In this document: positions 1-30,470 of the stretch, one piece after another | Layout: each line of letters opens with the position of its first letter | Numbering within the stretch: the first letter of the stretch is position 1 | Source of the DNA: a virus | Length of the DNA stretch: 30,470 nt | IMG/VR virus record: IMGVR_UViG_3300025132_000187 | Location: 1 to 30,470 of that record | Strand: one strand, 5' to 3' | Translations under genes and position numbers: made by a program | Notes under the pieces: generated by a model | Database searches by the model: none | The model's input: only the letters and a program-made list of their open reading frames with translations | What the model was told of the DNA's origin: nothing

Positions 1-413
1 GACTGCTTTAGTGAAGCAAAGAAGTTTTCGCTGTTTAATCGGGCTTGCTCGATATCCTCAAGCGCGATGTTCTTCTTAACCTCGTGATCTCTCATATATA
101 TTCCATACTCCTTGACCTTCTCATCCATGGTATTTCTTAACTCAAAAAAAGTTTTGGTGTGCTCTGCAGTAACAAGAACATACCTATCGTCTATTTCCTC
201 TTCGACCTCTTCGACCTCTTCCTCGACCTCTTCGACTTCTTCGACTTCTTCTTCAAGTTCTTCCTCGACCTCATCTTCAAGTTCTTCCTCGTAATCTTCA
301 GAGTCCATTCCTGACTTGAGTGTCTCAGCGGCAAGCAACGCTCTGCTCGCCAGGTCTGGATTTTCTTCTTTTAGTTGATCCAGCATGTTTAAAAGTTTGT
401 TTAAGACTGACAT
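1..413 (-). CDS. Acidic Glu/Val-rich protein, 3' end cut by window edge
   Basis: Unrecognised gene, read from ATG at 413 leftward and still open at base 1 (137 codons visible). An AGGAGG-type ribosome binding site lies about 8 bases upstream. The first 40 residues (MSVLNKLLNMLDQLKEENPD...) look helical. Residues about 40-74 are a nearly pure run of Glu with Val/Leu/Asp in a repeating EEVEE/EELEE pattern, and the last part (YVLVTAEHTKTFFELRNTMDEKVKEYG...) looks like an ordinary folded, charged helical region. It follows the neck and tail-completion genes in the same direction, 28 bases after the preceding stop, so it is probably a late virion-assembly gene. No function can be assigned. Confidence 0.8.
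   Translation of the reverse strand, partial: MSVLNKLLNMLDQLKEENPDLASRALLAAETLKSGMDSEDYEEELEDEVEEELEEEVEEVEEVEEEVEEVEEEIDDRYVLVTAEHTKTFFELRNTMDEKVKEYGIYMRDHEVKKNIALEDIEQARLNSENFFASLKQ
193..295. repeat. Low-complexity TTC/CTC tract coding for Glu-rich segment
   Basis: Imperfect tandem units such as tcttcgacc and tcttcttcg run through this stretch on the plus strand. On the coding (minus) strand they give GAA/GAG/GTC codons, hence the EEVEE repeats of the acidic protein. Such tracts can change length by slippage in whole codons. Confidence 0.75.
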
Positions 414-441
414 TTTTACTCTAACCTCCTTTAAAAAATAA

Positions 442-1674
442 CTAATCTTTTATATAACTAAATAGTATGTTTTCATCATTTTCGGGTGCTTCATCGAACG
501 TAACAGTATTTCCAGACAAAGTAAAGTCATTGCCCTCACCAATGGTCATGAGAATACCAGATCTAAACACCATCAAAGTCCCAGCAACAAAGTTCTCTGG
601 AACAGTAAATGTTGTCCTGTTTCCATTCGCGGTTTCAGTTGCTGCTTGTGCAACCTTATAGGTGTTCGTAGTTACGGTTCCTGCTGCTGCTGCACCTCCT
701 CCTCCGCCGCCAGATGTTGTCGTTGTGGATGCTTGAACTGCGCCAGGACTCCTAACCTGTGTTTGACTCATAATTGGTGCCCCCAGATGCTCTATTGGTA
801 ACCCAATATCAATTCCTTCAAGTCCGTAAAGTCTACCTACTTCTGGATCTAAATCATCTCTAAGCACAACTCGCTCCCTGGGTATCTTTACTTCTACGAT
901 ATTTTCTCTAACGGAAAAATTTGGACTGTTGCGATTTACATCTTCACCAGTTAACCACCCCAAAACATCTATATTAAGAGTTGTTTCAAACTTCCTTTCT
1001 TCATTTGAAAAATTACTAATGTTGTTAGCGTGATTAAATGAATCCTGGATGAAAGCCTCGTACCTAAGACGACCCTCTTCTATTATAACATAATTTATGC
1101 CGCCAGGTCGTGTTATAAATGGTGTCATAATTTGGTTCATTTGCTGCTGATATTCTGCGCGCATAGTTATTTCATAATCAATTGAAACATAGACTGGCAA
1201 TGGAATTGTTACAGTTTGATATACCACTTTATTATTCTTTGCAGCAAAGTTAAGTTGCCCAAATCGCTTTGCTGCACTAGCGTTGGCAAAGTTTGCTGTT
1301 TTGTCTTGATTTAGTTTTCTGGATACTGCAATAGAACCACCTCTCGTCTTGTCTAAAGGAGGAATGTTAGCGTATACTGTACCTTTCCTGGATAAATCCT
1401 TAACAACACTTTTTCTTTCGATAGTTATAATTGGCAAAACCAAAGAACCATCAGCATCCCTAAATCTACTGTCTTTCTTACTTTGAAACATTCTTTCAGC
1501 GGATGTCCACACGACTGGAACCTTTTTAAACCCTGAAGAAGTTATGCATTTAATATCCAAAACATCATTAACAAAATTATACATCGCAGTATCAACGGTT
1601 TCCACAGTTGATACGGGGAATGGTTCCTGGTCTATTCTTCTAGTTTTTGTAGGATTTAAAACATCTTTAATCAT
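442..1674 (-). CDS. gp15-like tail sheath stabiliser/completion protein, long paralogue with C-terminal module
   Basis: Residues about 20-275 are homologous along their length to the neighbouring upstream protein (1680-2525): both share VDTA-YNF, GFKKVPVV, QQQMN-IM-PF-TRPGGINY, RYEAFIQ, NISNFSNEER-FET and RENIVEVKIPRER. The pattern (VPV..S.E, conserved LPxI, a YEI-hR-EYQ-Q helix, a final strand ending in hLGhL) resembles T4 gp15, which caps the contracted tail sheath and joins tail to head; this is pattern recognition, not alignment. Downstream of the shared part is a Gly/Ala linker (SGGGGGGAAAAG, about residue 325) and a small beta module of about 60 residues (TTFTVPENFVAGTLMVF...ENILFSYI) of the kind found on tail and decoration proteins. 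ATG at 1674 is preferred; a GTG directly precedes it at 1677. No clear ribosome binding site is seen, so coupling to the gene 5 bases upstream is likely. Confidence 0.72.
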   Translation of the reverse strand: MIKDVLNPTKTRRIDQEPFPVSTVETVDTAMYNFVNDVLDIKCITSSGFKKVPVVWTSAERMFQSKKDSRFRDADGSLVLPIITIERKSVVKDLSRKGTVYANIPPLDKTRGGSIAVSRKLNQDKTANFANASAAKRFGQLNFAAKNNKVVYQTVTIPLPVYVSIDYEITMRAEYQQQMNQIMTPFITRPGGINYVIIEEGRLRYEAFIQDSFNHANNISNFSNEERKFETTLNIDVLGWLTGEDVNRNSPNFSVRENIVEVKIPRERVVLRDDLDPEVGRLYGLEGIDIGLPIEHLGAPIMSQTQVRSPGAVQASTTTTSGGGGGGAAAAGTVTTNTYKVAQAATETANGNRTTFTVPENFVAGTLMVFRSGILMTIGEGNDFTLSGNTVTFDEAPENDENILFSYIKD

Positions 1675-1679
1675 CACAG

Positions 1680-2525
1680 TTATAGATTATATTTTATAAT
1701 CTCCTCCTCTGATAGAGATGCTCGCTCTCTTGGTATTTTTACTTCTACAATATTTTCTCTAAATGGCTGCTTAGGAGTCATTTGGTTCGCTCCGTCGCCA
1801 ATCAAATATCCTAAAACTTTTATCTCAAACTTAGTTTCAAATCTTCTTTCCTCATTTGAAAAATCACTGATATTGTTTTCATGTCCAAAATCTTGTTGAA
1901 TAAATGCTTCGTATCTTTTTGACTCATCATTGATTATAATATAATTTATTCCACCTGGTCTAGTCATGAACGGCACCATGATATCATTCATTTGCTGTTG
2001 GTACTCTGTTCTAATTGCTATGTTATACATGACGGTAATATAGACAGGCAGAGGTATAGAAACAGTCTTATACACAGTTTTTTGTTTTGGTTCTGGAAAG
2101 TTTAGTTGTCCTCTTCTTTTCTTGGCATGAGCATTTTTAAAGTTTGCAGTCTTATCTTGTACAACGTATCTTGCCATAGGAATGCTCCCACCTTTTAATT
2201 TTGATGTTGGCGGTATATTTGCCCAAACAGTTCCTTTTTCAGAAGGGTTTTTTGAGATAGACGTCCTCTCAACAGTTATAATTGGTAAAACTAACGTGCC
2301 ATCCTGGTCCCGAATTCTTGAATCTTTTTTACTCAGACTAGCACGTTCGGACGAAGCCATTACGACTGGAACTTTTTTAAACCCTTCAGAACCGTTAGAG
2401 AATATATTCATCTGCTTGTCGATAAAGTTGTACACAGCAGTATCCACATTCTCTATTGTAGAGTTTGATAAATTTTTCTTTTCCAATCGATTCAGTGGAT
2501 CACTAAATGGCGTTTGATCATCCAT
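1680..2525 (-). CDS. gp15-like tail sheath stabiliser/completion protein, short paralogue
   Basis: A 281-residue protein, close to T4 gp15 in length (272 residues) and resembling it in motif order: VPVVMASSER near residue 54, LPIITVERTS near 84, a YNIAIRTEYQQQMNDIMVPF helix near 165-185 and FETKFEIKVLGYLIG near 238. T4 gp15 binds the last sheath ring and the neck, completing the tail before head joining. It is a paralogue of the protein encoded immediately downstream but lacks that protein's C-terminal module. The ATG at 2525 overlaps the end of the gp14-like gene by 8 bases, and an AGGGG motif lies 7 bases before it. The gp15 assignment rests on motif pattern and gene order (neck-neck-stabiliser, as in T4 13-14-15). 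Confidence 0.72.
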   Translation of the reverse strand: MDDQTPFSDPLNRLEKKNLSNSTIENVDTAVYNFIDKQMNIFSNGSEGFKKVPVVMASSERASLSKKDSRIRDQDGTLVLPIITVERTSISKNPSEKGTVWANIPPTSKLKGGSIPMARYVVQDKTANFKNAHAKKRRGQLNFPEPKQKTVYKTVSIPLPVYITVMYNIAIRTEYQQQMNDIMVPFMTRPGGINYIIINDESKRYEAFIQQDFGHENNISDFSNEERRFETKFEIKVLGYLIGDGANQMTPKQPFRENIVEVKIPRERASLSEEEIIKYNL

Positions 2526-3003
2526 TAAACAACCCCTCTCTCGCCTTAACGCACTCAGCAGTTATTTCTATCATATTTTCCCTTTGGCCAAAAAGTTGCC
2601 TTGGTTCGTTTAGTGTGGCTATCTCATAGAAAGTTTCGCCATACAAAACAAAATCGCCTTCTCGAACAAAAAGATTTTGATCTTCGGTCAGTCTTCTTTT
2701 GTGGAAGTGCACCATAATTTTTGGCAGTCTGTCAACGCCAAGATTTGTAGTTTGTGTTTCATAACCTTGCCACTCTACAAGAGCGTAAACCCTAATTGGA
2801 TTTAAAAAAGTTTTATTTAATGCCTCTCCGTAAACTGGATGAAAGTTGGTCTCCTCTAAAGAAATCGGATAGTACAAAACCTGCTGTCCAATAACCCTTT
2901 CGATAACTTCATCGTTGATCTGCTTTACAAGATCACGCTCTTTCTTACCAGTGAACAACGGTGGTGGCGGTGCGTCTGGTTGATCCCATTTATTATCTGC
3001 CAT
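2518..3003 (-). CDS. gp14-like neck protein
   Basis: A 161-residue protein with a Pro-rich N terminus followed by a region typical of marine T4-like neck proteins: QQVLYYPISLEETNFHPVYG at about 42-61, NKTFLNPIRVYALVEW, then LGVDRLPKIMVHFHKRRL and VREGDFVLYGETFYEI. T4 gp14 (256 residues) carries a comparable PREGDhIYF...FEI segment, and with gp13 forms the neck that closes the filled head and docks the tail. The protein is shorter than T4 gp14. It lies between the gp13-like and gp15-like genes, as in T4. Start ATG at 3003 has GGGGT upstream. The assignment is moderately secure, from motif pattern plus synteny. Confidence 0.68.
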   Translation of the reverse strand: MADNKWDQPDAPPPPLFTGKKERDLVKQINDEVIERVIGQQVLYYPISLEETNFHPVYGEALNKTFLNPIRVYALVEWQGYETQTTNLGVDRLPKIMVHFHKRRLTEDQNLFVREGDFVLYGETFYEIATLNEPRQLFGQRENMIEITAECVKAREGLFNG

Positions 3004-3009
3004 GATTTG

Positions 3010-4266
3010 TTACCCCACGTATACCGAATATGGTACCCTTTGTAAAACTCTCTCAGTGCTCTCAACCATTTCGGCGTCCTGAGCAGCAAGTCTGGAATAG
3101 GTCATTTCCGCTAGGGTTGTTTTTAATTCTTCCCTCAATGCGCTCTGTTCTTCTTTGCCCTGAGATACTAAATCAGAACCATTCAAGGATACACTTTCGC
3201 CAGGTATTGGTATTGAAGCAAACTTAGATCTAACTAAACCTAACATCTCTTTAGACACTGCTAAAGCAAACCTTCTTATCCATTGCTTACCTATGGAGTT
3301 AATACTATCGTAAGGTAAGTTAGAAAATGGCAGTGTGTTCATGTTATTTACTCCGTGAACATGAGATCTGCCATTCGTGTCATCTTCTATTGGAGAAGTT
3401 GGTATCGAAAATTCAACCCAGAAAGTTTTTGGACCAACAGAAGTAGGGACTGGGTACAGTCTTAACTTGTTGTTTCTCAACTGATATGAATAGTGAGAAG
3501 TTCTTGTATATATGGCGTCCTCATAAGCTAGTGCTTGAGCTTTATTTTGCCAAGATGGTATCAGTTCAAAAGTCGAATCATCTGAGAACTGTCCGTAGTT
3601 ATGCATATTGCCAACGACATTTAGTCCACCATAATACCCATAAAATCTCCACATTGCGAAAGGAGTCTTGTAGTAAACCTTTTTGATCAGTATTCTTTTA
3701 CCGTTGATTCTACCATCGTAATCTTTTCCTGCTGATCCAGAAGTAATTATTTGTTGTAAATCGTAGTCTTGAACGCCGTGACTCACATTAAAAGATGCCG
3801 AGTATTGAACAGAGTCCTTAAGTCCAATTTCGCCGCCCATCCTTTCTGAAACGTTTCTTGCAAAACCGTAATCAAATTTGGGATACTTAAGACTTGCAGA
3901 TACAGGTCCAGAAGTTAATTCACCTTTATGATCGAAAGTTCCAGTTGCATGACCTAGAAAACTTGGTAGTGCGTTATTTGCTTGATGTAAGTTTACGATG
4001 TATGAATACTCTAGAACTGATTCTTCATACGCTGCATAAACATTCCCATCAGATAATTCAATATCTAAAACATCGCCACCAAGTTTCTTGAAGGTGTAAG
4101 CAACCTGATCTACTGCTCCAGATACAAAGTTACCTGAAAACAGCACACTGGTATTACTTGAATATATTTTATATGGTAAAAGTCTGTTTACGTTACCGTG
4201 ACTACCAGTCTCTGGCAAGATGCTCTTGCTAGAGTTACTAGCGGGTCTTAAAGTTGGTAAAGCCAT
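3010..4266 (-). CDS. gp13-like neck / head-completion protein
   Basis: A 418-residue virion protein. Its N-terminal two thirds are beta-rich and aromatic (YYGGLNVVGNMHNYGQF near 225; LRLYPVPTSVGPKTFWVEFSIP near 270). The C-terminal part is the best clue: WIRRFALAVSKEMLGLVRSK, then IPIPGESVSLNGSDLVSQGKEE and a helical tail LREELKTTLAEMTYSRLAAQDA. That combination is typical of head-to-tail adaptor or neck proteins in large environmental myoviruses. The order with the next genes (gp14-like, gp15-like) supports a gp13-like role. It is longer than T4 gp13 (309 residues). A GGAGG ribosome binding site lies 7 bases before ATG at 4266. Exact orthology to gp13 is inferred. Confidence 0.65.
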   Translation of the reverse strand: MALPTLRPASNSSKSILPETGSHGNVNRLLPYKIYSSNTSVLFSGNFVSGAVDQVAYTFKKLGGDVLDIELSDGNVYAAYEESVLEYSYIVNLHQANNALPSFLGHATGTFDHKGELTSGPVSASLKYPKFDYGFARNVSERMGGEIGLKDSVQYSASFNVSHGVQDYDLQQIITSGSAGKDYDGRINGKRILIKKVYYKTPFAMWRFYGYYGGLNVVGNMHNYGQFSDDSTFELIPSWQNKAQALAYEDAIYTRTSHYSYQLRNNKLRLYPVPTSVGPKTFWVEFSIPTSPIEDDTNGRSHVHGVNNMNTLPFSNLPYDSINSIGKQWIRRFALAVSKEMLGLVRSKFASIPIPGESVSLNGSDLVSQGKEEQSALREELKTTLAEMTYSRLAAQDAEMVESTERVLQRVPYSVYVG

Positions 4267-4331
4267 TATTAGTCCTCCGTGCTTAAGTAAATAGTCTCAA
4301 ACTTAACAAAACGCTAGGACTTCAAATTTCT

Positions 4332-4742
4332 TTATTCTTCTGTCTTCTTCTTTGTGGTTCTTTTTCTCGTAGGTGTTTTACGAGTAGTAGTCTTCTTTTT
4401 CGCAGTGGTTGTCTTTGTTGTTGTTGACTTTTTGCGCCTAGTTGTCTTTTTCTCGGGAGGAGGTGGTGCCTCTTCCTTGATCTCTGGTTCTTCAACCTGG
4501 ATCAACTCCAACTCTGGTTCTGGTTCTACGTCCCAGGGCGGTGCTTCTTCTTTCTTTTCAACAACTGGTTCGTTTACAACAACCTCAACCTGTTCTTCTT
4601 CTTTAATCTCTTCGCTTGTGGTCATATCAATGGTGACCACTCCGTTTGTAACTTGTTTAGCAGTAAAACCAAGTGCTTCTCTTTTCGATGCATACTTCTT
4701 GGCATACTTATCTTTAATCATTCTTTTTCTACGTTTACCCAT
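4332..4742 (-). CDS. Low-complexity Lys/Thr- and Glu/Pro-rich protein, histone H1-like tail
   Basis: A 136-residue protein in three compositional blocks: a basic N terminus (MGKRRKRMIKDKYAKKYASK), an acidic Glu/Pro/Val centre (about residues 42-98, containing PPWDVEPEPELELIQVEEPE), and a strongly basic C terminus of Lys/Arg/Thr repeats (TTKTTTAKKKTTTRKTPTRK). The last block resembles histone H1-like or other nonspecific nucleic-acid-binding tails. It has its own promoter upstream (4766-4774) and a GGAG ribosome binding site. It lies among head and neck genes, so it might be an internal head or DNA-associated protein, but no function is established. The first residues loosely resemble small basic translation-associated proteins. 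Confidence 0.72.
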   Translation of the reverse strand: MGKRRKRMIKDKYAKKYASKREALGFTAKQVTNGVVTIDMTTSEEIKEEEQVEVVVNEPVVEKKEEAPPWDVEPEPELELIQVEEPEIKEEAPPPPEKKTTRRKKSTTTKTTTAKKKTTTRKTPTRKRTTKKKTEE

Positions 4743-4765
4743 TGTAACTCCTATAAACTTAAACT

Positions 4766-4774
4766 ATTATAACA
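4766..4774 (-). promoter_or_regulatory. Extended -10 promoter (TGTTATAAT)
   Basis: On the minus strand TGTTATAAT is a perfect sigma70 -10 hexamer preceded by the extended TGn motif. No good -35 is placed 16-18 bases upstream, which extended -10 promoters tolerate. It sits between a strong terminator (4782-4811) and the start of the Lys-rich gene at 4742, so it would restart transcription for the Lys-rich and neck genes. Confidence 0.55.
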
Positions 4775-4781
4775 TATTTTC

Positions 4782-4811
4782 AAAAAAGATAACCCCCCTT
4801 TCGGGGGGTTT
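4782..4811 (-). terminator. Rho-independent terminator after Lys/Pro-rich gene
   Basis: Perfect 8-bp stem AACCCCCC / GGGGGGTT around a four-base GAAA loop (minus strand), followed by TATCTTTTTT. It lies 13 bases after the stop of the gene at 4824-5030 and ahead of the promoter at 4766-4774. Confidence 0.88.
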
Positions 4812-4823
4812 GTAAAAAAGATT

Positions 4824-5030
4824 TTACTCTTCTTCTTTCTTTTCTTCGGTCTTTTCAACCTTTGGTTTTTCAACCTTTGGTTTTTCAACCTTTTTAGGTG
4901 CTGCCTTTTTAGGGGCAGGCTTTGGCACTTCCTTCTTTGGCGCAGCAGCTTCTGCTTTTTGCCTTTCGGCATGCTTCAGTCTTGCTCTCTCCACTTGCGC
5001 TCTAAGAAGTTCTTTTCTTTTAGATCCCAT
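4824..5030 (-). CDS. Small Lys/Pro/Glu-rich repeat protein
   Basis: A 68-residue protein: a helical basic start (MGSKRKELLRAQVERARLKH), an Ala/Pro/Lys region with APKK units, then a tandem repeat KVEKP-KVEKP-KVEK and a Lys/Glu tail. The lysine-rich, proline-spaced composition is like the C-terminal tails of H1 histones. It is the last gene before a strong terminator, directly after the lectin-like virion protein, with a GGAGGT ribosome binding site. Function unknown; an internal head or DNA-binding role is only a possibility. The start closely resembles that of the Lys-rich protein at 4332-4742 in general style. Confidence 0.72.
   Translation of the reverse strand: MGSKRKELLRAQVERARLKHAERQKAEAAAPKKEVPKPAPKKAAPKKVEKPKVEKPKVEKTEEKKEEE
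4851..4890. repeat. 15-bp tandem repeat, about 2.7 copies
   Basis: The unit tttttcaacctttgg is repeated in register with period 15 and encodes the KPKVE repeat of the small Lys/Pro-rich protein. A likely site for in-frame length variation. Confidence 0.8.
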
Positions 5031-5044
5031 TGTTATCTACCTCC

Positions 5045-5953
5045 TTAGTTGTCAAATGAAACTCTACTGCACTTCATGTAAGAAACATCCAGTGTGCGCT
5101 GGTCTGTTGTTTGCTGTTGAATACCTACAGCAGGCAACAAGTTAATGTTATCCGTTAAAGCACCCGATTTTTGAGTACCTACACCTGCGCTGTTGTATTC
5201 AGCAGCAGCAGTTAATGGTTGCAGACTATATTGCACACCATCGACAAAGATCGAAACTTGTCGAGAAGCATCAATTTGAATGCCCAATCTATAGGTAGTG
5301 CTCGCGGCAACAGTAATTGGTAACTTAACACGAACATCATTGCCAGCACCGTGATTTGTTACAAAGTAAAGTTTTGTGTTATCTGCCAAAGTGCCAGTGT
5401 CATCATCAGTATCGCCATATACAAAGTATGCAGCGTTGTCGCCTGTGCCGTGATTAAAGACTGCAGAGCTTGCTGCTTGGGAAGCATTGTTTAAAAACCC
5501 TGCACCCCATGTCTGAGTAGCAATACTAGTTCCTGTGCGAATAAGGCACTCAAAGTGACATTCGTTCTCGGTTCCCCAGATTGCTGCGCCCATCGCTGAC
5601 ATTGCTGCCGATTGGTCCTGATGTCCGATCAATACAGCCGCGTGACCGTTTCCAGCACCGTTGTCGCCAAGTCTGACGCCTGGTACTGTGGCAGTGCGAG
5701 TAACATCTGCGCTTTGGGCTGAATTGCCAATAACTTCCATGGTTCTGCTGGCGATTCTTGTCGCTTCCGTATTATACGTGCCATCTAAGATGGCCTGTAA
5801 TTGTGGAATTCCGTCCGTGAAATACTCCTCAACATAGTATCTTTGTGGATCCTTAATGATAAACGGACTACCATTAAGACCACCTGTTGAATGACCAATA
5901 AGATTGTCAAGCACTGTTTCTAATCTTCTGGTTCCTAATCTTCTATTACCCAT
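5045..5953 (-). CDS. Lectin-like (concanavalin A-like fold) virion structural protein
   Basis: A 302-residue protein starting MGNRRLGTRRLETVLDNL, a short Arg-rich helix that looks like a docking segment. The rest is Gly/Ala/Thr/Asn-rich and beta-predicted. Residues about 130-300 have features of a concanavalin A/LamG-like jelly roll: an ECHFECLIRTG strand, a central TTYRLGIQIDASRQVSIFVD strand pair (the common 'xxxxLxIxxDxxxxxxxxVDG' LamG signature) and a final MKCSRVSF strand. It is the first gene after the major capsid protein terminator and has a GGAGG ribosome binding site. A head-decoration or surface role is inferred from fold signature and position. No catalytic motif is visible. Confidence 0.66.
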   Translation of the reverse strand: MGNRRLGTRRLETVLDNLIGHSTGGLNGSPFIIKDPQRYYVEEYFTDGIPQLQAILDGTYNTEATRIASRTMEVIGNSAQSADVTRTATVPGVRLGDNGAGNGHAAVLIGHQDQSAAMSAMGAAIWGTENECHFECLIRTGTSIATQTWGAGFLNNASQAASSAVFNHGTGDNAAYFVYGDTDDDTGTLADNTKLYFVTNHGAGNDVRVKLPITVAASTTYRLGIQIDASRQVSIFVDGVQYSLQPLTAAAEYNSAGVGTQKSGALTDNINLLPAVGIQQQTTDQRTLDVSYMKCSRVSFDN

Positions 5954-6100
5954 AATTTATTTCCTCCTTTATTATGTGGTTAACGTTAACCTGAATTTCC
6001 ACGAAATGCAACCAGCCGCTTCGGTTACATATCTTCAAGGGACAGCGGCCTCGTCCCAGGAGGATATTCAAATCACAACTAAATAGGTTTCAGAAAAGAG
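5954..6100 (-). promoter_or_regulatory. Untranslated leader with palindrome and small hairpins upstream of lectin-like gene
   Basis: This is most of the longest gene-free stretch of the window (5954-6163). After the terminator at 6092-6130 the minus strand has no ORF. It holds a GGGAC...GTCCC inverted repeat (plus-strand 6040-6057 region), an AACC...GGTT hairpin, and a perfect 14-bp palindrome GGTTAACGTTAACC (5978-5991) just ahead of the AGGAGG site. No clear -35/-10 pair or T4-type TATAAATA late promoter was recognised, though a promoter is expected after the terminator. Confidence 0.4.
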
Positions 6101-6130
6101 AAAACCCCCGTCAAATGAATGACGAGGGTT
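6092..6130 (-). terminator. Rho-independent terminator after major capsid gene
   Basis: Minus strand: AACCCTCGTC, an 8-base loop, GACGGGGGTT (10-bp stem with one G-U pair), followed by TTCTCTTTTC. It lies about 34 bases beyond the capsid stop codon. T4-like phages commonly terminate after gene 23, so the context fits. Confidence 0.82.
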
Positions 6131-6163
6131 AAATCTTTTGCTATGATTGACTTATGTCAGATC

Positions 6164-8002
6164 TTAGCTTGCGCCTTCCTCACCGAGGAGACCTCGTACG
6201 ATAACAAGACCATACATATCTGGTCTAACCATCTTCTTGGCGTAACGGGTCATGACACCCTTACGAGGCACGAAGTCCTCTTGCCCGAAGATAGTAGGCG
6301 TTACCTGGAGTGGTACATATGGAGCGTACACATAACCGCTTTCAAGGAAAGAGTTACCTCTACGACCTACAAGAAGAATGTTTCTTGGGAAGTATGGATC
6401 AACCATAACATCAAACTTCTTGCTCAATGAACCAACCTTTACTGCACCGATGTCGCCACGGTCAGCGTCTGCCGTAACAGAAGCGCGGAAACCAGCGGTG
6501 AACTCAAGAATGTTAGCAACCTCTGGTGAACAAACAACAAAGTTTGCACCACCACGGAGCGTCTTGCGGTGGATCTGAGCACTTACGTCATTGATTGTCT
6601 CAATGAGAGTCTCATACCATTCGCTAACCGTACCCGTGAAGTCAGGTGCTGCTGACAGTGCGCCAAGTTCTGCGCCAGTGCTGTCTACAAAGAGACCTGG
6701 AGCGCGTGACCAGTAACGTGTACCTGCCGTAGCGCCTCTAATAAGGTCACCAAGGATTTCACGGTCAATCTCAAGAGCAATTTGCTCTGAAAGAATACCA
6801 GTCAACTCTACCTCTGCGTCCAAGTTGTGATAAGCGTTAAGGTCCTGACCTAACTCAGGGGTCCACTTCGCCTTCAACTTCTTAGTTACAGCGGTTACTG
6901 CAATACTGTCAACTCGGATGTCGATCTCTGGGATAACATCGTTAGTTGTAAGTGATGTTGCAGCCTGTCCGTTGCCTGCACCTTCAAGAAGAAGACTGCT
7001 TGCCTGAACTGCACCAAGTGCGTCTGCGGCTAAGATCGAGTCTGCTTGAGCAAACCTCACACGGCCGTCAGCGCCTGCGGTCTGCGCGGTTGCTGCGGTG
7101 GCACCCGTAGGACCATGGAAGAAAACCGTAATCACAGTACCTTTAGCAGTTGCGGAGAGTCGATCACCATTTGCTGGCAACTGCCCGCGCATTGTCAATC
7201 TTCTAACAACCCTGGTGTTAGTGTCAAGCAAGGCGTCATTCTCTGCAAGAATATCAATTGCCTGAAGAACATCTGTATTTACTAGCGCCATTCGTGGTGC
7301 GGTAAGAGTAATCGTCTTTGCAAAAACAACGTCAGTTGCTGGAGCACCCAAAATATCTGGGTCGTATTGAAGTGCCGACTTCTGTGCCTCAGTCAAAGCA
7401 CTGATAGCAGTCTCTGTTGCAAGAATATTTGTTGCAGCAGCAAGTGTAAACTCTCCATCGTCGAAAGATCCAGATGGGGAACTCAAAGCATTACCAAAGT
7501 CGTAGAAACCACCAGGTCCAGATCGTCCACCTGTTTCTGCGGCGCCAGCATCTGTACGACCAACAAGATCGACACCACCAGTCAACTCACTAGCAACAAC
7601 ATTACCACCGTAAAGTGATCTGCTATCAATTGCTGCGTTGCGGCCGCCATCTGCGCCAATGCCATGTCCATGTACAAAATCCAAGAAGAAGATAAGTCCA
7701 CTTGGAAGACTCATAGGCTGAACGCTTACGAGATCGTTTGCAATCAATCCACCGAATACACGACGGACGATTGGGAAAGCAACAGACGCGAAACCTTCTA
7801 CGTCACCTGCTGCCATTGAGGATGCCTCACGAAGAAGCTCCTTTGCTTGGTTCTCAAGGAGAACCGCCATACCATTCTTTTTGTTATCATTCGAAATACC
7901 TTCAAGGAGACCAGTCTTTTCCCACTTAGCGAGAAGTGCTGCACCTTCCTTTGAAACGTCACGACGAACAATACCTTCAGTTAATTTTTCTAATACAGAC
8001 AT
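6164..8002 (-). CDS. 23: Major capsid protein (T4 gp23-like)
   Basis: A 612-residue HK97-fold capsid subunit (T4 gp23 is 521). Visible gp23 signatures are an N-terminal LLENQ helix (about 48-52), the segment FPIVRRVFGGLIANDLVSVQ near 76-95 followed by PMSLPSG, and near the C terminus FVVCSPEVANILE, VMVDPYFPRNILLVGRRG, GYVYAPYVPLQVTPTI and KGVMTRYAKKMVRPDMYG. The extra length lies mainly in the central region (about 110-380), rich in Gly/Ala/Thr/Asp, where T4 carries its insertion domain. An L-x-E site (LRE, residues 57-59) is positioned like the T4 maturation site after residue 65, so removal of an N-terminal propeptide by the gp21-like protease is likely. AGGAGG ribosome binding site; the next gene upstream is the scaffold, as in T4 (22-23). 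Confidence 0.97.
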   Translation of the reverse strand: MSVLEKLTEGIVRRDVSKEGAALLAKWEKTGLLEGISNDNKKNGMAVLLENQAKELLREASSMAAGDVEGFASVAFPIVRRVFGGLIANDLVSVQPMSLPSGLIFFLDFVHGHGIGADGGRNAAIDSRSLYGGNVVASELTGGVDLVGRTDAGAAETGGRSGPGGFYDFGNALSSPSGSFDDGEFTLAAATNILATETAISALTEAQKSALQYDPDILGAPATDVVFAKTITLTAPRMALVNTDVLQAIDILAENDALLDTNTRVVRRLTMRGQLPANGDRLSATAKGTVITVFFHGPTGATAATAQTAGADGRVRFAQADSILAADALGAVQASSLLLEGAGNGQAATSLTTNDVIPEIDIRVDSIAVTAVTKKLKAKWTPELGQDLNAYHNLDAEVELTGILSEQIALEIDREILGDLIRGATAGTRYWSRAPGLFVDSTGAELGALSAAPDFTGTVSEWYETLIETINDVSAQIHRKTLRGGANFVVCSPEVANILEFTAGFRASVTADADRGDIGAVKVGSLSKKFDVMVDPYFPRNILLVGRRGNSFLESGYVYAPYVPLQVTPTIFGQEDFVPRKGVMTRYAKKMVRPDMYGLVIVRGLLGEEGAS

Positions 8003-8021
8003 TGTATTGTAACCTCCTAAA

Positions 8022-9044
8022 TTAATTGTCTTTATTAATACCAGCTAATCGCTGCATTCTTTCAGCAAAAATATCTGCTGAAGTAGTTCGTTTCTCTACA
8101 CGAGATCGAACTGATAGACTAGGTCTTCTGTTAACTGCTTCATTCAATGATTCTGGATTTTCAACTTTGTTGGAACTCTCCATTGAATTTTGAAGGGTTT
8201 CATAAATGACCTTCGCCTCTTTTGCATCGTTTGCCTTTGCGATTGATTCAACAATTTTCTTTCTTTGTCGCTCATTCAGGGAGTTACAATCCAAGGTACG
8301 ATTGATATATAACAACTTTGCATTTGATGTATTAACAGCATCAAACTTTTCTTTAAGTTGCATAACGGCACTTTTATGTGCCTTTAAATCTTTGTTAAGT
8401 TTTTCGTTCTCTGAAACTAGAGTTTTGTTATTTTTGTTAAGGGATTTGTTAGATTCTTCTAACTTGCCGAGCGCTGTTCTAAGTGCCTCAAGTTGCTCTT
8501 TGACTTCATCGTCCTGCATTCTAGCAAGTTCCATCTCAACAGCGTGATCGATATCTTCATTTGAAATTCCCATGAATCCTCGCTTTTGTGGTTTCATGTC
8601 TACCTTTAGTGACTCAATGATATCGTCAGCAAAAGCGTTTGCAATCTCTTCCTCAAGTTGATCAAAAGTTTCAGTCGCCAAGGAGTTAGCATCGGGTGAA
8701 TCCATAATATCATCACTCATTTCCTGTCCAAAATCATCTCTATCGATTTTTTCATCTTCTAGTGCGTCAGAAGCATCAATGCCCTCCTGCTCTTCAAACT
8801 CAGCGACCTTTTGCTCAAGCGCTTGCAGATCTAACTCCACAATATCTGAATCTGATACTGGGACCTCAGAATCAACTTGTGAGTCCAAATCCTCTCCTTG
8901 CTCTTCGTCTTGTTCGAGTAAAGTAGAGACTGCTTCCTTAATCTGATCTGAGTATTTTTCAATTACCATTTGTTCTGCGTTTTTTATCGCTGCGTCGCGA
9001 AGTGCCGTGGCATCAATAATCGCTTGTTCTAGAAGTGAAGACAT
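8022..9044 (-). CDS. 22: Prohead core scaffolding protein (T4 gp22-like)
   Basis: A 340-residue acidic, highly helical protein. Residues about 45-125 are Asp/Glu-rich. About 175-245 form a coiled coil (EEQLEALRTALGKLEESNKS and following Asn/Lys/Leu heptads). The C terminus has the conserved marine gp22 block LLYINRTLDCNSLNERQRKK, then KANDAKEAKVIYETLQ, AVNRRPS and FAERMQRLAGI. It forms the internal core on which the prohead shell assembles and is later digested by the prohead protease. Its place directly before the capsid gene matches T4. Start ATG at 9044 has AAGGGG upstream. Confidence 0.87.
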   Translation of the reverse strand: MSSLLEQAIIDATALRDAAIKNAEQMVIEKYSDQIKEAVSTLLEQDEEQGEDLDSQVDSEVPVSDSDIVELDLQALEQKVAEFEEQEGIDASDALEDEKIDRDDFGQEMSDDIMDSPDANSLATETFDQLEEEIANAFADDIIESLKVDMKPQKRGFMGISNEDIDHAVEMELARMQDDEVKEQLEALRTALGKLEESNKSLNKNNKTLVSENEKLNKDLKAHKSAVMQLKEKFDAVNTSNAKLLYINRTLDCNSLNERQRKKIVESIAKANDAKEAKVIYETLQNSMESSNKVENPESLNEAVNRRPSLSVRSRVEKRTTSADIFAERMQRLAGINKDN

Positions 9045-9151
9045 AAGTAACCCCTTATAAAATAATGTTCAATAATAAATAGTAAAGGCATTTTGTAAAC
9101 ACCTTAAATTTATTATACTACACTGTAGGTGTTATTTTGTTAATCTTATGC
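9045..9151 (-). promoter_or_regulatory. Short AT-rich gap with possible promoter for scaffold-capsid genes
   Basis: The minus strand has TATAAT at 9112-9117 about 68 bases before the scaffold start. The best upstream partner, TTAACA, is spaced 20 bases away, which is too long for a good sigma70 promoter. A CTACA-c-TGTAG inverted repeat overlaps the upstream side. This is a possible promoter only. Confidence 0.3.
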
Positions 9152-9313
9152 CTATCTAACTGGGTGTGTCCTTAAAGATGATAGTCCTGGAATTATCATT
9201 CGGAGTGGTGGTTGTGCCAAGGTATCTCTCACCTTTACAAAGTGTGGGTCATCTTTTAGTTCTCTTATGTTGTCAATGACAAAATCTGGTCTAATTGTGT
9301 GTTTTCTTTTCAT
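9152..9313 (-). CDS. Small basic protein of 53 residues between decoration and scaffold genes
   Basis: A short ORF starting MKRKHTIRPDFVIDNIRELK and ending SSLRTHPVR. Support comes from a good ribosome binding site (GGAGAAACAA then ATG), a position only 9 bases after the preceding stop, and ordinary codon use. The sequence has a charged helix (VIDNIRELKDD) followed by a Pro-rich, hydrophobic stretch (PPLRMIIPGLSSL). No relatives are recognised. It may be a minor head or scaffold component, but that is only suggested by position. Confidence 0.6.
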   Translation of the reverse strand: MKRKHTIRPDFVIDNIRELKDDPHFVKVRDTLAQPPLRMIIPGLSSLRTHPVR

Positions 9314-9322
9314 TTGTTTCTC

Positions 9323-10546
9323 CTAAAAAGTTGAAGTGGCTGCAGCAAATAAATCTGTTGCTGCCAAGGCATCATCTGACTGACGAAAATAAACTCTGTC
9401 CACACCCGCAACTTCAAACACTCTAAAAGTTTCGACTGCTGCATTGGTAGTTGTTAACCGAACCTGGGTGCCAGCAGTATCATACAACTCTGACCATACT
9501 TGCGATGCGTGACTATATCCCCAAGCGGTGACGGTGTGAGTTGTATTAGTTTGATCTGCTTTCCAATAAACCTGTAAAAATCTCTGATTTTCTGTGGCGT
9601 ATCCCTGTGTCGCAGTGGTGGGAGCAGCAGTTGGCATATTGCCGCCGACTCCCCCGTGAATGTAAACTTGATGGTCGCCTGCCACATTCTTTGGTTGTCT
9701 TGTTCTACCATAGGAAGAATGGATAAATCCTTCTGGTTTTATTCTATCTGTAGGCAAGGCAGGCACTGCACCTATCGTTGCGCCGTTCTGAACTGACCCA
9801 TTGAACCCAGATACATAATCTCTAATTCCACCAGTAGCGATTGTATCTAAATCATCTCCCATCTTCCACCAAGAAATTAAGTCTCCATATGTCGTTGCTT
9901 TGAGCATATTCTTTACGTGGCCACCATTATATAATTCTAATACCTCTGCAGCAGAAAGTTCTTTGTTAAATAAACAAATATCTGCTAATTTGTCTTCGAA
10001 CACTCGTGCGGCGGTTGAGTTGATGCCTCCATCAACTGTAGCACCAATAGCTACAGCTGTGACTGAACTCTTCATACAAACATATCCATTACCATGGCCG
10101 CCCCCTGAATTAGTCGCTGTCTTTGCTGCGGCGGTGATGGTGCCGTCTGTATACATGTTAATACCTGATTGATTGCCTGATCCATCATAGGTCGCCACGA
10201 CGTGATGCCAAGTATTGCTTGTCAACGTTGCAGCATTGGCCTGTGCTCTGATTGAATCCCCCGATAGACTCCCGCCGTTGTCGTAAAGAAAAAATCGAAC
10301 TTCCCCAGAGGCTTGCTTAAAAAGCCACTCAGATTTTGCGGGCCCTGGTCCGTCGCCAGTAAAGTCAGCTTTTGATATAAACGGCCCGTTATCGGACCCA
10401 ACATCACCAACAAACACCCATACCGAGATGGAAAAAGGTTTATCCGATGTATCATCTGTAAAACTAAAGGCATCCTGATCTGACACTAGAACATAGTCAT
10501 TCGTACCATCGAGAACTACAGCATTTAAGTTAACTCGTTTACTCAT
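9323..10546 (-). CDS. LamG-like (lectin fold) virion surface protein with shared C-terminal module
   Basis: A 407-residue protein of two parts. Residues about 8-250 are a LamG/concanavalin A-like domain: LNAVVLDGTNDYVLVSD at the start, FSISVWVFVGD, NTWHHVVATYDGSG, INMYTDG, an ADICLFNKELSAAEVLELYN strand-helix and ISWWKMGD. These are the standard LamG landmarks, including the WHHVAxTYDGS and ELSxxEVxxLYN patterns. Residues about 265-407 form a second module (GFIHSSYGRTRQPKNVAG ... VDRVYFRQSDDALAATDLFA ... TSTF) that recurs as a separate protein in the gene just upstream. LamG domains often bind glycans, so a virion decoration role is likely (inference). Start ATG at 10546 has AGGGGG 6 bases upstream. 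Confidence 0.82.
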   Translation of the reverse strand: MSKRVNLNAVVLDGTNDYVLVSDQDAFSFTDDTSDKPFSISVWVFVGDVGSDNGPFISKADFTGDGPGPAKSEWLFKQASGEVRFFLYDNGGSLSGDSIRAQANAATLTSNTWHHVVATYDGSGNQSGINMYTDGTITAAAKTATNSGGGHGNGYVCMKSSVTAVAIGATVDGGINSTAARVFEDKLADICLFNKELSAAEVLELYNGGHVKNMLKATTYGDLISWWKMGDDLDTIATGGIRDYVSGFNGSVQNGATIGAVPALPTDRIKPEGFIHSSYGRTRQPKNVAGDHQVYIHGGVGGNMPTAAPTTATQGYATENQRFLQVYWKADQTNTTHTVTAWGYSHASQVWSELYDTAGTQVRLTTTNAAVETFRVFEVAGVDRVYFRQSDDALAATDLFAAATSTF

Positions 10547-10555
10547 TGGTGCCCC

Positions 10556-10948
10556 CTAGAACGTTGATGTTGCAGCAAAAAACTCATCATTAGCGGCCAA
10601 GGCGGTGTTCATTCGGAAATATACCCTATCCACACCGAAAATCTCAACGAGTTTGTATACCTGTGCACCGTCTCCTCGAAGAGTGATATTGGTTCCACTG
10701 CTGTCTGTTAGAATAAACCAAACTCCAAATGCGTGATTCCACCCGTAAACGGTTGCAGTTCTGTCAGTGCCGCCGCCACTTGTAGTATCTATCAACATGT
10801 GAAGGTATCTTTGATTTTCTGTTGAATATCCATCTGTAACTGCAGTGGGTAAGTCTGTTGATGTAACAACCTCTGTGCCAACAGCACCTGCAATGTTCTT
10901 TGGACCTCTTGTTCTGCCCCAACTGCTGTGTGTGTGAAATTCTGCCAT
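10556..10948 (-). CDS. Stand-alone copy of the virion surface module
   Basis: A 130-residue protein matching the C-terminal module of the LamG protein encoded next: FHTHSSWGRTRGPKNIAG against FIHSSYGRTRQPKNVAG, YSTENQRYL against YATENQRFL, VYGWNHAFGVW against AWGYSHASQVW, GVDRVYFR in both and an identical ATSTF C terminus. The protein consists of the module alone, so the two genes arose by duplication with gain or loss of a LamG domain. GGAG ribosome binding site 9 bases before ATG. Probable virion surface protein; no enzymatic motif is seen. Confidence 0.75.
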   Translation of the reverse strand: MAEFHTHSSWGRTRGPKNIAGAVGTEVVTSTDLPTAVTDGYSTENQRYLHMLIDTTSGGGTDRTATVYGWNHAFGVWFILTDSSGTNITLRGDGAQVYKLVEIFGVDRVYFRMNTALAANDEFFAATSTF

Positions 10949-10960
10949 TTTAAATCTCCG

Positions 10961-10990
10961 TAAATAAAACTATTATCAAGTATAAATAGT
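10961..10990 (-). terminator. Weak AT-rich hairpin after sugar cassette
   Basis: The minus strand has ACTATT, a 10-base loop, AATAGT, then TTTTATTTA. The 6-bp stem has only one G-C pair at each end, so termination would be weak. It lies between the end of the sugar cassette and the next gene. Confidence 0.3.
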
Positions 10991-11031
10991 TCTTTTGTAA
11001 CTAAACAAACCTATCTTTTAAATATTACAAA

Positions 11032-12300
11032 TCAGCATTCGTAATTAGAGAAAAATTGTTTAAAGGTTGCTACAACTTCATCAATATGGTCGCGAGTGAG
11101 GTAAGGATGACAACCAATAAAGAAAGCTCTATCTCTCAAAGCTACAGTATTTGGCATTTTTTCGTGAGTCCTACATTCCGTATCTCTATATGCCGGCTGT
11201 ACAGAAAGGTCTCCTCCCATGAACGCTCTAGTTTCTATGCCATTAGACTCCAAAGCATTGACCAATTCTTTTCTTGTAAATGGAGCATCCTCTCTAATGA
11301 GTATCGGAAATCCATAAAAAGTGTGCTCTGTGCCTTTGGGTATGGTGGGTAGTTTTATAAATTTATTTTCGTAGTCAATCAATCCATGAATATAATCCAC
11401 CGCGTGGACTGCACGGATGGTATTTAGAGAATCAAGTTTTTTCAACTGCTCAATACCCAAAGATGCTGCAATGTCAGTCATGCGAAGATTATATCCAATG
11501 TTAGTAAAGACGTATCTTTCATCATAGTCTTTTAGGTGACCATCGTTATAATAAAATCTCGGTTTCCCTGGTTCGTATTTTTTCAATCGGCCAAACTCTC
11601 TTATGGACCTTAAAATATCCTCAAGTTCATCGTCATCTGTTAGCACCATACCGCCTTCGCCAGTTGTCATATTGTGTGCAACGAAAAAACTCCAGGCACT
11701 CAACACTCCAAAACTACCAACCATCTTTCCCTTATAAGAAGAACCATGGGCCTCACAACAATCCTCTAAGACTGGTATATCATGCTTTTCAGATACAGAC
11801 ATAATGCCTTCCATATCCGCTGAACACCCCAAAGAGTGCACTATCATTATTAATTTTGTTTTGTCGGTTATTGCTCTTTCGATAGCTTTTGGACAAATAT
11901 TATATGTCTCCATCTCCACGTCAACAAATACAGGGACTAACCCAACTTGCAATATTGGAGAAATAACCGTTGTAAAGGTTGCTGCAGGAACAATTACCTC
12001 ATCGCCAGGAGAGATTCTACCAGCCTGAATCAAAGCAGTGAGTGCTAGGAGATTTGCCGAACTTCCTGAATTACATGCAATTCCATGTGGCATGCCGACA
12101 TAATTCGAAAACTGTTCTTCAAACTTTTTGACTTTTGGTCCTTGAGATATCCACACATCTAGCAACGAATCCAATGCTTGGTTTACCTCATTGTGATCAA
12201 AACACGGAAATCCCACTGTGACTTTATTGCCAGGAGTAGCTTTATTTTCCTTAAAATACTCTTCAACTTTTGCAAATATTTCTTTTTTAAGATCGCTCAT
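11032..12300 (-). CDS. PLP-dependent nucleotide-sugar 3-dehydratase-like protein (RfbH/ColD type, DegT fold)
   Basis: A 422-residue member of the DegT/DnrJ/EryC1 fold I family. It follows RfbH (CDP-4-keto-6-deoxyglucose-3-dehydratase) closely: NSGSSANLLALTAL (77-90), GDEVIVPAATFTTV, GLVPVFVDVEMETYNI, LIMIVHSLG, VLEDCCEAHGSSYKGKMVGSFG, YNLRMTDIAASLGIEQL, FYGFPI and ETRAFMGGDLSVQPAY. The PLP site reads SFFVAHNMTTGEGG, with His209 where aminotransferases have Lys; that substitution defines the sugar C-3 deoxygenating enzymes E1/RfbH and ColD. The Cys cluster that binds [2Fe-2S] in RfbH (after the RDWGR segment) is absent, since that part here (EFGRLKKYEPGKPRFYY) has no Cys. Chemistry may therefore be ColD-like (dehydration using PMP) or something new. 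It is the last gene of the four-gene sugar cassette; ATG at 12300 overlaps the upstream gene by 14 bases, with AGGTGG as ribosome binding site. Confidence 0.88.
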   Translation of the reverse strand: MSDLKKEIFAKVEEYFKENKATPGNKVTVGFPCFDHNEVNQALDSLLDVWISQGPKVKKFEEQFSNYVGMPHGIACNSGSSANLLALTALIQAGRISPGDEVIVPAATFTTVISPILQVGLVPVFVDVEMETYNICPKAIERAITDKTKLIMIVHSLGCSADMEGIMSVSEKHDIPVLEDCCEAHGSSYKGKMVGSFGVLSAWSFFVAHNMTTGEGGMVLTDDDELEDILRSIREFGRLKKYEPGKPRFYYNDGHLKDYDERYVFTNIGYNLRMTDIAASLGIEQLKKLDSLNTIRAVHAVDYIHGLIDYENKFIKLPTIPKGTEHTFYGFPILIREDAPFTRKELVNALESNGIETRAFMGGDLSVQPAYRDTECRTHEKMPNTVALRDRAFFIGCHPYLTRDHIDEVVATFKQFFSNYEC

Positions 12301-13276
12301 TCTTATACCACCTATATGTCCTTTTCAATCCCTCTAGTAAGGGCACACTCTTAGAGTGCCCAAGTTTCTTTATCTTGCTTATATCAGGACACCTTCGATT
12401 AACACTTCCCGCAGGCGCCTCATGTATGAGGAAATCATATTCCTCGTTGTTAATGTCAAAAATCATTTTTGCTAACTGCTCTATACTAACTTCTTCATCG
12501 TCATTTCCAATATGGTATATCTCACCATCTTCGCCATTATACACGACTGCATCGAGTGCGTCAAGTACATCTTCTATGAAACAAAAAGATCTAGTATTTG
12601 ATCCCCCGAATATCTCAAAGGGTCTGATACCGTCAAGGTGTCTTTGTATAAATTGACTTATAACATGTTCATTGCCCATCCTGGGTCCGTAAATATTGTG
12701 AAGCCTTATAATCTTGAACTTATCTATGTTGTGAGATTTTCTGTAACTATAAAAAGCGATTTCTCCAATAAGTTTACTGGCACCGTAACTCCACCTAACA
12801 TTAGTAACATCGTCAATTGTTAATGGGACATCTTCGGGTGTTGGTATTGGAAACTCATCTCCTAAGATCGCGGCGGTTCCTGCATACGCTTCCGAACTGC
12901 TAGTGTAGATAATTTCTGGTTTCTTGTCTTGCTTGGCAACCCACTCTAAAATATTAATCGTCGAGAAGGTGCCTATCTTTAATACACTAGCTGGAAAATT
13001 GTAAAAATTAGAAGTTCCGTTCAAGGCTGCAAAATGATACACTGTATCGAACACATTCATCTTCCAGTTATCCAAAACTCTCTGATCCGAAAGATCCATG
13101 TTTAAATGAGTTACATTTTCATGAGACAGTAGATCTAAGAACTTCTTGTCTTCATTAGGTCTCTTGAAATTGTCGATAATTGTTACTTTATTGTCTTTGG
13201 ATAATTTTTTGGCTAAATGAAAACCTACAAAACCAGCGCCGCCAGTTATAAGAATGTTTTTCATTCTTTCAACCAT
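12287..13276 (-). CDS. NAD(P)-dependent sugar epimerase/dehydratase (extended SDR)
   Basis: A 329-residue extended short-chain dehydrogenase. The N-terminal dinucleotide site is ITGGAGFVGFHLAKKL (about 10-25). It is followed by DNFKRP (the Asp that selects NAD), YHFAALNG near 82, the catalytic TSSSEAY (125-131) and SYGASK (about 163-168; Tyr and Lys of YxxxK), then RLHNIYGPRM and RSFCFIEDVLDALDAV. This matches dTDP-glucose 4,6-dehydratase, UDP-glucuronate decarboxylase and GDP-sugar epimerases; the exact substrate cannot be told. In the cassette it could create the 4-keto sugar that the downstream PLP enzyme needs. Start ATG at 13276 (AAAGGAATGAGAG upstream) overlaps the previous stop by 8 bases; an internal ATG at 13264 is an alternative. 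Confidence 0.88.
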   Translation of the reverse strand: MVERMKNILITGGAGFVGFHLAKKLSKDNKVTIIDNFKRPNEDKKFLDLLSHENVTHLNMDLSDQRVLDNWKMNVFDTVYHFAALNGTSNFYNFPASVLKIGTFSTINILEWVAKQDKKPEIIYTSSSEAYAGTAAILGDEFPIPTPEDVPLTIDDVTNVRWSYGASKLIGEIAFYSYRKSHNIDKFKIIRLHNIYGPRMGNEHVISQFIQRHLDGIRPFEIFGGSNTRSFCFIEDVLDALDAVVYNGEDGEIYHIGNDDEEVSIEQLAKMIFDINNEEYDFLIHEAPAGSVNRRCPDISKIKKLGHSKSVPLLEGLKRTYRWYKNERS

Positions 13277-14066
13277 CTCTCATTCCTTTCTGTACAGTTA
13301 CTCTATATTTTGCATTCTCTTCTAATATTCTTTTAAATAACTTACCTGTTGTATTGCACTGATCAGCCATGTACGCTAGTGCTCTAGTGTCTTTCGGCAA
13401 ACAAACGCCGCCGAAACCTCTAAAGTTGTTGTTACAATCTAGGTACGCATCGTGTATGTGTTTTCTGTGTACGACAGCATTCTTTACATTTGTATAATTG
13501 ACCCCTGACTTTTCACAAAGTTCAGAAAAGTTATTTGCAAATGTTACCAACATTGCACTGTAAACATTGCTAAAATATTTTACATATTCGGCCTCTGCAA
13601 CCCCCAGTTGAACAACGTTCTTTGGGTAAGACCCGTGAGACTGTTTTATCTTCTCGAATACATTCTCATCCTCTGTCCCTATAACACAAAGATCATGATT
13701 CTCTATGAAGTCTGTAACTGCGCACCTTTCTCTCAGGAACTCAGGCACAAAACATATATCATCTCTACCAGTTTCTTCTCTTAGTCTCTCAGTCGTGCCA
13801 GGCTCAACAGTGGACTTTACAGCTATTATCCCCTTATAACCAGCGTTATTCAGTTCGTGAACAACCTTTTCTACAATCCTAGTGTCGCACCTACCAGACT
13901 CCAAAGACGGTGTGGGTACGCAAATATAACATATTTCAGTATCCATAACATTATCAATAGTAGTCCCCATTGCAATATCGTGATACAAAACAGTGTGACT
14001 TAATTTTTCAAGACCCTCTTTGATTGCGCCGCCGACGACGCCTAATCCCATTATTCCTATCTTCAA
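13269..14066 (-). CDS. UDP-glucose/GDP-mannose 6-dehydrogenase-like protein lacking C-terminal domain, TTG start
   Basis: The N-terminal nucleotide-binding site MKIGIMGLGVVGG begins at a TTG codon (14066-14064), six bases after AGGAGG and one base after the stop of the glycosyltransferase. A longer upstream reading would run inside that gene. The protein (265 residues) keeps the family's catalytic set: CVPTPS, VKSTVEPGTT (Glu88), PEFLRE, EAEYVKYFSN (Lys163, Asn167) and GFGGVCLPKD with the nucleophile Cys222. Family members usually have 390-450 residues; here the protein ends shortly after the Cys motif, so the second Rossmann domain that closes over the UDP sugar is missing. It may still oxidise a C-6 alcohol to a carboxylate with NAD, or act on a different substrate. 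Confidence 0.83.
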   Translation of the reverse strand: MKIGIMGLGVVGGAIKEGLEKLSHTVLYHDIAMGTTIDNVMDTEICYICVPTPSLESGRCDTRIVEKVVHELNNAGYKGIIAVKSTVEPGTTERLREETGRDDICFVPEFLRERCAVTDFIENHDLCVIGTEDENVFEKIKQSHGSYPKNVVQLGVAEAEYVKYFSNVYSAMLVTFANNFSELCEKSGVNYTNVKNAVVHRKHIHDAYLDCNNNFRGFGGVCLPKDTRALAYMADQCNTTGKLFKRILEENAKYRVTVQKGMRDG

Positions 14067-14067
14067 A

Positions 14068-15012
14068 TCACACCTCCTGAACGTAAGACGAGGTATCGAT
14101 GTTTTTACCAAGTTTTATTAGGTTGCCATTGGTGTCAATAGGGAAATCCCAGTCTCCATTCAAATCAACCATTTCTTCGATAGATTGAGGATATGAAGAT
14201 TCATCTAAACTAGTGATGTCGGTAACCCAATTATAATACCTATTGTCACTGAGTGCTTCCCAATAGTTACCGTATCTCTTGCCACCACGAACTCTGGCAT
14301 TTGTTCCTGTCTTGTCTGTCAGGATCAAGATCGCAGGAGGATTCCATGGCATGTAGGGTTTCAGTTTTCCAGAAAAATACATATTCATTTTTAAAGTAAA
14401 GTGGTCTTCAAAGTTAGTCTCCCCTGAAAACTTACTTTTATCCATTTCCCAACCCCCTACTTGCTTGGCAAATTCTGTCTTCATGAAAGAATCTCCTGCG
14501 CCGCCGATTCTCCTTGAATTATCAACAGCAAAAGTATTGTCTTCTGTGGCGTAGTGATCAGTAAACGAGGACTGGTGTAGTCTTACTTTTCTCTGCGCAT
14601 CTAGAACAACAGATCCAACATCGTCTCTATCCTCAAACAATTCTACATACGAATTAACCCAACCTTTTCTAACAAATTGCATGTCACCTTGTAGTGGCAC
14701 AAAGTATTCGCCTTCAGTATGCTCTAGTACTAGATTTAAAGCGCCAGCGAATGCATTCATGTGCTCAGTATCTTGATAAAAGTCTACATCTTTTTTGTTT
14801 TCGTTTCTATAGTCTTCTTGGTTGATAACTAACCAACCTCTGTCTTTTAACGTCTCTAGATATTCTTTTGTGCCTGGTTCGGCGGAATTGTCATCAATGC
14901 AAATATATTGGGTGTCTGGATAGTCTTTTGTTGATTCCATCAGTGATTCCGCACAACTCTTAAGGTAAAAGAGTCTATTGTAGTTTATAATTCCGAAAGT
15001 AACTTTGGACAT
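14068..15012 (-). CDS. Family 2-like glycosyltransferase
   Basis: A 314-residue GT-A fold protein. The N terminus VTFGIINYNRLFYLKSCAES is a typical family 2 start; ICIDDNSAEPGTKEYL (about 37-52) gives the nucleotide-binding Asp pair; YFVPLQGDMQFVRKGWV (near 103-119) has GDM in place of the usual DxD metal site; and a later VGGWEM ... ETNFEDHFTLKMN segment resembles the acceptor-side ED motif. It should move a sugar from a nucleotide donor to an acceptor in the host cytoplasm. It is the first gene of the sugar cassette, preceded by a sigma70-like promoter at 15040-15068 and GGAG ribosome binding site. The acceptor (virion protein, lipopolysaccharide or DNA) cannot be told. Confidence 0.83.
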   Translation of the reverse strand: MSKVTFGIINYNRLFYLKSCAESLMESTKDYPDTQYICIDDNSAEPGTKEYLETLKDRGWLVINQEDYRNENKKDVDFYQDTEHMNAFAGALNLVLEHTEGEYFVPLQGDMQFVRKGWVNSYVELFEDRDDVGSVVLDAQRKVRLHQSSFTDHYATEDNTFAVDNSRRIGGAGDSFMKTEFAKQVGGWEMDKSKFSGETNFEDHFTLKMNMYFSGKLKPYMPWNPPAILILTDKTGTNARVRGGKRYGNYWEALSDNRYYNWVTDITSLDESSYPQSIEEMVDLNGDWDFPIDTNGNLIKLGKNIDTSSYVQEV

Positions 15013-15039
15013 TATTTCTCCTTTATTTAGTGTTGTTTT

Positions 15040-15068
15040 ATTATATCAATAATTAGAATTTTTTTCAA
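15040..15068 (-). promoter_or_regulatory. Near-consensus sigma70 promoter for sugar cassette
   Basis: Minus strand: TTGAAA (15063-15068), a 17-base spacer, then TATAAT (15040-15045) with an extended TGA immediately before it (15046-15048). Transcription would start near 15033, about 20 bases before the glycosyltransferase ATG. The promoter overlaps the last codons of the bS21-like gene. Confidence 0.72.
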
Positions 15069-15273
15069 GGTATTTTCTAGTTGATTCTTGAGATAATTTC
15101 TTTTTTCTCTCTTTCTTCAACTTTCTAGTTTCTGATTTTGAGATGAATCTGCTTTTTTTTCTAACCTTGTCGATGAGTCCTTCTTTCTTCGTCTTCTTGA
15201 CGAAGCGTCTAATCATCCTCATTTGATCTTCGTTGTTTCTTGGCCTTACATCAAAATTTACTGCTTTTCCCAT
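15046..15273 (-). CDS. rpsU: Ribosomal protein bS21 homologue
   Basis: A 75-residue very basic protein. FDVRPRNNEDQMRMIRRFVK aligns with the conserved bS21 N terminus (acidic NE, then a helix with RRF), followed by KKEGLIDKVRKKSRFISKSE (bS21: K.aGvL.EvRrRefyeKPs) and a Lys/Arg-rich helix KLKKERKKKLSQESTRKY. Length agrees with bacterial bS21 (about 70). In bacteria bS21 sits on the 30S platform next to the anti-Shine-Dalgarno end of 16S rRNA and is needed for initiation on many mRNAs. Phage-encoded bS21 has been reported from marine phages and is thought to replace the host protein on ribosomes. Here it follows the prohead genes by 10 bases, with AAAGGA before the ATG. The sugar-cassette promoter lies in its 3' end. 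Confidence 0.85.
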   Translation of the reverse strand: MGKAVNFDVRPRNNEDQMRMIRRFVKKTKKEGLIDKVRKKSRFISKSETRKLKKERKKKLSQESTRKYLEKNSNY

Positions 15274-15283
15274 TTTTTATCCT

Positions 15284-15706
15284 TTACTTTAGAGCGTTCC
15301 ACTTTTTACCAAAAGCGCCCATTAATCCATCGATATTAATTCCCTTATCCTTTGGGTCGATATTTGCCATAGGACCTTGTGATGCAGGTTCACCGCCTGA
15401 AGTCGAAAGCGGTTCAGTGCCTTCGAAAATATCAACTCCACCATAAGCGTCGGTGCCGATTGCGTTCAACATCTTGCTTCTAGTTTCTTGCAATCTTTTT
15501 GATACCCTTTCTCGTGTTTCGTTTTGTTCGTGGACAAAATCTACTTCTGTTCTTGCCTCTTGAATAACAGGACCCTGTCCAATACCAGAGGCGACCTCTG
15601 CAACCAAGGTAGATAAAACCCCTTCTTCAAAAATTGCTTCTTTTATACATTCCATTATAAGCGGTTTTAGGACTTTTTTTAATTTAGTTATTTCTTCTGT
15701 TTTCAT
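15284..15706 (-). CDS. Conserved unknown prohead-region protein
   Basis: A 140-residue protein. Its N-terminal amphipathic helix (LKKVLKPLIMECIKEAIFEE) is followed by a charged coil (HEQNETRERVSKRLQETRSK) and MLNAIGTDAYGGVDIFEGTE, and it ends in a short block GLMGAFGKKWNALK. Comparable proteins seem to accompany protease genes in marine T4-like phages, but I know of no function. Start ATG at 15706 overlaps the protease stop as ATGA, so translation is coupled to the protease. T4 has small core proteins gp67 and gp68 near gene 21; a similar internal core role is possible but unproven. Confidence 0.78.
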   Translation of the reverse strand: MKTEEITKLKKVLKPLIMECIKEAIFEEGVLSTLVAEVASGIGQGPVIQEARTEVDFVHEQNETRERVSKRLQETRSKMLNAIGTDAYGGVDIFEGTEPLSTSGGEPASQGPMANIDPKDKGINIDGLMGAFGKKWNALK

Positions 15707-16305
15707 TTTTTCCTCAAAATATCAATCATCAATCTATTAATCTTATCTTCTCTTGTTAGTGTCTTAGACATGTCACGCGACTCATGAACCTGGGACATAA
15801 TTGCACCTGGTGTGGACGGGTCTGAAACCATATCAAAACATATTAACTGAAAATCGTCTTCTACTAGGGTAACACCGTCTTGCTCCGTTACAGACCCCAT
15901 TCCTCTAGAAGATATACCACAAGGAATGTTACACTCTACAAGATTTTTAAGAATTTGACCAGAAGGTGTTGGCAAAACTTCAATCTTACCCATTACTTTC
16001 TGTCCGTCCATCCATATTTCAGTTACAAGATGTGAAGCATTCTGCAAGTTAATAACAGACGACTCAGGGTGGTCGAGTTCCCCTAGTGCTCTACGCTGCT
16101 CTACTAGTTTACTATATCTGGCGACCTCTCTTTCCAAAAGGGCGTGAGGGTACATCCTGCCGTTGGCATTTTTAGTTTCTGACATTTGCATTACGCCAGT
16201 TAAGATTGTCGCTCCATTAGCGACTCTTCTCTTTTCCTCTTCAGTGAGCAGGTCTTGACAAACGCCGCCATCACATAATTCAAAATATTCCCTCAATAGT
16301 TTCAT
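15703..16305 (-). CDS. 21: Prohead core protease (T4 gp21-like)
   Basis: A 200-residue serine protease of the herpes/phage prohead protease fold. Diagnostic segments are TGVMQMSETKNANGRMYPHA (T4: GIFMQAEVVNRNKRLYP), ALGELDHPES with catalytic His79, and PCGISSRGMGSVTE with the catalytic Ser at 132/133. It digests the scaffold and removes the propeptide of the capsid protein at L/I-x-E sites. The ATG at 16305 is chosen because GAGGAAT stands 5 bases before it; a GTG at 16329 would add eight residues but has no ribosome binding site. It ends in ATGA overlap with the next gene. Length matches T4 gp21 (212). Confidence 0.94.
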   Translation of the reverse strand: MKLLREYFELCDGGVCQDLLTEEEKRRVANGATILTGVMQMSETKNANGRMYPHALLEREVARYSKLVEQRRALGELDHPESSVINLQNASHLVTEIWMDGQKVMGKIEVLPTPSGQILKNLVECNIPCGISSRGMGSVTEQDGVTLVEDDFQLICFDMVSDPSTPGAIMSQVHESRDMSKTLTREDKINRLMIDILRKK

Positions 16306-16338
16306 AGTATTCCTCGTTGCGGGGGCCACCCGCCTCAG

Positions 16339-16389
16339 CTACTTACCTGTGCAGCATCTTCTAACTCGTTGCAACATCCAACGTTTCAT
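16339..16389 (-). CDS. Possible 16-residue leader peptide upstream of protease
   Basis: A short reading frame MKRWMLQRVRRCCTGK overlaps the stop of the membrane protein gene as ATGA and has GAGGAG five bases before its ATG, so it would be translated by coupling. It is Arg/Cys-rich and ends 33 bases before the protease start. The spacer contains a GCGGG...CCCGC hairpin and a repeat of GCAACGAG. It could be a regulatory leader peptide or chance. Confidence 0.35.
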   Translation of the reverse strand: MKRWMLQRVRRCCTGK

Positions 16390-16691
16390 AATAACTCCTC
16401 AAAATTATGCCTTATTTGAAGTCCATCATCTCCCACTAGCATACTACCGTAGTAACACACAATCGAAGAATAGCAACCTAAAATAAATCCAGTGACCAAA
16501 GAATGGTCAAATGTAAATAGTTCAGTAAGCGGGCTTAACGCCCACAAAAACACCCCTGTCCAAAACCCAGTGCACATAGGGCACTTGAACAAGTCTCCAA
16601 ACCACCCACTCTTCGGTCTTACCTTATTAAAAATCTTTCCGTAAACTAAAATTTGTGTCATACCAATACAAGATATTGTGTATACTATCAT
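16386..16691 (-). CDS. Small membrane protein with CPMCTGFW motif (DUF1360-like)
   Basis: A 101-residue protein with three likely membrane segments (about 2-19, 41-57, 65-85). The segment after the first helix reads FKCPMCTGFWTGVFLWAL; a cytoplasmic CPxCxGFWxG at the start of a membrane helix is characteristic of DUF1360-type small membrane proteins. Function of that family is unknown; the Cys pair might bind metal. ATG at 16691 overlaps the upstream stop as ATGA. Its place inside the prohead gene cluster is odd, since head assembly genes rarely include integral membrane proteins; a role at the membrane site where T4-type proheads initiate is speculative. Confidence 0.76.
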   Translation of the reverse strand: MIVYTISCIGMTQILVYGKIFNKVRPKSGWFGDLFKCPMCTGFWTGVFLWALSPLTELFTFDHSLVTGFILGCYSSIVCYYGSMLVGDDGLQIRHNFEELL

Positions 16692-17251
16692 CGCTTCTCC
16701 GCTATTTCTCTCAAAATCGAATACATGTACTGGTAACCATATGGTCTAACTTGATGATCCATGCTGCCTTTCTTTTCTCTTTGCGGCACTTCGCCAAGTT
16801 CAGTTGTATCTTCTGACTCTGGATCTAAGAAGAATTGTTGCAAATCGTTAGAATACGCAGATCTAGCTTTGATGTTGGGTTCCTCTTCTTGCAAGAAGTT
16901 GTAAATTTCTAACAACGTCGACTGATATGCAGACACGCCGTCTATAGACGACTGAAGTACGTCTGCCTCCAAAGAAGAGTAAAAGGCACCTGATTTTATT
17001 GAAGACCTATTAATTATGCCTGTGTTACTGAGATGATATAACAAGGTCTCCTGGGTGTTATAGGTCTCCATCATACTACTTTTCTTAGGAAATGTCGTAA
17101 CTTTAGATTTTTCTTTTGACACAACAATGTCAATTAGATCGTGGTCTAAAATCATGAGGTCACCATCCAAAGACCTTCTTGCCTCAAAGGTAACAGTTTT
17201 TACAATCTCTTCATTGCTAGTGTCTGCTTTGACAATATTAATTTTTAACAT
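16688..17251 (-). CDS. Conserved unknown protein of portal-protease interval
   Basis: A 187-residue protein with no motif I can assign. The N terminus has a small beta unit (TVTFEARRSLDGDLMILDHD, then LIDIVVSKEKSKVTTFPK) and the rest is helical and charged, ending RPYGYQYMYSILREIAEK. ATG at 17251 lies inside the end of the upstream gene (14-base overlap) and its stop forms ATGA with the membrane protein gene. The place between portal and protease matches small prohead core genes in T4, but no similarity to gp67/gp68 is visible. Confidence 0.75.
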   Translation of the reverse strand: MLKINIVKADTSNEEIVKTVTFEARRSLDGDLMILDHDLIDIVVSKEKSKVTTFPKKSSMMETYNTQETLLYHLSNTGIINRSSIKSGAFYSSLEADVLQSSIDGVSAYQSTLLEIYNFLQEEEPNIKARSAYSNDLQQFFLDPESEDTTELGEVPQREKKGSMDHQVRPYGYQYMYSILREIAEKR

Positions 17252-18056
17252 TTTCTAACTCTCTTACCAGTTGCTGGACCATCAGAACTTGTGAAATTAA
17301 AGCATCATCTATTTCTTTAGTGCGGTACCCCTCAAGTGTTTCTGAAATTTTTTGGTATTTTTCGTGCATATCGTTATTCTCAAGAATATCGTCTTCCTTG
17401 AAGGATTCTAGCCTAACCTTCAATGACCCTATGTGCTCATTGAGATAACTCTTAAGAGATAAAGAGTTGTCTGCAAATGAAGCAATGTAATTGGTTAGCA
17501 AATCTTTCTGCTCAGAGGGAAGTTCAGAGTATTTTTCATTAAACTTAGATACAAAAGTCTTATAGGTCAACTGATCTATATGTCTAATTTCTTTTTCACC
17601 CTCTATAACACTCAACCCTTCAATGATTCTATTTTCAAGTATCATCTTTTCTTTCATTGTAGTCTTGTTATTAAATAGATTATAAACTGTTGCTAATTCT
17701 TTGTAGTTCGGGACAAAGTTGCCAAACACATTGGGTGAAATATTGTAGTTGATCTTTTTAATTAGCGCGTTCTGTTCTTTAAAAATTTGAGCTTTATTAA
17801 GCGTCTCATACCTCCGCTTTGCCTCTTGTAAAACTCTAAGGGATGAGTCCTTGTCCAGTCCACTGGTTTGAAGTATTTCTTTGTAAATTTGCAGTTCTTT
17901 AAAAAGATTGGTTTTCTTAGAAAAGTGCTCCTTTATGATAGATTTTACTACTTTTTGTCTTTGCGCATTGTTCTTAAGCACTGACTTAAGATACTCTCTT
18001 GTTAATACTTCGAACAAAAATCCAGTGTTTCGCTTTTTATTATGTTTTAGTCTCAT
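17238..18056 (-). CDS. Conserved helical protein following portal, probable head-assembly role
   Basis: A 272-residue, Lys/Glu-rich, almost entirely helical protein beginning MRLKHNKKRNTGFLFEVLTR. Notable segments are YNISPNVFGNFVPNYKELATVYNLFN in the middle and repeated charged helices that may pack as a bundle or coiled coil. ATG at 18056 is preferred (AGGA 9 bases upstream, 17-base overlap with portal); a TTG at 18086 would extend it by ten residues into the portal gene. Proteins of this kind sit beside gp20 in marine T4-like phages, but I know of no assigned role. Function is unknown beyond likely virion assembly. Confidence 0.75.
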   Translation of the reverse strand: MRLKHNKKRNTGFLFEVLTREYLKSVLKNNAQRQKVVKSIIKEHFSKKTNLFKELQIYKEILQTSGLDKDSSLRVLQEAKRRYETLNKAQIFKEQNALIKKINYNISPNVFGNFVPNYKELATVYNLFNNKTTMKEKMILENRIIEGLSVIEGEKEIRHIDQLTYKTFVSKFNEKYSELPSEQKDLLTNYIASFADNSLSLKSYLNEHIGSLKVRLESFKEDDILENNDMHEKYQKISETLEGYRTKEIDDALISQVLMVQQLVRELENVKN

Positions 18057-20040
18057 TTTTAGTGTTCCTATTATTAAGTCCTTCAAGTAATTTTGCCACC
18101 TCGTTGTTAAGTGTAAAAATCTTGTTTTCTTCTATATTATAACTAGTGTCTAGACCTTTCGAATCGCCCTGCTTATCTTGTTCATAGATACCCTTCGCGA
18201 AAGTGTCTAGTTTTTTCTTGCCTGGTAGTCCCTTTGCAGCATAGGACTGACGGCGAGGTCCAGAGTCTTTTCTCCTGTCAGGACCATCAACCTTAACATG
18301 TATCTTGCCCTTAGCTCTTCTACCCTTAGCAACCATGTCGTCAAGATCCTCCCTTGATCCTGGTGCTGCTAAAAGAGGTGAATCATCCGTGCCTGCGTCT
18401 TCTGGTGGCGCTTCTGCTGTGGCGTCATCCGCTGGGGCACCTCCAAGGTCTTCAAGTCCACCAGTTGTGTCTATACCCTCACCACCTTCTCCGCCAGTAC
18501 CAAGGTCACCACCAAGAATGTCTTCTTCGCCGCCCAATCCTTCGCCAGGACCAGTGACTTCTGCCTGGGCGCGCTCTGCGACTGCCTCAAGCATAGAATC
18601 AAATTGCCTATCATAGTAAAGTTGTCTCTGGTTCTTAACAAATTCTTCTTCAGTCATATTGAACAAGTGTGAAGCGATCCACTGTCTACTAAAATACCCC
18701 TCTGTTGCAGCAGAAGCGACATCAAATTTAGTTTTCCAGTGCTCCAGTTCTTGCAACTCTGCAATCTTTGAAGGATTGTTCAGCCTCAACTTGAACGATA
18801 TAAGATCTTCACCCCTAAATCCAAGCGTATAGAGGTGCACAATACCAATCTTTTCCAATTCTGTTACGATAGATCTTTGCAGTCTCTGCACCGTTCTTGC
18901 AAATCGAATATCTTTCTGTGCCAAAGTTGTGGCATCTTCGCCGCCACCTGCTTCAGCATTGGTGTTGGAAAGATAAGATCCAGGTATCTTCAAAGAAGAG
19001 AACAGTTTGTCTCTAAGATACTTTACGTCATCAATGTCGCCAGTATAAGTTCCACCTGGTAAACTTTCGATTCTTGACGATGACCCTGCACGAGTTGGGA
19101 CAAAATAATCCTCGTCAACAGACATGGGATTATACCTTAAGTCAACTCGTCCCGAGTTTTGATCAACAATCTGGTTTCTCTTCATCGAAGTCATGACCTT
19201 CTGCATATACTGTTCGATATCTTGAGGAGGTATATTCCCAACATCAATGTAGAAAACGCGCCTTTCAGGAGATCTCACGATCCTATAAGCCATCATTGCG
19301 TCTTCAATAAGAGTTAACTGTCTCCATATTCTTCTAGATGCCTCTAGGACAGATGTTCCGTATGGAGCATATTTGTCGTTACCAAGAATTCTAAAATGGC
19401 CCATCTGCCAGTTTTCAAATGTTAGTCCAGCGGAGTTCCATTGAAACTGACAGTAGTTTGGGTTTGTCTTGTCTTCGCCTTCCAACCTTTCTATTTCCTG
19501 TCCAGGTAGTCCAATGACACTCTTAACACCCATAACATCATCGAGATCAAGGTAGAGGAAAAAGTCTCCATACTTACACATTGTCCTGCACCACCCAAAA
19601 AGATTGAATTCTACATTCATGACACTATAGTACAGAGAGTGAAGTATGCTTTTGATTTCTTGATTTCCACAGTCAATAGTCATCAATGGTTGTAGGACAC
19701 TGTGTGTTGTCATTTCGTCTGCGTATATGTCGAGTGCAGCATTGATCTCTGGGGTATATTCCATTTGATCAAAATCTACATACCTCTCTAACCTATTCTG
19801 ACTATTCTGTGCTCCGCTGTACAAACCAGAAAATGGATTGTAGTCCATTCTCTTAAATTGTTTACCACTTGCAGAAGTGAATCGTTGAGCGTAAGCATCT
19901 AGTTGCCGCCTTTTTAGTCTTCTGGCTGTCTGTGTCCTATAATTTACAATAGGTCCAGACAGCAATCTCGTTAATTTCTTAAACAGAGTACTCTGAGCGT
20001 TCTTTGTATTGTTCTGTTTTTTACTGGGTCTATTTGCCAT
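18040..20040 (-). CDS. 20: Portal vertex protein (T4 gp20-like)
   Basis: A 666-residue portal subunit (T4 gp20 is 524). Landmarks are YTPEINAALDIYADEM near 95-110, MCKYGDFFLYLDLDD near 155-170, APYGTSVLEASRRIWRQLTL, the hallmark IVRSPERRVFYIDVGNIPPQ (near 256-275), and LPGGTYTGDIDDVKYLRDKL with SLKIPGSYL. Twelve subunits form the dodecameric ring through which DNA enters, and the ring nucleates the prohead. Extra length is a low-complexity C-terminal extension (about 480-590) rich in Gly/Glu/Asp/Pro, then a basic tail. It follows the terminase gene after 6 bases, with GGGATA before ATG. Confidence 0.97.
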   Translation of the reverse strand: MANRPSKKQNNTKNAQSTLFKKLTRLLSGPIVNYRTQTARRLKRRQLDAYAQRFTSASGKQFKRMDYNPFSGLYSGAQNSQNRLERYVDFDQMEYTPEINAALDIYADEMTTHSVLQPLMTIDCGNQEIKSILHSLYYSVMNVEFNLFGWCRTMCKYGDFFLYLDLDDVMGVKSVIGLPGQEIERLEGEDKTNPNYCQFQWNSAGLTFENWQMGHFRILGNDKYAPYGTSVLEASRRIWRQLTLIEDAMMAYRIVRSPERRVFYIDVGNIPPQDIEQYMQKVMTSMKRNQIVDQNSGRVDLRYNPMSVDEDYFVPTRAGSSSRIESLPGGTYTGDIDDVKYLRDKLFSSLKIPGSYLSNTNAEAGGGEDATTLAQKDIRFARTVQRLQRSIVTELEKIGIVHLYTLGFRGEDLISFKLRLNNPSKIAELQELEHWKTKFDVASAATEGYFSRQWIASHLFNMTEEEFVKNQRQLYYDRQFDSMLEAVAERAQAEVTGPGEGLGGEEDILGGDLGTGGEGGEGIDTTGGLEDLGGAPADDATAEAPPEDAGTDDSPLLAAPGSREDLDDMVAKGRRAKGKIHVKVDGPDRRKDSGPRRQSYAAKGLPGKKKLDTFAKGIYEQDKQGDSKGLDTSYNIEENKIFTLNNEVAKLLEGLNNRNTKNETKT

Positions 20041-20046
20041 TTTTTA

Positions 20047-21633
20047 TTATCCCTTAAACAACCATGGAAACTGTTCAACTGTATTTTTGTGCTTGTTTTG
20101 CTTGTCAAAAACACCGTCGCCTTTGTATCCTTGCATGCCTTTAATTGTTGTGTTTATTTTCGTCTTTGCTGATACCATTGTAGCAAGAAATGCTTTGTTA
20201 TATTCTATATTTCTTTTATTCTCTATCAAAGCAGTATCCCTAACCCAACATCCAATGGCGCACGCCATAATAAGATCGTCATTGTATGACCTCATCGCCT
20301 CTGGTCTTCCATTGTTCCAAACAAATGTCTTCATCTCGTTGTACAACCGAGGCGAATTTATGATAATTAGTTCATTTCTTACAAATTCTTCCAACTTTGC
20401 CACAATCAACGGTCTTGTTTTTTGACTAGTGGTAAATCCCGCTATAGCATTCGAAGCTGCTTCGGCAGTAACTTGGTCCACATATTCGTGCGTTGACTTA
20501 ATTGAATGATAGATATTGGGGTATGCCATATCTTTTAATTTTTCTATAACTGCAAAACCAACTGTATTGTTCTCAACAACAATCATGCAATCGCCGTACT
20601 CTCTACCTGCGTCAAACATTATTTTTGAAAACAAGTCTGGTGTAACTCGACCCTGATATTCAGCAACAATCTCCATGGTCAAAGTATCAAAGACGTGGAA
20701 AACAGAGTAATCCTTACCATCACCTCTAGCAACATCCGCGCTCAACAGATACGGCACATTTGACTCTGGTTCTTTCCAGATCCAATAGTTCCTATCAAAT
20801 CCAGTCTTATATTTTGGATCAGAAACAAAAGAAGATATGCTACTCATCTTCTCGGGGTGAAACACCGTCTCGCCTGACATGTTGAAGTTGCACTCTAACT
20901 CTTGTGCAATCTGTCTAGACGACATGTTTTTGGTCTCTTTCTCGAACCACTCCATGTCCCTATCTGGATGGACATCCCAAGGCAACGTCATTGGTTTAAA
21001 GTCATTAGCACTAGCGTCTGCGTCTACGAAGGTTTTGTGAAACCAGTTACCAACACCATTTGGAGTAGAAAGTGCAATGCAGCGGCCGCCAGTTGAAAGC
21101 GTTGGGTACAACCCAGTCCACAACTCATCTAACCCCTCGACGTGTGCAGCCTCATCAATTACCAACAGGGATAGCGCTTCTGATCTACCTGCATCACTAG
21201 AAGTCGAAGATGCTTTAATTTGCGATCCGTTATCTAACTCAAAGGACGTTCTATTATCAATTGAAACATTGGCAATTCTTATCCATTCTGGGCAGTTTTT
21301 TAATATTGATTTGACCTTTTTAACAAGATTTGCTGCCGTGCCAAACTTGGTTGCCAAAACTAATACATTCTTTTCTTTGTGAAACAACATCATCCACACA
21401 ATGTAAGCAGCAGTAACTGTAGATAGTCCCAATTGTCTTGCTTTTAGTACGACGTTAAATCTGTTTGCTTCAAAATTTTTCAAGGCTTCTTTTTGAAAGG
21501 GATAAGTCTTAAACGGTATCAACCCCTTCATTGGGTGTGTTATCTTGGCATAATTAGTTATGAAATAATCGGGATCTCTACCAGACTTGACTATTTCTTT
21601 CATGATTTGCTTTTTGGTTAAAACAGAAGTCAT
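20047..21633 (-). CDS. 17: Terminase large subunit (T4 gp17-like packaging ATPase/nuclease)
   Basis: A 528-residue protein with both terminase domains. The ATPase domain has an adenine-binding YPFQKEAL (44-51), Walker A variant ARQLGLST (65-72), Walker B LLVIDE (156-161) and coupling motif ALSTPNG (187-193). The RNase H-like nuclease has acidic residues in SADVARGDGKDYS (Asp300), IVVENNTVG (Glu354) and YNDDLIMA (Asp452/453). It cuts concatemeric DNA and pumps it into the prohead through the portal encoded next. ATG at 21633 overlaps the preceding stop as ATGA. In T4 the sheath and tube genes 18 and 19 lie between 17 and 20; here the two are adjacent. Confidence 0.97.
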   Translation of the reverse strand: MTSVLTKKQIMKEIVKSGRDPDYFITNYAKITHPMKGLIPFKTYPFQKEALKNFEANRFNVVLKARQLGLSTVTAAYIVWMMLFHKEKNVLVLATKFGTAANLVKKVKSILKNCPEWIRIANVSIDNRTSFELDNGSQIKASSTSSDAGRSEALSLLVIDEAAHVEGLDELWTGLYPTLSTGGRCIALSTPNGVGNWFHKTFVDADASANDFKPMTLPWDVHPDRDMEWFEKETKNMSSRQIAQELECNFNMSGETVFHPEKMSSISSFVSDPKYKTGFDRNYWIWKEPESNVPYLLSADVARGDGKDYSVFHVFDTLTMEIVAEYQGRVTPDLFSKIMFDAGREYGDCMIVVENNTVGFAVIEKLKDMAYPNIYHSIKSTHEYVDQVTAEAASNAIAGFTTSQKTRPLIVAKLEEFVRNELIIINSPRLYNEMKTFVWNNGRPEAMRSYNDDLIMACAIGCWVRDTALIENKRNIEYNKAFLATMVSAKTKINTTIKGMQGYKGDGVFDKQNKHKNTVEQFPWLFKG

Positions 21634-21908
21634 CTAATATTAAGTGCCCCACATGCCTCATTTAATCTTTGTGGGTTGAGTTCGTGTTTGCACTGATCTG
21701 TTTCTAGGATCCAGCAGAACGATGAGGTGTCACCTTCGTCAAAACACTCTTCAGTACAACGAAGTCCGTGATTTTCAGAATCTGGATTGTGACACACCCA
21801 AATCAGTTCGTTATAAGGCGGATCTTCTTCATGGCCTGAATAAGAACACTCTACAACAGAATCAACTTGACAACCCACTGCAAAAACTAAAACAAAAAGA
21901 AGTTTCAT
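21630..21908 (-). CDS. Small Cys-rich putative lipoprotein
   Basis: A 92-residue protein starting MKLLFVLVFAVGCQVDSVVE. It has a short hydrophobic signal and a lipobox-like AVGC, so Cys13 could be lipidated after signal peptidase II cleavage. The mature part is acidic and holds seven further Cys (21, 39, 51, 55, 65, 73, 86), suggesting disulfides in the periplasm. TAATG overlap with the upstream gene and ATGA with terminase make it translationally part of the packaging operon. Lipoproteins in phages can act in lysis (outer-membrane spanin) or exclusion of other phages; neither is shown. Not a family I recognise. Confidence 0.7.
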   Translation of the reverse strand: MKLLFVLVFAVGCQVDSVVECSYSGHEEDPPYNELIWVCHNPDSENHGLRCTEECFDEGDTSSFCWILETDQCKHELNPQRLNEACGALNIR

Positions 21909-22456
21909 TACCTTGTCCTGCTACTAAAATCATACGCCTTAAATGCTTCGTATGGATCAACCTTCCTATCGTCGTTAGGCGCTTTCTTCGCTTCAGGTGT
22001 TGTTGGTATATCCAAACCTGGTCTGTCAGTTTTATGTTCTTCAAGTCCGCCGACTTTAAACTTTTGAACCGCAGTAACCAAAGTTCTGATTCTAGAAACG
22101 GGTTGTACAAGAACATTAACCTCGCCGTCTGCTGTCAAGGTTAATCCATTTTTTGTCAATGCCTTGTACTCTTTCTTAATAAATGTAGCGACATCAGAAA
22201 TCTTAGACGATACGTCATTCTCTAGTGATCCACCGTATACTTCTTTTAATTTTATCTCACTAGAATATGTAATGCATATACAGTTTGATTCAAATTTTAC
22301 TCCAAATCCATCAATCACCCTTGGATCAATAAGCGGGTTCCCCTCCTCCCTTTTTAGTCCAACCTTTAAAGGTTCGTCGTTTTCATCGAGGGCGCCATCG
22401 TAACCCTTCGCTAGTACTTGCGAGATACCATTGATAATTTCAAGTGTTGTTGCCAT
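21908..22456 (-). CDS. Conserved unknown protein upstream of terminase
   Basis: A 182-residue protein starting MATTLEIINGISQVLAKGYD. It has VGLKREEGNPLIDPRVIDGF near 32-51, a strand CICITYSSEIKLKEVYGG, then VATFIKKEYKALTKNGLTLT and VNVLVQPVSRIRTLVTAVQK. The C terminus is charged and unstructured. Similar proteins seem common beside packaging genes in marine T4-like phages, and a structural or packaging accessory role is a fair guess, but no function is known to me. It overlaps the upstream zinc-ribbon gene by 17 bases. Confidence 0.78.
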   Translation of the reverse strand: MATTLEIINGISQVLAKGYDGALDENDEPLKVGLKREEGNPLIDPRVIDGFGVKFESNCICITYSSEIKLKEVYGGSLENDVSSKISDVATFIKKEYKALTKNGLTLTADGEVNVLVQPVSRIRTLVTAVQKFKVGGLEEHKTDRPGLDIPTTPEAKKAPNDDRKVDPYEAFKAYDFSSRTR

Positions 22457-22844
22457 TTATTTGCTCCTTTGTGGGACGCCATCCTGATTCCCATCTATCC
22501 TCTCTATCTTCTACCCATTGCACATAACAACTGAAACAACAGTTAAACCTTGTCATATACAAATCGTCTCTAGAAGAAAAAGAATAAGAACCACAAACTG
22601 GACATTCCCTTTCGTTTTCTCTAGTAAGTAGTTTTTTACTGACTAAAAACCCTTTGTACTTTTCTTTAGAGTTTTTATCCGCAGCAAAGAATTTTCTTTT
22701 GTAAAACTGCTTTATTTCTTCAGAGTGTTTTTGTTCCTTTTCTGGATTCCAATGCTTCTTGGGGTTTTCAATTGCTTCGTCGCCCCATCTCTCTGAAATT
22801 GCCTTTTCAAGTTTTGCAACAAAGTTTGGATCGTCTTTACTCAT
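22440..22844 (-). CDS. Small zinc-ribbon protein
   Basis: A 134-residue protein. Start ATG at 22844 is chosen because it overlaps the preceding stop as TAATG; a longer reading from 22922 would run through the coding end of the membrane protein upstream and add an artificial Cys-rich stretch. The charged N-terminal part is helical (NPEKEQKHSEEIKQFYKRKF). Cys81 and Cys84 (ECPVCGSYSF) and Cys102/103 and Cys106 (FNCCFSCYVQWVEDRE) form a probable zinc ribbon. Such a unit suggests nucleic acid or protein binding. Position upstream of packaging genes is compatible with a regulatory or packaging accessory role, but none is known. Confidence 0.76.
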   Translation of the reverse strand: MSKDDPNFVAKLEKAISERWGDEAIENPKKHWNPEKEQKHSEEIKQFYKRKFFAADKNSKEKYKGFLVSKKLLTRENERECPVCGSYSFSSRDDLYMTRFNCCFSCYVQWVEDREDRWESGWRPTKEQINGNNT

Positions 22845-23281
22845 TACCTGCCCAACGCATAAACAACCAACAGGACAGAGGTGGCACCTACCACAAAACC
22901 ACCTGCGGTAAAGAGGTACCAATAATTGTTAGGTCTCTTAAGGGCAGCCAACTCTAATTGTTCGATCTGTTCGGTCTTTATTTGATCTGTTGCAAGATAT
23001 TCTGCCTGAACTGATTCTAATCTTGTTTCTAACATCATAACCTCTAGTTCATGCTTTGCGTTCAACTCTTCAGTCAACTTGTCTAACTTAAGTTTGCACC
23101 TCTCGCTTTCCTGTTCCTTGTCCGCAATCATCTTTGCCATCGCAGCGTCGGTAAAACACCACCCTGTAAAGGGAACGGTGTCGCCCACCTTTACTCTAAC
23201 CGTAGGATTCGCATAGGCTGCACTAAAACTAACCAGAATTAGAAAGATTAAAAAGTTTTTCAATCCTCTCTTGAACTGCAT
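22844..23281 (-). CDS. Secreted/membrane protein, possible lysis-cassette member
   Basis: A 145-residue protein. Start ATG at 23281 is chosen for AGGAG 6 bases upstream (ATG at 23305 would add eight residues). It has a signal peptide (FLIFLILVSFSAAYA, cleavage likely before NPTVRV), a motif VGDTVPFTGWCFTDAAMAKM, an acidic coiled coil of about 60 residues with one more Cys, and a C-terminal membrane helix (WYLFTAGGFVVGATSVLLVV). VPFTGxhFT followed by a coiled coil is a pattern I associate with small phage envelope proteins near holins. It overlaps the preceding coiled-coil gene by 53 bases, a nested arrangement reminiscent of spanin pairs, though it has no lipobox. Confidence 0.72.
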   Translation of the reverse strand: MQFKRGLKNFLIFLILVSFSAAYANPTVRVKVGDTVPFTGWCFTDAAMAKMIADKEQESERCKLKLDKLTEELNAKHELEVMMLETRLESVQAEYLATDQIKTEQIEQLELAALKRPNNYWYLFTAGGFVVGATSVLLVVYALGR

Positions 23282-23615
23282 CGGAATCTCCTTCCATTTC
23301 TTCAATAACTTGCTTCACTTTTTCTTTGTTCTTTTTTGTAAGTATAGCATTTTTTTCTGCATATTTTTCTTCTAAGTTTTTGATAGTCTCGTGGTACTGC
23401 TTGACAAGCAAATCTCTTTTTGTTAATTCTTTTTTGTGGTTCTCTTTTAAAACAATAATCTGCCTGTCATAAGACTCCTTCTTTGCTGCAAGCACCTCTA
23501 GCGCTGCTTCAGCGTTTTTTCTAGAAAACGCCCATATAATGATTGACCATACAACCAAAAGAGGAATCTTCCAGTTTTCTTTTAACCAGATCCACGCTAA
23601 TTTTATGTGATACAT
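23229..23615 (-). CDS. Single-TM coiled-coil protein, i-spanin-like
   Basis: A 128-residue protein with an N-terminal membrane helix (IPLLVVWSIIIWAFS, about 17-31) and then about 90 residues of Lys/Glu heptads (coiled coil) ending in a short hydrophobic patch. This is the topology of inner-membrane spanins (Rz type): anchor inside, rod across the periplasm. It lies between a holin-like gene and a secreted membrane protein gene and overlaps the latter, as Rz and Rz1 often do. An alternative is a membrane-linked structural protein. The function is inferred from architecture and neighbours only. Confidence 0.7.
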   Translation of the reverse strand: MYHIKLAWIWLKENWKIPLLVVWSIIIWAFSRKNAEAALEVLAAKKESYDRQIIVLKENHKKELTKRDLLVKQYHETIKNLEEKYAEKNAILTKKNKEKVKQVIEEMEGDSDAVQERIEKLFNLSNSG

Positions 23616-23621
23616 TTTAGA

Positions 23622-23819
23622 TTATTTTTGCCCGTGCTTCCACTGCACCGCTAAGTCAACTAGTGCCTGTGAACCAATATAGGCAAGAGTGACGGCGACC
23701 CAGTCGCTAGAAGTAAGAGATCCTGATACTGCTAATCCTGTAGCAGTTAACCACGCCAAAAACTTTCTAGAAATAAATCGCTCCACATGTCTGTCAGCAA
23801 ATGATTTTAGTGCTGTCAT
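23622..23819 (-). CDS. Small holin-like membrane protein
   Basis: A 65-residue protein. ATG at 23819 has AGGAGG eight bases upstream and overlaps nothing, so it is preferred over the in-frame ATG codons at 23870 and 23846 within the SbcCD gene. A basic N terminus (HVERFISRKF) precedes one or two hydrophobic segments (LAWLTATGLAVSGSL and WVAVTLAYIGSQALVDLAVQ), and the C terminus is WKHGQK. Size, two short membrane segments and basic ends are typical of holins, and similar SDWVAVTLAYIGSQ segments occur in small phage holin-like proteins. The neighbours, a coiled-coil TM protein and a secreted protein, support a lysis cassette. No endolysin gene lies nearby, which leaves this uncertain. Confidence 0.68.
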   Translation of the reverse strand: MTALKSFADRHVERFISRKFLAWLTATGLAVSGSLTSSDWVAVTLAYIGSQALVDLAVQWKHGQK

Positions 23820-23832
23820 AATGTTACCCTCC

Positions 23833-26800
23833 TTAGACGCTGACATGTGCAAACCCTTTTTTCTTATCAATGACGATCTGCGTATCTACTGCGTCTTTAA
23901 GAGTATCTAGGTGCGAGATAAGGATAACGGTCTTAAAATATGACTTTACCATGTCAATGATTCTCACAAACCCCTCCATGTTATCCTCATCTAGCGCTGT
24001 TCCAGGTTCGTCCAGAATAAAAATATCTGGCTTTGGAAGACTAGAAACCGAGAGCAATGCTAACCTTATTGCCATCGATGCAATGGTCTTCTCAGCACCC
24101 GACCCCATTTCTAACGGTCGAGGTTCAAACTTGGGGTGTTTGATAAAAATATCCAACTTCTTATCCTCGTTGAGAATGAACACTTCAAAGTCGACAATGC
24201 CTGTCAAAATCTTTGCAATCTCTTCGTTTACCACAGGCAATCTATTCTTTATAACATTATAAGAAATACCGTTTGTATGAAAACACGTCATAAATAACTC
24301 ATACGCTGCATATTCTACCCTTAAAGACTCCAACTCTTCCTTGTCGTCCTGTAAGTTCTTGATTTGCTGCTCTACAGACCCAACCTCTCTAAACAGGTTG
24401 TTGGTCTGCTTTTTGCAAGACGTGCACTCTTTCTTTACTTTGTTCGCAATCTTGTCTAGGTTTTGCATTTCACCTATAAGTTCTTCTAAATTTTCAATTG
24501 CTTCGCGGTTATCTTCGTATTGCTTTAATTTCGAATCCAACTTTTCTATGATCGAGTCTTGTACAGCAATATCGCTTTGCCCCTTGTCAATCTTCAACTG
24601 AAGGTTAGTAACTCTTTCGGATAACTCTGTCTTTTTGTCTTTTACTTGCTGGTATCTTTCTAGATAACTTGATACCTTCATTTGCTCTTCAGAACTGTAT
24701 TCTCCGCCGATCATGTTAATCTGTTTTGAAACACTGCTCATAATTGATTGTCTGTCAGCAATCGCTTCCTCAACTATGGACGAACACTCCTCACATAGAC
24801 GATCTTGCTGAGAGACCAGAAGAAACTTTTGTTCTGACGCTTTCTCAAGATCTCTCAGTAAACTTTCTATTGCTTCTTCGCTCTTGGCAAAAGAATCTCT
24901 CTTATCTTGATATTTTTCTATGTCAAACTCTGAAAGGAACTTGGCAATCTTTTCATACTTATCTTTTGACTCTTGAACCTCTGACTTGTTGTCAAGTAAT
25001 TTCTTTTTGAGGTTACTTAACTTTCCAATCGCAGTCTCCTTCTCCATGTTGATGCGGATGGGGTCGATAATTTCTGTTGGAGCAGCGTCAACTTTACCCT
25101 TAATGGTAGCGACCCTTTTCTGGAGTTCTTGTACTTCTCCCTCCATTTGCTTGCATCTTTCTTGATTTTCTTTAAGTATCTCATTCTTTTCGACCAAGAT
25201 GTTAGTTGCTTGTTCGATCTGCTGATCATAATCATTTCCCTCCAGTCTCTTTAAGGCGCCTCGTATATCGGCGGACTCGTCTTTTGCCATTTTAAATTTT
25301 CTATCAAACACCTCTAAGTCGAGAAATTTAGCAAGAATTTCCTTCCTTTTAGTTGACCCTTGGTTGATGAACGTAAGAGAGTCTAGTTGTGATGCCATTG
25401 ATGTCATGAGGAAGTCGTCTAGACTTCCAAAATACTTTCTAATATTATTGTCTGTGTCTTGTCTGGATGTTCCATTCAGACTTTCAGTGTTACCAATTGC
25501 GTCGCTAGAGTAAAAATTGACATCCGTTTTTGCCTCTTCCGTTTCGACACCCTTTAATTTTTTGACGTACTTCTCAGATATACGCTCAATGCTTAGTTCC
25601 TTGTCTGCAATCTTAATTGTTGCTTTGGCAGACCCAACATCCATATTTTGGTTAATCATGTTTAGGTTTTTCCTAACAGACTTGGAGGTCGAGTTATACA
25701 CCGCATACAACAAACTATCAATAATAGATGATTTGCCCGAAAAGTTCTTTCCAAAAATTCCAACTATACCCTCCAGCTTTGTGAAGTCTATCTTATTGTT
25801 GGATCCGTAATTGAAAAGACCATCCCACTCTAGTGACTGCATACTCCAGTTCACATTCCTGTAAACCTCCTCAGTGTCCTCGATAGTCTTGTTCACCTTG
25901 GAATTTAAGGACAACACCTTCTCCATCACGTCATCAGCAACTTCGTAGTCCTCAAGGTAGTCTTTGATTAGTCTATTCTGGACATTGATATTTCTAAGAT
26001 CTTCCTGTCGCGCCGTGTCACTCTCTACATCTAGCGCCTTACTGGAGGCCCTATTCAAGTACGTTATGCTTTCTGGTTTAAACTTAAACTTTGCTATGTC
26101 GACACTTCTACGCATAACGTCGAGTGAGATATTGGAATCTGCGACCAATCTCAATCGGGCGCCGTCCGAGATGTCTGTGTCTGGCAGAGTTCCATCTTTG
26201 TTAAGGTTTATAGTAACAAAAGGCTGTGGGTTCCTAAACGTAATCAACTTGCATGTGAAATCGTCCTTACTGGCGATGTCCCAAAGCAAGTACCCTTTAT
26301 CCAAAGATTCGCCAAAGTTTTGTTGTACCGTCGATCCAGCATATCGAATACGTCCATGGTCGTCTAAGATCTGCGTCTTGTGTATGTCACCAAGGAAAGC
26401 AAAATCAAACTTGTCAAAGATACCAATGTCGTGGTCTCCACCTAGTGTCCAGTTCAAGTCCGTTTTTGATTTGTCAATAGCGCCGTGATAAAGTGCAATG
26501 TTAACCAGACGTTCGTTTGTTGGGTCGACCCAGTTCTCCTCATCGAACACCGATAAAACATTTAAACAAAACCCGCCCTCTAAGGGGTGTTCTCCAGCGT
26601 TCTTAAGCAACACTATACGATCGTTGTCTAGCGCCTTCACAATGGGCGTTATGGCGTCCTGACGGTCACTATTTTTTAAATTCCCGTCATGATTACCTAA
26701 AATGATGTAGGTTGGTGCAATTTCAGCAAGATTAGTAAAGAACTTCCTTGCCATGTCAACAAACTCAGGGGAGATCTGTGTTTTTGTATGCGCGATGTCT

Positions 26801-26928
26801 CCACAGTGAATTATGTAATCCACCTTCTCTTCTTTGAGAGATTTGTATAGTTGTTTGAATACTTCACTGTATTCAAAATGAAATTTCAGATTGCGAATAT
26901 GCGTGTCTGCAATGTGGGCAAACTTCAT
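23833..26928 (-). CDS. Fused SbcD-SbcC (T4 gp47-gp46, Mre11-Rad50) recombination nuclease
   Basis: One 1031-residue polypeptide holds both subunits. Residues 1-230 are the Mre11/SbcD phosphoesterase: DTH (8-10), CGDIAH (Asp44), LGNHD (78-82), YHGA (147-150) and LGDIHKTQ (179-186). About 230-365 is a linker with the capping region. From 366 follows a Rad50/SbcC ATPase with Walker A GKNFSGKS (393-400), two long coiled-coil arms, signature MGSGAEKT (941-948), Walker B IFILDEP (969-975) and H-loop ISH. The likely zinc hook is CEEC (712-715); a second CTSC (835-838) lies in the returning arm. T4 and bacteria encode the two proteins separately. The complex resects DNA ends for recombination-dependent replication and can degrade host DNA. 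GGAGG ribosome binding site before ATG. No frameshift is seen and both halves are intact. Confidence 0.93.
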   Translation of the reverse strand: MKFAHIADTHIRNLKFHFEYSEVFKQLYKSLKEEKVDYIIHCGDIAHTKTQISPEFVDMARKFFTNLAEIAPTYIILGNHDGNLKNSDRQDAITPIVKALDNDRIVLLKNAGEHPLEGGFCLNVLSVFDEENWVDPTNERLVNIALYHGAIDKSKTDLNWTLGGDHDIGIFDKFDFAFLGDIHKTQILDDHGRIRYAGSTVQQNFGESLDKGYLLWDIASKDDFTCKLITFRNPQPFVTINLNKDGTLPDTDISDGARLRLVADSNISLDVMRRSVDIAKFKFKPESITYLNRASSKALDVESDTARQEDLRNINVQNRLIKDYLEDYEVADDVMEKVLSLNSKVNKTIEDTEEVYRNVNWSMQSLEWDGLFNYGSNNKIDFTKLEGIVGIFGKNFSGKSSIIDSLLYAVYNSTSKSVRKNLNMINQNMDVGSAKATIKIADKELSIERISEKYVKKLKGVETEEAKTDVNFYSSDAIGNTESLNGTSRQDTDNNIRKYFGSLDDFLMTSMASQLDSLTFINQGSTKRKEILAKFLDLEVFDRKFKMAKDESADIRGALKRLEGNDYDQQIEQATNILVEKNEILKENQERCKQMEGEVQELQKRVATIKGKVDAAPTEIIDPIRINMEKETAIGKLSNLKKKLLDNKSEVQESKDKYEKIAKFLSEFDIEKYQDKRDSFAKSEEAIESLLRDLEKASEQKFLLVSQQDRLCEECSSIVEEAIADRQSIMSSVSKQINMIGGEYSSEEQMKVSSYLERYQQVKDKKTELSERVTNLQLKIDKGQSDIAVQDSIIEKLDSKLKQYEDNREAIENLEELIGEMQNLDKIANKVKKECTSCKKQTNNLFREVGSVEQQIKNLQDDKEELESLRVEYAAYELFMTCFHTNGISYNVIKNRLPVVNEEIAKILTGIVDFEVFILNEDKKLDIFIKHPKFEPRPLEMGSGAEKTIASMAIRLALLSVSSLPKPDIFILDEPGTALDEDNMEGFVRIIDMVKSYFKTVILISHLDTLKDAVDTQIVIDKKKGFAHVSV

Positions 26929-26939
26929 CTATCCTCCGT

Positions 26940-27134
26940 TTAAATGTTAATATTTTCGTTGATGTGATGAAACAGTCTTTCTAAAAAGTTTATCTTCTGA
27001 CCTTCGTCCAATGTTTCGAATTGCTGAATGGTCTCTTCTGCTGTGACAAACCCTTTGTCCGAAGTGTCAAAAGTTCTTTCAATTTCTTCACTAATTAATT
27101 TCTTCAATTTTGCTTTATCAATAGAAATGTTCAT
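26940..27134 (-). CDS. Small unknown helical protein
   Basis: A 64-residue protein, MNISIDKAKLKKLISEEIER followed by an acidic middle and ending FLERLFHHINENINI. Mostly helical; the region DEGQKINFLERLFHHI could be a helix-turn-helix-like pair, but this is weak. It has a clear ribosome binding site (GGAGGTTAACT then ATG) and lies in the operon between primase and SbcCD genes, with 2 bases to the upstream stop and 11 to the next start. Function unknown. Confidence 0.7.
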   Translation of the reverse strand: MNISIDKAKLKKLISEEIERTFDTSDKGFVTAEETIQQFETLDEGQKINFLERLFHHINENINI

Positions 27135-27136
27135 AG

Positions 27137-28102
27137 TTAACCTCCAAAGTTTAATTTTTGTAGTAAATAGTCTTCTCTTGTCATAATGGAGGCACGTTTC
27201 TTATACTCCCATAGCAATGATTCGGGCACCTCTGCCAAATCAGGATAATCGTATATCTCTATTTTATAGACTTTTACACCAAAGTCAAGTAAATTCTTGA
27301 TTATTTTTAACTCCTTCCTCTTGGCGTCTTTGTCTAAGCATATGTACACTGTTTTGCACCTGTCCACTATTTTTTTAAAAAGTTGAGATTTTACGTTAAG
27401 TGTTGATCCAAGAATCGGAATGCTGTTGTCGTATTTTATAGAATCAAAAAAACCCTCCACCAAAGTAATTGGCTGCTCCCAATCTATAAAAATATCATTA
27501 AATACAACATCCTTAGAACATTTTGGATTTTTATACTTATACGCCTTATCATTGAAAGATCTTGCTATAAAATAATTTAATACACCATTTGAATCATAAG
27601 AAGGTATAATGATTCTATTGCTGAAGGTACCATGATAACAAAATCCCATTTTATACATCATGATATGTTTGTGCGTAACACCCCTAGACAACAAGTATGT
27701 TTTCGCCCTTTGACCTGTCGATGATAACTTGTGAGTTGTCAAGGTAGAGAAATGTTCTGGTAGTTCTACGTAATCAACAGATTGATTAGAATCCTCACTG
27801 TAAAACATTTCGCTCAATTCACTAAATCTAGTTACATCAACTTGTTGAGTTAGTTGTCTCCATTTAGATTTTAAATCGTTGTTCGTGATAACTTTGATTA
27901 AATCAGTGCCACGAAAGTCACATATCCAACATTTAAAAACATTTTTCTCAACGTTGACGGACATCTTTCTTTTGTGATGCTTGCATTTCGGACAATAGAA
28001 CAAGAGTTCGTCATTAGATTCATAATAAGATCCAAGACTCTGCTTTATAATACTTAACTTTTCACTATACAAAGATTGTAACCTGCTTTCGCTATAACCC
28101 AA
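27137..28102 (-). CDS. DNA primase with zinc finger and TOPRIM domain (T4 gp61-like)
   Basis: Up to 321 residues, similar in size to T4 gp61 (342). A zinc finger of CHC2/DnaG type comes first: Cys37 and Cys40 (FYCPKCKHHK), then FKCWICDFRGTDLI with Cys58 and Cys61. The TOPRIM catalytic core follows with ITLVEGFFDSIK (Glu216) and VYICLDKDA (Asp257, Asp259). It makes RNA primers for lagging-strand synthesis on the replication fork. The start is uncertain: the ORF begins at a TTG (28102) inside the resolvase gene, and a second TTG at 28072 is better placed behind a weak AGGT. No ATG precedes the zinc finger. No replicative helicase is in the window. Confidence 0.9.
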   Translation of the reverse strand: MGYSESRLQSLYSEKLSIIKQSLGSYYESNDELLFYCPKCKHHKRKMSVNVEKNVFKCWICDFRGTDLIKVITNNDLKSKWRQLTQQVDVTRFSELSEMFYSEDSNQSVDYVELPEHFSTLTTHKLSSTGQRAKTYLLSRGVTHKHIMMYKMGFCYHGTFSNRIIIPSYDSNGVLNYFIARSFNDKAYKYKNPKCSKDVVFNDIFIDWEQPITLVEGFFDSIKYDNSIPILGSTLNVKSQLFKKIVDRCKTVYICLDKDAKRKELKIIKNLLDFGVKVYKIEIYDYPDLAEVPESLLWEYKKRASIMTREDYLLQKLNFGG

Positions 28103-28584
28103 CTATCAGACTTATCCATAATACCTGGTTTTACATTTCCATTCTTTGTATATTCTACAACAAAAGAGGGTTCATTTGCAACAACAAAATCAAAACTTTT
28201 TTGTTTTCCCTTTTCGCCCTTCGAGACCTTTATGCCAACTTGCTTCCTGGCAGATGTTGCGGCGAGCATCTCTGGCATGTGACCAAGCATATTCCAACAA
28301 ACCCAAGACACTATGCCATTGAATCTGGATAAGGTAGATAAAGTCTTCGCTGAAGAAAATCCTGAACGGAACGATTGCAGTGACTGCTCTACAAAAACGT
28401 GCTCGATCTTGTATTCATCGTGCAGATCTTTCAAGCAACTCTCTACGTGTTGTGCTTTGTGGTATATTGTTGGGAATCGGTTCTTGTTTCTTGTGTCCCA
28501 ATACTCATTATATACGCACACCCCGTCTTTATCGAGCACGGTTGCTCCTGTGATGCTGGTTGATATATCGAGTCCTAAAATCAT
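28054..28584 (-). CDS. RuvC-like Holliday junction resolvase / RNase H-fold nuclease
   Basis: A 176-residue protein with the RuvC fold: GLDISTSITGATVLD at the N terminus (Asp6, first metal ligand), HVFVEQSLQSF (Glu66), a helical SSAKTLSTLSRFNGIVSWVC segment and C-terminal MDKSDSWVIAKAG (Asp157/Asp160). It should cut branched DNA before packaging. T4 uses the unrelated endonuclease VII for this job, while many marine myoviruses carry a RuvC-like enzyme. ATG at 28584 forms an ATGA overlap with the J-domain gene, and its end overlaps the primase frame by up to 49 bases. Confidence 0.87.
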   Translation of the reverse strand: MILGLDISTSITGATVLDKDGVCVYNEYWDTRNKNRFPTIYHKAQHVESCLKDLHDEYKIEHVFVEQSLQSFRSGFSSAKTLSTLSRFNGIVSWVCWNMLGHMPEMLAATSARKQVGIKVSKGEKGKQKSFDFVVANEPSFVVEYTKNGNVKPGIMDKSDSWVIAKAGYNLCIVKS

Positions 28585-29246
28585 GTATTTTGCAAAAGAA
28601 AAGAGGCATATCCCTCTATGAGTTTTAATTTAGATTCATTATCTTTTACATGATACCATTCCCAGGCAACACTTTTAGTAATTTCTCCAACTTTGTTGTT
28701 CGCTTCTTGGATTTTTAAATCCAGTTCCTGAAAATCCAAAGGTACTTCATCTGGTATTTCAATGTCCAAAAATATCGCAGTTTCAATTAGTTTGAAATAA
28801 TTTTTGTCATTAACCGCACTGTTAACTTGTTGAAATATTTTTTGCTTTTGCATGTCATCTCTACACTTGTCTGGGTGTGTGACATTTGCTATTTTCTTGT
28901 ACAATTTTTTATACTCTTCTGGTAAAGGATTGTTTTCGATCTCAACTGGTGGTTGCGGTTCCTCCTGGTGCTCTTGTACCTTACTTTTGTTTTGCCTGTA
29001 TTGTCTTTGTTGTTTCGCCCTTTGCGCCGTTTTGGAAGATCTTCTTTCGCTTGGGTTCGCCAGTCCCGCTATTTGTTTAAGTTTATGTTGCATGTTGAGA
29101 TCTTCTAGTGAGTATATGAATTCTTTAAATTGTTTTGAAAAATTACTCATTGCATCTTCGTTAATTTTTTGATGTATCTCTAGTTTTTTTAAAGAAAACT
29201 TAAGTTCGTGCAATTTAAGTTCAAATAATTCCTTACGCTGCTTCAT
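28581..29246 (-). CDS. J-domain (DnaJ-like) protein
   Basis: A 221-residue protein with three parts: a charged N-terminal coiled coil (about 1-58), a basic/Gln-rich linker (SKTAQRAKQQRQYRQNKSKV) and a J-domain-like segment from about 108. There YKKLYKKIANVTHPDKCRDD contains the diagnostic HPD (124-126) between helices II and III, followed by FQQVNSAVNDKNYFKLIETA. J proteins stimulate the ATPase of host DnaK, so this phage protein may recruit host chaperones for folding or for remodelling replication or capsid complexes. Unlike DnaJ, the J domain is not N-terminal and Gly/Phe and zinc regions are missing. TAATG start at 29246 overlaps the upstream stop. Confidence 0.83.
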   Translation of the reverse strand: MKQRKELFELKLHELKFSLKKLEIHQKINEDAMSNFSKQFKEFIYSLEDLNMQHKLKQIAGLANPSERRSSKTAQRAKQQRQYRQNKSKVQEHQEEPQPPVEIENNPLPEEYKKLYKKIANVTHPDKCRDDMQKQKIFQQVNSAVNDKNYFKLIETAIFLDIEIPDEVPLDFQELDLKIQEANNKVGEITKSVAWEWYHVKDNESKLKLIEGYASFLLQNT

Positions 29247-30470
29247 TAGAAATCCAACTTTAATTTAAATGTATACTCTCTTTGTTCTGTTTTTCTTATA
29301 GGGTTCGCTAATTTTGCAAGACCAATTAGTCTTCTTTGATCATCGTATATTCCAACTTTTGAAACATAAGTTTGCTTTTTAAAGGATCCTGTAGGGTCTG
29401 GATAATCACTATGTTCTAGTTTTTTAAATTTCACATTTTGAAATTCTACATATCCCTTCTTTGTAACGATCGGTTCCTTGCTGGATCCACTAACATAGGC
29501 AGTTGGGTTTGTAGAATTGTTACACATTTCTTTTTTCATGTGTGCAAACATTGTTATTGTTGGTATGTAATTTTTACCCTTAAAATCAATAGCAAATGCT
29601 GAACCAGTAACTGTGGCTGTGCTGGTTCCATCATTAGCTCCAACCCCAAAGTTTTTCCATTTGGGATTACTAAAATCCGTACCTACATATTTTTCGGTGT
29701 GGTTTCTGTTTATATCCCAAGACCCAGTCAATGCTATGAACCCCTCATTATACAAAACAACACCAGCAACTTTATTGTTATGCTTGCCAGCATCATATGT
29801 GCCACTTACCTGTATAAGTTCACCGTTTCTTTTAATGTCTTTGAGTTCAGCAGCAAGAGTTCCAGTTACGTAAAACTTCAACGACACTGACCCTTTGTCA
29901 ATTGACGAACCATAAAAAATGCTGGGTATCTCGATCAACGAAATTTCTTGCTTTAACTTATCCCAACCGTGATTACCTAAGTCATCTGCATTATTTATTG
30001 CTGGGTTTGTTGAGTCATCAAAGGCGTAGTGGTGACTTAATCGAGTGTAATAATTAAATGTGTTTTTCAATGCGTTGATAAAATTTTTGTTTGACGATAA
30101 TTTTTTGAAATTACCTTGAAATCGACCGTGGTCAGTAACCGTAACAACTGGTTGACTGTTTTCAACAAATCTAATTCTTTTAATGCTCGCTGATAGAGGA
30201 TAACTACCTTTGATTATATCCCCATAAGCAAACTGAGATGTTGTGTCAAACAGGGACGTGCTTACTGTTTTAAAAGCGATTCTGGATCCCGCCTTAGTAA
30301 TAAAAGGATAAATAGATGTGCCTGCTGGTGGTGGGTTTGCGCCACCTGTACCAATCGGTCTATCTACATTTAATTCATACAAGGAAATATATCCTTGTGG
30401 AACAGCATGTAAGTTAGAAAACTTATCCTTAGAATTTTTTGAGTTATTAAAATATACCTTAGAATCGTAA
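29246..30470 (-). CDS. Large unknown, probably virion structural protein, 5' end cut by window edge
   Basis: The frame stays open from the stop at 29246 to the right edge of the window (codon boundary at 30469), passing LHAVPQGYISLYELNVDRP, so the gene begins outside. A TTG at 30382 is an in-frame codon and not a persuasive start because coding continues upstream. Visible protein (about 408 residues) is Ser/Thr/Asn/Lys-rich and beta-predicted, with Gly/Pro-rich GTGGANPPPAGTSIYPFI, then a distinctive core SIFYGSSIDKGSVSLKFYVTG and the C-terminal SKVGIYDDQRRLIGLAKLAN ending TFKLKLDF. Such sequences are usual in tail, baseplate or other virion components, but the family is not recognised. Confidence 0.8.
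   Translation of the reverse strand, partial: YDSKVYFNNSKNSKDKFSNLHAVPQGYISLYELNVDRPIGTGGANPPPAGTSIYPFITKAGSRIAFKTVSTSLFDTTSQFAYGDIIKGSYPLSASIKRIRFVENSQPVVTVTDHGRFQGNFKKLSSNKNFINALKNTFNYYTRLSHHYAFDDSTNPAINNADDLGNHGWDKLKQEISLIEIPSIFYGSSIDKGSVSLKFYVTGTLAAELKDIKRNGELIQVSGTYDAGKHNNKVAGVVLYNEGFIALTGSWDINRNHTEKYVGTDFSNPKWKNFGVGANDGTSTATVTGSAFAIDFKGKNYIPTITMFAHMKKEMCNNSTNPTAYVSGSSKEPIVTKKGYVEFQNVKFKKLEHSDYPDPTGSFKKQTYVSKVGIYDDQRRLIGLAKLANPIRKTEQREYTFKLKLDF

Follow-up and report, generated by a model that had tools for sequence, protein, structure and literature searches.

A four-gene sugar cassette, probably moron-like, among the structural genes of a far-T4 marine phage

Why would a T4-like phage carry four genes of nucleotide-sugar metabolism in the midst of its morphogenetic genes? 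The question is raised by a 30,470-base IMG/VR virus record (IMGVR_UViG_3300025132_000187, positions 1 to 30,470), which we analysed whole and call the window. An earlier sequence-only reading placed a four-gene sugar cassette at 11032–15012, and we found all four ORFs there, intact and on the minus strand. By its genes for Gp23, portal, terminase and an S77 prohead protease, the window is T4-like phage DNA. The isolates nearest to its capsid protein (612 aa) are Flavobacterium phage immuto, Microcystis phage Mel-JY01 and Rhodothermus phage RM378, at 40–48% identity. These affinities fit the 'far-T4' group of phages (PMC4360716), so we regard the window as a fragment of a far-T4 phage. There was no close DNA match to it among GenBank phages, and Rfam and tRNA searches of the window found nothing.

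In order of transcription, the cassette begins with GT (14068..15012), which encodes a GT2-family glycosyltransferase of 314 aa with a GT-A fold (Pfam PF00535, E = 8e-12; 45.8 bits against a cut-off of 23.3). UGD (13269..14066, with a TTG start) encodes a short homologue of UDP-glucose/GDP-mannose dehydrogenases, 265 aa long (Pfam PF03721 and PF00984; E = 4e-20 for UDPG_MGDP_dh and 5e-17 for UDPG_MGDP_dh_N). It is followed by SDR (12287..13276, with an alternative ATG start at 13264), an extended SDR of the nucleotide-sugar epimerase/dehydratase/decarboxylase type (329 aa; Pfam Epimerase, E = 4e-37), and by DegT (11032..12300), a 3-dehydratase-like enzyme of the DegT/DnrJ/EryC1/StrS fold and His-type (422 aa; Pfam DegT_DnrJ_EryC1, E = 3e-105). 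With strong Pfam matches for all four ORFs, the cassette is not a product of chance. The genes had been described as overlapping or nearly touching. GT and UGD do abut, and the 44-bp overlap is an artefact of mechanical start choice: the start of UGD is most likely the TTG at 14066, immediately 3' of the GT stop, because an AGGAGG lies in front of it, inside the last GT codons, and because homologues of UGD are 264–267 aa long.

The cassette had also been placed between the protease and scaffold genes. This is true, and its location within a morphogenetic interval is borne out, but four other genes share that interval. Upstream are a 140-aa ORF and a homologue of ribosomal protein bS21 (15046..15273, minus strand; Pfam Ribosomal_S21, 30.0 bits, cut-off 27), and downstream are genes for a putative decoration protein of 130 aa (10556..10948, minus strand) and a LamG/ConA-like putative virion protein of 407 aa (9323..10546, minus strand; Pfam Laminin_G_3, E = 1e-11). 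An S21 gene is found at the same place, between the protease and capsid genes, in Microcystis phage Mel-JY01 and many relatives.

The original comparison was with T4, but the phage's own clade, in which the interval is already variable, is more telling for the cassette. Following the suggestion that the interval be compared in related phages, we scanned for relatives of the capsid protein and obtained 80 loci, of which 21 span the whole interval, with the scaffold gene at one end and S21 or the 140-aa ORF at the other. The cassette proteins have no match in any of these 21, among which L007–L009 are near-copies. In L002, L003 and L008 only 22–25 nt separate the S21 gene from the 130-aa gene downstream of it, and the capsid protein of L002 is 81% identical to the window's. 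Given this spacing and the uniform absence, the four genes look like an insertion at the S21/130-aa junction, bounded upstream by the bS21 gene and downstream by the 130-aa gene; repeated loss is a less simple alternative. A few of 45 relative loci scanned at the interval match LamG, S74 endosialidase-chaperone or depolymerase domains and others carry different genes, which suggests that the interval is a variable adsorption/decoration island. We found no sign that the cassette had moved elsewhere: no DegT of the window's clade is present in ten relative records (a scan without a positive control, in which some records are fragments), although UGD-like genes do occur elsewhere in three. One of the relatives, L346, has a UGD-like gene of 278 aa without the C-terminal domain (L346:8856-9692), at a place that differs from that of the window's cassette.

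At the level of sequence, the cassette has a putative promoter of its own. The S21-GT junction carries, on the minus strand, a near-consensus sigma70-type site (15040..15068; TTGAAA-N17-TATAAT with the TG of an extended -10) that ends 28 nt upstream of the start codon of GT. No other site in the window has the TG together with 11 or more of the 12 consensus positions, shuffling one strand by dinucleotides 30 times gave 0 sites at the same threshold, and the site is missing from the S21-to-130-aa junction of cassette-less relatives. Also missing from the relatives' empty sites is an AT-rich 9-bp hairpin located 3' of DegT (10966..10993, minus strand), a weak terminator candidate with a fold of -5.3 kcal/mol and a poor T tail. 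Two other motifs were rejected: the T4 late promoter TATAAATA has one match, on the opposite strand and at chance level, and ACTATTTAT, seen ahead of two genes, shows no excess over chance. Its absence at this site from near relatives is as expected of a moron, an inserted phage cargo that drives its own expression, and with the putative promoter the cassette looks 'moron'-like.

All four genes occur together in one other IMG/VR contig (L085, 59.9 kb), where UGD, GT, SDR and DegT are contiguous, with identities of 70, 57, 64 and 68% respectively; elsewhere we found partial sets. L167 has a contiguous UGD-GT-SDR, and L086–L089 have DegT-UGD-SDR, with a portal-like gene nearby in three. As to phage markers, terminase is found only in L167's contig and Gp23 is encoded by the contigs of L086 and L089; the L085 contig has no terminase or Gp23 match, so that IMG/VR is the basis for treating it as phage. 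The L086–L089 phages also have a second short UGD paralogue and Fcl-like and GalE-like SDRs around DegT-UGD-SDR (for example, L086:8001-13777), perhaps a fuller pathway. In a DegT tree, the window and L085–L088 form one clade (SH-aLRT 98), nested in a wider clade (SH-aLRT 100) to which Neptuniibacter caesariensis and contigs of a Methanocellales MAG and a Pacearchaeota MAG also belong; the MAG contigs may be misbinned, and the Neptuniibacter sequence comes from an isolate, on a contig of 2 Mb.

The gene order in Neptuniibacter (L260) and Methanocellales (L259) is a three-domain NDP-sugar dehydrogenase, counterparts of the cassette's SDR and DegT, in that order, and after them an SDR with GDP-fucose synthase as its nearest match. 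Similar cellular sets exist in other phyla, with variation in the SDR that adjoins DegT. These operons support, without proving, the idea that 6-oxidation, SDR and DegT act in one pathway. The cellular dehydrogenases have the motif PERTxEGNA where the phage UGD has PEFLRE, so UGD is an analogous rather than an orthologous partner of the cellular 6-dehydrogenases, a point that counts against the pathway proposed below.

In characterised UDP-glucose dehydrogenases, the UDP-binding domain is PF03720. UGD consists of the NAD-binding and central domains only. Like the UDP-glucose 6-dehydrogenase of PDB 3vtf it has the PEFLRE, KYxxN and GGxCxPKD motifs (GGVCLPKD and KYFSN align; K163, N167 and C222 are invariant among homologues), so that the catalytic Cys, Lys and Asn motifs of that enzyme are present, but unlike it UGD has no Pfam match to the C-terminal PF03720. 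Neither do the five phage homologues that we scanned, whereas the cellular dehydrogenases of L259, L260 and L269 do. The short form is common in viral contigs: we counted 85 genes scoring above 300 bits, the window's own included, with a median length of 264 aa. An SDR is directly adjacent in 49 of the 85, and a strong DegT match lies in the locus in 8. The missing UDP-binding domain, and the fact that phages with a short UGD mostly lack a DegT of the window's type, both count against the pathway. A search of the literature on phage UDP-glucose dehydrogenase and capsid glycosylation returned giant-virus reviews only.

The best characterised PDB match of SDR is the UDP-glucuronate decarboxylase UXS1. 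Its motifs TSSSE and SYGASK (the catalytic YxxxK, and Glu in S/T-S-E) are not specific to decarboxylases, and no equivalog cut-off is approached (PRK11908, 87.5 bits against 294). Across the cassette, no equivalog model reaches its cut-off, again a point against the pathway.

DegT had been called a PLP-dependent sugar dehydratase, and its active site agrees with this. Its best PDB matches, almost full length, are 3bcx and 3bb8 (RfbH/E1, CDP-4-keto-6-deoxyglucose 3-dehydrase), followed by ColD (GDP-4-keto-6-deoxymannose 3-dehydratase, PDB 2gms), which shares the His-type DegT fold and scores lower (302.4 bits for E1, 200.7 for ColD). AHNMTTGEGG aligns with AHHITMGEGG of 3bcx, placing a His (H209, invariant) at the position of the Schiff-base Lys, as in E1. 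DegT differs from E1 in having no DCYC..C..C cysteine cluster: E1 DCYCAPGCDNTC is aligned to LKKYEPG-----, with no Cys, and the cluster is likewise missing from the DegT proteins of L085–L090. It also falls below the NCBIfam RfbH equivalog cut-off (398.5 bits against 423). The 3-dehydratase ColD requires no Fe-S cluster. With a His-type active site and no Fe-S cysteines in its sequence, DegT is predicted, going by what is established for catalysis in ColD and E1, to be a 3-dehydratase that depends on PMP and not on an iron-sulfur reductase, which suggests a ColD-like chemistry; the cassette differs from the ColD setting in having no GDP-mannose genes.

The AF2 model of GT adopts a GT-A fold (pLDDT 73, with low values over the C-terminal third), and VIA-align gives Z of 14–16 to GT-A enzymes; the structure matches are wall- or polysaccharide-type glycosyltransferases and are generic. 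A search of PDB by sequence found no relative. In IMG/VR a single query gave no pattern match and a three-row alignment gave 8 loci; homologues are found in L085, L167 and L169–L173.

The proposal that the cassette could make and transfer an unusual deoxy or acidic sugar holds up to the extent that domains and motifs reveal sugar-synthesis genes that fit together and, with them, a transferase, and we consider that the product is most likely a 3-deoxy sugar. UGD would oxidise C6 of an NDP-hexose, by default UDP-glucose to UDP-glucuronate. SDR, which among characterised enzymes is nearest in sequence to a UDP-glucuronate decarboxylase, would convert the oxidised sugar to an NDP-4-keto sugar. DegT would then remove the 3-hydroxyl in the manner of ColD, using PMP without an Fe-S cluster, and the soluble GT2 enzyme would transfer the product, perhaps after reduction of the 4-keto group by a host or another phage enzyme. 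The window has no 4-keto reductase, which counts against this scheme. Taken with all its steps, as a horizontally acquired, probably self-promoted, moron-like cargo cassette inserted in a far-T4 marine phage between bS21 and the genes for decoration proteins, the explanation is tentative, at somewhat below an even chance.

The fold order has a parallel in the UDP-4-amino-arabinose route (Ugd, ArnA, ArnB, ArnC), in which a 6-dehydrogenase, a decarboxylase-type SDR, a DegT-fold enzyme and a GT2 enzyme take part. This is an analogy only, since the window DegT is His-type and not an aminotransferase and its UGD is truncated. A bolder version of the proposal, which we think improbable, is a 3-deoxy sugar route not yet described, for example from UDP-4-ketopentose, resembling the 4-amino-arabinose route with a dehydratase replacing the aminotransferase. 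Its UGD would work with no UDP-binding domain and its RfbH-type dehydratase with no iron-sulfur cluster, and the sugar would be placed on virion proteins.

The acceptor that we provisionally prefer is a protein of the virion surface, for instance one of the adjoining decoration proteins, at roughly the same level of confidence as the whole scheme. The location, the single soluble glycosyltransferase and the lack of lipid-carrier genes favour a soluble acceptor of virion type, and the presence of LamG, S74 and depolymerase-like proteins in the interval of relatives was counted for this explanation. The two neighbours had been described as putative glycan-binding virion proteins. This is partly upheld, in that the 407-aa protein has a Laminin_G/ConA-like domain and its C-terminal ~130 aa are a domain in common with the 130-aa protein, which is modelled (pLDDT 87) as a beta-sandwich resembling fibre tips and other phage-related proteins; their virion location and glycan binding remain putative. 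By VIA-align the best match of the 130-aa protein is the Bdellovibrio fibre tip Bd2133 (Z 9.1), with phage-related proteins also matched, although Z of 8–9 is only modest. Foldseek alone gave it no significant match (best E = 2e-3, TNF-like), and the neighbouring small proteins received no PHROG names.

A host-type promoter inside a late block is a poorer fit to a virion acceptor, and a sigma70-type promoter would permit early expression. Both points favour a second reading, in which the same cassette would serve during infection to add its sugar to a surface glycan of the host, be it lipopolysaccharide, capsule or another, for receptor masking or superinfection exclusion. We rank it only slightly behind the virion acceptor. 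The cellular homologues sit among other SDR and sugar-type genes, and in T4-like pelagimyophages variable islands of the structural region contain LPS-type genes, among them UDP-glucose 6-dehydrogenase, for which the authors of that work prefer a role in O-chain modification (PMC7029224). Against it, the cassette has one soluble glycosyltransferase and no lipid-carrier, flippase or membrane genes, and decoration-protein genes adjoin it. We think it unlikely that there is no single pathway, with UGD and SDR supplying a uronic-acid-derived or pentose sugar while DegT uses another, host-made 4-keto sugar: the counts of short-UGD genes given above (49 of 85 with an adjacent SDR, 8 of 85 with DegT) point that way, but the four genes are contiguous both here and in L085, DegT-UGD-SDR recurs in L086–L089, and the same SDR adjoins the same DegT in cellular operons. 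Modification of phage DNA is very improbable: phages do have glycosyltransferases that act on DNA (discussed in PMC12619734), but we recognised no gene for base modification in the window, and the structure matches of GT, generic as they are, are of the wall or polysaccharide type.

T4-like marine phages are already known to carry sugar genes in variable islands, and this cassette, with its two enzyme oddities, is a variant on that theme. The islands of pelagimyophages (PMC7029224) and Synechococcus phage RN05-S likewise combine sugar-synthesis and glycosyltransferase genes in variable structural regions, with UDP-glucose 6-dehydrogenase or DegT-family genes present. They are large, and those of pelagimyophages lie between VrlC and gp14, whereas the cassette is a compact set of four genes at an S21-to-decoration site in a far-T4 phage, with a promoter-like site of its own. 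Its interest is that of a compact sugar pathway apparently moving between marine phages, with counterparts in bacterial and archaeal genomes, in which two predicted enzymes depart from the textbook: UGD, a form widespread in phages, does without a UDP-binding domain, and the RfbH-like dehydratase has none of the iron-sulfur cysteines. Close relatives, empty at this site, provide a natural comparison for the role of phage-made sugars.

Three further observations concern other genes. An ORF of 1031 aa (23833-26928, minus strand) fuses an SbcD-like phosphoesterase to an SbcC-like ATPase, where T4 has separate genes 47 and 46; L346 has a counterpart of 1051 aa, directly behind which lies its UGD-like gene. 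A 221-aa ORF (28581-29246, minus strand) has a marginal DnaJ-domain match (28.0 bits against a cut-off of 27.8). In another relative, two consecutive full-length genes for Gp23-like capsid proteins form a tandem pair (L040:4826-8555).
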